Assembly (NCBI RefSeq): GCF_900176655.1
Contig: NZ_LT838842.1
Coordinates: 1-52,727, forward strand
Direction: 5' to 3'
DNA: 52,727 nucleotides
Source of the DNA: Collinsella vaginalis
Lineage (GTDB): Bacteria; Actinomycetota; Coriobacteriia; Coriobacteriales; Coriobacteriaceae
Made by a program: the position numbers and the translations under genes. The notes under the pieces were generated by a model. The model did no database searches and was not told where the DNA came from. It saw nothing but the letters and a program-made list of their open reading frames with translations. Shown here piece after piece: positions 1 through 52,727 of the stretch. Position 1 is the stretch's first letter, and each line of letters starts with the position of its first letter.

Positions 1-105
1 GCGCTCGGCTTGGTTGCGGCGGGCCTTGGAACTCGCGGACACAACGCGCACAGAGCTCGCAGCGGCGCGCGCGGGCTTGGCGGACGCGGCCGACTTCCGC
101 GCCAT
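1..105 (-). CDS. N-terminal fragment of an unidentified basic protein
   Basis: Only the first 35 codons are inside the window. The reading frame is open to the edge and starts MARKSAASAKPARAAASSVR, a basic Ala/Ser/Lys/Arg-rich leader with no recognisable domain. I chose the ATG at 105 because GGGGAGGAG lies five bases upstream; an in-frame ATG at 150 has no such site. It follows purC by 63 bp on the same strand, so it may be co-transcribed. Such tails occur at the N-terminus of several actinobacterial proteins (for example FtsK-type translocases), but nothing here allows a choice. Confidence 0.45.
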   Translation of the reverse strand, partial: MARKSAASAKPARAAASSVRVVSASSKARRNQAER

Positions 106-168
106 GCCGCTCCTCCCCTCGCGAAGCTGCTCCTGGGTACGCTTGTTCATGGGGCTGCGGGTGCTCAC

Positions 169-1056
169 TTACTCGTGCTCCTTCATGGATTCAAAATCGG
201 AACCGGTGATGATCGAGAATGCCTCGCGATAGCGCTCGGACGTTCCCTCAACGACCTCGGCGGGCAGCTTCGGCGCCTTGCCCTCGAAATCCCAGTTGGC
301 CTTCAGCCAGTCGCGCACGTACTGCTTGTCATAGCTCGGCTGAACCTTGCCCTCCTCATAGGAGTCGGCCGGCCAGAAGCGGCTGGAATCGGGGGTCAGG
401 CACTCGTCGATGAGCGTGACCTTGCCGTCGATGATGCCAAACTCGAACTTGGTGTCGGCGATGATGATCCCGCGCGTGGCCGCGTACTCGGCGGCGGCGG
501 TGTAGATCTTGAGGGAGAGGTCGCGGATCTGGGTGGCGATATCCTCGCCCACGATCTCGACGGTGCGCTCATAGGAGATGTTCTCGTCGTGCTCGCCAAG
601 CGCCGCCTTCGTGGACGGGGTGAAGAGCGGCTCGGGGAGCTTCGAGGCCTCCGTCAGACCCTCGGGCAGGCGGATGCCGCAGACGGTGCCGTCCTGGTCG
701 TAGGTCTTCTTGCCGGAGCCGGTGAGGTAGCCGCGGACGATGCACTCGATGGGAATCGTCTGCGCCTTCTTGACCAGCATGGAACGACCGGCCAGGTAGG
801 AGCGGTACTCCTGGAACTCAGCCGGGAAATCGGCCGGATCGATCGAGATCAGATGATTGGGAACGAGATCGGAGAACTTCTTGAACCAGAACTCGGAGAT
901 GCGGTTCAGCACCTCGCCCTTGAAGGGGATCTCGTCGGGAAGGATGAAATCGAAGGCGGAGATGCGGTCCGTGGCGACCATCAGCAGGGAATCGCCCGTA
1001 TCGTAGATATCGCGAACCTTGCCGTGGGAATCGGGACGACGCTCCATCGATGTCAC
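169..1056 (-). CDS. purC: Phosphoribosylaminoimidazole-succinocarboxamide synthase (SAICAR synthetase)
   Basis: Joins aspartate to CAIR with ATP to give SAICAR in de novo purine synthesis; cytosolic. The protein reads as a full-length member of the longer (about 295-residue) PurC form: the start GKVRDIYD, then ATDRISAFDFILPDEIPFKG, then IECIVRGYLTGSG, TKFEFGIIDG and LIDECLTPDSSRFWP are all family-typical nucleotide and substrate-binding segments. The open frame extends further upstream, but homology begins near MERRPDSHG. I chose the GTG at 1056 (MTSMERR) because AAAGGAG lies about ten bases upstream of it, whereas the ATG at 1047 is too far from that site. purB, the next-but-one enzyme of the pathway, is also in this window but 15 kb away. 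Confidence 0.95.
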   Translation of the reverse strand: MTSMERRPDSHGKVRDIYDTGDSLLMVATDRISAFDFILPDEIPFKGEVLNRISEFWFKKFSDLVPNHLISIDPADFPAEFQEYRSYLAGRSMLVKKAQTIPIECIVRGYLTGSGKKTYDQDGTVCGIRLPEGLTEASKLPEPLFTPSTKAALGEHDENISYERTVEIVGEDIATQIRDLSLKIYTAAAEYAATRGIIIADTKFEFGIIDGKVTLIDECLTPDSSRFWPADSYEEGKVQPSYDKQYVRDWLKANWDFEGKAPKLPAEVVEGTSERYREAFSIITGSDFESMKEHE

Positions 1057-1441
1057 TTGTGACCAGCTCCTTTGTGCTCGTGTCTGCCGTGGTCGCCGCG
1101 GCATCAGGCATATGCGCCGATCCTTCGCGACCCGAAGTCCCATTGTAGTGTATGGCCCCTGCCCCCACCGGCACTTTTCGGTCAGTCCGCTGGCCGGACA
1201 GAGGGCGCACACAGTGCGGGGGCGCCTCCTCCCGTGGCGCAGCGCCGGATACGGACCCCCTTGAGCGCATGGCGTGTCGCAAAGCAAGGGTCTCACGGGC
1301 GATGGGCCCCGGGCGCGCGGCGCGGGGTGAGGGCGCCACTCGCGACAGAACCTGGACAAAGAGCGCTGGGCTTCGCGGCCTCAAGGCATCCTGTTCACAG
1401 GTTGCGCGACACGAGGCCTCTCTCGCGGCCGGACGCGGGGC
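1057..1441. other. Intergenic stretch, no gene seen
   Basis: This 385-bp GC-rich gap separates the purC start from the end of the sensor kinase, both on the minus strand. It should hold the purC promoter and the end of the two-component transcript. I see no clear -10/-35 pair and no strong terminator; only short GC-rich self-complementary stretches near 1300-1345 and 1410-1430. Confidence 0.5.
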
Positions 1442-3022
1442 CTAGCGTTCCGTCGTCTGCTCCGGCGCCTGCTCACGGGGCAGGTTGATCGTGAAGGTGG
1501 TGCCACGATCGAGCTCGGAGTCAACCGAGATGAAGCCGTGGTGGCGCTCGATGATCTGCTTCGTCACCGCAAGCCCCACGCCCAGACCCCCGGCAACGCG
1601 GGCGCGGCTCGAATCGGCGCGCCAGAACCGACCGAAGATACGCGAGAGGTCCTCCTTCGCGATGCCCATGCCGGTGTCGGAGACGGAGATCATCACGTTG
1701 CGCCTGTCGCCGGCCACGGTGACGATCACCCAACCGTCTTCAGGCGTGTACCGCATCGCATTGCTCATGATGTTGATCACCGCCTGGGTGATCATGTCGG
1801 GATCCGCCTCGATGACGGTGCTGCGTCCCTGGGTCTCATCGTTGAAGCGCAGGTTGAGATCGCGCTGAAGGAAGAGCTGCTCCTGACTGCTCACAATCGA
1901 GCGGACGAGCCCGCAGATATCCACGCTCTTGAGATTCAGCGGTGCGGTCTGGGACTCCATGCGCGAGAGGTCGAGCATCTGCTGCACAAGACGGGCGAGG
2001 CGGCGGGTCTCCGACGCCACGGTCTCCAGGTGCTCGGCGTCGGTCGGGTAGACGCCATCCTGCATCGCCTCGACGGTGGCGAGCATGGCCATGAGCGGAG
2101 TGCGCAGCTCGTGGGCAACGTCGGACGTCAGGCGCCGTTCGTGCTTGAGGTCCTTCTCAAGCGACAGGGCCATCTCGTCGAAGGTCTCGCCCAGACGATC
2201 GATCTCGTCGTCACCGCGCATGCCGGTGCGGGCCGTAAGATCGCCGTCGCGGATCTGCTTGGCCGTGCCGGTGATGCGGCGGATGGGGTTGGTGAGCATG
2301 CGGGACACGAGCAGGCCGATGAACACCGAGATGATGACCGCCACCAGGGCCGCGAGACCCATGGCGTTGAAGGTCCGCTCGCGGAAGGCGGCGTCGGCCT
2401 TGGTGAGCAGGGCGTCGCTGCCGAGGACCCACATGCGCAGGGTGCCCACCACGCGGCCGTCGCTCGTGACGATCTCCTGCGAAACAGCGCCTTCTTGATC
2501 GGAGGGGGCCTGCGAGACGGGGCTGTGGCTCGAAGCATCGGTGTCCCGTGAGGCTGAACCGGCGGATGTCGATGAAGAGGCCGTCCCCTCCTCGCGCTGG
2601 ATCGCCGCAGCCACAGCCGCCGCAGGCCAGGTGTCGTCATAGAGGACCGTGCCGTCGGTGTCGACCACCTGCATGCCGATGTCTTCTGAGATCACACCCG
2701 ATTTCGCCATGTCATCGAGGAGTTTTGTGGTCCAACGCCCCTCGGCCGTGTAGCTGTCCGCCAGCTTGATCGAGGTCAGGCGCGCGATCTCCTCGACGTT
2801 GGCGCGCGTGTACTCGGAGAACGCGCCGCCCCACACCACGGTGACCACGAGGGCCATGATCAGCACCGTCATGAACGAGGTGAGGGCAAACGACGACGCC
2901 ATGCGCGTGCCGTAGCTCACACCCGACCGAGAATCGGGATGAGGCGTGTTCCACCGGGCACGGGAACTCGCCTCATCGTCCTTCTTATGCTTTTGACCGA
3001 TGGTGAACCGGGCGGACGGCAT
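1442..3022 (-). CDS. Membrane sensor histidine kinase
   Basis: Sensor of a two-component system: senses a signal outside the membrane and phosphorylates the adjacent response regulator. Order in the 526-residue protein: cytosolic leader, membrane segment about 45-66, extracytoplasmic domain about 67-217 with a Ser/Thr-rich stretch (148-170), second membrane segment about 221-241, HAMP 242-295, HisKA with the phospho-acceptor His304 in DVAHELRTP, and HATPase with N-box NIMSNAMRYTPE, G1 DTGMGI (449-454) and G2 GGLGVGLAV (478-486). Its ATG shares a base with the regulator stop codon (TAATG), so translation is coupled. The architecture resembles BaeS/MprB-like kinases of envelope stress; the signal cannot be read from sequence. 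Confidence 0.93.
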   Translation of the reverse strand: MPSARFTIGQKHKKDDEASSRARWNTPHPDSRSGVSYGTRMASSFALTSFMTVLIMALVVTVVWGGAFSEYTRANVEEIARLTSIKLADSYTAEGRWTTKLLDDMAKSGVISEDIGMQVVDTDGTVLYDDTWPAAAVAAAIQREEGTASSSTSAGSASRDTDASSHSPVSQAPSDQEGAVSQEIVTSDGRVVGTLRMWVLGSDALLTKADAAFRERTFNAMGLAALVAVIISVFIGLLVSRMLTNPIRRITGTAKQIRDGDLTARTGMRGDDEIDRLGETFDEMALSLEKDLKHERRLTSDVAHELRTPLMAMLATVEAMQDGVYPTDAEHLETVASETRRLARLVQQMLDLSRMESQTAPLNLKSVDICGLVRSIVSSQEQLFLQRDLNLRFNDETQGRSTVIEADPDMITQAVINIMSNAMRYTPEDGWVIVTVAGDRRNVMISVSDTGMGIAKEDLSRIFGRFWRADSSRARVAGGLGVGLAVTKQIIERHHGFISVDSELDRGTTFTINLPREQAPEQTTER

Positions 3023-3753
3023 TACTTCGCGCTGCCGTCGGCGTCCTCAGCCGGCTTGGCGGGCGCTTCGAACCGATAGCCCACGCCGTGCACGGTGTAG
3101 AGCCACTTGGGATGTTTCGGATCATCGCCGAGCTTCGCACGGAGGTTCTTCACGTGGCTGTCGATGGTGCGCTCGTAGCCCTCGAAGTCGTAGCCGAGGA
3201 CCTTCTCGACGAGCTCCATGCGGTTGTACACGCGACCGGGGTGACGGGCCAGGGTGGTGAGCAGCTTGAACTCGGATGCCGTGAGGTCGACCTCCTTGCC
3301 GTCCACGAGGATCTTGTGACCGGAGATGTCGATCACCAGGTCGCCGAAGTCGAGCACCTCGATCTGAGGCTCGTCGGCCACATGGGTGCGACGGAAGAGG
3401 GCGCGGACGCGGGCGACGAGCTCGCGCGGGGAGAAGGGCTTGATGAGGTAGTCATCGGCGCCCAGCTCGAGGCCGATGATACGGTCTTCGACCTCGCCCT
3501 TGGCAGTGAGCATGATGATGGGGACATCCGAGGTGTCACGGATGGCGCGGGTCACGCGCTCACCCGAGAGCTTGGGCAGCATGAGGTCGAGCACGATGAG
3601 GTCGAACTGGTGCTTCTCGAACTCCTCGACGGCGGACTGCCCGTCGCCGACGCCCACAACCCAGTACCCCTCGCGCTCGAGGTAGGCGGCAACCGCATCG
3701 CGAATGGCCTTCTCGTCTTCAACGAGCAAAATCTTACGTGCGTCCGAAGCCAT
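3022..3753 (-). CDS. OmpR/PhoB-family response regulator
   Basis: DNA-binding partner of the downstream kinase. The receiver domain (about 1-120) carries the acidic pocket VEDE near residue 11, the phosphorylated Asp56 in LDLMLP, Thr83 in MLTAKG and Lys105 in LIKPFSP. The C-terminal winged helix (about 140-230) ends in the typical RTIDSHVKNLRAKLGDD and YTVHGVGYRF motifs. It starts at the ATG at 3753, with AAGGAGG eight bases upstream, and is the first gene of the pair. All catalytic residues are present, so it should be active. The target genes are unknown; autoregulation is usual for such pairs. Confidence 0.95.
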   Translation of the reverse strand: MASDARKILLVEDEKAIRDAVAAYLEREGYWVVGVGDGQSAVEEFEKHQFDLIVLDLMLPKLSGERVTRAIRDTSDVPIIMLTAKGEVEDRIIGLELGADDYLIKPFSPRELVARVRALFRRTHVADEPQIEVLDFGDLVIDISGHKILVDGKEVDLTASEFKLLTTLARHPGRVYNRMELVEKVLGYDFEGYERTIDSHVKNLRAKLGDDPKHPKWLYTVHGVGYRFEAPAKPAEDADGSAK

Positions 3754-4286
3754 GGCTCGGCCTCCTTACCTGATCTGTCCATAGGCGCTTTCCATATTAG
3801 CGCAGGACGGTTTCACCTTTCTACCCCCAGGCGTATGCGGGCAAACCGCGCGGGGATCAATCGCAAGAATTTGTTAATGAATGGACAGAATATCGAGGTG
3901 AGCGGTGACTGAGGGACAATTTTTCGCGGCGCGTTGGATTTATAGCCCTGGAAACTCTCGCTCGCTCGTGTTTGAGGTGCCCGCACGCTGTCACCATGGG
4001 GCCTTTAGGAGTCTGTACCCCTTGACGAGGAGTTTCATCACACGATGGTGATGCAGCTGATGGCGTCTGGCTAACTGTCCAGAATGGGAGCAAAACGTCA
4101 TCTCAGGGCTGTCCCGAGGGCAATCTACATGAGGGCGCGGTCGAAAGTGGGTTTTACACCGCATTTCGCACCGCATCGTGCGGCTCAGGCACGTACTCAC
4201 GCCGCCCGCGTACACCGTGCAAACCAAGCGCACGCTCACGCCGGCCGCGTATACCGCGCCCGCAGCGGGGCGTCTCCGCAGCTACC
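3754..4286. other. Gene-free stretch upstream of the response regulator
   Basis: 533 bp without a credible gene. It should contain the minus-strand promoter of the two-component operon and the end of the Tat lipoprotein transcript. It also holds copy A of a 65-nt dispersed repeat (4091-4155). Short open frames here have atypical composition and no ribosome binding sites, so I do not call them. Confidence 0.55.
4091..4155 (+). repeat. 65-nt dispersed non-coding repeat, copy A
   Basis: Aligns without gaps to 17772-17836: 47 of 65 positions are identical by my own hand count. Both copies contain AAAACGTCATCT near the start, ATCTRCATGARGG in the middle and end in GTTTT. The copies lie in unrelated intergenic regions 13.7 kb apart, which speaks for a mobile or regulatory element family rather than gene duplication. 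No open frame is conserved between them. Confidence 0.6.
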
Positions 4287-5516
4287 TTATGCGATCTGGA
4301 TCACCCGTGCGGTCACACTCGCCGGCAGGCCTTTTGCGTCGCGCACGGTGGCGAAGACCAGCGGCGTCGATCCCTCGCCCTCGCTCGCCGGGAAGTCCCC
4401 GAGCCCGATCGAGCGATCGGCCGACGAGACCCCCTGATACTGCTCGGCATCCGTATCCAGCAGGTAGTGGGCGGACTGCGTCTTGATGAGAACGCGCGAT
4501 CCGGAGAACATGATCTGCGCGGCAGGCTCACGGTTGAAGTACACGTAGGGTCCGCCCTCACGCCCGATGAACGTTCCCATCTGGCCCAAGCTCCCCCGCG
4601 AATCGTAGCTCGCCTCAATGGAGAACGCGAAGGCCGATCCGGTGTACACCGCTTCGAAGGGCCGAACGGACTCGGGCAGCACGAGCTGATCAACCTGCTT
4701 TGGCTCGGCATCCGCAAGGTCTAGCGCTGTCATGCCGTAGTAGGTCCCCTCGCTGCCGCGCACGCGAGGCGCTATGGTGAGGATGCCCGCCGCAACACGG
4801 GGATGCGTGGCGAAGCGCCCCGTCGACTCCCAGATGCCCGACCCTTGGGTGTCGCCTAGGTTCCATCGATAGGCGACTGACGTCTCCGAGCTCTTGCTTC
4901 CGGACGCGAGCGGCATCTTCTGCCAGATGACCGAGGTACCGGTGCAGGTGAAGGGCGACGGCTCCCAATCGGCATCGCCGGAATCGAGCTGCGCGGCCTG
5001 GCCACTGAGGGCCCCGTTCTTGAACCCCTGGCCGAGCAGCACCCAGGCTCCGGTCGCGTAATCGATCTCGATCCACGCATACACACCCGAGGAGCACCGG
5101 ACGTCGTAGAACGAGTACCCGCGCCCCTGGGTCGCGTCCTCGATCAGCGTGGTGATCGCGCCGCTCGAAAGCGAGAGGACGCCCAGGGTGTTGGGATGCG
5201 TGGCGGATTCTGGCGCGAGCATGACAGCCGCCCAGGTTCCCTCGGAATGGAAGGGAACCGTTCCCAAGGGAAGCGACCAGGTCTGTGTTGCGTTGACGCC
5301 GAGATCGGCCTCAGCGTACTCCGACAGCGCATCGACGATCTTGGACGAATCGGTCACCACCTGGGGCGCTCCCGATGTGGACTGCTGATCGCTCTGGCCC
5401 GAGGAGCAGCCGACGAGCGTGATGGCCGCAAGGGCGGCGCCCGTGGCGATGGTTCCCGCGGCAAAGCTGCGGCGCGAGATGCCCCCCGCGCTATCGAAGA
5501 GATCCCGGATGCTCAT
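4287..5516 (-). CDS. Tat-exported lipoprotein, probable beta-propeller-like
   Basis: 409-residue protein of unknown function. The N-terminus has a twin-arginine motif (SRRSFAAG) and hydrophobic core ending in a lipobox (LVGC, Cys near 37), so it should be folded in the cytosol, exported by Tat and lipid-anchored outside. The mature part has repeating blocks with W/Y-rich strands (WAAVML, YAWIEI, VIWQKM, YRWNLG, FAFSIE), which suggests a beta-propeller, but I cannot name a family. Its ATG overlaps the TGA of the TSCPD gene upstream by four bases (ATGA), so the two are translated together. Confidence 0.8.
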   Translation of the reverse strand: MSIRDLFDSAGGISRRSFAAGTIATGAALAAITLVGCSSGQSDQQSTSGAPQVVTDSSKIVDALSEYAEADLGVNATQTWSLPLGTVPFHSEGTWAAVMLAPESATHPNTLGVLSLSSGAITTLIEDATQGRGYSFYDVRCSSGVYAWIEIDYATGAWVLLGQGFKNGALSGQAAQLDSGDADWEPSPFTCTGTSVIWQKMPLASGSKSSETSVAYRWNLGDTQGSGIWESTGRFATHPRVAAGILTIAPRVRGSEGTYYGMTALDLADAEPKQVDQLVLPESVRPFEAVYTGSAFAFSIEASYDSRGSLGQMGTFIGREGGPYVYFNREPAAQIMFSGSRVLIKTQSAHYLLDTDAEQYQGVSSADRSIGLGDFPASEGEGSTPLVFATVRDAKGLPASVTARVIQIA

Positions 5517-5782
5517 GCGTGCCTCCCGGTCTCGACCGCTGCGGCGAGCGCGCAGGAGAGCTGGTCCGCGCAGGAGGTCGACCGTTTGCCGCAGGTATTG
5601 CCCGCGAGCAGATCACGCACGCGCGACACCTCCTGGCCGCGCACCAAGGTGGCGATCGCCTTGAGGTTGCCCTCGCACCCGCCTTCGAAGGAGACGCCTT
5701 CAATGGTCGTCGCGGTGTCGTCCAACGCGATGTGAATGACGCGGGAGCAGACCCCATGCGTGGTGTAGTCGTACTTGATCAT
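5513..5782 (-). CDS. TSCPD domain protein
   Basis: 89-residue protein resembling the free-standing TSCPD domain (TIGR03905-like), which is also found at the C-terminus of B12-dependent ribonucleotide reductases. Seen: conserved Cys near 12 (THGVCSR), CEGNLKAI around residue 37, and a C-terminal TSCADQLSCAL motif; these cysteines may bind a metal. It starts at an ATG with GAGGAGG upstream and is the first gene of a two-gene operon with the Tat lipoprotein. No role is established for the stand-alone form; its coupling to an exported lipoprotein is unexplained. Confidence 0.8.
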   Translation of the reverse strand: MIKYDYTTHGVCSRVIHIALDDTATTIEGVSFEGGCEGNLKAIATLVRGQEVSRVRDLLAGNTCGKRSTSCADQLSCALAAAVETGRHA

Positions 5783-5808
5783 GATCCTCCTCGCTCGTAT
5801 GCCCCGCT

Positions 5809-5814
5809 ATTATA
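5809..5814 (-). promoter_or_regulatory. Probable -10 (TATAAT) of the TSCPD operon
   Basis: On the minus strand the sequence reads ACCTATAATAG, a perfect -10 hexamer 27 bases before the TSCPD ATG. No convincing -35 is visible at 16-18 bp. The same 11-mer occurs at the palindrome upstream of the oxidoreductase operon (9981-9999), which may be chance or a shared control element. Confidence 0.5.
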
Positions 5815-6037
5815 GGTAAGGACCGGGCCACGGCGCGTACGCCCCATGTGATGCCTACATACGGCGCCGCATGCTTGCCGCCACTCCACCATGAGGCAGT
5901 GAACTTTGACAAGACGGAGATGGCCTTGCGCGGGCGAACGCGGCGCGCATGCGAACGAACGAGACCAGCTGCGAACCCCCAGCCTCCCACCCAGGTCATT
6001 GCCGCTCACCGGCGAGACGAACGCCCGGCATACCAAA

Positions 6038-6070
6038 CGACCCGCCGGCGGGAATCCCACCGACGGGTCG
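6038..6070 (-). terminator. Hairpin after the cytochrome operon
   Basis: Read on the minus strand, CGACCCGTCGGTGG pairs with CCGCCGGCGGGTCG (two G-U pairs) around a short loop and is followed by only three T. It lies 45 bp past the cytochrome stop codon. The stem is strong and the T-run weak, so it may be a poor intrinsic terminator or an RNA-protecting hairpin. Confidence 0.5.
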
Positions 6071-6115
6071 CATGCGCGTTGTCTCAGACGACCGCGGGTC
6101 GCCGGCTACCGGTCA

Positions 6116-6808
6116 CTACGACGTGGCCTCCGTGCCCTTGGTCAGACTCGCCTGGAAGTTCTGGGGGATGGTCCAGCCCTTGGGCGCCGCGGTGACGGTG
6201 CCGTCATCAAGCGGGAACTCCGTCCAGCCGTCGGGCACCGGCGTGTACACGCCGAAGGTATGGCAGCCCGCGCACGTGAACACGCTCTGATCGTGCATCA
6301 GATGGCAGCTGTTGCACTGCTGTACGCCGTGTTGCGTGCTGTGCGGGTCGAACGTCCAGTCAGCCGTGGAGGACTCCGTGGCGCCAGGCATCACCCCCGC
6401 CGCCAGATGGCATCCGCTCTGCAGGCAGAAGTCATTCGTGAACTCGACCTTCTTGAACGGGAGCTCATAGGTGCCCGTGACGGTCATCTGAATCTCATGC
6501 AGCATCTGCGGCAGCGTCGCCTCGTGGCAGCTCAGGCACTGGTTGTTCGCCACACCGCGATGCTTGGACACCAGCGTGGTGGTGTCGTTCACCAGGGTGT
6601 CGTAGTACTTGCCCATGGTGGTGTGGCAGATCACGTCGCAGCACTCAGGCGTGGCGTGCCATGCCCAACCGGCGACGCCGATGGCGGTGACGACCAGCAC
6701 GATGGCGGCGATGATCGGCAGCCGGCGACGCTTCCAATCGATCTTCTTCTTTTGAGGCGCCTGCTCGGAGCTCTCCTCCGTGGCGGCGTCTTTGACCTCG
6801 TCAGCCAT
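6116..6808 (-). CDS. Membrane-anchored pentaheme c-type cytochrome
   Basis: Probable electron carrier between the membrane pool or periplasmic partner and the neighbouring oxidoreductase. The 230-residue protein has a charged cytosolic leader, one membrane anchor (about 31-50) and an extracytoplasmic domain with five heme-attachment sites: C57-x3-C61-H62 (or C56-x4-C61), C91-x2-C94-H95, C128-x4-C133-H134, C165-x2-C168-H169 and C179-x2-C182-H183. Two of the five sites have non-canonical spacing. Layout resembles NapC/NrfH or cytochrome c3-type electron-transfer proteins. It is the last gene of a three-gene operon, 19 bp after the AOR-family gene. Heme attachment needs a cytochrome c maturation system, which is not in this window. 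Confidence 0.85.
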   Translation of the reverse strand: MADEVKDAATEESSEQAPQKKKIDWKRRRLPIIAAIVLVVTAIGVAGWAWHATPECCDVICHTTMGKYYDTLVNDTTTLVSKHRGVANNQCLSCHEATLPQMLHEIQMTVTGTYELPFKKVEFTNDFCLQSGCHLAAGVMPGATESSTADWTFDPHSTQHGVQQCNSCHLMHDQSVFTCAGCHTFGVYTPVPDGWTEFPLDDGTVTAAPKGWTIPQNFQASLTKGTEATS

Positions 6809-6827
6809 GCTCTCTTCCCTCCCTTGG

Positions 6828-9065
6828 TTACGCGCTCAGCGCCGGGTTATCAGCGCAGTACTTCTCAAGAACCCGGTCGTAGGTGCGCGTACGATCATCA
6901 TACTTCGCACCATCCTTGCCGAGAAGGCCGAGGCCGTCGAGATCGTCGGCGACACCCTTCATATCGAGGTCCTCGAGGCAGGCGCGCGTGGGGCAACCGA
7001 GCTCCTCGTCCCAGCCGAACCGCTTGTAGAGCATCGTGAGCGACTGCTTCCAGTCGTCGCGGTCCATCTTGATGGTGCCGGCGGTGAAGACCTGGATGTC
7101 CGGGTCGATGGTGAAGACCCACTCGGTGATGACGTCGTGCACGCCGCGCATGTCGTTGCAGCCGATGTTGCCGTCCTTGTCGCGCATGCCGCGCACAGTG
7201 GCGGCGCGCTGCAGGGTCATGATGCGCTCGGCAGACTTGTAGAGGTCGTCGATCGTGACCTTGTGCCCGGTCACCGCCGTGTAGAACTGGGCCTCGAGAT
7301 CGAGGTCGCCGCGGTAGCTACGCTCCTTGGCCGGCGCCATGGCCATAGGCCACACCCAGTTGCAGAGGGTGAGCGAGTCGTGCAGGACATCGGTGACGAT
7401 GCTCCACCAGACGAACTCAACCTTGGCGTCGTTGATGGGGGTGTAGTTCTTGTCGGCGTCGACGGCGCCCTCGCCCCACATCTCCTTGCCCATCTCCTGC
7501 TTGAGCTCGATGGGCAGGCCGCAGCCCTGGAAGTTCACCGCGGAGTGGATCATGTCGTCGCGGTTGAACATCATGTTGTAGAGGCCGCCCACCTGGCCGA
7601 AGCACTCGATGGAGTGGTGAACGGGCCAGCCGCGGTAGTTGATGAGGGCCGAGCGCTTGTCGTCGAACCAGGACTCGTCGTTCCACTGCTTGGTCCAGAC
7701 CTCAGGCCCGTGACCCAGCCAGGAGATCGGCTTGTTCTCCGTGTCGTTGGAGGCGATGTCCGTGAGGATCTTGATGAACGGCGTGCCGTCACCGGTCATG
7801 ATCTTGTCGAACTCGTAGCCGGCGAACTGGTCACCGAGCTCGCGCTCGAGGATGCCGTCAACATAGGTGTGGGCGATGTCGCGGTAGAGCTGCGCGTAGT
7901 TGCACCAGAGACCGAGGTCGTCGACGGTGGCCTGGATCAGCAGGTTGTAGATCACGGCCTGCTCGGTGAGCTTGCCGTCGTCGGTGGCGGTGCCCGGGAC
8001 CTTCATCATGGACTGCATGTACGCCGAGAACGGGAAGTTCGGCACGCAGGTGTTGCCCATGGACTCGTAGCCGGTCTTCTCGAGCACGGTGGGGTGCTTG
8101 ACATGGGCGTAGCAGCGGACGGGGCAACCGTGGCAGCCACCCATCTTGACCGTGTACTTCTCCGCCTCGGGGCCGAGGTCCTTCGTCGACTTCATGCAGC
8201 GGTAGCCCATGGTGTTGGGCTCGAAGGGCTTCGGCTCGCCCGTCTCGATGGGGCCGCCCTCGGCGGCCGCCCAGTACAGGCCCTTCCTGGCCGTCCAGCG
8301 GGACCCCTTGTCGTAGTACTCGGCCCAGGACTGCTGGGTGCTCGGCACCACGTGGTTGTTGTTCGAGCCGAGCACCTGGGCGATCATGTAATCCGAGAGG
8401 TCGGCGACCATCTGCGGGTCGGCCACGTTGACGGCCTTGGTGCCGCGCACGACGACGGCCTTGACCTTCTTGGAGCCGAGGACCGCACCCAGGCCCGCAC
8501 CCGCGGAGTGCGAGCGGGAGTTGATGACGCAGGCGTAAGGCAGCATGTTCTCGCCCGCCGGGCCGATGGCGGCCACGCAGCAGTCGAGACCGTGCTTCTT
8601 GCAGAGCGCCTCGGTGGTCTCGCGGGTGCCCTTGCCCCACAGGGCCGAGGCGTCCTCGATCGCGATCTTGTCGTCATCGATGTGGATGTAGACCGGCTTG
8701 TCAGCCTTGCCCTCGATGATCAGGCCATCGTGGCCCGAGAACTTGAGCTTGGCGCCCAGCTGACCGCCGCAGTGGCAGTCCACCACAAGGTGGTCCGTCG
8801 TGAACGTGGAGAGCGTCGCCCAGGTGGAGCGGCCCGCCAGCGGCACGCCGGCTCCCGTGAGGGGCCCGACGGCCAGGACGGCCTTGTTCTCCTCGTCCAT
8901 CCAGTCGGTGCCCGCGGGGACCTCGTCGTACATGATCTTGTTCGCGAAGCCCATGCCGCCGATGTAGTTCTGCTGCAGATCGGCGTCGGACTCCTCGGTG
9001 ATGCTTCCCGTAGAAAGGTTGACGCGCGCGATGTAGCCCGCCCACCCGTATGAAATATCAGCCAT
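6828..9065 (-). CDS. Aldehyde:ferredoxin oxidoreductase-family tungsten/molybdenum enzyme
   Basis: 745-residue member of the AOR family, which carries a bis-pterin tungsten (or molybdenum) site and one [4Fe-4S] cluster. Seen: N-terminal AOR domain with GGMGFANKI near 36 and GPLTGAGVPLAGRS near 67; cluster cysteines C311-x2-C314-x3-C318 (GCHGCPVRC), with C568 in DSLTLCNW a likely fourth ligand. It has no export signal and should be cytosolic unless carried with the Tat-exported ferredoxin. The company of a four-cluster ferredoxin and multiheme cytochrome resembles E. coli YdhV-type systems more than classic soluble AORs. The substrate is unknown; carboxylate/aldehyde couples are typical of the family. 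Starts at an ATG with AGGAGA eight bases upstream, 16 bp after the ferredoxin gene. Confidence 0.9.
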   Translation of the reverse strand: MADISYGWAGYIARVNLSTGSITEESDADLQQNYIGGMGFANKIMYDEVPAGTDWMDEENKAVLAVGPLTGAGVPLAGRSTWATLSTFTTDHLVVDCHCGGQLGAKLKFSGHDGLIIEGKADKPVYIHIDDDKIAIEDASALWGKGTRETTEALCKKHGLDCCVAAIGPAGENMLPYACVINSRSHSAGAGLGAVLGSKKVKAVVVRGTKAVNVADPQMVADLSDYMIAQVLGSNNNHVVPSTQQSWAEYYDKGSRWTARKGLYWAAAEGGPIETGEPKPFEPNTMGYRCMKSTKDLGPEAEKYTVKMGGCHGCPVRCYAHVKHPTVLEKTGYESMGNTCVPNFPFSAYMQSMMKVPGTATDDGKLTEQAVIYNLLIQATVDDLGLWCNYAQLYRDIAHTYVDGILERELGDQFAGYEFDKIMTGDGTPFIKILTDIASNDTENKPISWLGHGPEVWTKQWNDESWFDDKRSALINYRGWPVHHSIECFGQVGGLYNMMFNRDDMIHSAVNFQGCGLPIELKQEMGKEMWGEGAVDADKNYTPINDAKVEFVWWSIVTDVLHDSLTLCNWVWPMAMAPAKERSYRGDLDLEAQFYTAVTGHKVTIDDLYKSAERIMTLQRAATVRGMRDKDGNIGCNDMRGVHDVITEWVFTIDPDIQVFTAGTIKMDRDDWKQSLTMLYKRFGWDEELGCPTRACLEDLDMKGVADDLDGLGLLGKDGAKYDDRTRTYDRVLEKYCADNPALSA

Positions 9066-9081
9066 GCCTATCTCCTAACGC

Positions 9082-9804
9082 TTACGCGAGCTTGCCGCCG
9101 GCGATGAAATCCTGCTGCTCGCTCACAAGCGGCAGCGGATTCTCCTGGCGGGTCGGGCCGGAGGAGTGGTTGACATCCTCCCACTTGACGAGCTCGAGGG
9201 CACCGTTGGGGCACTGGTCCGCGCAGCGGCCGCAGGCGATGCACTTGGTTGACTTCGCCGTCTGCGTGTTGACCACGGGCATGTGCCACGGGCAGGCGGC
9301 GACGCAGGTGCCGCAGCCCACGCAGCGCTCGGGGTCGACGTCGCGCACGCCGCTGTCTTCCGTGCGGATGGCGCCGTACGGGCAGGCCGTCTGGCAGAGC
9401 GCGGTCTTGCACATGTGGCAGGTGCGGACGTTCCACTCCATGGAGTAGTACACGCCGTCGCCGGATCCGAGCTCGGAGCCGTAGTTCAAACCGTCGTTCA
9501 CGTGGATGCGCGCGGCCGCCGGCTGCGAGGTGCCGTCGTTCTTGAGCGTGCAGCTCATCTCGCAACGCTGGCATCCCGTGCAGCGCGCGCGGTTGACCTT
9601 GAGCACATGGCTCGGGGTCGCGTAGAAGTCGACCTTCCCCTTTGAGTTCGCGGGAGCGGCGACGGCCGTCTCGGGCAGCAACCCGAGCGCCGCCATGCTC
9701 GCGACGAACGCGCCTGAGACCTTCACAAACCCGCGACGGGTGAAGAAGGGGTCGAGGCGGTCCGCGCCGGAGCCGACATGCTCCAAGGCGGTGTTCTCTT
9801 TCAT
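9082..9804 (-). CDS. Tat-exported ferredoxin-like protein with four [4Fe-4S] clusters
   Basis: Electron-transfer subunit of the DmsB/NrfC/YdhY type. From the ATG at 9804 (GGGGAGGG upstream) it has 240 residues: twin-arginine motif FTRRGFVKVSG (RR at 23-24) with hydrophobic stretch to about 50, then four cysteine groups: C75/78/81/85, C129/132/137/141, C161/164/167/171 and C188/191/194/198. The frame is open further upstream, but that extension would put 17 residues before the Tat signal and has no better ribosome site. It is first in the operon with the AOR-family enzyme and pentaheme cytochrome, and probably passes electrons between them. Confidence 0.9.
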   Translation of the reverse strand: MKENTALEHVGSGADRLDPFFTRRGFVKVSGAFVASMAALGLLPETAVAAPANSKGKVDFYATPSHVLKVNRARCTGCQRCEMSCTLKNDGTSQPAAARIHVNDGLNYGSELGSGDGVYYSMEWNVRTCHMCKTALCQTACPYGAIRTEDSGVRDVDPERCVGCGTCVAACPWHMPVVNTQTAKSTKCIACGRCADQCPNGALELVKWEDVNHSSGPTRQENPLPLVSEQQDFIAGGKLA

Positions 9805-10330
9805 AGTTCCCTCCCCTAACTGCTCTGCGCCCTCAGCGGGGGCGCACGTTTCCATGCCGATACGGCGCGCGGCGACGCACGCCTATCTCACCACCGTCCA
9901 TTGTGGAGCGTCCGTGTAGCGACGCGTCCCCTTCTTGGTGGTAACTTTGCAATCGAAACAAGGAATTCCAGCTCAAGGACGTCACCTATTATAGGTGACC
10001 TCATCGACGGGCCTGCGAGAATTCGCCAGGAAAGGGGCACAACAATGTGTAGAGAGCCCGTTTGAGAGGCGCGACGGCAGCTGTGCCTACGAGGACCGGC
10101 GTAGGGCATGCGGGGCGGGGGTAGGCGGCAACCAGCACGACCCGGCCTCCATGGTGTCGGGGCCGCAAACCGCGCTCCGGGATCTGGTCTATTCGCTTGT
10201 CTGCAAAGCGCATGCCCCATCGACATCTGTCTGTGCGCGGGGTGAATCGCTGGGCTTGCGAGGTCGTTCTCGCGCCCAACCGTCCCCCGAGGGTTCACAA
10301 TGGACGGAATTGCAATCAGGAGGATGATCG
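9805..10330. other. Divergent intergenic region between oxidoreductase operon and radical SAM gene
   Basis: 526 bp with no credible gene. It must serve the minus-strand oxidoreductase operon and the plus-strand radical SAM gene. The only striking signal is the palindrome at 9981-9999; if the -10 inside it is used, the minus transcript has a leader of roughly 175 nt, long enough for post-transcriptional control. Confidence 0.55.
9981..9999 (-). promoter_or_regulatory. Perfect palindrome overlapping a TATAAT -10, probable operator
   Basis: GTCACCTATTATAGGTGAC is a 19-bp inverted repeat (8 bp arms around a 3-bp centre). On the minus strand it contains TATAAT, so a dimeric regulator bound here would cover the promoter of the ferredoxin-AOR-cytochrome operon. 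The arms do not match FNR (TTGAT/ATCAA) or typical CRP (TGTGA/TCACA) half-sites exactly. The regulator is unknown; the LuxR protein at 11986-13584 is one candidate. Confidence 0.6.
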
Positions 10331-11683
10331 ATGCTTTCAGAACGCCTGCTGTCCAAGACCATCGGCTTGGGCGCCGTGAACCTGTTCAAGTCGAAGACCG
10401 TGGCGGAGTCGACGCTCCCCGCACCCGTTCCCGGCCATGAGTACCTGCTCTACGTGCACGTCCCGTTCTGCGACGTGCTCTGCCCCTACTGCTCGTTCAC
10501 GCGCTTCCCCTATAAGGAGGAGCTGGGCCGACGCTACTTCAAGGCCCTGCGCGCCGAGCTCAAGATGATCCACGACCTCGGATACCAGCCGCCGAGCGCC
10601 TACATCGGCGGAGGCACACCCACGATCATGATGGACGAGCTCGAGCGCACGATCGACTACATGCGCGAGCTCTTCCCCACCATTACCGAGGTGTCGAGCG
10701 AGACGAACCCGCCACACCTCGACCGAGAGCGGCTGAGTCGCCTCTCACGCATGGTGCAGCGCTTCTCCGTCGGCGTGCAGAGCTTCGACAACGGCCTGCT
10801 CACGCGCATGGACCGCTACAACAAGTACGGGAGCGCCGAGGAGATCGTCCAGCGCATCCAGAACGTCGCGGACATGTTCCAGACCTTCAACGTGGACATG
10901 ATCTTCAACTTCCCCGGCCAGACGCCTGAAATGGTCCTGCGCGACATCGAGACCTTCAAGACCACCGGCGCCAACCAGATCACCTACTACCCGCTCATGG
11001 CCTCCCCTGGGTCCGAGCATCTCATGCAGACCTGCTTCCACGGGCAGGTTGACTACCGAAACGAACGCGCCCTCTACAACACGATCTTCGACCAGATGAC
11101 CGCCCCCGTGGAGGGCAGTGGCGCGGGGTTCTACGCCACCGACGTCTACACCTTCGCGCGGGATCGCGACGCCATGATCGACGAGTACGTGGTCGATTAC
11201 GGCGAGTTCGTTGCCGCTGGCTGCGGCGGGTACTCGTTCCTGGGCAGCGTGATCCACAACAACGACTCCTCGCTCTCGGGCTACTGTGACCGCGTTGAAC
11301 GCGGAAGCCTCAGCGTCGCAAGCAAGATCGACATGGGCGCGGCCAACGCGAAGCGCTACCGCATGGGCCGCGAGCTCTTCGGCCTGCGCCTGGACAATCG
11401 GCGCTGGAGGCAGGACTTCGGTCGCTACATCCAGTACGACCTGCCGGTTGAGTACGGTTACCTCGCTGCCAACGGGGCGTTCGACGTCAACAACGCCGAC
11501 GAGCTGACCCTCACCCGCAAAGGGCGCTACCTGGTGCTCGTCATGATGCGACAGATCTTCATCGGCATGAACACCGAGCGGGACCGTCTCCGGACCCTGC
11601 TCCCCGAGGGCGAGCGCAGCTGGTTCGCAGACGCCGCGGCAAAGCAGGTGGCAGCAGCCCGCGAGGCCGACGGAGTGGCGTAG
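10331..11683 (+). CDS. Radical SAM protein of the HemN/HemW/ChuW family
   Basis: 450-residue radical SAM enzyme. The cluster motif is C47-x3-C51-x2-C54 (CDVLCPYC) in YVHVPFC, followed by YIGGGTPT near 90 and SVGVQSFD near 147, all typical of the coproporphyrinogen oxidase-like group. This group includes HemN (oxygen-independent coproporphyrinogen oxidase), HemW (heme chaperone) and ChuW/HutW (anaerobic heme-opening methyltransferase, about this length). The position next to a multiheme cytochrome operon supports a heme-related job, but which one cannot be decided. Starts at an ATG with CAGGAGG upstream and ends at a strong terminator. Confidence 0.8.
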   Translation: MLSERLLSKTIGLGAVNLFKSKTVAESTLPAPVPGHEYLLYVHVPFCDVLCPYCSFTRFPYKEELGRRYFKALRAELKMIHDLGYQPPSAYIGGGTPTIMMDELERTIDYMRELFPTITEVSSETNPPHLDRERLSRLSRMVQRFSVGVQSFDNGLLTRMDRYNKYGSAEEIVQRIQNVADMFQTFNVDMIFNFPGQTPEMVLRDIETFKTTGANQITYYPLMASPGSEHLMQTCFHGQVDYRNERALYNTIFDQMTAPVEGSGAGFYATDVYTFARDRDAMIDEYVVDYGEFVAAGCGGYSFLGSVIHNNDSSLSGYCDRVERGSLSVASKIDMGAANAKRYRMGRELFGLRLDNRRWRQDFGRYIQYDLPVEYGYLAANGAFDVNNADELTLTRKGRYLVLVMMRQIFIGMNTERDRLRTLLPEGERSWFADAAAKQVAAAREADGVA

Positions 11684-11743
11684 GCACTGCTGCGCGAGAG
11701 AGAGGCTGCCACACGTTGCGGCCCGCACCGCTCGTGGCTGCTT

Positions 11744-11893
11744 GCTGACAGTACATAATGCTGACAGTACATAATTCGACGTTTCAGGCCCGTTCTAGAC
11801 CGAATCCTGCACTGTCAGCACCGACCCCCTGAGCTGACAGTGCAGGATTCGGTCTTTTTCCGTGGTCGAAAGGCAGAATTGTGAACTGTCAGC
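11744..11893. repeat. Cluster of five GCTGACAGT-containing 17-bp repeats
   Basis: Five copies fit the consensus GCTGACAGTNCANNATT: two in tandem at 11744-11759 and 11760-11776, one inverted at 11803-11819, one direct at 11833-11849 and one inverted at 11877-11893. The first copy differs in its last base. A degenerate inverted remnant (AATTGTCAGG) lies at 11944-11953. Copies 3 and 4 form the stem of the terminator. Three sequence versions share the same fixed positions, so this looks like a short repeat family rather than a simple duplication. Confidence 0.75.
11797..11859 (+). terminator. Strong intrinsic terminator after the radical SAM gene
   Basis: A 23-bp perfect stem (11797-11819 with 11833-11855), 13-nt loop, followed by TTTTT on the plus strand. 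It lies between the convergent radical SAM and LuxR genes. On the minus strand there is no T-run, so it probably works mainly on the plus strand. The stem is longer than usual for a terminator because it is built from two copies of the local 17-bp repeat. Confidence 0.85.
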
Positions 11894-11985
11894 GGCTCTC
11901 AACCCCGCCCTCAACCCCGCATCCGGATGCGACACGGACGGCAAATTGTCAGGCGGCGAGGCCCGGGCCACCGGCTCCTCAACGA

Positions 11986-13584
11986 CTAACGGCCGTACTC
12001 GTTGATGTAGTCCAGGATCTCCTGGCGCGAGTGCAGATCGGTCTTGTCGTAGATGCGCTTGATATGGGTGTGCACCGTGTTGGGTGAGAGCTGCAGCTCA
12101 TCGCTGACGCGCGCCTGAGTGTGACCGAGCGCATAGAGCGTGAGCACCTCGACCTCGCGTCCGGTGAGGCCGAATCGCTGGCCGATCTCCAGCACCGAGG
12201 TGGCGATGTGCACATCGGGGGACCTGCTCGGCAGCGCGACCTCCTCCTGCGGGGAGATGGCGAGCACGCCCATGAGCGGGCGGCGGGGAGCATCCCCCTC
12301 CTGGAGGCCGTCCGGGTCCTCAGCCGCGCGTGCCGCCTTGGCCGCCGCAACCTCAGCAGCCGCCTGCACCTCCCCCTGCTCGCTCGGCGATGCGAGCAGC
12401 CGCGTGTAGACCACCTGAGCGCTGATGAGCACGAAGAAGCCCATGAATGCGATGATGGCCGCGGCATTGGAGGGAACGACTGCGGTGATCAGGGCATCCA
12501 CATGCATCCCAGCCACCGTGAGGATGTTCATGGCGATCCACGCCGCACAGGCGTAGTAGTACGGATCGCGCCAGCCGAAGCTGATGAAGGCGATGGTCAT
12601 GTACCAGACGAAGGCCTGCAGCACGAGGGAAGATGCGAGGACGAGGGCCGCGCCCATGGACGGGTCGGCGGGGACGAGGGCGAAGAGGATCGTGCCGACC
12701 CCGAGCAGAAGCTCCATCGCCACCCATATGCTGGTAGTGAGCGCCCGCATGCGCGACACGAGCGCGAACCGGACCCAGAGCGCCGAGACGACGATGACCG
12801 CCACGAGAACGATCGCGCGCGACGCCGGGTTGAGATGGATGGCCTGGCCCACGGGAAATCCCCGTCCCATGCCCATGGGGATCGAGATGAACCAGATGCC
12901 GAGCGCCGCGACCACCAGGAAGCTCCTGTTTGAGAAATGATTCTCGTCGGTGCCGAAGTAGCTCTCCGAAACGGCTGGGAAGGAGTCGCTCGGGACGCCC
13001 ATGACTCGTGAGGTGCGAACGGGTCCGAACTGCATGAACATCAGGGCGACACAGGTGAAGTGACCTACCATCGCCGGCATGAAGGAGAGCGCGAAGGTGA
13101 GGGCCTCGGCGAGGGCGAGGGCGGAGAACACCACGACGACCACGGCTTGCGCCGAGGTGCCCCGCAGCTTGCGCAGCCAATAAAACTGCAGAAGCGTGGC
13201 ACCGAGGGTGACCCCCGCCTGGAGCAGCAGGTCAACGGGAGCAAGCAGGGGGACGCCGGCCGCATCGGCCGACGCAAGGGCAAGCGAGCCGAGGCCGCCC
13301 AAATGGATGGAGATGAAGACTCCAAGCGAGATGGAGCGCTTCGAGAACCGCTTCACGACCAGCGTCGAGAGGAAAAGCGCGCCGATGACCACCGAGGCCG
13401 CGATGAGCGACCATCCGTCATAGGTTGAAATGCCGGTGCTGGCATGGGCCTGCTGGATGGTGATGTTGACCACGGCGGCGGCAAGCGAGATGCCGGCGAC
13501 CGAGGGAAGCAGGATCCGGTAGCCCTCAAGGCTGAGCGGGGGCATGCTCGCTGCACCGCTGCCTTGCTGACCTGCGCTTTGCAC
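11986..13584 (-). CDS. Membrane-bound LuxR-family transcription regulator
   Basis: 532-residue protein with about a dozen hydrophobic segments (roughly residues 25-410) joined to a C-terminal LuxR-type helix-turn-helix (about 470-530: GLTGREVEVLTLYALGHTQA, then LSPNTVHTHIKRIYDK). The linker (about 415-450) is Ala/Glu-rich. Such many-pass LuxR proteins are a known, strongly expanded and poorly understood group in Coriobacteriia; they are thought to sense small molecules in the membrane and often sit beside reductase genes. Starts at a GTG at 13584 with AGGAGAGG upstream. Candidate regulator of the oxidoreductase operon or of the divergent gene at 13700; neither link is shown. Confidence 0.88.
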   Translation of the reverse strand: MQSAGQQGSGAASMPPLSLEGYRILLPSVAGISLAAAVVNITIQQAHASTGISTYDGWSLIAASVVIGALFLSTLVVKRFSKRSISLGVFISIHLGGLGSLALASADAAGVPLLAPVDLLLQAGVTLGATLLQFYWLRKLRGTSAQAVVVVVFSALALAEALTFALSFMPAMVGHFTCVALMFMQFGPVRTSRVMGVPSDSFPAVSESYFGTDENHFSNRSFLVVAALGIWFISIPMGMGRGFPVGQAIHLNPASRAIVLVAVIVVSALWVRFALVSRMRALTTSIWVAMELLLGVGTILFALVPADPSMGAALVLASSLVLQAFVWYMTIAFISFGWRDPYYYACAAWIAMNILTVAGMHVDALITAVVPSNAAAIIAFMGFFVLISAQVVYTRLLASPSEQGEVQAAAEVAAAKAARAAEDPDGLQEGDAPRRPLMGVLAISPQEEVALPSRSPDVHIATSVLEIGQRFGLTGREVEVLTLYALGHTQARVSDELQLSPNTVHTHIKRIYDKTDLHSRQEILDYINEYGR

Positions 13585-13699
13585 CGTTTACCTCTCCTTT
13601 TCCCACAGGGTACCCTGAACCAGGTGATGCAACAGTATACCTTGTACTACACTGATGCGAGATGTTCTGCAGGGTTTTCGACCGTCGTGGGGAGGCGTT

Positions 13700-14695
13700 A
13701 TGGTCGATCGAGATCGTTCCGTGAGCGAAGGGCTCGACGGGCGCGATGCCTTCGCACGTGAGGGAATTCATACGTCCTCGATGGACGCAGAGAAGGTCAG
13801 CGAGACACATGATGACCTCGTGGGTTCGTTGGCCCGGGATATGGAAACGGGCTCAGGATCCCTGCCTGACACAAACATGAGCGTCGCGGAGGGCGTCGTC
13901 AGCCCCGCCGGCGACCCTGCGGCCGCGCCATCTTCAACGAACGCCGCTCAACTCGAGGACGCCGCAGACCCCGGCACTGCGGATCTAGACGTCGCCCCGC
14001 TTTCTGACGAGGAGCGCGTCGAGATCCGCAAGCGGAATGCACTCATCCGCGCGTGGGATCGCGCCCTCAGCGATATGCGCCAGCGCTCGTACGAGGGAAA
14101 GCTCACCACACCGGCTCGATGGCGCAAGCTCTCGCTCGCCCCTGCCGGATGGAATGCCAAGGCGTTCGAGGAATCCCTGATCGACTACATCGAATCGCAC
14201 GACCACGCCGACGACTCCCCCGCGCTCAATGAGCCCCCTGCACCCGCTCCCCTCGACGTGCAGCTCGAAGGCGTCGAACACACGGACGACGATCCCCTGC
14301 CTGAACTCTCCGTTGCAGATGTGGTCATGCTCTTCGGAAAAAAGACGGTCTACCTGTACTCCAAGCCGCTGCTCTCACACAGCTTCGCCCACGCCCTCTT
14401 CATGACATCCGAAGACGATGACCTCTCGACCTTCATTGACATGGTGCGCACGGAATCGCGCCTGTACCCGCGTCCCGTCTCACGCGATACCTTCATGAAC
14501 CCGCCCTACCTCTGGGCGCCCTCGAAGACCGCTCAGGTGTTCGATCAGGTGGTGGCCGACGGATCATTCCCCGACATCCATGAGGTCAGAGCCAGCAACG
14601 GTGTCGTCAACTACTACTCTTCCCTATATCTCAGCGATGCCCAGGCACAGGCGCTCGCCGAGTGGTATGAGGTTGAGAAGCCGCAAAATCCCTGA
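13700..14695 (+). CDS. Hypothetical protein, possibly YdhW-like
   Basis: 331 residues from the ATG at 13700 (GGGGAGG upstream; an in-frame ATG at 13655 lacks a good site). Residues 1-100 are acidic and low-complexity; about 105-165 form a charged helical region; the C-terminal 130 residues (from LSVADVVMLFGKKTVYLYSK) look like a compact domain ending near WYEVEKP. I have a weak impression of similarity to YdhW, an uncharacterised protein of the E. coli ydhYVWXUT oxidoreductase cluster; this would fit the AOR-family operon nearby but needs a profile search. No signal peptide, no metal motif. Probably co-transcribed with the NifU-like gene 54 bp downstream. Confidence 0.6.
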   Translation: MVDRDRSVSEGLDGRDAFAREGIHTSSMDAEKVSETHDDLVGSLARDMETGSGSLPDTNMSVAEGVVSPAGDPAAAPSSTNAAQLEDAADPGTADLDVAPLSDEERVEIRKRNALIRAWDRALSDMRQRSYEGKLTTPARWRKLSLAPAGWNAKAFEESLIDYIESHDHADDSPALNEPPAPAPLDVQLEGVEHTDDDPLPELSVADVVMLFGKKTVYLYSKPLLSHSFAHALFMTSEDDDLSTFIDMVRTESRLYPRPVSRDTFMNPPYLWAPSKTAQVFDQVVADGSFPDIHEVRASNGVVNYYSSLYLSDAQAQALAEWYEVEKPQNP

Positions 14696-14749
14696 TGTCG
14701 ACCGCAGTGTGATCTGCCTGGCCCTCGTACCGTTTTGGAAAGGAATCTC

Positions 14750-15331
14750 ATGCCCAAGCACCTGACCGAGGACACTCCCCTCCTCCGGACCCCTGACATG
14801 TACCAGATTGAGAACGATGCCCCCATCACCGAGTACGCGAACGAGACGCTCGATCTCATCGCCGATGCACGCACCAGCGGCATCCCCGACGGTGCCAACG
14901 CGTTCTGCAGCGTGGGCAAGGAGAAGCGCGGCACGGTGCAGATGCAGCTCTTCGCACGCATCAACCCTGCAACCGACATTTTTGAACAGGTCGGCTTTCG
15001 CAGCCACGGTTGCCTGGCCGCCATCGCCTGCGCCGCAGCCATTTCGCAGATGCTGCCGGGCAAGACACTTGAAGAGGCGCTCGCGATCACACGGGACGAG
15101 ATCGAAGCCGTCACCGGACCGATCCCCAAGGGCCGCGACTACACGCTGTATTTTGGGGTCGAGGCCATCAAAGCGCTGGTGGGCGACTACCTCATCCGCG
15201 AGAAGCAGCTCAAACTGGAAGCACTCGACCGAATCGTGCGCTGCGAACGCATGACGATGGAGTGCCTGCTCACTGAGAACTGCTCCCTGCGGGACAGCCG
15301 CGTTGATCTTGAGCTTGGCGAGGACTGGTAA
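14750..15331 (+). CDS. NifU/IscU-like iron-sulfur scaffold protein
   Basis: 193-residue protein resembling the IscU/NifU N-terminal scaffold that assembles Fe-S clusters on three cysteines. Seen: C53 (GANAFCSVG), C88 and C94 (SHGCLAAIACAAAIS), and the end motif GVEAIKALVGDYL. The usual third scaffold cysteine, which precedes that last motif as HCS, is replaced by YTLY; instead three cysteines (C165, C171, C178) sit in a C-terminal extension. It may therefore be a variant scaffold or delivery factor, possibly for the Fe-S-rich oxidoreductase operon. The start is the ATG at 14750 with GGAAAGGA upstream. Confidence 0.75.
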   Translation: MPKHLTEDTPLLRTPDMYQIENDAPITEYANETLDLIADARTSGIPDGANAFCSVGKEKRGTVQMQLFARINPATDIFEQVGFRSHGCLAAIACAAAISQMLPGKTLEEALAITRDEIEAVTGPIPKGRDYTLYFGVEAIKALVGDYLIREKQLKLEALDRIVRCERMTMECLLTENCSLRDSRVDLELGEDW

Positions 15332-15358
15332 GGAGTTTCTGAGCTGGTTGGAGGCTCT

Positions 15359-15457
15359 GACTGGCACATGGATCGGCGGCCATGGGCGGGATCTCTATCT
15401 CGTGGGAGATGGAGATCCCGATTTGCACAGGGTCTGGACCCATGGCCGGGACCAGTC
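15359..15457 (+). other. 99-nt three-tier hairpin, possible structured RNA or palindromic element
   Basis: Three nested complementary blocks: GACTGG 15359-15364 with 15452-15457; GGCCATGGG 15378-15386 with 15439-15447; and a 14-bp inner stem 15388-15401 with 15406-15419 around a GTGG tetraloop, with one U-G pair on the plus strand. It begins 27 bp after the NifU-like stop codon. There is no T-run after it, so a plain intrinsic terminator is unlikely. Confidence 0.6.
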
Positions 15458-15618
15458 GGCGGGCAATCCTTTCTCCTGCTTTCAGCGCGTCCAAAACCTA
15501 TGATGTTGTTTGGATAGATTATTATGTGAGAGAATATATAGAATATTGAATATTTTATCAGTGGGAAACTGGAGCGTCCCATGTTTACACCTCCAAACGA
15601 CTCCCCGTCCGCTCGGTC

Positions 15619-15810
15619 TAGTAGAAAATGTCAGATCTGAGTCATATGCAGAAGTAAAACCCCTTGGATCGTCTCAATCTAGGGCGGTCCTCGCGTCTCC
15701 CGGGGACCCTCACTCCCCCTTGTCAGCATATAAATGCCATTTATTGATTATTGTTAGATAATTTTGCGCCCCAGAAAGCCAGTTTGATGCAGATCTGACA
15801 TTTTCTACTA
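15619..15810. repeat. 21-bp perfect inverted repeats enclosing 150 bp
   Basis: The 21 bases at 15619-15639 (starting TAGTAGAAAATGTCAG) recur exactly in inverted form at 15790-15810. The enclosed 150 bp are AT-rich at one end and contain no gene. The layout fits a miniature inverted-repeat element, but I cannot see clear target-site duplications just outside the arms. Confidence 0.65.
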
Positions 15811-15852
15811 TGTCGTTATTCAAGCGCCCTAATGCACAGTTTAATTGTATTG

Positions 15853-15884
15853 TTTTATGCATTGTGACGTACTTTTATGCATTG
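15853..15884. repeat. Two TTTTATGCATTG direct repeats 20 bp apart
   Basis: TTTTATGCATTG occurs at 15853-15864 and 15873-15884. A start-to-start distance of 20 bp is about two helical turns, so two protein molecules could bind on the same face. The core ATGCAT is itself palindromic. No gene start lies nearby to explain it. Confidence 0.45.
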
Positions 15885-16084
15885 AGGTCTTCTGGGGAGG
15901 ACTGGGGTCCTTCCGCCATCATCAACGTCCTGGCGCGGGCCCGTTCACGCGCTCCTACGGACCGACGGCGTCCCCAATCATTCGTCTGCCACACCTGAGA
16001 GACCCGCCTCGCGCACGTACGCACTCGCAGCAGACTCACATTATCTTCCTAGCATGGGTCGGCAGATCGTCCACTCATGGCAAA

Positions 16085-16115
16085 GGGGTCGGGCGGCGTA
16101 GCGCCACCCGACCCC
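16085..16115 (-). terminator. Terminator after purB
   Basis: GGGGTCGGGCGGCG pairs with GCGCCACCCGACCCC almost perfectly around a tight loop; on the minus strand CCCC is followed by TTT. It lies 85 bp past the purB stop. The T-run is short, but the stem is very stable. Confidence 0.65.
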
Positions 16116-16199
16116 TCACCGTCTGTCACCTCAAACAAGTCGCGCTAGACAGCGGCCACGCGTCTAACGCGATGCTCCTTCAATAAAGAGATGCGCCGC

Positions 16200-17543
16200 T
16201 TAGAACGAGAGTCCCTCAAGCCGTTTGAACACCACGTCGACGCGGGTAAGGAAGTCCCACGGGTCGAAGATCTCATCGAGCTTCTCTGCGGGGACCGTGC
16301 AATCGGGATCAGCTTCCAAGCGCTCCCGCAGCCCCGGGCCCTCGACGGCGTTGTGCACGTCATCCCAAACCGCCATGGAGTTGCGCTGCACGATCTTATA
16401 GGCATCCTCGCGCGTGATGCCGGTGTCCACGAGCGCGAGCAGGACCTTGGAGGAGAAGATGAGCCCCCGCGTCTGGTCGAGGTTCGCCTTCATGCGCGCG
16501 GGGTAGAGGATCAAGCCATCCACCACACGGAGCATACACTGGAACATATGGTCGAGGGCGATGAAACTGTCCGCTTGGGCCACACGCTCGGCAGAGCTAT
16601 GCGAGATGTCGCGCTCATGCCACAGGGCGACATTGTCGAAGGCCACCTGCGCGTTGGCCTTGACCACGCGGGAGAGGCCGCAGACCTTCTCCATGGTAAT
16701 GGGGTTGCGCTTGTGCGGCATCGCCGAGCTGCCCTTCTGCCCCTTCTTGAACGGCTCCTCGGCCTCGAGCGTGTCGGTCTTCTGCAGGTTGCGGATCTCG
16801 GTGGCGATGCGCTCGAGGGTCGCGGCGCAGGTGGCGAGCACGCCGGCCAGATAGGCATGATGATCGCGACTGATGACCTGCGTGGAAAGCGGATCGTGGG
16901 CGAGTCCCAGGTGCTCGCAGACATACTCCTCAACAAAGGGGTCGATGGAGCTGTAGGTTCCAACAGCCCCAGAGATCGCCCCGAATGCGACATTCTTACG
17001 AGCGTCGGTTAGACGCTCCAGATCGCGATGCAGCTCCCAAGCCCAGCTCCCGAACTTCATACCGAAGGTCATGGGCTCAGCGTGGATACCGTGGGTGCGT
17101 CCCACGCAGAGGGTGTCGCGCTCCTCGAATGCACGGCGGAGGCAGATCTCGCCGAGGGCGCGGCAGTCGTCGATGATGAGGTCACAAGCCTGGGTGAGCT
17201 GGTAGCAGAGCGCGGTGTCACCCAGATCAGAGCTGGTCATGCCGTAGTGGACCCAGCGGCTCGGCTTCGGATCGCCCTCGGGGACCTCGGCATCGATATA
17301 GGAGCCCATATTGGTGAGGAAGGCGATGACATCGTGGTTGGTGACGGCCTCGATCTCGTCAACCTCAGCGCGGTTGAAGGCGGCGTGCGCGCGGATCCAG
17401 GCGGCCTCCTCACGGGTGATGCCGCTCTTACCAAGTTCAGCCTGGGCCTCGCAGGCGAGCACCTCGATCTCCTGCCAGACGGCGTACTTATTCTCAAGCG
17501 AGAAGATGTGGCCCATCTCCGGGCGGGTGTACCGATCGATCAT
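16200..17543 (-). CDS. purB: Adenylosuccinate lyase
   Basis: Cleaves SAICAR to AICAR and adenylosuccinate to AMP, releasing fumarate: one enzyme, two steps of purine synthesis. The 447-residue protein has the fumarase/aspartase-superfamily signature GSSAMPHKRNP near 270, the catalytic-region HYGMTSSDLGDTA near 90 and RTHGIHAEPMTFG near 140. Start chosen at the ATG at 17543 (MIDRYTRPEMGHIF) because AGGAGG lies seven bases upstream; the open frame continues nine codons further without a site. It stands alone, with the terminator at 16085-16115 after it. Confidence 0.97.
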   Translation of the reverse strand: MIDRYTRPEMGHIFSLENKYAVWQEIEVLACEAQAELGKSGITREEAAWIRAHAAFNRAEVDEIEAVTNHDVIAFLTNMGSYIDAEVPEGDPKPSRWVHYGMTSSDLGDTALCYQLTQACDLIIDDCRALGEICLRRAFEERDTLCVGRTHGIHAEPMTFGMKFGSWAWELHRDLERLTDARKNVAFGAISGAVGTYSSIDPFVEEYVCEHLGLAHDPLSTQVISRDHHAYLAGVLATCAATLERIATEIRNLQKTDTLEAEEPFKKGQKGSSAMPHKRNPITMEKVCGLSRVVKANAQVAFDNVALWHERDISHSSAERVAQADSFIALDHMFQCMLRVVDGLILYPARMKANLDQTRGLIFSSKVLLALVDTGITREDAYKIVQRNSMAVWDDVHNAVEGPGLRERLEADPDCTVPAEKLDEIFDPWDFLTRVDVVFKRLEGLSF

Positions 17544-17959
17544 GCAGATGCCTCCTGCGAGCGGCCGCAACGCGGCAGAGAATAGGGTCGTAGGTATTGT
17601 ACACGGGGCGTCGGTTGGGGGCGGATCTGGCGACCCCGGCTGCGGCGTGTTCGGGCGTGCTGGACCCGCCCGCGGGCATCAGGACCATGTACGTGGCCGG
17701 CTTCCACCTCGCTTCATCATCTGGCGACCACGGCGATCGCGAGGGAACGCTCGCACCTCAGATCAAGCGTGGAAAACGTCATCTTGAGGCGGTCCTAGAG
17801 GCGATCTGCATGAAGGTACGGTCTCAAGTATGTTTTCCAGCCCATATGCGCATGACACCAAGGCACACCAGCTCACGGCCAAAACCGGCCCGCGTGCTTG
17901 AACAGCGGCCATCTTGGCTATAAGCACAAGCGTACGCACCATGACAGGAAGAAACGCTC
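17544..17959. other. Divergent intergenic region purB / flavin reductase-like gene
   Basis: 416 bp with no credible gene. It should hold promoters for both divergent genes; I see no clear hexamers. It contains copy B of the 65-nt dispersed repeat at 17772-17836. Confidence 0.5.
17772..17836 (+). repeat. 65-nt dispersed non-coding repeat, copy B
   Basis: Partner of 4091-4155 (47 of 65 identical, ungapped, hand-counted). In this copy the flanks pair: GGAAAAC (17771-17777) with GTTTTCC (17832-17838), and CTTGAG (17783-17788) with CTCAAG (17823-17828), giving a long hairpin. Copy A keeps the AAAAC/GTTTT pairing but not the inner helix, so sequence is better conserved than the fold. Confidence 0.6.
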
Positions 17960-18493
17960 ATGAAGGAAACCGTCGACGTCACCGAGTACGCAGGCCTGAT
18001 CGCAAAGGCCCTGCCGAAGGGAATCCTGCTCAACACCAAGAATGAGAAATTCAACAGCATGGTCATCGGCTGGGGTGGACTCGGCACCACATGGAGTCGA
18101 CCGACGTTCACCGTACTCGTGCGTGAGAACCGTTACACGAAGGCGCCGCTCGACGCGACCGGCGAGTTCACCATCAGCGTGCCGCTCGAGAAGCCCATTC
18201 CCCTCATCACCAAGGTGTGTGGCGTGCAGTCAGGTCATGACGTCGATAAGGTCGAGGCGGCCCACCTCACCCTGGTGGAGCCCGAGGTCGTGAGCGTCCC
18301 CGCCATCAAGGAGTACCCGCTGACCCTGGAGTGCAAGGTCCTCTACGCCCAACCGCTCGACCTCTCGAAACTCCCCGACGATATCCGCGAGAAGATGTAT
18401 CCGCAGGATGTGGACGGGTCGTATCACGGGGCAAACCGCGATGCCCACACCGTCTACGTGGGTGAGATCGTCGCGTCGTACCTGATCAAGTAA
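17960..18493 (+). CDS. Flavin reductase-like (DIM6/NTAB) domain protein
   Basis: 177-residue FMN-binding split-barrel protein. The stretch FNSMVIGWGGLGTTWSRPTF and the following VLVRENRYT are typical of the flavin reductase-like family, which binds FMN and often reduces flavins with NAD(P)H. Length is normal for the small stand-alone form. It begins at an ATG with AGGAAG upstream and is followed after 17 bp by the disulfide oxidoreductase gene, so the two probably form a redox operon. The partner is broken by a stop codon (see next entry). Substrate unknown. Confidence 0.85.
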   Translation: MKETVDVTEYAGLIAKALPKGILLNTKNEKFNSMVIGWGGLGTTWSRPTFTVLVRENRYTKAPLDATGEFTISVPLEKPIPLITKVCGVQSGHDVDKVEAAHLTLVEPEVVSVPAIKEYPLTLECKVLYAQPLDLSKLPDDIREKMYPQDVDGSYHGANRDAHTVYVGEIVASYLIK

Positions 18494-18510
18494 CCGGGAG
18501 AGGAGCCACC

Positions 18511-20022
18511 ATGACCCAGGCACCGAATACGGGAACCACCACACTCGAGACCCAGACCGCGGAGGCCGCTGCCCACAACGCCGGCGCCGACGCGTCGTAC
18601 ACCGCCGCCAACAGCGTCTACGACGTCGTCGTCATCGGCGGCGGCCCGGCAGGCGAGAACGCCGCGCAATACGCCGTCCAGGGCACGGACATGTCCGCCG
18701 TGATCATTGAAGGCGAGCTCCTCGGAGGCGAGTGCTCGTACTACGCCTGCATGCCTTCCAAAGCGCTGCTGCGTTCTCTCGAGGTCGCCGCGAGCGCGCG
18801 CAACCTCCCTGGCCTCACCGGCGTCACCGTCGACCGCGATGCCCTGCTGGCCCGTCGCGATGCGTGGGTCAGCCATTACGATGGCGCCAGCCAGGTCCGC
18901 TGAGCGCACGGCGTCGACCTTGAGGTCGTACGCGGCTGGGGCACGTTGGTGGGTGAGCGCCGCGTTGCCGTCGACACCCCCGAGGGCAGGCGCGTCATCG
19001 AGGCGCGTCAGGCGGTCATCCTCGCCACGGGTTCGCGTCCGGTCATCCCCGGCCCGTACCGGGAGGCCGCACCCTGGGACTCACGTGATGTCACCGCTGT
19101 GACGAAGATCCCCGAGCGCCTGGTGATCGTCGGTGGCGGTGTGGTGTCCTGCGAATCCGCCATCTGGATGGCGGCTCTGGGCAGCGAGGTCACGATGCTC
19201 GTGCGTGCGCCGCGCCTGCTGGACAGGCTCGAGCCCTTCGCCTCCGAGATCGTCAGCGAATCCCTTCAGGAGCTCGGCGTGCGCGTCCTGACCGGAACAC
19301 AGGCGAAAGCCGTCTCGCGCTCAGACGTCGCCGAGGCGCCGGGGCTTGGCCGCCTTCATGATGGTGTGGTGCACGTGGAGCTCGACGGCGAGACGATCGA
19401 AGCCGACGAGCTCCTGGTCGCCACCGGTCGCAGGCCCCTGCTCGATACCGTCGGCCTTGATTCCGTTGGCCTGACGCCGGCTGACGTCACCGGCGGAAAG
19501 ATGCCGGACTGGCTCTACGCGGTGGGCGACGCCAGCGGTGCCGTGCCGTTGACCCACATGGGCAAGCACCAGGCGCGCGTTATCGGAGAGCGCATCGCAG
19601 ATATCGCCGCAGGGCGCGAGCCCGAGGCAGCCCCGCAAAACGTCCTCGTACCTCAGGTGATCTTCACCGATCCGCAGGTTGGCGCCGTGGGCCTGAACGA
19701 GGAGCAGGCGCGCGAGGCCGGTATCGATGTGGTGACCACCGAGGTTCCCTATACGGCGGCAGCCGGAGCCGCGCTGCTGCGTGACGGGGTGCGCGGCCGT
19801 GCGAAACTCGTCGTCGACCGGACCAGCCGGGCGATTGTAGGCGCCACCTTCGTTGGTCCCGAGGCCGGTGAGCTCATCCACGCCGCCACGATCGCCGTCA
19901 CGGGAGAGGTTCCCATCGAGCGGCTGCGCCATGCTGTGCCCTCCTACTCCACTGCCAGCGAGATCTGGCTGCGGCTGATCGAAGCGCTGCCGGCTGAGAT
20001 CCTGCGTCCGGGTCGCTCATAG
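18511..20022 (+). pseudogene. FAD/NAD-dependent disulfide oxidoreductase (Lpd/MerA-like), interrupted by in-frame TGA
   Basis: Two open segments in the same frame, 18511-18903 and 18904-20022, together about 503 codons. The first holds the FAD motif VVVIGGGPAGENAA and the redox-active pair in GGECSYYACMPSK (C-x4-C). The second holds the NAD motif VIVGGGVVSCESA, ATGRRP, the FAD-binding DWLYAVGDASG and a C-terminal dimerisation domain with VIFTDPQVGAVGL. The TGA at 18901-18903 sits between the domains in a stretch (SQVR stop AHGVDLEVVRG) where relatives often carry a Trp, so a TGG to TGA change is the simplest cause. A base error or stop read-through is possible. The flavin reductase-like gene is 17 bp upstream. 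Confidence 0.8.
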
Positions 20023-20214
20023 ACCGGGCGGAGAAGTTCGGGAGATGACTCTCCGCGGTGAGCTGCATCAGGGACGCACGTAGGACGGGGTTCTCGCCCG
20101 GGCCCTCCCGTGGAAATACGAGCGCTGGTCTGCAAGAGCCGGCGCTCGCTCCTTATCTGTTTTGACCGAAGAAGCGGCGCGGAATCGCTGCAACGCCGAT
20201 ACAGAAACAAAAAA

Positions 20215-20239
20215 GGCCAGAAGCGCGGGACCTCTGACC
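20215..20239 (-). terminator. Terminator after tRNA-Gly
   Basis: On the minus strand GGTCAGA pairs with TCTGGCC (one G-U) over an 11-nt loop and is followed at once by TTTTTTG. It lies 13 bp past the tRNA 3' end. Confidence 0.75.
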
Positions 20240-20252
20240 TGCATGTCATCAC

Positions 20253-20327
20253 TGGAGCGGGTGACGGGACTCGAACCCGCGCATATCAGCTTGGGAAGCT
20301 GATGCCTTACCACTTGGCGACACCCGC
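20253..20327 (-). tRNA. tRNA-Gly (CCC)
   Basis: 75-nt cloverleaf on the minus strand: acceptor GCGGGTG pairs with CACCCGC, D-arm GCC...GGC, anticodon stem TCAGC/GCTGA with loop TTCCCAA (anticodon CCC), T-arm containing GGTTCGAGTCC, and an encoded 3' CCA. Reads glycine codon GGG. Confidence 0.95.
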
Positions 20328-20661
20328 GTGTGCCTGCGCACTATAGATAGCGCGTACTTGAGTATAGCCTGCGCACGATGGCCCGACAAGAAGGAAATTG
20401 CCTGCCACATGACCGTCAGGCGCCGAACGGGGCATCCGTATAAGGGTGCACCAGGCTGAGAAACCAAACGCATGTATATGACCGAGAACGACGAGGTTAC
20501 CCCACTGCTGTGCCGTCGTATTTCCTGCAATACAAAGCGACATTTCCATAACTAATGTTCAATATATGTAACTTTGTCGGGGTTCTGCTCGCTTTATCGC
20601 AGGGCCAGGCGTTCGAAAGACGGTAGACAGGTATCAAGAACAGAACGGAAGGGGCGAAGGC

Positions 20662-21282
20662 ATGCAAGATGTCCTCACATATTTCTCGGCAAACGGCGCT
20701 GAGTTCTTGCGGCTGCTCCTCGAGCACATCGAGGTAAGCACCCTGGCCCTGGCCGTCGCGAGCGTCATCGCCGTTCCCTTGGGGATTCTATGCTCAAGCC
20801 ACCCGGTGATCGAGCGCATCTCGGTTGGCACCCCGAGCATCCTCCGTGTCATTCCGAGCCTCGCTATCCTGATCTTCCTCGTCCCCCTTCTCGGTACCGG
20901 CACCTTGCCCGCCCTGGTCGCCCTCTCTGTGCTCGCCATCCCTCCCACCCTTGTCAACACCTCCCTCGCCTTCCGCGAGCTCCCCGAGGATGTGCTCGAG
21001 GCGGCCCGCGGCATGGGCATGGGTCCCGCCAGACTGTTCTGGACCATCAAGATCCCTCTCGCCTTCCCTGCCGCCTTCGCGGGGTTCCGCACAGCGGCAA
21101 CCGAGGTGGTTGCCAGCGCGACCCTCGCCGCCTACATAGGAGGTGGCGGCCTCGGCGAGATCATCTTCACCGGCATGGGACTCATGCGCACCGATCTCCT
21201 CCTGGTTGGCGGCGTCTCCGTTGCCGTGCTCTCACCCGCCGTCAGTTCGGGGCTATCGCACTTGCAGGCTTCGGGACCGTAG
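20662..21282 (+). CDS. Osmoprotectant ABC transporter permease (OpuCB-like), C-terminus disrupted
   Basis: Membrane subunit of a glycine betaine/carnitine/choline-type importer. 206 residues with about five membrane segments and the permease coupling motif EAARGMGMGPARLFWTIKIP (near 115). Family resemblance holds to about residue 189 (LLLVGGVSVAVLS); after that the frame runs into the signal-peptide coding sequence of the next gene and ends after 17 unrelated residues. This fits a deletion that removed the permease end and the start of the binding-protein gene. Most of the transmembrane core is present, so function is uncertain. Ribosome site GGAAGGGGCGAAGG precedes the ATG. Confidence 0.85.
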   Translation: MQDVLTYFSANGAEFLRLLLEHIEVSTLALAVASVIAVPLGILCSSHPVIERISVGTPSILRVIPSLAILIFLVPLLGTGTLPALVALSVLAIPPTLVNTSLAFRELPEDVLEAARGMGMGPARLFWTIKIPLAFPAAFAGFRTAATEVVASATLAAYIGGGGLGEIIFTGMGLMRTDLLLVGGVSVAVLSPAVSSGLSHLQASGP

Positions 21283-22159
21283 CGGTCCCCTTGGGCCTCT
21301 CGGCCTGCTCGTCCTCTAGTCGAGCGGCGGCTCGGCCGGCGCCGGATCGCTCGGTACCGTCGTCGTCGGATCGAAGGACTTCACCGAAGGCGAGATCCTC
21401 TCCGAACTCTGCGCGCTCGCCCTGGAGCATGTCGGGTTCAGCGTCACCCGCACCTTCGACATCTCAAGCTCGGTGATCCACACGGCCATCACATCAGGCG
21501 ACATCGACCTGTACCCCGAGTACACCGGAACCGCCCTGATCAGCATCCTGAAAGACGCCGTCGAAACCGACCCGGAGAAGGCGTACGAGAGGGTCAAGGA
21601 GCAATATCTGGAGCAGTTCGACCTCGAGGTCCTCAACCGTGCCGAGGCCACGGACTCGCAGGGGCTCGTCATCGCCACCAGGGCGGCTAAGCAGTACGGG
21701 ATCTCCACCATCTCCGAGCTCCAGCAGCACGCCTCCGACCTCCGTTTTGCCTCCCAAGGAGAGTTCGACGAGCGCGAGGACGGCATGCCAGCCCTCGAGC
21801 AGACCTACGGGCCCTTCGCGTGGAAGTCGAGCCGCGTATACGACAACAGCCTGAAGTACGAGGTTCTGAAGAACGACGAAGCTGATGTTGCACCCGCCTA
21901 CACCACCGAGGGTCGCCTCACCGAGACCGACACCTACACCCTCCTCGAGGACGACAAGCACGTCTGGCCTCCCTACAACGTGATCCCCGTCGTGCGGGCA
22001 TCGGTGCTCAGCGAGCACCCCGAGATCTCAGCCGCCTTGAACGCCGTGCTCACCACCTCTGAGCTCACCAAGCTCAACACCGAGGTCGATATCGACAAGG
22101 AGGACTTCGAGGGCGTCGCCGCCACGTACTTCGATGACAACATCAAAGACCAGCTCTAA
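21231..22159 (+). pseudogene. Osmoprotectant-binding lipoprotein (OpuCC/OsmF-like), no start and frameshifted
   Basis: The signal region (LTRRQFGAIALAGFG, then LSACSSSS: a Tat motif and lipobox) is readable from 21231 in one frame but has no in-frame start codon, because it is fused to the end of the permease gene. After about 21312 the mature protein continues in another frame, preceded by a TAG at 21317-21319: GTVVVGSKDFTEGEI, then SGDIDLYPEYTGTAL, typical of OpuAC/ProX-like choline and betaine binders, to the natural end at 22159. A joining deletion plus a frameshift of -1 (or +2) explain the picture. Sequencing error could account for the frameshift but not for the missing start. Confidence 0.85.
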
Positions 22160-22182
22160 GACAGGAGCGGAAGGAACCGGCC

Positions 22183-22959
22183 ATGGTCACCGCCGTTGAA
22201 TTCAAAAACGTCTCGAAGCGCTTCGAGGGCATGCCCCATCCCGCGCTCAACCGTGTGAACCTCACGATCGAACGGGGCGAGCTCGTCTGTGTGCTCGGCA
22301 CCTCGGGCGGTGGCAAGTCCACCTTCATCAAGCTCATCAACCGACTCCATGATCCCGACGAGGGCGCGGTGCTCGTGGAGGGCCGCGATGTGCACGAGGT
22401 CGATCCGGTGGAGCTCAGGCGCGGTATCGGCTACGTGATCCAGCAGATCGGCCTCTTCCCGCACATGACGGTCAGGGACAACGTCGCGACGGTGCCGAAG
22501 ATCCTCAAGTGGGACCAAACCCGCATCGACGAGCGCGTCGACTACCTGCTTGGCCTTGTGGACCTCGATCCCGACGAGTTTCGCGACCGCTATCCCTCCC
22601 AGCTCTCCGGCGGCCAGCAGCAGCGCGTCGGCATCGCCCGCGCACTCGCCGCGAAGCCCGAGATCATGCTCTTCGATGAGCCCTTCGGGGCACTCGATGC
22701 CATCACGCGCGCAACGCTCCAAGACGAGCTGCTGCGCATCCACCGCGGATCGAACAAGACCTTCATCTTCGTGACCCATGACGTCGCGGAGGCATTCAAG
22801 CTTGGTACCAAGGTGCTCGTGCTCGACCAGGGCAAGGTGCAGCAGTACGATCGACCTGAGATCATCAGAACGCAGCCGGCAAACCCCTTTGTGCGGGAGC
22901 TCCCGGAAGCCGGGGGCTGGCTGACGCCGGGCATCACGGAGCCGGGGACGGTGGCCTGA
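22183..22959 (+). CDS. Osmoprotectant ABC transporter ATP-binding protein (OpuCA-like)
   Basis: 258-residue ATPase of the importer, and the only intact gene of the four. Walker A is GTSGGGKST (near 39-47), Q-loop IQQIGLFPHMT, signature LSGGQQQR, Walker B IMLFDEPFGALD, and switch His in VTHDV. It lacks the C-terminal CBS domains found in many OpuCA/ProV proteins, ending soon after the ATPase fold. GGAAGGA lies upstream of the ATG. Its stop overlaps the start of the next permease (TGATG). Confidence 0.93.
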   Translation: MVTAVEFKNVSKRFEGMPHPALNRVNLTIERGELVCVLGTSGGGKSTFIKLINRLHDPDEGAVLVEGRDVHEVDPVELRRGIGYVIQQIGLFPHMTVRDNVATVPKILKWDQTRIDERVDYLLGLVDLDPDEFRDRYPSQLSGGQQQRVGIARALAAKPEIMLFDEPFGALDAITRATLQDELLRIHRGSNKTFIFVTHDVAEAFKLGTKVLVLDQGKVQQYDRPEIIRTQPANPFVRELPEAGGWLTPGITEPGTVA

Positions 22960-23601
22960 TGGCCGACTACCTCACCTACTGGTCGCGACATGCGGACAAG
23001 TTCAGCGAAGCCCTTATCGAGCACCTGATACTCGTCGGAATTGTCCTCGCATGCTCTCTGGGTGTCGCCATCGTGATAACCCTGCTGCTGAGACGGTCTC
23101 AGCGTGTGGGGCAGTTCGTCCTGTCGGTGCTCGGCGCGGTCTACACCATCCCGAGTCTCGCCCTGTTCCCCCCTGCTCATACCGCTGACCGGTCTGGGGT
23201 TCACCACGGCGGTCGCCGTCATGGTCGCCTACAATCAGTTCCTGCTCGTGCGCAACTTCACCGAGGGGCTCGAAAGCGTTGACCCCGCCATCATCGAGGC
23301 TGCACGCGGTATGGGCATGAGTGACCGGCAGATCCTCGTGAAGGTGCAGCTCCCGCTCGCGCTCCCCCTCATCCTCGCCGGCATCCGCTTGGCCGCGATC
23401 TCGACGATCGGCATCGCGACCATCGCCGCCACCATCAACGCCGGGGGGCTCGGCGAGATACTCTTCAGCGGTCTCAGAACCATGAACGAGTACAAGATCG
23501 TCGGCGGGACCCTGCTCTGCGCGGGGCTGGCGGCCGTCGTGCACCTCGGCCTATCGGGGCTCGAGACGGTGTTGAGAACGCATGTGACGCACAGGCCGTG
23601 A
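22959..23601 (+). pseudogene. Second OpuC-type permease, frameshifted in a C6 tract
   Basis: The gene starts at the ATG overlapping the ATPase stop and reads MADYLTYWSRHADKFSEALI to AVYTIPSLALF; the rest continues in the +1 frame as LLIPLTGLGFTTAVAVMVAY through the coupling motif EAARGMGMSDRQILVKVQLP to the natural end at 23601. The switch lies at six C residues, 23168-23173. With five C the whole permease (about 213 residues) is open. Either a fixed mutation, a phase-variable tract or a base-calling error. Confidence 0.85.
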
Positions 23602-23774
23602 GCGGCCGTCCATCCGCGGGCCGATCACGATCGGTTTGCCGCTTTTCTGCTCGATCCTGAAATATGCGTTTCCAGTGCATACAAGATGAACGCCCGGGCA
23701 TCAGATTCACAGGAGCGCCCCGCAGGCGCGCCTTCAGTCTGAACCGCACCGTGTCGTCTTGATTGGAGAAGCCC

Positions 23775-24326
23775 ATGAGCACCATTTACGATTTCAGCAT
23801 CAAGGACCGCGAGGGCAAGGATGTAAGCCTCGCCGATTACAAGGGCAAGGTCCTGCTCGTGGTGAACACCGCCACGGAGTGCGGCTTCACCCCAACCTAT
23901 GCTGATCTGCAGAAACTCTACGAAGAGCTCGCTGACAAGGGACTTGAGATCATCGACCTCCCGTGCAACCAGTTTGGCGAGCAGGCCCCAGGCAGCGCAG
24001 ACGAGATCCACACCTTCTGCACCGGCCGCTTCGGCGTGACCTTCCCGCAGTTTGAGAAAATCGAGGTCAACGGCGAGAACGAGAGCGAGCTGTACACCTG
24101 GCTGAAAAGCCAGCGCGGCTTCGCCGGCTTCGACCCCAACCACCGAATCACCCCGAAGCTCGTCGAGATCCTCAGCGCGGCAGACCCAGACTGGGAGAAG
24201 TCATCTGACATCAAATGGAACTTCACCAAGTTCCTGATCGACCGCGAGGGCAATGTCGTTGAGCGCTTTGAGCCCACGGCCGACGTTGAGACCGTGGTGA
24301 AGCCCGCGGTGGAAAAGCTGCTCTAA
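23775..24326 (+). CDS. Glutathione peroxidase-family thiol peroxidase
   Basis: 183-residue member of the GPx family, which reduces hydroperoxides. The peroxidatic residue is Cys36 (NTATECGFTPTY), not selenocysteine; the family motifs LPCNQFGEQAPGS (near 62-74, with the catalytic Gln) and KWNFTKFLID (near 150) are present. Bacterial Cys-GPx proteins usually take electrons from thioredoxin rather than glutathione. The ATG at 23775 is chosen for GGAGAA upstream. A single gene that ends at the bidirectional hairpin at 24357-24400. Confidence 0.93.
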   Translation: MSTIYDFSIKDREGKDVSLADYKGKVLLVVNTATECGFTPTYADLQKLYEELADKGLEIIDLPCNQFGEQAPGSADEIHTFCTGRFGVTFPQFEKIEVNGENESELYTWLKSQRGFAGFDPNHRITPKLVEILSAADPDWEKSSDIKWNFTKFLIDREGNVVERFEPTADVETVVKPAVEKLL

Positions 24327-24356
24327 CGAACATAAAGCCGTTGAGAGCTTGAAATG

Positions 24357-24400
24357 AGGTACAGCGCCGATCCGAGACGTCTTGGATCGGCGCTGTACCT
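24357..24400. terminator. Bidirectional terminator between gpx and the PTS regulator
   Basis: 17-bp perfect stem (24357-24373 with 24384-24400) and 10-nt loop. Its right arm touches the stop codon of the minus-strand regulator, and gpx ends 30 bp to its left, so one hairpin serves both convergent genes. T-runs are short on both sides (TTT). Confidence 0.75.
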
Positions 24401-26460
24401 TTAGACCGCAGGGATTGTTCGACTGGACAAAAAGCTTAAAATATCACCGGTTTTAGTCATATTTCGGGTCTTCTCAACAGCTGCTTGATCCTTCCCAATA
24501 TCGATAATGCAGCCAAGATGGGCGACGTACTGACTGACATCTTTTACGGCAAAACAAAACATCAGGTACACAAGGTTGCTTGTCTCTTTAAACTTTATCC
24601 CATCCCTGCAAACTAGCAGGCTTAAGCAGTCTCGGTTCACCCCGTCATACGGAGCTGCATGGGCGAGGGCGACACCGTTCCCCACCACAAAGTAATCCCC
24701 ATATTCCTTTACGTTGTCGATCATCGCATCTACGTAATGGCGGTCAATATCGCCGGTCTGAATCAGAGGCTCCGCAGCCTGCTTAATACCCTCTTCCCAC
24801 GTAAGAGTCCCGCTGTATAGAATTCGAATTTTCTCTTGTCGCAACAGTCCGGCAAGTTCGTTCTGCTCCAACCGCACATTCGCCTGATAATATGCATCGA
24901 ATGTATTGTGCACTGCTGATTGAAGATTTTGGGCAAGGTCCTTATCTACCACGTTTGCCTGGATAAAGCTGTCCAGCATGTCTCTATGAGCTCCAGTCGC
25001 CCCTCCTCTCTCTTGTAAAGCGGCTTTCTGAATTCGATTCAGATCGTCCATCCCAAGAAATGGACGAACCTTTATTACCTTGATTTGGTCGGCTGGAATG
25101 AACACCGTCGAGATAATCAAGTCTACATGGATGTCCTTCCGCTCTATTACATCGAGTATTTCTCTTGCAGAGAACAATCCAACGATTTTGAAATCGAAGT
25201 ACGTTTTTATCTGAGCCTCAAGGTATTTCCCCGTCGCGACACTAGACGGACAGGCGATCGCAACTGAGAGTCGATTTGAAATTTGACGGTTTCTGATAAT
25301 CGCAGCACAGATATGTATAACTATTGATCTCTTCACGTTGATGCTCAGTGAGTGGGAGAGCTGCTCTTCAAGTATCCACACATATCGATCGACGAGCATT
25401 TCAAGTCGCTTGTAGTCAATCCCCGTGCTCTCAGTGGGCAGTTCGATTTCGATAGAGCCCCAGTCCTTGATACTCATAATATGGGCGAGAAGCGCTTCAA
25501 CGAGTACACTGTCTTGGGATATTTGATACGGTCCCTCGGAGTCAATAGCCGACAAAAACGGGAGATCGCCATACAGAAATCAATCTGATCAACGCTCTTG
25601 ATAAACCTAGAGAGACCGTTCCTTTCTAGATACTTCCTAAATCTAGCGACTGTCTCAGCAGAGACCGAAGCGCCCAGCTTATATCCAACGTAATACAGCA
25701 CAAGCGCTGCATCTGAAGGCTCCGAAGGTGTTGTCCTCAAGCCCTCATCACGTCCATCCTGACCAAAAAAATTCACCGCGACAAAGATGTAAAGAACTAC
25801 GTTGTAAAGATCAGAGTCCATGAGAACGAGCTTGTTCACATCCATGAACTCGCGAACACTTTCAAAAATAGCCGAGTAGCTGAACCGAGGGGAAAACTTC
25901 CCGAGAACCAAGCGCTGAAAGAACCCTTCCCCCTCGGTATTGCTTGCGACCGATCTGTAGAGGTCGAAGAGAAGCTCGAAGCGCTGGCCCTCGGAGCATG
26001 AAAGCTCCATCCCCTTTCCTGGAACTAAGGCCAGCTCCGCACCATATTCCGCGATCTCCTTATCTAAAACCTCGATATCTGCCACCACTGTGTTCCGTGC
26101 TACGCAGAGCTCATTTGCAATGGCTTGCATTGTGCAGTATCCATCTGCTGAAAGCAGGGATGCAACGATGTAGATTCGCCTTTCTTCTGCAGATAGACGG
26201 TATGAGTAGGTGTCGAGCGATTTAAGAGATGAGAGCACTGCAGCGGGCGAGATACCGCCCGTCAATCCCAAGCTACCATCGTGATTAGTTAGTATCCTGC
26301 CTGCTATCTGCCTAGACTTAAGGAAACTGTTTATCTCCTTGAGATCATTCTTGATGGTCCGCTCTGATACACCGTATTGAGTGGAAAACCTCTCTATGGT
26401 TGTCGATGCACTGGGGTGGCAGACAACCTGCTCAAGAATCTCAGTGCTCCTCTTCCTCAT
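24401..26460 (-). pseudogene. BglG/MtlR-type PRD regulator of the PTS operon, one frameshift
   Basis: Two overlapping open segments (26460 down to about 25560, then down to 24401) together encode a roughly 685-residue regulator: N-terminal helix-turn-helix domains (TTIERFSTQYGVSERTIKND near 25 and YCTMQAIANELCVARNTV near 110), two PRD regions, an EIIB-like segment (VAIACPSSVATGKYL) and a C-terminal EIIA-like domain with a His in VALAHAAPY. The frames join at GGG 25560-25562 (CCC on the coding strand); one more C would give a continuous protein. The ATG at 26460 is chosen for GAGG upstream. It is last in the PTS operon it probably controls. Fixed mutation or sequence error cannot be told apart. 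Confidence 0.8.
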
Positions 26461-26509
26461 CTCGCGCCTCAACACCCCTCTATGCACAGCGCGTCACGCA
26501 GGTTGTCCT

Positions 26510-26974
26510 TTAATCCGCGCAACTCATTCCCACATTAAGCTCCCGTGAAAGCAGTGCTGGTATTTTATCGATCGGAGCTTCACAGAAGCGCTCGAGTGCC
26601 GAGCGATCCATAAGCATGGTCATGAGGCGCTGAAGAAATTGCAGGTGGTCATCAGCCTTAAGTGCAAGATTGAACACGTAGCGTGTATTGACCACCTGCT
26701 CATCGTCATCCATACGCCTGAAGGACACGGGCTGTTTAAGCTTGAGGAAGCAGATGCAATTCTCTTTGATATGTCGACTCATGCAGTGGGGCATTGCAAC
26801 AGGAACCTCGCTGGGAAGACCGGTTGGATATTCGATTTCCCGCTTAATGCATTCGTCGATAAATCCAGGCTCTGCATAGCCAGCCTCCACGATGCGACTG
26901 CCGCACATTCGAATTGCCTCCTCCCAGTCTTCAGCAGCTCCTTCAGTAGCCAAGCACTCCGTTTTCATTGACAT
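26510..26974 (-). CDS. PTS EIIA component, fructose/mannitol (GatA-like)
   Basis: 154-residue phosphotransfer protein that takes phosphate from HPr and passes it to EIIB. The active His63 lies in VAMPHCMS, matching the (A)(x)PH motif of EIIA of the fructose-mannitol/galactitol group. The N-terminal half contains the usual helix and LPSEVPVAMPH stretch. It lies 14 bp after the EIIC gene in the same operon, followed by the regulator. Sugar specificity is set by EIIC, not by this protein. Confidence 0.85.
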   Translation of the reverse strand: MSMKTECLATEGAAEDWEEAIRMCGSRIVEAGYAEPGFIDECIKREIEYPTGLPSEVPVAMPHCMSRHIKENCICFLKLKQPVSFRRMDDDEQVVNTRYVFNLALKADDHLQFLQRLMTMLMDRSALERFCEAPIDKIPALLSRELNVGMSCAD

Positions 26975-26988
26975 ATCTCTACCTCATG

Positions 26989-28248
26989 CTATCCAATAAG
27001 CCTGTGGACCAGAGAAAGCAGGATGTCTGCCAGGTTAAACCCGAAGAATCCATCAGTAGCGGCGCTGCCACCGAGATCGACCCCTGTCACCGAAAGAAAT
27101 GCGGTCGCCTCAGGAACGAACAGATTGGCAAAAAATGCAATAAGAAACATGCTAACAATCGAGCAGATGAGGCTTCGGACTAAGTTTCCATTGCTCGCCA
27201 TAACGCAGAATACCGTGGTGTAGCACACGATTGTCAACAAGCCAATCGGAAAATAGGTCATTCCCGGAATAATAAAGGCGAACAGGATTGTGATCGGCAA
27301 GCAAATCGCCGTGCAAGTTACGCATGCCGGATCACCAAGGCCGAGGGCGACATCCATTCCGATCCACAGCTCTGCATCCTCACCCACGTGCTTTTTCATG
27401 AAGGAACTGGCGGCGTTCCCGATAGGCGTCATGCCCTCCATCATTACGGTGACCATGCGAGGGACCAGGATGAGCACGCTTGCGATCCCCATACCAATAG
27501 ATAGGGTCGTGGAGACGGTCTGCTGCGTGAGAACACCCAAGATGATGCCGACGAACAGCCCGATAAATGCTGACTCACCAAATGGACCAAGCTTGTTCTC
27601 GAGTTGATCCATATTGATATCGAGGTCTTTAAAGCCTGGGATGCGATCAAACACCCTATTGAGGAGCCACGAGAGAGGGTACATGAACGTTATGAACGAG
27701 AATGTCGAGCATGTGGTTCCCTCAAGCCCGAAGTACTCCTGCCACTTTGGGGCAATCATCTCTGCAACCAGAAGATCAATAACATAAAGGGAGACTGCGA
27801 CAAGCAGCCCGATCACAACGTTTCCCCACAGCGCGTATGCAAGGCCAGCTGGGATGAGGAAGTGAATGAAGTTCCACATGTCAACATTGAATACTTTGCG
27901 CTTAAATACAAATATCAGTATGAAATTCGCAAGAACAAACAACGGTACGCATAGCGGCGCAAACGGGGTTGTCCAAGAGGCGGCACCTGTTACCGCAAAT
28001 CCAAGATCTAACGTTGTGAATCCTGAACCCATGGCTGCATAGTAATCGGAAACAGGTTTGATCGTTGTGGTAAGCAAACCAACCACGAGATTCAGTCCAT
28101 TAAAGCCGATGCCGACCATCAAGCCCGCCTTTAAAGCTTGACCAAACTTCATGCCAAAAACTAGGCCCAGGATAAGAATGAAGATCGGAAGTAGAACTAC
28201 TGCCCCCATGTTAATAATGGATTGCGTTACCTCTAGCAAAGTGTCCAT
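26989..28248 (-). CDS. PTS EIIC component, galactitol family
   Basis: 419-residue membrane channel of a galactitol-type PTS (GatC). Many hydrophobic segments cover the protein; IINMGAVVLLPIFILILGLV at the start, the loop WTTPFAPLCVPLFV and the late motif GDPACVTCTAICLPI are family-like. The strong site AAAGGAGAT lies before the ATG at 28248. It imports and phosphorylates a hexitol or pentitol with the adjacent EIIA and EIIB. Galactitol itself is not certain: the nearby dehydrogenase and aldolase allow several polyols. Confidence 0.88.
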   Translation of the reverse strand: MDTLLEVTQSIINMGAVVLLPIFILILGLVFGMKFGQALKAGLMVGIGFNGLNLVVGLLTTTIKPVSDYYAAMGSGFTTLDLGFAVTGAASWTTPFAPLCVPLFVLANFILIFVFKRKVFNVDMWNFIHFLIPAGLAYALWGNVVIGLLVAVSLYVIDLLVAEMIAPKWQEYFGLEGTTCSTFSFITFMYPLSWLLNRVFDRIPGFKDLDINMDQLENKLGPFGESAFIGLFVGIILGVLTQQTVSTTLSIGMGIASVLILVPRMVTVMMEGMTPIGNAASSFMKKHVGEDAELWIGMDVALGLGDPACVTCTAICLPITILFAFIIPGMTYFPIGLLTIVCYTTVFCVMASNGNLVRSLICSIVSMFLIAFFANLFVPEATAFLSVTGVDLGGSAATDGFFGFNLADILLSLVHRLIG

Positions 28249-28274
28249 TATTATCTCCTTTTTTTGTTTGAAAA

Positions 28275-28580
28275 TCAGCTTTCATTCAGAAGACGCGTGC
28301 AGGTGTCGACGATCTCTTTTTCGACCGACTCTTGGTTAATCCCAGAGATGAGGCCGAACACCTTTATCAGGGGCTTCGTCACCGGTTTGCGGTAATTCGT
28401 TGTGACCATAATCACATCGACAATATCCTGCATGCTCTGGATCTCGTTCATCGTCGATTTGGTAATGCTGATCGGTATTCCAGCTTGTTTGCAGATTCGC
28501 TTCACAGCTTCCTGAGCAACCGTTGATGTTGCGACGCCGCTGCCACAGGCAACCAGCACCTTAAGCTCACTTTTTGGCAT
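28275..28580 (-). CDS. PTS EIIB component, galactitol family
   Basis: 101-residue EIIB (GatB-like). The phospho-cysteine sits at the start of the family loop CGSGVATSTVAQ (Cys near 12), followed by the alternating strand-helix pattern. The ATG at 28580 is chosen for GGGGAT upstream; an upstream in-frame TTG is less likely. It precedes the EIIC gene by 26 bp. Receives phosphate from EIIA and hands it to the sugar in EIIC. Confidence 0.88.
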   Translation of the reverse strand: MPKSELKVLVACGSGVATSTVAQEAVKRICKQAGIPISITKSTMNEIQSMQDIVDVIMVTTNYRKPVTKPLIKVFGLISGINQESVEKEIVDTCTRLLNES

Positions 28581-28628
28581 AGTAATCCCCAATCCTAAAA
28601 ATCAATTGGAACTAAGAGGGTGCGGTGA

Positions 28629-29660
28629 CTAGGGATGTAGAACGACTTTGATGGCCTTCCCGCTGCGAGTCAGCTCAATCCCTTGATTTACCTCAGACAG
28701 AGGGAGGGTGTGGGTGATGAAATCTTCTGCATTAAAACTGTCAGAGATGGCAAGTTCAAACGCACGCTGGACCTGACAACTACTCGCACCATAATGACCA
28801 TAGATCCACAAGTTCCAATAGTGAATATGGTTGGTATCAATCTCTGTCAGAGATCCCTTGGGCACTCCACCGAAAAACACAACAATGCCGCCCTTTTTCG
28901 CCATAAAGATAGATTGAGCCTGTGCTTTCGTTGACGGGTTAGCAGAGATGACTTTATCGGCTCCCTGTCCATCTGTGAGACGCTTGATCTCCTCAATTGG
29001 ATCGGTTTTCAGGCTGTTGATGGACTCATCAACCCCGAAACGCTTTGCCATTGCAAGACGGTCATCATTGATCTCGACCATGATCACGCGTTTTGCACCA
29101 CGCAGCTTTGCAAGTTTTGCATGAAAGCACCCGATGGGACCCGCACCGATGATAACAACGGTATCCCCTAGGGTAACGTCTATGTTCTCCTGGCAAGCAA
29201 ACACTGATGAAAGGGGCTCTCCGAGCGACGCCCGATCAAAACTGACCCCGTCTGGAATTCGGAAGATCGAATCGCGTTCGACCTGTTCCCGCGTAACTGG
29301 CACGAACTCTGCAAAGCCGCCCTGTCGGCCGGTATAGTCTCCTCCATTTTCACAGTTCTCGCTGTGCCCTGAGCGACATGGCTCGCATTTCAGGCAATGA
29401 TCAACAGGATAGATGTAAAGGCGATCGCCAAGCTGATATTCAGTGCAATTAGGAGCTACCTCATCCACAACACCTGTAATCTCATGCCCGTAGATATGGG
29501 GGTAGTCGCCTTTTCGCGAATCTGTTGTCAGGTTTCTAATATCTGACCCACACAGACCAATTGCAACGACCTTGAGGATAAATCCTCCATCGGGCACCGC
29601 GGGCCTTTCAACTTCTTCGAAGCGAATATCAGATGGGCCGTACATCACTGCTGCCTTCAT
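28629..29660 (-). CDS. Zinc-dependent alcohol/polyol dehydrogenase
   Basis: 343-residue medium-chain dehydrogenase, probably oxidising the imported polyol phosphate to a ketose phosphate. Catalytic zinc ligands: Cys in IGLCGSD near 37, GHE near 59-60; structural zinc cysteines in DHCLKCEPCRSGHSENC (near 87-103); NAD motif VIIGAGPIGCFHAKL. The pattern fits the sorbitol/galactitol-1-phosphate dehydrogenase group. Start at the ATG at 29660 (MKAAVMYG) with GGAGGAAG upstream. It sits between aldolase and EIIB in the operon, 49 bp after the aldolase stop. Confidence 0.88.
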   Translation of the reverse strand: MKAAVMYGPSDIRFEEVERPAVPDGGFILKVVAIGLCGSDIRNLTTDSRKGDYPHIYGHEITGVVDEVAPNCTEYQLGDRLYIYPVDHCLKCEPCRSGHSENCENGGDYTGRQGGFAEFVPVTREQVERDSIFRIPDGVSFDRASLGEPLSSVFACQENIDVTLGDTVVIIGAGPIGCFHAKLAKLRGAKRVIMVEINDDRLAMAKRFGVDESINSLKTDPIEEIKRLTDGQGADKVISANPSTKAQAQSIFMAKKGGIVVFFGGVPKGSLTEIDTNHIHYWNLWIYGHYGASSCQVQRAFELAISDSFNAEDFITHTLPLSEVNQGIELTRSGKAIKVVLHP

Positions 29661-29709
29661 TTTTCTTCCTCCTGCCTGATTTTGATAACAACGCGCCAAT
29701 CAGCACAAA

Positions 29710-30384
29710 TTAGTGGTTCTGATTCCGCGCACGGGCCCTGTTTCGCCGGCTACCCGGATGATTCTCATAGAGCGATTCGAGCTTCTCGCTTGTGATGTCA
29801 TGTACCGGTCCGATTTCTTTGGCGATGTGGTAGATCTTGAGGACTTCCTCCGCCGCTTCGACGATTTTGCACGCGTCCTCAAGGCTTTGCCCAATGGCAA
29901 TACAGCCATGATTTCCAAGAAGCACGAGGTCATGGTCCTGCATAGCCTCTTCAATTCCATCTGCGATATGTATCGTTCCGGGCTCGCCGTAGGGCAAGCA
30001 GGGAATCGATTCGAATACAAGCGAAAACGTCGTTGAGCATTTAATCTCAATCGGTTTATTGCAATATGCATAAGCACTTAGATACGGTGCGTGGATATGT
30101 GCAACCGCCGCACAATCAGGACGAGCTGCGAGAGCGGCCTCATGCAGAAGATACTCGCTGGATCGTTTATACTCCCCAGCAATCTGTTTCCCGCCTTCCA
30201 TGACAGCAATCATATCCTCATCGAGCATGCTTTTTCGAATACCTGAAGGTGTAATATACAAATATCCGGTATCTCTATCCAATACTGATAAGTTTCCTTC
30301 GAGAGTATTTACGAGACCTTTCCTATCCATTATTTTCGAATACGTCACGACCTCTTTCTTTAATGCATGAGATTGCGGTTCCAT
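29710..30384 (-). CDS. Class II aldolase/epimerase (fuculose-phosphate aldolase-like)
   Basis: 224-residue zinc enzyme of the AraD/FucA family, which splits or epimerises a sugar phosphate. Seen: GNLSVLD near 33, GYLYITPSG near 43, the catalytic Glu region near 75-80 (SSEYLLHEA), zinc histidines HIHAPY near 96-98 and GNHG near 157. It is the first gene of the PTS operon, so it probably cleaves the ketose phosphate made by the dehydrogenase. The ATG at 30384 is chosen over that at 30393, which lies too close to the GAGGGGG site. Family members differ in substrate, so the exact sugar is open. Confidence 0.85.
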   Translation of the reverse strand: MEPQSHALKKEVVTYSKIMDRKGLVNTLEGNLSVLDRDTGYLYITPSGIRKSMLDEDMIAVMEGGKQIAGEYKRSSEYLLHEAALAARPDCAAVAHIHAPYLSAYAYCNKPIEIKCSTTFSLVFESIPCLPYGEPGTIHIADGIEEAMQDHDLVLLGNHGCIAIGQSLEDACKIVEAAEEVLKIYHIAKEIGPVHDITSEKLESLYENHPGSRRNRARARNQNH

Positions 30385-30413
30385 ACAACTCATCCCCCTC
30401 AGTCAAAAATTCT

Positions 30414-30435
30414 CCTCACAAGCTTGAATGTGAGG
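30414..30435 (-). promoter_or_regulatory. Leader hairpin before the PTS operon
   Basis: On the minus strand CCTCACA pairs with TGTGAGG over an 8-nt loop, followed by GAGAATTTTTG. It ends about 30 bases before the aldolase ATG. It could be an attenuator or a simple RNA structure; the T-run starts five bases after the stem, which is not ideal for termination. Confidence 0.4.
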
Positions 30436-30638
30436 TACTCGTTGATCTGATTCTGTGATTCAAGTTTGTTTCTCTCAATCCAAATCTCATTCCAGTGCAT
30501 GGAAAGAAACCGTATGAGGAACCCGTATCACACAGTTCAGTCTCATTGGTATTTAGATTCACCCATTCTTTTCGCTCTTTTGATCTGTGCTGTTTTCATC
30601 GGCATGTTGCCAGGAACCTGTGATGCCGTTTTTGAATA

Positions 30639-30702
30639 AGGGCAACATCAACCCGTCTGATCTGCAGGCCTGATGTGCCGATAGATTCAGGGCAACATGA
30701 AC
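30639..30702. repeat. Two AGGGCAACATSAAC direct repeats upstream of the adhesin
   Basis: AGGGCAACATCAAC at 30639-30652 and AGGGCAACATGAAC at 30689-30702, 50 bp apart (about five helical turns). The complement of GGCAACAT also occurs at 30604-30611. They may be binding sites for a regulator of the adhesin; no regulator is known. Confidence 0.4.
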
Positions 30703-30788
30703 GCCGGTAGGGCGGCAGCCTCCACATCCCTGGTGTGAGATACGCCGTCATATGCTCGTCTCCCGCAATCGCCGACGGAGGGAGACTC

Positions 30789-33700
30789 ATGGTCTGGAAA
30801 CGCACAACATTCGCCACCTGCCTGGCCCTTGTCATCCTCATAGGCGCTATCGGGTTGCTGGGGCCTGCGAGGGCGCGCGGTGGGGACGTACAGGAGGCGG
30901 CGGTCACCTCAGCTCGCCGATTTGAGGACCAGGGCGATGGCCACGCCAACTCGTTTCGGATGAATGCAGGGACGACTGGCAACATCGCTTTCTGCGCACA
31001 GGGATATCTGGTCACCCCACAGGTGGGGCAGAAGCTTACCAGATACGGTGGCCTCTCCATTCCGGAGCTTGATTACGTGCTCTACCATGGCTACGACGGT
31101 GAAGTCGTCACCTCCCTCGCAGGGCTCACAGCAGAGAAATCAGAACTTGCAACGGCGGTCGCCGTCTGGCTCGCAATCGCAGAGCAACGCGCCGACCTGT
31201 TGACCTTCCAGGGGAACCATGAGTCCTACCACGGCAACAAGCTGTTCCGGGAGCGGTGGGAGTCGCAATCTGACCAGCAGGTCAAGCAGGCCGCTTGGTC
31301 GCTCTACCAAGAGGGCCTCGCCTACCGCGATGCGGGCGGTGGCGGCGTCGAAGCCGGCTGCGCCACCCTATGGCTCAACGGGGCGCGAAGGGGATCTGGT
31401 GGGTCGGCTGACTTTCAGGCCTTGGTGACGGTGTCCAAACGGGTGAAGGTCACGTTCGAGAAATCGAGCGACGAGCCCGCACGCACCGCAGGCAATCCCA
31501 ACTACCCGCTGAGCGGGGCGCACTATGACATCTTCAAAAGGTCTGACGGTCAGAAGATCGGATCCTTCGCAACAGATGACGATGGATCGGCGGCTGTCGA
31601 GCTCGCCCCGGGCACGGCATATTATGTCGTCGAAACGGACGCGCCGACGGGTTTCCAGCGCGATCCCCAGCGCATCGCGTTTGAGACCGGACCCACCCCC
31701 TCCACCGTCAAGCTTGCCGATACACCAGGCACGGTAACGCTGCAAATAGGAAAACGCGATGCGGCGACGAAGGGCGGGGCGCAGCGTGGAGCCACGCTCG
31801 GAGGGGCGGAGTTTCGCATCACCTCCCTCTCCACCGCCGATTGGGAGGCAACAGGATCCACCGATGCTCACGGCGCTCTGACAATCCCGGGCGTCCCCCT
31901 CGGTTCTTTCCAGGTCGTCGAGACCAAGGCGCCCACTGGATACCGCATAGACCCAGCCGTGCACACCTACACGGTGGGCCCTGATGAACTCACGGAAACC
32001 GGAACGGTCGAGCTGGTGCCCGAAGAAGACTATCTCGAGTTCCCGATCGCCTTCGATCTTGAGGTCGCAAAGTTCCTGAACAAGACCGGTGAAAGCGAAT
32101 CCGGACTCGAGCCTGCCGGATCGGGAATCTCCTTCGACATCGTCTCCAAGAGCACCAACAAGCCTGTGGGCAGGATCGTCACCGGTGAGGACGGATGCGC
32201 GAGCACGGCTGGCCTGTGGTTTGGAGAGGGCGAGCGGGTGCCCGGAATCTCCGGAGCCTTGCCGTTCGATGAGAAGGGATACCTTGTCAAAGAAGTTCCT
32301 GAAACGGTGCCCCCTGGATTCACGGTGAGTGACGAGTGGGAGGTGACCCCCGATCAGATGGTGGATGGGGCCACACTTCGCTACATCGTGAACAACACGG
32401 TCATCACGAGCCGCCTTCAGATCATCAAAACCGACATCGAAACCGAACGCACGATCCCGCTCGCCGGATTCAGTTTTCAACTGCTCGATGAGGACAAACG
32501 ACCTATCACGCAGGAGAGCTGGTATCCGAGGCACATCGCACTCGACACCTTCACCACCGATGAGACGGGTACGGTTGCCCTGCCCGAGCGACTCAAAGCG
32601 GGAACGTACTACATCAGCGAGATACACGCTGCAGCACCATATCTCATCAATGACCAAGAGACGCGCTTCGAGATAACTGAAGGAGGCTCAGGTGCGATCG
32701 CGGTGGTCCGCGTCGGAGACGCACCGGCGAAGGGTTCAGCCGAGCTGGTAAAGACCTGCTCGGAGGATGGAAAGCCGCTCTCCGGCGCCGAGTACGATGT
32801 GATCGCTCAGAGTGATATCAGCGCCCCTGATGGCGCCCTCATCGCATCAGCAGGTCAGGCGGTGGCACATGTAGAGACCGACCATGACGGAGTGGCCCGC
32901 GTCAGCGACCTCCCCCTTGGCACGGGAACGGCTACCTACGCGTTTGTTGAGACAAAGCCCCCATCTGGCCATGCCCGTAACGTGGACCCCCTGCCGTTCA
33001 CCCTCACGTATCAGGATGATCGCACGCCCACGGTGCACGCTCGCGTGGAAACCTCTGACGTACCGACGCGAATAGAGGTTGGAAAACGCGTCATGGGAAC
33101 GGACAAACCCCTTTCCGGCGCCTCGTTCCTGCTTTGGAACCAGAACGATGAGGTTGCCCTTGAGCCGGAACGCGGCTTCGGTGCCGTGGCTTTGCGCATG
33201 CGAACCGCCGCCGATAACAACGTGCCGATCCACCTGGAACCGCTTCTCGACAACGCCACGGTGATACTCGAGACCGCCGAAGACCTACAGGTAACCGCCA
33301 AGGGAGCCGATGGCGCATCCATCCCACTTACCCCTGAGACGTCGCTTGAACCGGGAACGTACACGTTCCAGATCCTGCGCGGCGCCGACGTTGAGGAGCC
33401 GCCCTCACTCACGGACGTGCCCTTAGCCGCTGGTGAGGCTTATCGACTCTCCATCTCCCCGGGCATCTTCGGAGAACAGGTCGGCATAGAGACCGGGGAC
33501 GGGAGCGCTGACTCCTTTGAGCTCACATGGGATGAAAAGCGGTCTGCTTTCACCTCCACACAGCTTCCCGCCGGCGGATACAGCGTGGTTGTCGACGGGA
33601 ACCGACGCGGCGAGATCCATGTGAGCACTGGCTCGACCTCCTTCGCATGGGTCGAGGAGGAGGATGTGGCCTCCGTCCCTATACTGCTCAAACCGGGTGT

Positions 33701-35186
33701 CGGCGAGACGGTGGGGACGAGCGATGAGAACGGCCGGATCATCTTTGATCACGTCGACCGCGGACGGCACCGCCTCGCCGAGATAACGGCGCCAGCAGGA
33801 TATCTTACGGAAGGCCTGGTGCATGAGATCAACGTTGATGAGGACGGGAACGTGGATGGGTCGGCAGAGCACCTGATACAGGTCGAAGACGACTTCACCA
33901 AGATCGAAATCTCAAAACGGGATATCACCACGGAAGAGGAGATCGAAGGAGCGGAGCTCACCGTAGAGGATGCCGCGGGCGGGGTCGTCGCGTCTTGGGT
34001 CAGCGGCCGCACTCCCCACCGCATCGAGGCCCTACCGCCTGGTGACTATACCCTGACCGAGCAGCTCACGCCGCGCAGTCATGATCTCGCCACCTCGGTG
34101 CGGTTCACCGTCCTCGAGTCGGGTGATGTGCAACGGGTAGCGATGTATGACGAACCGATCGAGATCCAAGGGGAGATCGACAAACGTCAGGAGATCGCCG
34201 ATCCCGTCAATCCCGACACTGAGGCGATGTCACCTGATGAGCGTGGAATAGGGGTCAGCGTGTCCGATCAGGGATATTTCGACTATTCAATTGATTTCAG
34301 GAACACAAGCAGCACCTGGACAGATGAGTTCACGGTAGATGACGAGCTTGTCGCAGTTGGTGATGGCCTGGCGCGGCTTCGCGCTGTCACAACCCCACAG
34401 GGAGCGAAGGATTTCGATGGGCTCATGAACATCTGGTATCGGACAATCCGTGATAACGGAACGGCAGATGAGGGGTCGCAGGCAAATGCCACACGGGAGG
34501 ACGGTCATGTGAATCCCTGGCTTGACCACGAGGAGGTCATCCGTACGCTCGGAGACGATGCCCGGTCGGTCGACTACCGAGGCTGGCATCTCTGGGCCGC
34601 TAACATCAATACGACGAGAAGCACGACCCTGACCGTCGACGGCCTGAAACTTCAAGAGGACGAGGAGATCGTGGCGGTGCGCTTCGAGTACGGACGCGTC
34701 GAACGAGGGTTCACCACGAGACCCGATGGCTGGGATCGAGACAATCTTAAAAACCCTGCCGATAACGTCCCCGATGTGCTTCCCACCCATACCCGCTTGG
34801 AGCAGCCTGCGGAAGCTGACGGCGCATCCTTCGCACCGGCGATCATCCATATGCGCGTAACCGACTCCTATACCGAGGGAACGCCGCTTGAGAACAGAGC
34901 TGAGGTCCACCTCATGCGCAACGGCGGCGGACCCGGGCTTGAGGATCGTGATGATGATCGGGTTATCCAGCATCCTGTGAGCACTGTGCGGCCACTTCCC
35001 CAGACAGGGATCACGTCTCCTCTTCCGGCACTCATCGCCACGGCTGCGACGACCTCGTGCATCTCGGGCTACCTGCTATGGAATCACATGAAGCGTCGGG
35101 GGACCGGCCATCTCCGCGCACCGAGACGCCGACCGGTCCCACCTTGGAGAACCTACGGGGTGCGCGGCGACACGCGTCGCCGATGA
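30789..35186 (+). CDS. Large LPXTG-anchored adhesin with Cna-B/SpaA repeats
   Basis: 1465-residue surface protein. Order: signal peptide (about 1-30, cleaved near ARARGG); N-terminal domain about 40-210 with NIAFCAQGY near 58, resembling thioester-type (TQXA) domains; a series of about seven Cna-B/SpaA repeats (roughly 220-1120), each ending in an E-box such as YYVVETDAPTGF, FQVVETKAPTGY or HRLAEITAPAGY, expected to form intramolecular isopeptide bonds; a C-terminal globular domain (about 1130-1390); then LPQTG, a membrane segment and a positively charged tail. Sortase should link it to the wall. The start at 30789 has GGAGGGAGA upstream. The class B-like sortase 77 bp downstream is the likely partner. 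The tail after the membrane segment is unusually long. Confidence 0.92.
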   Translation: MVWKRTTFATCLALVILIGAIGLLGPARARGGDVQEAAVTSARRFEDQGDGHANSFRMNAGTTGNIAFCAQGYLVTPQVGQKLTRYGGLSIPELDYVLYHGYDGEVVTSLAGLTAEKSELATAVAVWLAIAEQRADLLTFQGNHESYHGNKLFRERWESQSDQQVKQAAWSLYQEGLAYRDAGGGGVEAGCATLWLNGARRGSGGSADFQALVTVSKRVKVTFEKSSDEPARTAGNPNYPLSGAHYDIFKRSDGQKIGSFATDDDGSAAVELAPGTAYYVVETDAPTGFQRDPQRIAFETGPTPSTVKLADTPGTVTLQIGKRDAATKGGAQRGATLGGAEFRITSLSTADWEATGSTDAHGALTIPGVPLGSFQVVETKAPTGYRIDPAVHTYTVGPDELTETGTVELVPEEDYLEFPIAFDLEVAKFLNKTGESESGLEPAGSGISFDIVSKSTNKPVGRIVTGEDGCASTAGLWFGEGERVPGISGALPFDEKGYLVKEVPETVPPGFTVSDEWEVTPDQMVDGATLRYIVNNTVITSRLQIIKTDIETERTIPLAGFSFQLLDEDKRPITQESWYPRHIALDTFTTDETGTVALPERLKAGTYYISEIHAAAPYLINDQETRFEITEGGSGAIAVVRVGDAPAKGSAELVKTCSEDGKPLSGAEYDVIAQSDISAPDGALIASAGQAVAHVETDHDGVARVSDLPLGTGTATYAFVETKPPSGHARNVDPLPFTLTYQDDRTPTVHARVETSDVPTRIEVGKRVMGTDKPLSGASFLLWNQNDEVALEPERGFGAVALRMRTAADNNVPIHLEPLLDNATVILETAEDLQVTAKGADGASIPLTPETSLEPGTYTFQILRGADVEEPPSLTDVPLAAGEAYRLSISPGIFGEQVGIETGDGSADSFELTWDEKRSAFTSTQLPAGGYSVVVDGNRRGEIHVSTGSTSFAWVEEEDVASVPILLKPGVGETVGTSDENGRIIFDHVDRGRHRLAEITAPAGYLTEGLVHEINVDEDGNVDGSAEHLIQVEDDFTKIEISKRDITTEEEIEGAELTVEDAAGGVVASWVSGRTPHRIEALPPGDYTLTEQLTPRSHDLATSVRFTVLESGDVQRVAMYDEPIEIQGEIDKRQEIADPVNPDTEAMSPDERGIGVSVSDQGYFDYSIDFRNTSSTWTDEFTVDDELVAVGDGLARLRAVTTPQGAKDFDGLMNIWYRTIRDNGTADEGSQANATREDGHVNPWLDHEEVIRTLGDDARSVDYRGWHLWAANINTTRSTTLTVDGLKLQEDEEIVAVRFEYGRVERGFTTRPDGWDRDNLKNPADNVPDVLPTHTRLEQPAEADGASFAPAIIHMRVTDSYTEGTPLENRAEVHLMRNGGGPGLEDRDDDRVIQHPVSTVRPLPQTGITSPLPALIATAATTSCISGYLLWNHMKRRGTGHLRAPRRRPVPPWRTYGVRGDTRRR

Positions 35187-35263
35187 GTGGCACCGAGAAC
35201 TAGGACCCCGGGTCAGAACCAAACTCTCCATGCAAAAGGTCACCGCCGCTCTAGGAGGACCAT

Positions 35264-36091
35264 GTGATCGAAGCGACTTATCACATCGACGCCCATGAGA
35301 TCTGCCCCCTCGAAACCAAACCATCAGATGGACCGGTCGATCTTGTTGGAGGTCACCTGATCACTCGTCGCAACTTCCTTACCGGATTGAGTGTCGGAAC
35401 CGTATCAGCAGGGGGGTTCATGGCCGCGCTCTCGGCAATGGTGACCGCTCAAGATCGTGCTGCCTGGGGCGCTCGCGTTCAGCTACACCAACAGACCGGA
35501 AGGAACCCCATCGATTGGCAGGCCCTGCTCAAGGAGAATCCCGACACCATCGCATGGCTCACCGTCGAGAACACCGGGATTTCCTCCCCCGTGGTACTTC
35601 CTTCGGAGGAGGACGGTGGGGATTTCTATTTAACCCATTCGTTCCACCGAAAGCCATCACTGCTGGGAACCCCGTATATCGATAGGCGCAGCGCGGACGG
35701 CGCTCCACACGCTCTGGTCTTCGGCCACCATGTGGCCGAAGACCCGAAAGCCCAATTTGGCCCGATCCATGGCGCCAATACACCGCGCGTGTTCAAAACA
35801 ATTGGCACGGCCACCTGGAGTGTGCCCGCCGGATCGAGCAGGGCGTTTCATCCGATCGCCGCACTGCGTATAAACCATAGGTCGCGGGATATCCAGAGGT
35901 TTCGGTTTGCGAGCGATGAGGAGATGCGCACATGGCTCACCAACCTCCTGCAGCAGGCGCAGACAAGATCAGAGCAGGCGACGCATATGATCGAAAAAGC
36001 CCGATGCATCCTCTCCCTTTGCACCTGTGCCGGCGACAGGCCGGGAGGACCGGAACGGACGGTGGTGATCTTCGCTTCCCCGGGGCTATGA
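35264..36091 (+). CDS. Class B-like sortase
   Basis: 275-residue transpeptidase that should cleave the LPQTG of the neighbouring adhesin. Catalytic triad: His in VFGHHV (155-156), Cys255 in SLCTC and Arg265 in ERTVVIF. The N-terminal membrane anchor (about 38-62) is preceded by TRRNFLTG, which looks like a twin-arginine motif and is unusual for sortases. Start at a GTG at 35264 with AGGAGG upstream; an overlapping ATG two bases earlier is out of frame. Class B fits the spacing SLCTC, although class B enzymes often handle NPQTN-like signals. Confidence 0.85.
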   Translation: MIEATYHIDAHEICPLETKPSDGPVDLVGGHLITRRNFLTGLSVGTVSAGGFMAALSAMVTAQDRAAWGARVQLHQQTGRNPIDWQALLKENPDTIAWLTVENTGISSPVVLPSEEDGGDFYLTHSFHRKPSLLGTPYIDRRSADGAPHALVFGHHVAEDPKAQFGPIHGANTPRVFKTIGTATWSVPAGSSRAFHPIAALRINHRSRDIQRFRFASDEEMRTWLTNLLQQAQTRSEQATHMIEKARCILSLCTCAGDRPGGPERTVVIFASPGL

Positions 36092-36129
36092 GCGCAACGT
36101 CACCTCAAGATAGATGCAACGGATGCCTA

Positions 36130-36330
36130 TCAGGTTGCGGAGGTGGATCCGCTGTCGACCCCGTCCTCAAAAGCGCTCTGGGATTGCTCGGCCTCGATGC
36201 GCTGCTGGCGAACCGACTCCGGCGTCGATGCCTTGATACCGACGACATAGGCCGCAAGCCCACCAACTGCGATGGCGACGACCGCTCCGATGAGGTACGC
36301 GAGCCAATGTCTCCTGATGAAGTCCCTCAC
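36130..36330 (-). CDS. Small single-pass membrane protein
   Basis: 66 residues from a GTG at 36330 with GGAGGG six bases upstream. Basic start (MRDFIRRHW), one membrane segment (about 9-30, rich in Ala/Gly/Val), then a Gln/Glu/Ser-rich outer or cytosolic tail of about 35 residues. No family recognised. It lies between the convergent sortase gene and the M28-like gene on the same strand as the latter, with 144 bp between, so may share its transcript. Confidence 0.6.
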   Translation of the reverse strand: MRDFIRRHWLAYLIGAVVAIAVGGLAAYVVGIKASTPESVRQQRIEAEQSQSAFEDGVDSGSTSAT

Positions 36331-36474
36331 AATCCCTCCGTCTGCGTTCCGAGTGGCCAAATGCTTCCAACAACCCTGCGTGCTCGCCCCTTGAGGAGCG
36401 ACGTGATGCGACACACCTCAGAAGATGGCGAGGGAGGTCTCCTCGTAGCGGTCAGATCGAGCTGTAGGAACCTC

Positions 36475-39156
36475 CTACGAGCGGCGGATGACCTCCGTCA
36501 CCACATCGGACACGATCTGCACGTTGTCGCTGTCGACGTTGTACGGCTGATCGTCCTCGCTGTGCGAGCACGCGAGACGTGTGGCATCCATACCGGCGAT
36601 GGTGAGGGAGCGCAGGCTCAACTCCATCGCCGCATGGGCGTCGGTGTTCATGAACGGCAGGCGGGCGCTGGCGAATCCATGATGGAAATCCTGGGAGACG
36701 CGGTTTACCAAGCTCGCGATGCGTTTATCGCCCTTGAGAACGCGCCTCTCACCCTCATCGGTCACAACCGAGAGGGAACCCGCGCCGATCGACTCGAGAT
36801 TGATCAGGAACACGCCGCGGAGCTTATCGCGATGCGCTCCGAGGAAGGCCTTCACACCCGCGTTGTCCAACTCGGAGGCACCGGTTGCAACGAACCAGAT
36901 GTCATGTCCGAGCAGCTCATCGTCACCGAGGGAGGTGATCGCCTCACGAAGTTCGTCATCGCTGACGCCCTCGGGGCCGGTTGCCCCGCCCTTCCAGCTG
37001 TCATCATCGAAGTTGAACTTGTCCCAGCTTCCGATCTCGCCGCCGTTCTTCTTGGCGTCGAAGTCGTCATCGACACCCAGCCAGTCGCTCATACTGTCTT
37101 GCTGCTTCTTCTTCCTTCTATTGAAGAAGCGCGCGATCCCGCGAAGCGGGTTCGCAGACTTGGAAGGCTGCTCCTCAACGCGGTCTTCCTCTGCTGCCGT
37201 CGGGGTGTTCTCAGCGGAAGGCACCGGATGGGTGGGGACGGGATCGTTCGGTCCGATGACCGTGAAGCCCCGCTGCGCAGCCGTCTCAGAGGGGCGCGGG
37301 GCCGTGGGAGCCGCAAAGGGATCCGCCGGGGTGGAAGACGGATCCGGCACATCAAACAGGGAGGAGTGGTTTCCGTAAGCGGCGCGACCCTGGAGCGCCG
37401 AGGCGTCGGGAACTACCGGCGGAATCTGTCGGGGCGTGGGATGAGCGGCATCGCGGCTGGAGCCAGAACGGCTCGGCACCTGCGCGTCGATCTGGGCCAT
37501 CAGAGAGTCAACGGTCTCCACGGGCTGGTAGACCTGCGTCGATCCACTATCAGTGGCATCGGGCATGGTGAAGACCTGCGTGCTTCGATCGGTGGTCGGA
37601 ACATCCTGAGCCCCGTCTACCTCAGGAGTGCGGGGGCTCGGCGTGGGGGTAGGATCGGTGGGCGCGGCATCGAGCTCGTCCGCATCACCCTGATCCTCGA
37701 TCTCCTCATCATCGGCCTCGGCGATATCCGATCCATCATCGTCGGCTTCCTCGATTTCAACGAGAGAATCCTCGATACCGTCATCAACCGGCTCAGAGGC
37801 GAGCTCCGCAATGGAAGCGGGAACGGAAAGGTCGTCGGACACGATCTCGTCATCCTGCCCGCCCGCCGCGGGAGTGACGTCCGACTCTTCATCCCGGGAC
37901 GCACGCGGGCCGGCGAAGAGATCGTCTGCGGGCTCCTCCTCATACTCGATCTTGCTGGAGGACGGGATCATGCCGAGGGACCGAATGACGTCGGCCCCGT
38001 AGCGAATGTTGCCGGCCGCGTTTACCGGAACCGAGGGCTCCTCCGGTTCCCGCTGCTCGTCAAGAGCCCCGGCCTCCTCATCGGAAGGATCATCTTCGTC
38101 GAGCGCCTCGAAGGATCGCGTCGAATTCGTGTCGTCCTCAACGAACTCATCGCCTTCAAATTCAGGGGGAAGATCCATCGGTGTGTCAACGAGCTCCGAA
38201 GTCCCATTGACCTCCATGGACTGGGTCTCACCGGGTGCGACGGCATATTCCTCAGAGGAGCCTTCCTGTGGGGCCTCATGTTCAAACTCAGGCGCGTCCC
38301 CCTCGCCGAACTCCTCATCATCGGCCGCCTCGTCAGGGACGGGCTGATCGACGGGAACCAGGCGGGCGGCGAGCTCACGCTGGTTGGCGATGTACGCGTC
38401 GAATGGAATATCCTGCGGGAACTCATCATCACCCGGGAACGGCGCCACCGTGTCCATGACGCCGAGCAGCGCGGCGACAGAGGACTTGTTGCACACCGAC
38501 CCCGTGGTGTACGGGAGGACGAACCGGTTGGCGATGATGGCCACGGCCTGCGCCAGCGGGATCAACGCGCAAACGAGTGCCAGCAACCACAGGACGATCT
38601 TGAAACCGCCGGGAAAGGGAAGCAGGTTCAACACGGCGATGACCGCCGGCGCGACCGTCGCATACGGGAGGGTTTTGACCAGCAGGGGGCGGTACGGAGC
38701 AAACGGCAGCTGCGCGAGGAGGTCAGCGCGAGGCGAATCATAATGGGCGACCACCACAACCGGTCGGTTGCGGGGCGATGCCATAGGGCCCTCCGCCTTG
38801 TGGTAGGCGATCACGTTCTGCGACAGGCCGTTCCCACTAAAACGGGAGAGCACGGGCCGACCCAGATACTCAAGCACGAATATGACCGCAGCGGCCACCA
38901 CAAGCAGGAATCCGACGATGGCAACGGCACCGCTGAAACCCATGAGCAGGGCTCCTATGAAAACCGCGATGCCCAATCCGGCCTGTATGAGCTTGGAGGA
39001 GGTGGGGGCGGCGAACTCCTGCATCTGAGGCTCAAAGCCATGGTTTTTGAAGATGGAGGCGATGAGCTCTGCGGCGCTGCGCTCTTCCTCGCTGCAGGCG
39101 GGCGTGATACCCACACGCTGCAGGAGGTGGTTGAGATACTTCTGGGTACTGGCCAT
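36475..39156 (-). CDS. Membrane M28-like peptidase with long acidic insert
   Basis: 893-residue protein. Residues 1-50 resemble the start of M28 aminopeptidases; two membrane segments follow (about 58-95), then the metal-site start VVVVAHYDSPR (H138, D140), two more membrane segments (about 165-210), and TGSVCNKSS at 219, where the family normally has an Asp-Asn-Ala/Ser-Ser-Gly motif. A very acidic, low-complexity insert (about 245-735) separates this from the C-terminal part of the domain (SELDNAG, LINLESIGAG, and His865 in CSHSEDDQP). Several usual zinc ligands are changed, so activity is doubtful. The insert contains two STQVF/STQVY motifs. Substrate and role unknown. Confidence 0.78.
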   Translation of the reverse strand: MASTQKYLNHLLQRVGITPACSEEERSAAELIASIFKNHGFEPQMQEFAAPTSSKLIQAGLGIAVFIGALLMGFSGAVAIVGFLLVVAAAVIFVLEYLGRPVLSRFSGNGLSQNVIAYHKAEGPMASPRNRPVVVVAHYDSPRADLLAQLPFAPYRPLLVKTLPYATVAPAVIAVLNLLPFPGGFKIVLWLLALVCALIPLAQAVAIIANRFVLPYTTGSVCNKSSVAALLGVMDTVAPFPGDDEFPQDIPFDAYIANQRELAARLVPVDQPVPDEAADDEEFGEGDAPEFEHEAPQEGSSEEYAVAPGETQSMEVNGTSELVDTPMDLPPEFEGDEFVEDDTNSTRSFEALDEDDPSDEEAGALDEQREPEEPSVPVNAAGNIRYGADVIRSLGMIPSSSKIEYEEEPADDLFAGPRASRDEESDVTPAAGGQDDEIVSDDLSVPASIAELASEPVDDGIEDSLVEIEEADDDGSDIAEADDEEIEDQGDADELDAAPTDPTPTPSPRTPEVDGAQDVPTTDRSTQVFTMPDATDSGSTQVYQPVETVDSLMAQIDAQVPSRSGSSRDAAHPTPRQIPPVVPDASALQGRAAYGNHSSLFDVPDPSSTPADPFAAPTAPRPSETAAQRGFTVIGPNDPVPTHPVPSAENTPTAAEEDRVEEQPSKSANPLRGIARFFNRRKKKQQDSMSDWLGVDDDFDAKKNGGEIGSWDKFNFDDDSWKGGATGPEGVSDDELREAITSLGDDELLGHDIWFVATGASELDNAGVKAFLGAHRDKLRGVFLINLESIGAGSLSVVTDEGERRVLKGDKRIASLVNRVSQDFHHGFASARLPFMNTDAHAAMELSLRSLTIAGMDATRLACSHSEDDQPYNVDSDNVQIVSDVVTEVIRRS

Positions 39157-39234
39157 ACGGGCTCCACATCAGATTTTAGGTTCAACGGGCACACCACGTG
39201 GGCAGCATGCCTATATATAGCCAAAAGTATACCC

Positions 39235-39311
39235 TTAGTCCATGGTAGCTGCAGCAATCTGCGTAGGCTGTCGACAACATGGGAGGCAAGCGGCGAGCCC
39301 TCATGGACTAA
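39235..39311. promoter_or_regulatory. 10-bp inverted repeats upstream of the WYL pair
   Basis: TTAGTCCATG at 39235-39244 and its exact inverse CATGGACTAA at 39302-39311, 57 bp between. They flank the start region between M28-like and WYL genes; the right arm overlaps TAAAAT, a possible -10 for the WYL operon. Could be an operator for autoregulation; chance cannot be excluded. Confidence 0.4.
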
Positions 39312-39367
39312 AATGGATACGCGTAGCTTTATTCACCGCACGCTTCCTGCAGAAAGGTCCCTGGTCT

Positions 39368-40393
39368 ATGCCTGTCGAGCCCGTCACCCCCGCGCGAACC
39401 CGCAATCGGGACGACAACGCGGCCCACCGGATTCTCAACCTGCTATTCATGCTCAATATCAGCCGCACACCACTCTCCACCGAGCAGATCATCGATGCCG
39501 ACGAGCTGGGCTACACCTCCTCGAACCGAGATTCGAGTCTCAGGAAGTTCAGGCGTGACCGGGAGAAGCTCGCCGAGCATGGCATCGTGATCCGTGAGAT
39601 CCGCGAGGATGGCGCACGCGAGACCGAATCAAGTCGGTGGGCTATCGATCGGAAAGCGACCCAGGCGGACCTCGGCCTCATCCTGCAAGAGGATGCGGAG
39701 GCGTTGATCGACGCCATCGATGAGCACTTGGAACGATCGGATATCCCCTACCGCGCCGCGCTCGAGCGGATCCGTCGGAAGGTCTCCCAGGGAGCCGGAG
39801 TGCTACCCCGCGCGGCGGAGATCCCGTCGGATCGAGGAGGTCAGGGTGCCGCGAATCCTGCACTCAAGGTCATCTGGACCGCTTTCTCCCTACGGCAGAA
39901 GCTCCCCCTGGTCTACCGTGACGCCAAGGGACGGGAGAGCAGGCGAACCGTATCCATCTTCGGGATCTTCACCCTTGAGGGAAACTGCTATTTCGTGGGT
40001 GACGACGGAACAGGCTCATGCAAGACGTTTCGGGCCGACCGGGTCACCCGGACCTTGTTGCCGCGTGGGACCTATCGCATACCACCTGACTTCGATGTGG
40101 GCGACTACCTGTTCCTCCCATTCGATTTCGCACCCGGGGACGGTGTCGTGGCCACCTTCAGGTTTGACCGTCTCGCCACCGATGAGGAGATTCGAATGGT
40201 CACCCGAGGCCGTGGAGCGCTGGAGAGGAGTGGGGAGGAGACCCGCTGGCGCGTCCAGGCCAGAAGTCTCACTGCGGCGGCGGCATGGGCCCTCTCCCAC
40301 CAGACCCCGCTCCGCATCGTGCCAGAGGGTCCGCGGGAGCTCATCGATGCATGGGACGAGCTCATCTCCCAGGCGGTGACAAAACATGAATAG
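39368..40393 (+). CDS. WYL-domain transcription regulator, first of a pair (PafB-like)
   Basis: 341 residues from the ATG at 39368 (AAAGG upstream). N-terminal winged helix (about 15-80: RILNLLFMLNISRTPLSTEQ, then FRRDREKLAEHGIVI) and a WYL domain (about 155-270: LPLVYRDAKGRESRRTVSIF, then GNCYFVGDD). WYL proteins sense nucleic acids or small ligands. In Actinobacteria two such genes in tandem, pafB and pafC, control DNA damage responses. The second gene overlaps this one by eight bases. No Pup-proteasome genes are in the window, so the PafBC role is an analogy. Confidence 0.82.
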   Translation: MPVEPVTPARTRNRDDNAAHRILNLLFMLNISRTPLSTEQIIDADELGYTSSNRDSSLRKFRRDREKLAEHGIVIREIREDGARETESSRWAIDRKATQADLGLILQEDAEALIDAIDEHLERSDIPYRAALERIRRKVSQGAGVLPRAAEIPSDRGGQGAANPALKVIWTAFSLRQKLPLVYRDAKGRESRRTVSIFGIFTLEGNCYFVGDDGTGSCKTFRADRVTRTLLPRGTYRIPPDFDVGDYLFLPFDFAPGDGVVATFRFDRLATDEEIRMVTRGRGALERSGEETRWRVQARSLTAAAAWALSHQTPLRIVPEGPRELIDAWDELISQAVTKHE

Positions 40394-41336
40394 CGGTGGA
40401 CGATCCAGCAAGGCAAGCGGGGCGAATCTGCGCATCGCCCGCACAATCGACCTGCTCTCCCTGCTCAGCTCCAGCAGGAAAGCGGCCGTCGCGATCGAGG
40501 ACGCCAAGCGGGCCCTCGAGGTCGATGACGCAGGCCTCGAGGAGGTGCTCGACCTCATTGACGGTCTCTCTGACGAGGAGACGGGGGCGCGCATTGCCAT
40601 CATGCGCACCGAGGACGATCTCGCCCTCATCGGCGATGCGGGGAAGCTAGGCCCCTATCGCCTCTCCCTAGATGAAGCGGCCGTCCTCACCCATATCCTC
40701 GATTCGGTGCGCTTCGACCGTGCCGCCCGCGAGCGCGTTGAACGCGCCCTGCTGCCCCCCGGTGCTGCCACAGCACCAGAAACAGACCAGGGTATCGGCG
40801 ATGGAGTTCGCTACGGACCGTACTACGGACTTCTCACAGAGGCCGCACGCGTTGGCATCCGCTGCCGCATCCGGTATCGATCGGCGGGCGAGGCCGCCCC
40901 CTCTTGGCGCCTCGTCGATCCCGGCCAGATCACGACTGAACAGGGGGTGGCGTACCTCATCGCATGGGATGTTGAGGCCGATGGCGAGCGCCGGTACCGC
41001 CTTGACCGCATCGGCGAGGTGACCGAAACCGATGACTCCGTGGTACATCATGCCTGGACCGGTGAGTCGACCGCCGCGAGCTTGCGTGTCAGCGGTAAGG
41101 AGGCCGTCCTCGTCTTCCCCTCGCGCGTCGATGCCGAACGCCGCCGCTGGGCCGGCCTCCACGATGTCCAAGAGATCCCGCACGACGAGCCGCGAGTGCG
41201 AGCCACGCTCTCCTACACCTCGGAGTCCTGGCTCCTCAACCAGGTCCTCGCAGCGGGTGGAGATATCGAGATCATCGAGCCGGAAGGTCTACGCGACAGG
41301 CTGCGCTCCTATGGACAGCGGCTCATCATCGGCTGA
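40386..41336 (+). CDS. WYL-domain transcription regulator, second of a pair (PafC-like)
   Basis: 316 residues, starting at an ATG inside the end of the first WYL gene (eight-base overlap), so translation is coupled. N-terminal helix-turn-helix region (about 15-80) is less clear than in its neighbour; WYL-type domain about 160-230 (VGIRCRIRYRSAGEAAPSWR, then GVAYLIAWD). A C-terminal part (about 240-316) resembles the WCX domain (PRVRATLSYTSESWLLNQVL). Probably forms a heterodimer with the first protein, as PafB and PafC do. Confidence 0.82.
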   Translation: MNSGGRSSKASGANLRIARTIDLLSLLSSSRKAAVAIEDAKRALEVDDAGLEEVLDLIDGLSDEETGARIAIMRTEDDLALIGDAGKLGPYRLSLDEAAVLTHILDSVRFDRAARERVERALLPPGAATAPETDQGIGDGVRYGPYYGLLTEAARVGIRCRIRYRSAGEAAPSWRLVDPGQITTEQGVAYLIAWDVEADGERRYRLDRIGEVTETDDSVVHHAWTGESTAASLRVSGKEAVLVFPSRVDAERRRWAGLHDVQEIPHDEPRVRATLSYTSESWLLNQVLAAGGDIEIIEPEGLRDRLRSYGQRLIIG

Positions 41337-41549
41337 TCCGGAGCCACGGACCGGTTGTCGGCGTCCATCGGATCCGCAACGACCCATCTCACGCGAGGCG
41401 GCGGGGGTGCGCCACCACATGGAGGCGCCGTGCCGCCGCGCATCAAAACGCGGGCACAGCATCGCCATCTCAACCCGCCCACGGTTCTATACCCTTAGGT
41501 CTAGTTCGGCCCTAAGAGACCCGACCTTGCCTGGCTGGCATGCCGCCCC

Positions 41550-44459
41550 TCACTCGTGGGCGCTCCTCCAAAGCTTGAGATAGCGCCCCACCTGCGCGCT
41601 CTCGATACGCTGGAACCCCACAGGCAGGGAGGAGAGGAACTTCTTTCCATACCCTTTGCTCACCAGTCGGGAGTCGGCGAGGATGAGGACCCCGGTGTCC
41701 GTCGAGGACCGGATGAGGCGGCCAGCGGCCTGCTTGACCTCTAGGACCGCGTCGGGCAGGGCGTAGCGCATCCACGCCCGATCCTCCCGGGCGCTGCGCT
41801 CGCAGGCCAACGGGTCCGTCGGGCTCGCGAAGGGGAGCTTCGGGATGACCACGCAGCGAAGCGTCTCCCCTGAGGCGTCGAATCCCTCCCAAAACGCCTT
41901 GAGGGCGAAGAGCGAGGAGGACGTGTTCGACACGAAGGAGTCCCTAAGGCGCTTTACACTTGTGCCCTTGAGCTGGCACTCGAGCACCAGTCCAGCACGA
42001 GAGAGCTGAGGGCACACGCGCTCGTAGAGGTCCTCCATATCGCGGCGGTTCGTGAACAGGGTGAGCACCGACCCTCCCATGGCCACGTGCACGTCGACGA
42101 TCATGCGCTCAAGGCCCACGAGGTAGGCGTCCCGGTTCCTGGGGTCGGGCAGGTCACCGGCAACCACCACGGCCATGTTGCGCTCGAAGTCATAGCTTGA
42201 ATCCAGGTGCAGCGTCTCAACCGATCCGCACGGCAGGCGATCCAAACCGATCGAATGGTTGAAATGGTCGAACGACCCCGACACCGTCATGGTCGCCGAG
42301 CTGAAGATCACGCTCTTCATCTCCGGATACCAATCCTCCGCAAGGGCGGCGCCGATATCCATCTGCTCGGCGGTGAGCACCTCACCGCCCGCTTTCACCC
42401 GCCGATTCACCTGCAGGGAGTAGACATATCGGTCATCGGTGCCTGCGAGCAGGAGCGCCAGGGTCTCCTTCATCTCGCGCAGCCGGCGCTCAGCGTCGGC
42501 GAGCTCAACGACCGACTCCGGCTTCTCCTCCCCTATGGCCGTCACAGAGTCCGCGAGGTTTCGGTCAGCCTGCTCAAGGGCATCGAGAGCTGTCTGCGCC
42601 ACCGCAGCGAACCCCTCCCATGAGGGCGTGGTGCGCAGCTCCGCTCCGATCCACACGCTCGCGTTGTCGTATCCCCCCGACCGCTGCGTGCGGGAGAGCT
42701 CGCGCACGGCCTCAAAGAGCTCGGCCATCGCCAACGAGGCGCGCTGCACCGCGGTGGACGCCTTCACCGTGATCCCCATGAAGAGCGTCATGGCGTCAGA
42801 GCCCGTGAGGTCGCTGATCAAGTGGCCGATGGCGCCGCTCTTCTCGCCTCCCAGGTGCTCGAAGAGGGCCCGCGACTCATCGGCGGACACCGTGCGGGCC
42901 CACTGCCGCCGCGCCTCGTCCTCAATGGAATGTGCCTCGTCCAGCACCCAATGGCGGATCGGCGGGAGGATCTTCCCCTCAGCCGCCACGTTGCGGAAGA
43001 GCAAGGAGTGGTTCGTGACCACCACATCGGCCTGGGCGGCCCGGCGGCGAGCCCCATGCACCAGGCATTTATCGGGGAAGAACGGGCAGAGGCGGCGGGC
43101 GCACTCACGGGAGGTGCTGGTGAGGTCGGGACGGTTCACACTGCGCCAGCGGATACCGAGGCTGTCGAGATCGCCGGTGGGAGACTGGCAGACATAGGCG
43201 TAGATGACCGCCATGGCCGTCAGGGTGTCCGCCGGGTCCCGTGTGGTGTGAATCTCTCCCCCGCGGGCCAGCCGCTCGAGCTTCCGCAAGCAGGGGTAGT
43301 GATCGTAGCCCTTGAGCGCACAGTAGCTGAAATCGCCGTCGAGCTCGCGGGACAGACGGGGAAGCTCATGGTACATAAGCTGGTCGGCGAGGTTGTTCGA
43401 CTTCGTCGCGATACCCACCGTCACCTTGTTGCGCCGCGCCGCCTCGGCCAGGGGCACGAGGTAGGCGATCGACTTGCCGACGCCCGTCCCCGCCTCGATC
43501 ACGCGATGCGTCGAGCTGGCGATGGCATCGCGCACCGCCACCGCCATCTCCACCTGCTCGGAACGCGGTTCGAATCCCGGGTACATGCGGCTCACCAGCC
43601 CACCGGGGGCGAACGCATCCTCCACCTGGTCAGCGCGGGGCATGTCCATGCCGGCGAGGTTGTCTGCATCGTTCTTGTCCATCCCACCCGCGGCATCGAG
43701 CACGGCAGCGCGAGCGGCGGCGAGCGAGAAGGTGGCCGTGGGGTTCTCCCCCGCCAGATACGAGAAGATCGGCCGGTACGACCAGGGCACGTCGGGGTGC
43801 ATGTCCGCAAGAAGCCTCATCAGCCCTGCCGGGAGATCCGCGAGGGCGGTGAGGAGGATGCGCCAGACCCCCGCCAAGGCGTCGACGTCGTCCCCCGCCC
43901 GATGCGAGACCGCAGCGCAGCCGAAGAGCTCGGCCATAGTGGAGAGCTTGTGCGAGGCCAGACGGGGAAGGGCGATGCGAGACAGGGCGAGTGAGTCGAT
44001 CCAAAGCTCACTCACGTCGGCGCCACCCGGCACCTGCTCGATGAACCCGCGGTCGAAGGCGGCGTTATGTGCGATGACAGGGCTGCCGCCGACGAAGGCC
44101 GCGAGCTCCGCCACCGCATCACGAGCCGAGGGGGCATCGATGACATCTGCATTGGTAATGCCGGTGAGCTTGGTGATCTCGGGCGGTATGGGGCCGGTGG
44201 GGTGCACGAAGGTGTTGAAGCGGTCCACGACCTCGCGGCCCGAGAGACGGGCGGCGGCGATCTCGATCAGCTCGTTATCGCGGGTCGAGAGGCCGGTGGT
44301 CTCGGTGTCGAGGATTACCACATCGTCTTCGATCAGACCGAAGGTGCGGGTGCGGGCCCGTTCCGCCAAGGTTGCATAGGACTCGATGATAGCGACGGGG
44401 GTGCCCGGCAGAACCGCAGCCTCAAACGTGGTGTTCAGATTGCTCAAAGGTTCATTCAC
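41550..44459 (-). CDS. dinG: DinG-family helicase with N-terminal 3'-5' exonuclease domain
   Basis: 969-residue DNA-repair helicase. Exonuclease domain (about 45-215) of the DEDDh/DnaQ type: VILDTETTGL, SPVIAHNAAFDRGF and a later HRAGDDVDA. Helicase part: Walker A IEAGTGVGKSIAYLVP near 320, cysteines ECARRLCPFFPDKC near 460-475 that probably bind an Fe-S cluster, VVTNHSLLF, DEAH (HWVLDEAHS near 512) and C-terminal motif VI (QAAGRLIRSSTDTG near 915). The exonuclease fusion is known from Firmicutes DinG. GTG start overlaps the ddl stop by four bases, so it follows ddl in an operon. Confidence 0.9.
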   Translation of the reverse strand: MNEPLSNLNTTFEAAVLPGTPVAIIESYATLAERARTRTFGLIEDDVVILDTETTGLSTRDNELIEIAAARLSGREVVDRFNTFVHPTGPIPPEITKLTGITNADVIDAPSARDAVAELAAFVGGSPVIAHNAAFDRGFIEQVPGGADVSELWIDSLALSRIALPRLASHKLSTMAELFGCAAVSHRAGDDVDALAGVWRILLTALADLPAGLMRLLADMHPDVPWSYRPIFSYLAGENPTATFSLAAARAAVLDAAGGMDKNDADNLAGMDMPRADQVEDAFAPGGLVSRMYPGFEPRSEQVEMAVAVRDAIASSTHRVIEAGTGVGKSIAYLVPLAEAARRNKVTVGIATKSNNLADQLMYHELPRLSRELDGDFSYCALKGYDHYPCLRKLERLARGGEIHTTRDPADTLTAMAVIYAYVCQSPTGDLDSLGIRWRSVNRPDLTSTSRECARRLCPFFPDKCLVHGARRRAAQADVVVTNHSLLFRNVAAEGKILPPIRHWVLDEAHSIEDEARRQWARTVSADESRALFEHLGGEKSGAIGHLISDLTGSDAMTLFMGITVKASTAVQRASLAMAELFEAVRELSRTQRSGGYDNASVWIGAELRTTPSWEGFAAVAQTALDALEQADRNLADSVTAIGEEKPESVVELADAERRLREMKETLALLLAGTDDRYVYSLQVNRRVKAGGEVLTAEQMDIGAALAEDWYPEMKSVIFSSATMTVSGSFDHFNHSIGLDRLPCGSVETLHLDSSYDFERNMAVVVAGDLPDPRNRDAYLVGLERMIVDVHVAMGGSVLTLFTNRRDMEDLYERVCPQLSRAGLVLECQLKGTSVKRLRDSFVSNTSSSLFALKAFWEGFDASGETLRCVVIPKLPFASPTDPLACERSAREDRAWMRYALPDAVLEVKQAAGRLIRSSTDTGVLILADSRLVSKGYGKKFLSSLPVGFQRIESAQVGRYLKLWRSAHE

Positions 44460-45418
44460 TCCTGCGTCCGTGCGATGGCCAGATCCACCAAGGTCGCGCA
44501 GACCTCGGAGAACACCAGGTCATCGGTGTGGGCGATCTCATCGGGGAACAGGGAGGTGCTCGTCATACCCGGCAGGGTGTTGGTCTCGAGTATGACCGGA
44601 CCCGCCGCGGTCACGATGAAATCGCTCCGCGAGAGGCCACTGCACCCGAGGGCCCTGTGGGCTGTGCAGGCCATCTCCTGTACGCGTTCGTACATGTCCT
44701 CGTCCAACCGGGCGGGAATCTGGTGGATCTTCTCAGGATCGATGTACTTCACGTCGAGGTTGTAGAATTCAGCGCCCTCGTTCTCACAGCAGATTTCCAC
44801 CACGGGGAGCGCCCGCAGGGTGTCGCCACCGAACACGCCGACGGTCACCTCCGTGCCGACGATCCGCTCCTCAACCAGCACCTTGTCACCAAACTGGAAG
44901 GCCCGCTCGATCGCCTCGGGCAGATCAGCGGGGTCTTTGACCAAGCTGATACCGTAGCTCGAACCATTCTCCGCCGGTTTCACAAAAAATTGACGCCCTA
45001 CGTTCGCCGCTAGCTCCTCAAGGGAGACCTCATCGCCTCGACGCAACGTGAGCCCGCGTGGGACGGGAATCCCCGCGTGCGCATATATGAGCTTTGCGAT
45101 CTCCTTATCGGATGCGACGGCGCTCGCGCTTACACCGGATCCCGTGTACGGGATGTTGAGGAAGCTCAGAAACCCCTGGATGACCCCGTCTTCGCCGCCC
45201 TCGCCGTGGAGGGCGAGGAACGCGACGTCCCACGGCTCATCGACGATACGGCGATAGAAGTCCCCAGCGGCGATGTCCAGCAGCTCGACGGTTCCAAACC
45301 CGGCATCGAGGAGCGCCTTTGCGGCGTTCTCCCCAGATGAGAGAGATATCTCCCGTTCGCTCGACGTCCCCCCAGCGAGTACGGCGATGCGCATACCCTG
45401 ACGATCAGACTGAGCCAT
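44456..45418 (-). CDS. ddl: D-alanine--D-alanine ligase
   Basis: 320-residue ATP-grasp ligase that makes D-Ala-D-Ala for peptidoglycan. Seen: RIAVLAGGTSSEREISLSSG at the start, ALHGEGGEDGVIQGFL, the ATP-grasp stretch FFVKPAENGSSYGIS, EVTVGVF, and the metal-binding end ILETNTLPGMTSTSLFP. The frame is open 90 codons further upstream, but homology and GGGGAGG support the ATG at 45418. The first gene of an operon with dinG, and divergent from rlmN. Confidence 0.96.
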   Translation of the reverse strand: MAQSDRQGMRIAVLAGGTSSEREISLSSGENAAKALLDAGFGTVELLDIAAGDFYRRIVDEPWDVAFLALHGEGGEDGVIQGFLSFLNIPYTGSGVSASAVASDKEIAKLIYAHAGIPVPRGLTLRRGDEVSLEELAANVGRQFFVKPAENGSSYGISLVKDPADLPEAIERAFQFGDKVLVEERIVGTEVTVGVFGGDTLRALPVVEICCENEGAEFYNLDVKYIDPEKIHQIPARLDEDMYERVQEMACTAHRALGCSGLSRSDFIVTAAGPVILETNTLPGMTSTSLFPDEIAHTDDLVFSEVCATLVDLAIARTQE

Positions 45419-45568
45419 GCCCAACCTCCCCAGATGGCGCCCATGCGTTGTGCGTGGCCGCTGTTGATGGATTATGCTGTTTCGGGCTATCCCGTGCGTA
45501 CACGCGATCTCCACCTGCAGTACCTTATTGTAGAGGGACATGCGCCGTTTTTTCCCGAAAGGAAGCCC

Positions 45569-46630
45569 ATGCAACTTAGCACCACGCGGAGGGATATTCG
45601 CTCCCTTTCCGCTGATGATCTCCTCGAGCTGACCGCCAAGCTCGGGCAGCCGAAGTTCCGTGCCAAGCAGCTCGACGAATGGATCCACGCCAAGAATGCC
45701 ACATCGTTCGACGAGATGACCAACCTCCCCAAGGCGTTTCGCGAGCAGCTTGCGGAACGCTTTGGCTTCGCGGTTCCCGAGGAGCTCACCAAGCAGGTCT
45801 CCCGTGATGGATCCCGCAAGTATCTTCTGCAGTTCAAAGACGGCGTCTCGGTAGAGACTGTCGGCATGCCCACCAGGAACAAGCTGGCTGTCTGCATCTC
45901 AACGCAGGCGGGATGCGCCATGGGATGCGCCTTCTGCGCCACCGGCATGAACGGTCTCATCAGATCGCTGACCGCGCGTGAGATGGTTGACCAGGTCCTG
46001 CATGTCGCCGCCGACTTCAACGAGCGCGTCACGAGCGTCGTGTTCATGGGACAGGGAGAGCCCCTCGCCAATTTCGATGAGACCCTCGCTGCCCTGCGCA
46101 TGCTGAACGCGCCCGACGGGCTCAACATCGGCGCTCGCCATCTCACGGTCTCAACCTGCGGCATCATCCCGGGCATCAAGCGCTTCGCAGAGCTCGATGA
46201 GCAGTTCACCCTCGCTGTCTCGCTCCACTCCGCCGTTCAATCGACGCGCAATCAGCTCATGCCTGGCGTGAAGAAGTTCACGCTCCTCCGCCTCCATGAG
46301 GCCTTGCAGGCGTACACCGAGAAGACCGGACGTCGTCCGAGTTACGAGTACGCGATGATCGACGGGGTGAACGACACCAATCCGGAGATGCAGGCCCTCA
46401 TTGACTTCTGCCAGGGCACGCTGTGCCATGTCAACCTCATTCAACTGAACGATATCCCCGGCAGCCCACTCAAGCCATCTCCACTTGAGAAGGTGGAGGC
46501 TCTGCAGCGCCGCCTCACGATGCACGGTGTCGAGGCCACCATTCGCAACTCGCGCGGTGGAGACATTGACGCCGCATGTGGTCAGCTCAAACAGCGGTTC
46601 ACGGTGCCAAAGGGCGGTGCGGGCGCGTAG
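45569..46630 (+). CDS. rlmN: 23S rRNA (adenine-2503-C2)-methyltransferase RlmN
   Basis: 353-residue radical SAM methyltransferase acting on A2503 of 23S rRNA and A37 of some tRNAs. The cluster motif is C-x3-C-x2-C in AGCAMGCAFCATG (near 113-124); the other catalytic cysteine lies in SRGGDIDAACGQL near the C-terminus; VFMGQGEPLANFD and LTVSTCGIIPGI are family-typical. The ATG at 45569 has GAAAGGA upstream. It ends 36 bp before a terminator that overlaps a parS-like site. Confidence 0.97.
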   Translation: MQLSTTRRDIRSLSADDLLELTAKLGQPKFRAKQLDEWIHAKNATSFDEMTNLPKAFREQLAERFGFAVPEELTKQVSRDGSRKYLLQFKDGVSVETVGMPTRNKLAVCISTQAGCAMGCAFCATGMNGLIRSLTAREMVDQVLHVAADFNERVTSVVFMGQGEPLANFDETLAALRMLNAPDGLNIGARHLTVSTCGIIPGIKRFAELDEQFTLAVSLHSAVQSTRNQLMPGVKKFTLLRLHEALQAYTEKTGRRPSYEYAMIDGVNDTNPEMQALIDFCQGTLCHVNLIQLNDIPGSPLKPSPLEKVEALQRRLTMHGVEATIRNSRGGDIDAACGQLKQRFTVPKGGAGA

Positions 46631-46655
46631 GCCCTCATTCAATATCAATATCTCG

Positions 46656-46669
46656 GTTTCATGTGAAAC
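46656..46669. other. Degenerate parS-like site
   Basis: GTTTCATGTGAAAC differs from the core of parS (GTTTCACGTGAAAC) at one central base. It overlaps the start of the rlmN terminator stem. It lies 2.0 kb from the two perfect sites. May be a weak ParB site or chance. Confidence 0.5.
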
Positions 46670-46700
46670 GGGAGGCTATGTCCTAGCCTCCCGTTTCTTC
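46666..46700 (+). terminator. Terminator after rlmN
   Basis: AAACGGGAGGCTA pairs with TAGCCTCCCGTTT (13 bp) over a five-base loop; followed by CTTCT. The stem carries its own A/T ends (AAAC/GTTT), so it may work on both strands, also for the minus-strand parAB cluster. Confidence 0.8.
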
Positions 46701-46722
46701 TCAAGGTATTTAGTTAGGCACC

Positions 46723-46974
46723 TTACTTATTGAGGGATTCCCACTGATTCTCAACCCAATCTCGGTTGATCTGCGGGTTCCTCGTGAGCTGAGCGCGGCG
46801 CATGGCCACGTCTTCGCTCATCCCCTCGAGCTGCTCCTTTGAAGCTGTGAAGAGGTTCGAGACCTTGCTCTGTATCTTCTCGCGAAGTTCAGGGTTGCTT
46901 ACAAGCTTGTATCCCGCAAACGATCCAGCTGCAACTGCCACCGCTACCACTGCGAACCTGATTGCCTTATTCAC
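46723..46974 (-). CDS. Small membrane-anchored protein downstream of parB
   Basis: 83 residues: N-terminal hydrophobic segment (about 5-22: IRFAVVAVAVAAGSFAGYKL), then a charged helical tail with KIQSKVSNLFTASKEQL and ending NQWESLNK. Resembles YtxH-like small proteins in layout, but I cannot assign a family. GTG start with GGGAGG upstream. It follows parB by 17 bp, so it probably belongs to the chromosome segregation operon. Confidence 0.7.
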   Translation of the reverse strand: MNKAIRFAVVAVAVAAGSFAGYKLVSNPELREKIQSKVSNLFTASKEQLEGMSEDVAMRRAQLTRNPQINRDWVENQWESLNK

Positions 46975-46991
46975 TTCAATACCTCCCTTTC

Positions 46992-47858
46992 TTACATATT
47001 GACGATGGTCTCAAGGATTGCATTGAGTTCATCCTCATCTTTGAATTCAATCTCGATCTTGTTCTTTCCTCGCAGAGACTTCACCCTGACATTGGTGTTG
47101 AAGACCTGACGCAGTACCCGTGCGGCCTTCTTATAGGACTGTGGTGTCACTGGACGAGGAGCACGGGGTTCATCTCCGACTGAAAACAACGGAGCAAGGT
47201 TTTCAGTCGCTCGGACCGAGAGACCTTCTTGAACAACTTTCTCAGCAAGCTTGATTCGTTGATCCTCATATGGCACAGCAAGGATTGCCCGGGCATGCCC
47301 CGCCGTGAGCTTCCCATCAAACAAGAGATCCTGTACCTGCTCTGGAAGGTCGAGAAGACGCAGTGAATTTGTGATCGAGGAACGAGACTTCGATACCGCT
47401 TTTGAAAGTGCCTCCTGCGTCATGCCGCTTTTTGAGATCAGCTGTCGATAACCACGGGCCTCTTCGATTGGATTGAGATCGGAACGTTGAAGATTCTCAA
47501 TCAGAGCGAGCTCAAGCATTTTGTTGTCATCAACATCCTTGATGATGACGGGTACTTCTACGAGCCCAGCAAGTTTTGAAGCCTGATACCGACGTTCACC
47601 TGCGATGATCTCATACGAGTCACCCTGAGTGCGCACCAACAGCGGTTGCAGGACACCGTTCTCACGGATCGAATCTGTGAGCTCCTTGAGCGGACCTTCC
47701 TCAAAGTGCGTACGCGGTTGATTCGGATTTGGATGAACCTTTTCGATTGGTATCATCGTCCCGTTTGCTTCGTTTGAATAGCCTGTCTCGGTTTGAGCTT
47801 CACCCATCAGTGATCCCAAACCACGTCCCAATGCAGACTTCTTTTTCGGGCTAGGCAC
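46992..47858 (-). CDS. parB: Chromosome partitioning protein ParB
   Basis: 288-residue CTP-dependent DNA clamp that loads at parS and spreads to organise the origin. Seen: LGRGLGSL at the N-terminus, PNQPRTHF, the CTP-binding GERRYQAS near 90, ENLQRSDLNPIEEA near 120, a helix-turn-helix (MTQEALSKAVSKSRSSITNS) and a short C-terminal dimer domain. GTG start overlaps the parA stop by eight bases. Two perfect parS sites lie 0.8-0.9 kb upstream. Confidence 0.96.
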   Translation of the reverse strand: MPSPKKKSALGRGLGSLMGEAQTETGYSNEANGTMIPIEKVHPNPNQPRTHFEEGPLKELTDSIRENGVLQPLLVRTQGDSYEIIAGERRYQASKLAGLVEVPVIIKDVDDNKMLELALIENLQRSDLNPIEEARGYRQLISKSGMTQEALSKAVSKSRSSITNSLRLLDLPEQVQDLLFDGKLTAGHARAILAVPYEDQRIKLAEKVVQEGLSVRATENLAPLFSVGDEPRAPRPVTPQSYKKAARVLRQVFNTNVRVKSLRGKNKIEIEFKDEDELNAILETIVNM

Positions 47859-48651
47859 GTTTGATCACCTCTCTTGCAAGGTTCATATACGCTCTTGAAC
47901 CTTTGTTGTTTGGCGAGTATTTGAGAACAGGCATGCCGTAGGAAGGTGCCTCGGATACCTTCACTGAGCGTGGGATGACCGTTTTAAAGGCTATATTGCC
48001 AAAATACGACCGTACTTCATCAACAACCTGTCGCGAAAGCGATGTTCTGCTGTCAAACATCGTCATCAAAACACCGAACGTTCCAAGATTTCTATTGATC
48101 CGTCCTTTGACCATGCGCATTGATTCAAGAAGCTTTGTAACGCCCTCTAGGGCGTAATACTCACACTGAATTGGAATGAGAACGCTGTCTGCAGCAGCAA
48201 GCGCATTGATCGTCAACAAACCAAGTGAAGGCGGACAATCGATAAGTACGAAGTCAAAGTCCTCAATGACCGGCTCTAGCAGATCTTTAAGGCGAGTTTC
48301 GCGTGCCATTGCAGAAACGAGTTCAATCTCTGCGCCTGCGAGCTGAATTGTAGCAGGGATCACGAAGACTTTTTTGCATATTGTGTCCTCGATTAGCTCT
48401 TCTGCTGGTACATCATGTAAAAGAGCGTTATACACATCTTGAGTGAGCTCTTCTTTATCGATGCCAAATCCGCTGGTTGTATTTCCCTGCGGATCAAAGT
48501 CAACTATGAGCGTTTTCCTGTTCAGCTCACCGAGTGCTGCAGCAAGATTTACCGCAGTTGTTGACTTTCCGACTCCACCCTTTTGATTAATTATCGCAAT
48601 GACACGGGTTCCTTTTTCGCTTTTTGAGCGTTGAACCTCTTTATAACTCAC
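47851..48651 (-). CDS. parA: Chromosome partitioning ATPase ParA (Soj)
   Basis: 266-residue ATPase that moves ParB-bound origins. Deviant Walker A KGGVGKST near 24-31, Walker A' IVDFDPQGNTT, Walker B VLIDCPPSLGL near 138, and IPIQCEYYALEG. The first 15 residues (MSYKEVQRSKSEKGT) are a short extra leader. GTG start at 48651 with AAGGGGG upstream. First gene of the parA-parB-small protein operon; a parS site lies 45 bp upstream, so ParB may influence its own transcription. Confidence 0.96.
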   Translation of the reverse strand: MSYKEVQRSKSEKGTRVIAIINQKGGVGKSTTAVNLAAALGELNRKTLIVDFDPQGNTTSGFGIDKEELTQDVYNALLHDVPAEELIEDTICKKVFVIPATIQLAGAEIELVSAMARETRLKDLLEPVIEDFDFVLIDCPPSLGLLTINALAAADSVLIPIQCEYYALEGVTKLLESMRMVKGRINRNLGTFGVLMTMFDSRTSLSRQVVDEVRSYFGNIAFKTVIPRSVKVSEAPSYGMPVLKYSPNNKGSRAYMNLAREVIKRA

Positions 48652-48696
48652 GAAGCCCCCTTACTCGTAATTATCTTCTGTTTGCATCGTTGCTAT

Positions 48697-48712
48697 TGTT
48701 TCACGTGAAACC
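48697..48712. other. parS site 1
   Basis: TGTTTCACGTGAAACC contains the perfect 14-bp parS core GTTTCACGTGAAAC. It lies in the parA-rsmG gap, the usual place near the origin. Expected ParB loading site. Confidence 0.9.
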
Positions 48713-48733
48713 TTTTCACCGTCGAAACTATTA

Positions 48734-48749
48734 TGTTTCACGTGAAACA
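48734..48749. other. parS site 2
   Basis: TGTTTCACGTGAAACA is a perfect 16-bp palindromic parS. It lies 37 bp from site 1 (start to start) and ends one base before the rsmG stop codon. Confidence 0.93.
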
Positions 48750-48750
48750 C

Positions 48751-49515
48751 TCATGCAAGCGGCTTCTTACGTGCCTGACCGACGGATCGCGGAAGTTTGA
48801 CCTGCGAAGGACGTGAAACCCGATAACGGAAGAGGGTTCTGTGTCCATATCCATCCGGAAGATCAAATTCAATACGCTCCTCGAGGATATAGCCTAATAC
48901 GCGGCTTGCATGGCTGGCCTGTTCAAACTCCTCGACAGAAGGAATCCCCTTGGAGACAAGGAGGGAACCGTTTTTAACAAGCAGAGGACGGCTATACTCA
49001 AGCAGAGTGGCAAGAGGAGCTACGGCACGTGCAACTACAAGATCAAAGGAGAATTTCTTTGCACGGGCAAACTCCTCAACGCGAGCATGCACTGTCTCAA
49101 TATTGTTGAGGTTCAGTTCATCCGCAATCTCCTGCACGACAGCAACCTTCTTCTTGACTGAATCAAGCAGGCACCATGAAGCACTTGATGCACAGGCAAG
49201 AGGTATACCGGGGAATCCGGCTCCCGTACCCATATCAAGGCATATTTCACTTACTGCTGGAACATAGGGTAAGAGTGTCAATGAATCGAGGATGTGGAGC
49301 ACGAGAGCACTTTTGATATCAGTGATCCTCGTCAGGTTGATATAGTCATTGACCTGTATCACATAGAGAAGGTGTCTGACACATTGCTCAAGAGCTTCAT
49401 CAGAAATGATGATCCTAAACTTGGAGCAGTACGTTCTCAGTTGATTCAAAGCCTGCTCGATCAACTCATCATCCTCAAGGGTAGCCAGTTGAATTGATCG
49501 CTTATGTTCACTCAT
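48751..49515 (-). CDS. rsmG: 16S rRNA (guanine-527-N7)-methyltransferase RsmG (GidB)
   Basis: 254-residue SAM-dependent methyltransferase acting on G527 of 16S rRNA. Seen: YINLTRI near 60, HILDSLTLLPY, the SAM-binding DMGTGAGFPGIPLA near 112, and FDLVVARAVAPL near 170. The frame is open upstream to 49623, but GAAGGGAT before the ATG at 49515 and the family start support this choice; the extra stretch also crosses the jag terminator. The C-terminal tail is basic. Part of the conserved jag-rsmG-parA-parB order. Confidence 0.95.
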   Translation of the reverse strand: MSEHKRSIQLATLEDDELIEQALNQLRTYCSKFRIIISDEALEQCVRHLLYVIQVNDYINLTRITDIKSALVLHILDSLTLLPYVPAVSEICLDMGTGAGFPGIPLACASSASWCLLDSVKKKVAVVQEIADELNLNNIETVHARVEEFARAKKFSFDLVVARAVAPLATLLEYSRPLLVKNGSLLVSKGIPSVEEFEQASHASRVLGYILEERIEFDLPDGYGHRTLFRYRVSRPSQVKLPRSVGQARKKPLA

Positions 49516-49566
49516 TGATATCCCTTCGCCACAGCTGACTGAAGTCAGTGTAACAAGAAGTTGAGA

Positions 49567-49597
49567 CAAAAAAAGAGGGGTGCCGGAGCACCCCTCT
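49567..49597 (-). terminator. Terminator after jag
   Basis: On the minus strand AGAGGGGTGC pairs with GCACCCCTCT over TCCG, followed by seven T. It lies 20 bp past the jag stop and before the rsmG start, so the rpmH-jag and rsmG-parAB transcripts are separated here. Confidence 0.92.
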
Positions 49598-49619
49598 GCA
49601 ATATAGATATGAGCTTCGA

Positions 49620-50183
49620 TCAAAGAACCTCAATCACCACATGGCGATCGAAATCCGAGCCCTCTGAATGAGTCTCAACATCAGCTTGATCGCGCAAGGC
49701 GATGTGGACAAGACGACGCTCATAGGCACTCATAGGTGGAAGGGAGACGGATCGATTCTGACGGACAGCACGAGCAGCTGCATTCTCAGCCATGGAGACA
49801 ACCTTGTCGCGGCGACGATTCTTATATCCCTCGATATCAACGACAACCGGATACCTGAACCCAAGCTTCCTGCTCACCAGGAGAGAGAACAGAGACTGCA
49901 GGGATTCCAAGGTGCGTCCATGTCGTCCGATGAGCACCGCAAGGTTCCCCTTGGTCACATCGAGGATGAGCTCGCCCTCGTCGCCCTCGAACTCCTCGAT
50001 GGGGGAGTCCTCAACGTTAAAGTACCCGAGGAGAGAGCGAAGGATTGAGAGCGAGATATCAGCGATAGTGTCAAGCTCCTCATCGCTCAGCTGTTCACCA
50101 GCCTTGTACTTCGCTGCTATCTCTGAATAAGCTCCTATTGTCTGCGGGGCCCCTTCGGTGATCTCGATGACTTCCTCTTCCAT
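49620..50183 (-). CDS. jag: RNA-binding protein Jag (KhpB): KH-II and R3H domains
   Basis: 187 residues. A short acidic N-terminal part (about 1-50) stands where longer Jag-N domains occur in Firmicutes; KH domain about 60-130 (NLAVLIGRHGRTLESLQSL with the GRxGxT-like loop); R3H domain about 130-187 (MSAYERRLVHIAL, the Arg-x3-His motif). Binds RNA with KhpA in other bacteria and affects cell division and wall growth. The ATG at 50183 is chosen over that at 50195, since GGAGG lies six bases before it. Follows yidC by 43 bp, as in most Gram-positives. Confidence 0.93.
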   Translation of the reverse strand: MEEEVIEITEGAPQTIGAYSEIAAKYKAGEQLSDEELDTIADISLSILRSLLGYFNVEDSPIEEFEGDEGELILDVTKGNLAVLIGRHGRTLESLQSLFSLLVSRKLGFRYPVVVDIEGYKNRRRDKVVSMAENAAARAVRQNRSVSLPPMSAYERRLVHIALRDQADVETHSEGSDFDRHVVIEVL

Positions 50184-50226
50184 GGCTACCTCCATAGTAA
50201 GGTACCTAAATAATTAGCGAACTAGA

Positions 50227-51006
50227 CTAACTCTTCTTATGAGGGCGGGCCTGCCGCTCACGGCGGACCACATCAACCTCAATGGGCGCCGAGGCCATAC
50301 GGGCTTCCTCCTCGGCCTTCGCCTTCTCGGTGACCTTCCTGGTCACCAGCTGCTGCTGGATCACCTGCCAGAGGGAGGACACATCGTAGTAAAGCAGGAC
50401 GCCGGCCGGCAGACCCCAACCCATCCAGAGCATCATGACGGTCATCACGACGGCCATCACACGCATGCTCTGGGCCTGGCTTCCCGTCTGATTGCGGGAC
50501 TGCAGCAACGTGGGGATGAGGGTCAGCACCGAGAAGAGCACCAGCGCGACCAGATACGGGATGGCGGTGACGGGATCGTTCGCAAACGCCTGCGAGGGGA
50601 CCATCGTGAGATCGGGAAGGATGTTGTAGAACGAGAACGCCGAGGTCTCAACACCCGGGAAGTAGGAGGGGAGGTTCCGCAACAGCGTGAAGAGCGCGAA
50701 GAGGATCGGCATCTGGATCAGAAGCGGCAGGCAGCCCCCCAGCGGGTTGAACTTGTTCTCGCTATAGAACTTCTGCATCATCTCCTGCTGCTTCTGGGGA
50801 TCATCAGCGTACTTCTGCTGGATCTCCTGGAGCTTCGGCTGAAGCACCTGCATACGCGCCATGGATCGGGTTGAGCGCAAAAGCAACGGGGTCAGGAGGA
50901 GGCGAATGATCAGCACCAAGATGATGATCGAGAGGCCCCAGTCAACAGCGAACCCCTGGATGAGCTTCAAGATCTGAAAGAGGATGTCAACGATCCAGTC
51001 CCACAT
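50227..51006 (-). CDS. yidC: Membrane protein insertase YidC
   Basis: 259-residue insertase of the Oxa1 type, placing proteins in the membrane with or without SecYEG. Membrane segments near 7-18, 23-45, 92-112, 146-168 and 184-207; conserved SIIILVLIIRLLLTPL with the groove Arg (near 35), the cytosolic hairpin KLQEIQQKYADDPQKQQEMM, NPLGGCLPLLIQMPI, and a basic tail for ribosome binding (REROAR-type, ending PHKKS). It lacks a lipobox cysteine at the start, so is not a lipoprotein form. GGAAGGA lies before the ATG. Confidence 0.95.
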   Translation of the reverse strand: MWDWIVDILFQILKLIQGFAVDWGLSIIILVLIIRLLLTPLLLRSTRSMARMQVLQPKLQEIQQKYADDPQKQQEMMQKFYSENKFNPLGGCLPLLIQMPILFALFTLLRNLPSYFPGVETSAFSFYNILPDLTMVPSQAFANDPVTAIPYLVALVLFSVLTLIPTLLQSRNQTGSQAQSMRVMAVVMTVMMLWMGWGLPAGVLLYYDVSSLWQVIQQQLVTRKVTEKAKAEEEARMASAPIEVDVVRRERQARPHKKS

Positions 51007-51035
51007 GTGTGTCCTTCCAAACGGTCATCGTGCCG

Positions 51036-51269
51036 CTAGGGCACGGGGTCGTACCCACCGGGGTGCAAGGGGTTGCACCGAAGGATGCGACGGAGGGCGA
51101 GCCAGCCGCCGCGGAGGGCGCCGTATCGCGATATAGCCTCAATAGCATACTGTGAACAGGTGGGGATGTATATACATGCATCCGGCAAAAGGGGTGATAT
51201 GACCCGCCGGTACCCCCTGATGAGGGTGAGCAGGATGCGAGCGAACGGGCTCGGGGTGCGCTCAGTCAT
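51036..51269 (-). CDS. yidD: Membrane protein insertion efficiency factor YidD
   Basis: 77 residues. Family pattern [20 protein letters not shown], then [20 protein letters not shown] and [14 protein letters not shown] with the conserved cysteines. Amphipathic, at the inner membrane face, assists YidC. It overlaps rnpA by eight bases and precedes yidC by 29 bp. Confidence 0.96.
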
Positions 51270-51591
51270 GGAGGTTCGCCCGTCTCACCAAGCTGACGAG
51301 GGCGTCGTCCATATCAGCCGGCGACGCGCTCCTCGTCTTGGGTGTCGCGAAGAGGATGATATCGCGGCCCGGGGCGGGGAGCGACGATCTGCGCGCCGCC
51401 TCGCGGAGCACGCGTTTCGAGCGATTTCTCACCACCGCGCAACCCAGGCGCTTAGCAGCGACGAAGGCGACCCGACCTGGGTCGCCTTCGTCTGCTGCGT
51501 CGCATACAACCATTTTGATGAGCGGATGGTTGTACCGTTTTCCCTGTGTGAACGCGCGCTCGAAATCCTGACGAGACTTGAGGGTCCTCAT
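51262..51591 (-). CDS. rnpA: Ribonuclease P protein component
   Basis: 109-residue basic protein of RNase P, which trims tRNA 5' ends. Seen: [40 protein letters not shown] with the RNR motif, LREAAR and DIILFATP. It follows rpmH by 15 bp. No ribosome site is seen before the ATG, so its translation may depend on rpmH. Confidence 0.95.
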
Positions 51592-51606
51592 GCGCAGGAC
51601 ACGATG

Positions 51607-51750
51607 TTAGTTGTCGCTCACCGTGAGACGCTTGCGACCCTTGGCGCGGCGACGCGCGAGCACGGCGCGGCCACCCTTGGTGGCCATGCGGGCACGGAAG
51701 CCGTGGGTCTTGGCACGCTTACGCTTGTTCGGCTGGTACGTACGCTTCAT
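51607..51750 (-). CDS. rpmH: 50S ribosomal protein L34
   Basis: 47 residues, highly basic: [20 protein letters not shown], then [20 protein letters not shown] and RLTVSDN. This is a standard L34, slightly longer than the 44-46 residues of many species. GGAGGAC lies before the ATG at 51750. It is the first gene of the rpmH-rnpA-yidD-yidC-jag operon and faces the candidate origin. Confidence 0.98.
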
Positions 51751-51824
51751 GGGTGAGTCCTCCTGCTGTATGACGACCGCCCACCGGACGAACCGATGGG
51801 CCTTTTAGGCACGTGAGCTTATGG

Positions 51825-51854
51825 ATTGTAGGGAAAAGGCCGCGCGCGTGTCAA
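51825..51854 (-). promoter_or_regulatory. Promoter of the rpmH operon
   Basis: On the minus strand TTGACA (51849-51854), 18-bp spacer, TACAAT (51825-51830). This is the best sigma-70 match in the window and fits a strong ribosomal protein promoter, with a leader of about 65-70 nt. Confidence 0.85.
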
Positions 51855-51941
51855 TCTGCACGCGGAATTTGGCCATAAAAACACCTGCACATCCTGCACG
51901 TTATTGCTCAAACACATTTAATTTCACGTTCTTTCACGAAG

Positions 51942-52025
51942 TTTTCAACAGGTAAACGGGAAATAGTTGATAACTTTTCACGACTTTTCTTCACTTTTCA
52001 ACATGGAGGGAAAAGTTGTTGAAAA
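51942..52025. other. Candidate replication origin region with TTTTCAACA boxes
   Basis: AT-rich stretch (about 51880-52025) next to rpmH. It has three TTTTCAACA 9-mers: 51942-51950 and 51995-52003 on plus and 52017-52025 on minus, plus TTATCAACT on the minus strand at 51965-51973. These differ from the DnaA box TTATCCACA at two positions or so, hence would be weak sites. Several TTTTCAC/TTTCACG runs lie between. Position, AT content and box cluster support an oriC, but no perfect DnaA box is present. Confidence 0.5.
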
Positions 52026-52727
52026 CCCTGTCGAACCGGAGTGGGAGCGCTATCCTAGACGGGAACCCGCACAGAATGAGAACGCGATGGCAAATGATTT
52101 CTACCCGTTCGTCGATTCCGGCGATCCGACACCTGACAACACGCATCTACGTCCCGCAGATGGCGAAGGCGTATCACCCGCTCCGGAGGAGGGCCCTGCA
52201 TCCACGCTGCCCGACGCCAGCGGGGTAGCGGTGCGCTACGCGACGCGCATCGCCGTCTACGACGACCTGCTCTCCACGCCGCGCATCCTCATCATCAGCC
52301 CGCACGACGTCCGCACCTACCTTGAGGAGATCACGAACACGGTATATAGGTGCATGCGGGAGCAGGGGGGGCGCCTCTCACTCATGGTCATCCGCGAGAT
52401 CGTGGAGAACTTCATCCACGCGCACTTCGTGGAGCCCATCATCTCCATCCTCGATGACGGGAACACGGTGCGCTTCGCCGACCAGGGACCAGGCATCCAG
52501 AACAAGGAACGCGCCTTCGAGTTCGGGGTCACCTCCGCCGACCGCGAGCAGAAGCGCTATATCCGCGGCACCGGAGCCGGGTTCCCGATGGTCCAGCAGT
52601 ACCTCGAGAACGCCGGCGGTGCCATCTCGATCGAGGACAACCTCGGCCAGGGTACGGTTGTGACCGTGACCGTGGACGCCGCACGGGCTGCCGAGGTCGA
52701 GGCCGCGGCACGCCGCGGGGCTGCCGT
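52003..52727 (+). CDS. HATPase-fold ATP-binding protein beside the origin (partial)
   Basis: The frame is open from an ATG at 52003 to the window edge (241 codons); a second ATG at 52087 (MANDFYPFVDSGD) is also possible. Neither has a good ribosome site. After a Pro/Glu-rich leader comes a domain (IAVYDDLLSTPRILIISPHD, about 90-110) and a GHKL-type ATPase: N-box VIREIVENFIHAHF, G1 FADQGPGIQ, G2 IRGTGAGFPMVQQYL, then ISIEDNLGQGTVVTVTV. There is no HisKA phospho-acceptor region, so it is not an ordinary histidine kinase. It takes the place where dnaA often lies; dnaA may follow outside the window. Role unknown. Confidence 0.8.
   Translation, partial: MEGKVVENPVEPEWERYPRREPAQNENAMANDFYPFVDSGDPTPDNTHLRPADGEGVSPAPEEGPASTLPDASGVAVRYATRIAVYDDLLSTPRILIISPHDVRTYLEEITNTVYRCMREQGGRLSLMVIREIVENFIHAHFVEPIISILDDGNTVRFADQGPGIQNKERAFEFGVTSADREQKRYIRGTGAGFPMVQQYLENAGGAISIEDNLGQGTVVTVTVDAARAAEVEAAARRGAA

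Follow-up and report, generated by a model that had tools for sequence, protein, structure and literature searches.

A conserved operon for a YdhV-type AOR-family enzyme, a Tat-signal ferredoxin and a multihaem cytochrome in Collinsella and its relatives

Enzymes of the AOR/WOR family have been sorted into five classes, of which Class V, confined to clade 41, combines a ferredoxin carrying a Tat signal with membrane parts and catalyses an unknown reaction, according to the main text of PMC13328260, in which E. coli YdhV and Collinsella are already listed as members. The sole Class V enzyme assayed, CsWOR41, oxidised none of 46 aldehydes and only its L subunit was recovered, as reported in the same main text. 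YdhV and BamB both have a cysteine ligand to the metal, which is Cys336 in YdhV, and are without the second-shell residues of the aldehyde-oxidising AORs (PMC12096430). On the electron-transfer side, NapC/NrfH-like cytochromes usually pass quinol electrons to reductases, and Cgr1 has been modelled as an electron carrier from quinone to reductase (PMC5953540). Class V WORs occur widely among gut bacteria. The Collinsella variant described here narrows the question of what they do to a minimal three-gene system in culturable species.

We analysed a window of 52,727 nucleotides of Collinsella vaginalis DNA (contig NZ_LT838842.1), in which an operon on the minus strand (6116-9804) carries the genes for a ferredoxin, an AOR-family enzyme and a cytochrome, in that order and with gaps of 16 and 19 bp. 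Both the reading frames and their spacing are as claimed in an earlier note on this DNA. The same note had named the E. coli ydh operon as the nearest described layout, which holds for the core (YdhY, YdhV and YdhW), but the described class to be compared is the Class V WOR of PMC13328260 (main text). E. coli YdhYVWXUT, a Class V WOR of clade 41 whose function is unknown, has a homologous ferredoxin, catalytic subunit and YdhW as well as the same metal-ligand cysteine; it further comprises YdhX (a second ferredoxin), YdhU (a cytochrome of b type) and YdhT, whereas the window has a multihaem c-type cytochrome in the membrane place, a YdhW homologue about 4 kb off and an additional IscU-like gene. 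The cardiac glycoside reductase Cgr1-Cgr2 of E. lenta resembles the locus in pairing a TM-anchored NapC/NrfH-like cytochrome with an exported enzyme (PMC5953540), although the family match is weak and the Cgr2 side is a flavoprotein, in contrast to a YdhV-type Mo/W enzyme with its ferredoxin in Collinsella. BamB, a subunit of class II benzoyl-CoA reductase (PDB relative 4z3w), shares the fold family and the cysteine metal ligand (PMC12096430), but belongs to the cytoplasmic Bam complex, whereas the Collinsella enzyme is accompanied by a Tat-linked ferredoxin and a cytochrome.

The three gene products

The first gene (9082-9804, minus strand; 240 aa) encodes a YdhY-like ferredoxin, that is, a WorS-type subunit. 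Its ATG at position 9804 follows AGGGGAGGG and has a good ribosome-binding site; a longer reading frame, to 9855, has an unlikely start. The N-terminus contains a twin-arginine motif (FFTRRGFVKV) and then a hydrophobic stretch, together a putative Tat signal, and the 16 cysteines fall into four sets of the 4Fe-4S kind. The protein is 39.9% identical to E. coli YdhY and reaches 184.5 bits against PRK09898, under the cut-off of 213. These features bear out the description of a four-cluster ferredoxin predicted to be exported by Tat, and a WorS ferredoxin with such a signal is one of the marks of a Class V WOR that the locus carries.

The second gene (6828-9065, minus strand) encodes the catalytic subunit of 745 aa. 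In the profile search this enzyme passed AFOR_N and AFOR_C and reached 971.7 bits against the NCBIfam YdhV equivalog PRK09849 (cut-off 868), which confirms the proposed AOR-family membership and answers the suggested check against YdhV. The class placement rests on this profile and on the identity to E. coli YdhV (51% over 716 aa), from which the enzyme is predicted to be a YdhV-type Class V WOR rather than an aldehyde oxidoreductase sensu stricto. Cys340 aligns with Cys336 of YdhV and is invariant in 14 of 14 aligned sequences; Cys311, Cys314, Cys318 and Cys568 are invariant too and fit a 4Fe-4S site. An AOR sensu stricto has no protein ligand to the metal, whereas here an invariant cysteine occupies the ligand position of YdhV and BamB, and we propose a putative Cys-ligated Mo or W bis-pterin as the metal centre. 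As for the second-shell set Thr243, Glu313, Tyr427 and His448, the alignment is variable around Glu313, a region in which the enzyme matches 1AOR weakly (13.8 bits) and the Glu313 column has no confident counterpart. A further membrane-associated subunit, another mark of Class V, is present as the one-TM cytochrome encoded 19 bp downstream. The earlier note had guessed at an aldehyde/carboxylate pair as substrate. This guess is disfavoured because Cys340 corresponds to the metal-ligand cysteine of the YdhV/BamB type, and the inactivity of CsWOR41 on the 46 aldehydes (PMC13328260, main text) likewise leaves it unsupported. The pair would appear to be a weak candidate, and the result argues against effort on aldehydes alone.

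The third gene (6116-6808, minus strand; 230 aa) encodes a putative membrane-anchored cytochrome c of Cgr1/NapC/NrfH-like type, with a single N-terminal hydrophobic (TM) segment followed by the putative haem motifs CX3CH, CXXCH, CX4CH, CXXCH and CXXCH. None of the five varies among 28 relatives from four genera, and their chance origin is therefore excluded. The membrane-anchored pentaheme cytochrome of the earlier note stands as regards the TM segment and the five motifs, but 'pentahaem' is to be read as a motif count that includes two non-canonical haem motifs (CX3CH and CX4CH). The protein reaches 29.8 bits against Cytochrom_c3_2 (cut-off 25) and 94.9 bits against the Cgr1 equivalog (NCBIfam NF051471), far short of the cut-off of 340; in the broad sense of a TM anchor with multiple haem c motifs it fits the NapC/NrfH/Cgr1-like group. 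The AF2 model was unusable (pLDDT 43).

Conservation and co-inherited genes

Of 396 Coriobacteriia genomes, 105 have a YdhV-type enzyme at E <= 1e-100, and 98 of these exceed the family cut-off. We compared 79 loci (the window included) with 81 enzyme genes, 28 of the loci being from Coriobacteriaceae and 51 from other families. The order ferredoxin-enzyme-cytochrome was conserved in all 28 Coriobacteriaceae loci, which rules out chance neighbours. The two gaps span about 9-36 and 18-27 bp, apart from a single overlap that reflects the choice of start. The same order occurred in 12 named or MAG records of Collinsella or Coriobacteriaceae, among them C. stercoris DSM 13279, C. intestinalis DSM 13280 and C. 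tanakaei YIT 12063, some of these records being identical to survey genomes. In contrast, none of the 51 loci from other families had a Cgr1-like cytochrome beside the enzyme, and 46 of them had instead parts of a module of Tat molybdopterin enzyme, Fe-S protein and NrfD; in one representative locus, Pfam matches bore the module out. The Class V WORs of these other Coriobacteriia (mostly of our family code f3, probably Eggerthellaceae) have an enzyme mostly 55-66% identical and share the Tat ferredoxin, the YdhW and IscU-like neighbours and membrane LuxR regulators; they differ in that the ferredoxin gene is usually divergent and is followed by genes for a TorD-like protein, the Tat molybdopterin enzyme, the Fe-S protein and NrfD. 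Among the families surveyed, the cytochrome wiring of a YdhV-type enzyme thus appears to be confined to Coriobacteriaceae. The earlier note had taken the pairing of the two genes as a point on which its proposal would stand or fall, and this pairing is constant in the 28 loci within the family but absent from the 51 outside. Its central claim, that the enzyme is wired to a membrane cytochrome, is supported by the 28 of 28 pairings and by the presence of cytochrome-c maturation genes only in operon-bearing genomes. A cytochrome for Coriobacteria is not mentioned in the main text of PMC13328260. Elsewhere in Coriobacteriia, a distant enzyme locus (35% identical; L061:4337-13307) has a Tat ferredoxin and a YdhW homologue and then proteins with 5, 11 and 7 CXXCH motifs, which is another cytochrome-linked layout.

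For co-occurrence, 26 enzyme-positive and 20 enzyme-negative genomes of the family were compared, 46 in all. An IscU-like gene, a YdhW homologue and the CcmF/CcmC family were each present in 26 of 26 enzyme-positive and 0 of 20 enzyme-negative genomes. The cytochrome profile matched in all 26 positives and, among the 20 negatives, gave one match at E = 0.008, taken as noise; in 23 of the 26 the operon's cytochrome is the only strong member of its own family, and three genomes have a second one away from the operon. Nitrite respiration by NrfA or the like was considered as a reason for the maturation genes and rejected, NrfA being absent from all 46 genomes. TatC was present in all 46. MoeA was of no use as a marker since it occurs in both groups (25 of 26 and 17 of 20); as its distribution does not follow the trait, the trait is not simply one of general gene loss. 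About five changes of the trait fall on the TatC tree, three of them on well-supported branches, and 15 of the 20 enzyme-negative genomes belong to a single tight group. With only three to five independent changes, there are therefore too few for a formal co-occurrence test.

Two of the co-inherited genes lie about 4 kb from the operon in the window. The product of the YdhW homologue (13655-14695, plus strand), a gene found near the enzyme gene in most loci, matches E. coli YdhW with 28.9% identity over 180 aa (73.9 bits), and homologues were present in 71 other loci of the survey. Its AF2 model (window 13955-14692) was confident (pLDDT 95) and consists of two similar strand-strand-helix units. 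In comparisons with the PDB, no Foldseek match fell below E 0.001 and the VIA-align Z values did not reach 8, the similarity being mostly in a winged-helix-like part, so that there was no convincing match from which to assign a function. The neighbouring gene (14735-15331, plus strand) encodes an IscU/NifU_N-like protein whose cysteines are differently placed. Of the three scaffold cysteines, numbered as in E. coli IscU, the protein retains the counterpart of Cys63 but not those of Cys37 and Cys106, and new cysteines (Cys99, 170, 177 and 183) are found in 27 of 28 sequences; it is thus no scaffold of the canonical kind. From its association it is a candidate maturation factor, and that it matures the YdhV-type enzyme is our guess. 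Four genomes (genus code g5) have the enzyme on one contig and both the IscU-like and YdhW genes on another. IscU-like proteins with these losses and with a conserved set of cysteines gained at the C-terminal side are tied to YdhV-type enzymes in two families (homologues in L055, L056, L090 and L105).

The maturation genes are ordered ccmE-F-A-B-C, with a short ORF after ccmC, and lie anywhere from about 10 kb off the operon to other contigs. CcmE, here from Gram-positive bacteria of the gut, has the haem motif CXXXY (CPSKY; L121:14232-14921, L114:15055-15729 and L115), known from archaea and Desulfovibrio (PMC9084895). No CcmG, CcmH or CcmI was recognised in the ccm-region stretches read. In the genome to which the window belongs, a run of N lies inside ccmE (L113, about 11250) and may be an assembly gap or a masked stretch.

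Electron donor and direction of electron flow

We consider it fairly probable that the operon encodes an extracytoplasmic respiratory enzyme of YdhV type, joined to the membrane by a Cgr1/NrfH-like cytochrome and acting more likely as a reductase. The AOR-family subunit has no signal of its own, and the Tat signal of the ferredoxin would carry it across the membrane folded and loaded with its cofactors. Outside, the Cys-ligated Mo/W-bis-pterin centre and its 4Fe-4S cluster, the ferredoxin with its four clusters and the haems of the TM-anchored cytochrome would form the electron path, and the cytochrome would in turn exchange electrons with a membrane donor, probably menaquinol where this is present. 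By analogy with Cgr1-Cgr2, the favoured direction would be from quinol to cytochrome, ferredoxin and enzyme, with reduction of a substrate. The YdhW homologue and the aberrant IscU-like protein probably assist assembly, and a streamlined Ccm system would attach the haems.

The donor is the largest gap in this wiring model. MenA is encoded in the same genome as the window (L122:9312-10454), and no other menaquinone gene was recognised by eye nearby. It was detected in only 9 of the 26 enzyme-positive genomes, and menaquinol can therefore not be assumed as the donor in the remainder; the UbiA family as a whole was found in 10 of the 26 and in 0 of the 20 enzyme-negative genomes. Where MenA went undetected, a salvaged quinone, a missed MenA or another donor may account for the gap, and the patchy distribution of MenA may reflect salvage of a precursor.

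The same components could also be run as a dehydrogenase, with the substrate oxidised outside and the cytochrome delivering electrons to the quinone pool or another acceptor, a reading to which we give a minor though appreciable chance. The aldehyde/carboxylate couple lies at about -0.58 V and menaquinone at about -0.07 V, and carboxylate reduction is thermodynamically out of reach with menaquinol as donor. An aldehyde/carboxylate couple, if real, would therefore permit only oxidation when coupled to menaquinone. Moreover, oxidations are the reactions for which the AOR fold is chiefly known (PMC12096430). The Cys-ligated type of the active site speaks against the dehydrogenase reading, however, as do the lack of aldehyde activity in CsWOR41 (PMC13328260, main text) and the fact that cytochromes of the NapC/NrfH/Cgr1 type normally feed reductases (PMC5953540). 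Taking active-site type and cytochrome type together, we put a reductase for a higher-potential compound at somewhat better than an even chance against a dehydrogenase.

Two further readings concern the association itself. The three genomes with a second cytochrome of the family, and the two thirds of enzyme-positive genomes in which MenA was undetected, could suggest that the cytochrome is a conduit to or from extracellular acceptors or another enzyme and that the AOR-ferredoxin pair is merely co-regulated with it; yet the gene order is tight and invariant, the genes were lost together in several lineages and most genomes have no other known partner of the cytochrome family, which makes such a conduit very improbable. 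It is also unlikely, if slightly less so, that common descent alone accounts for the co-occurrence, unrelated genes having been lost jointly in one reductive lineage or a few. The tight group of 15 enzyme-negative genomes and the small number of independent changes would be expected under joint loss, but at least three changes are supported, the YdhW-IscU pair tracks the trait even from another contig, and MoeA and TatC do not follow it, so that the loss is not general.

The conserved unit is a variant within an enzyme class that is known but dark in function, and it brings an electron-transfer subunit of its own together with a clear set of co-inherited helper genes. It is tempting, if speculative, to see the operon as the sole c-type cytochrome respiration of many species of the Collinsella family, with ccm, IscU-like and YdhW genes all serving one exported, Cys-ligated AOR-family reductase of a gut compound. 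We know of no described terminal respiratory reductase that has a BamB-like Mo/W site. In genomes where almost no use for cytochrome c maturation was found apart from the operon, effects on growth and on haem should lend themselves to interpretation. Furthermore, the YdhW family and the IscU-like protein are accessory genes to include when making active enzyme, and their omission may bear on the inactivity of subunits expressed without partners.

Upstream region and flanking genes

Upstream of the ferredoxin gene, a non-coding stretch (9805-9999) ends in a palindrome with arms GTCACCT and AGGTGAC around ATAAT (GTCACCTATAATAGGTGAC; 9981-9999), a candidate operator about 190 bp ahead of the ferredoxin start. 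Its score was matched by 0.9% of shuffles. Equidistant palindromes were found in at least 9 of the 28 Coriobacteriaceae loci, their arms varying among lineages with the symmetry around an AA-rich centre retained. A LuxR-type protein with about nine membrane segments (11986-13584, minus strand), whose homologues lie close to the enzyme gene in a number of other loci, is a candidate regulator, and its action on the palindrome is a guess. An independent promoter for the cytochrome gene was considered and set aside, the 19-bp gap giving scant room for one; a sigma-70 scan yielded zero matches anywhere and is hence uninformative on this point.

Divergent from the operon is a gene for a HemN/coproporphyrinogen-oxidase-like radical SAM protein (10331-11683; PRK08629), with homologues near the enzyme gene in some relatives. 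Downstream of the operon, the gene at 4287-5516 encodes a protein with a twin-arginine motif and a lipobox-like start, which has no Pfam match and has homologues at the equivalent place in several relatives.
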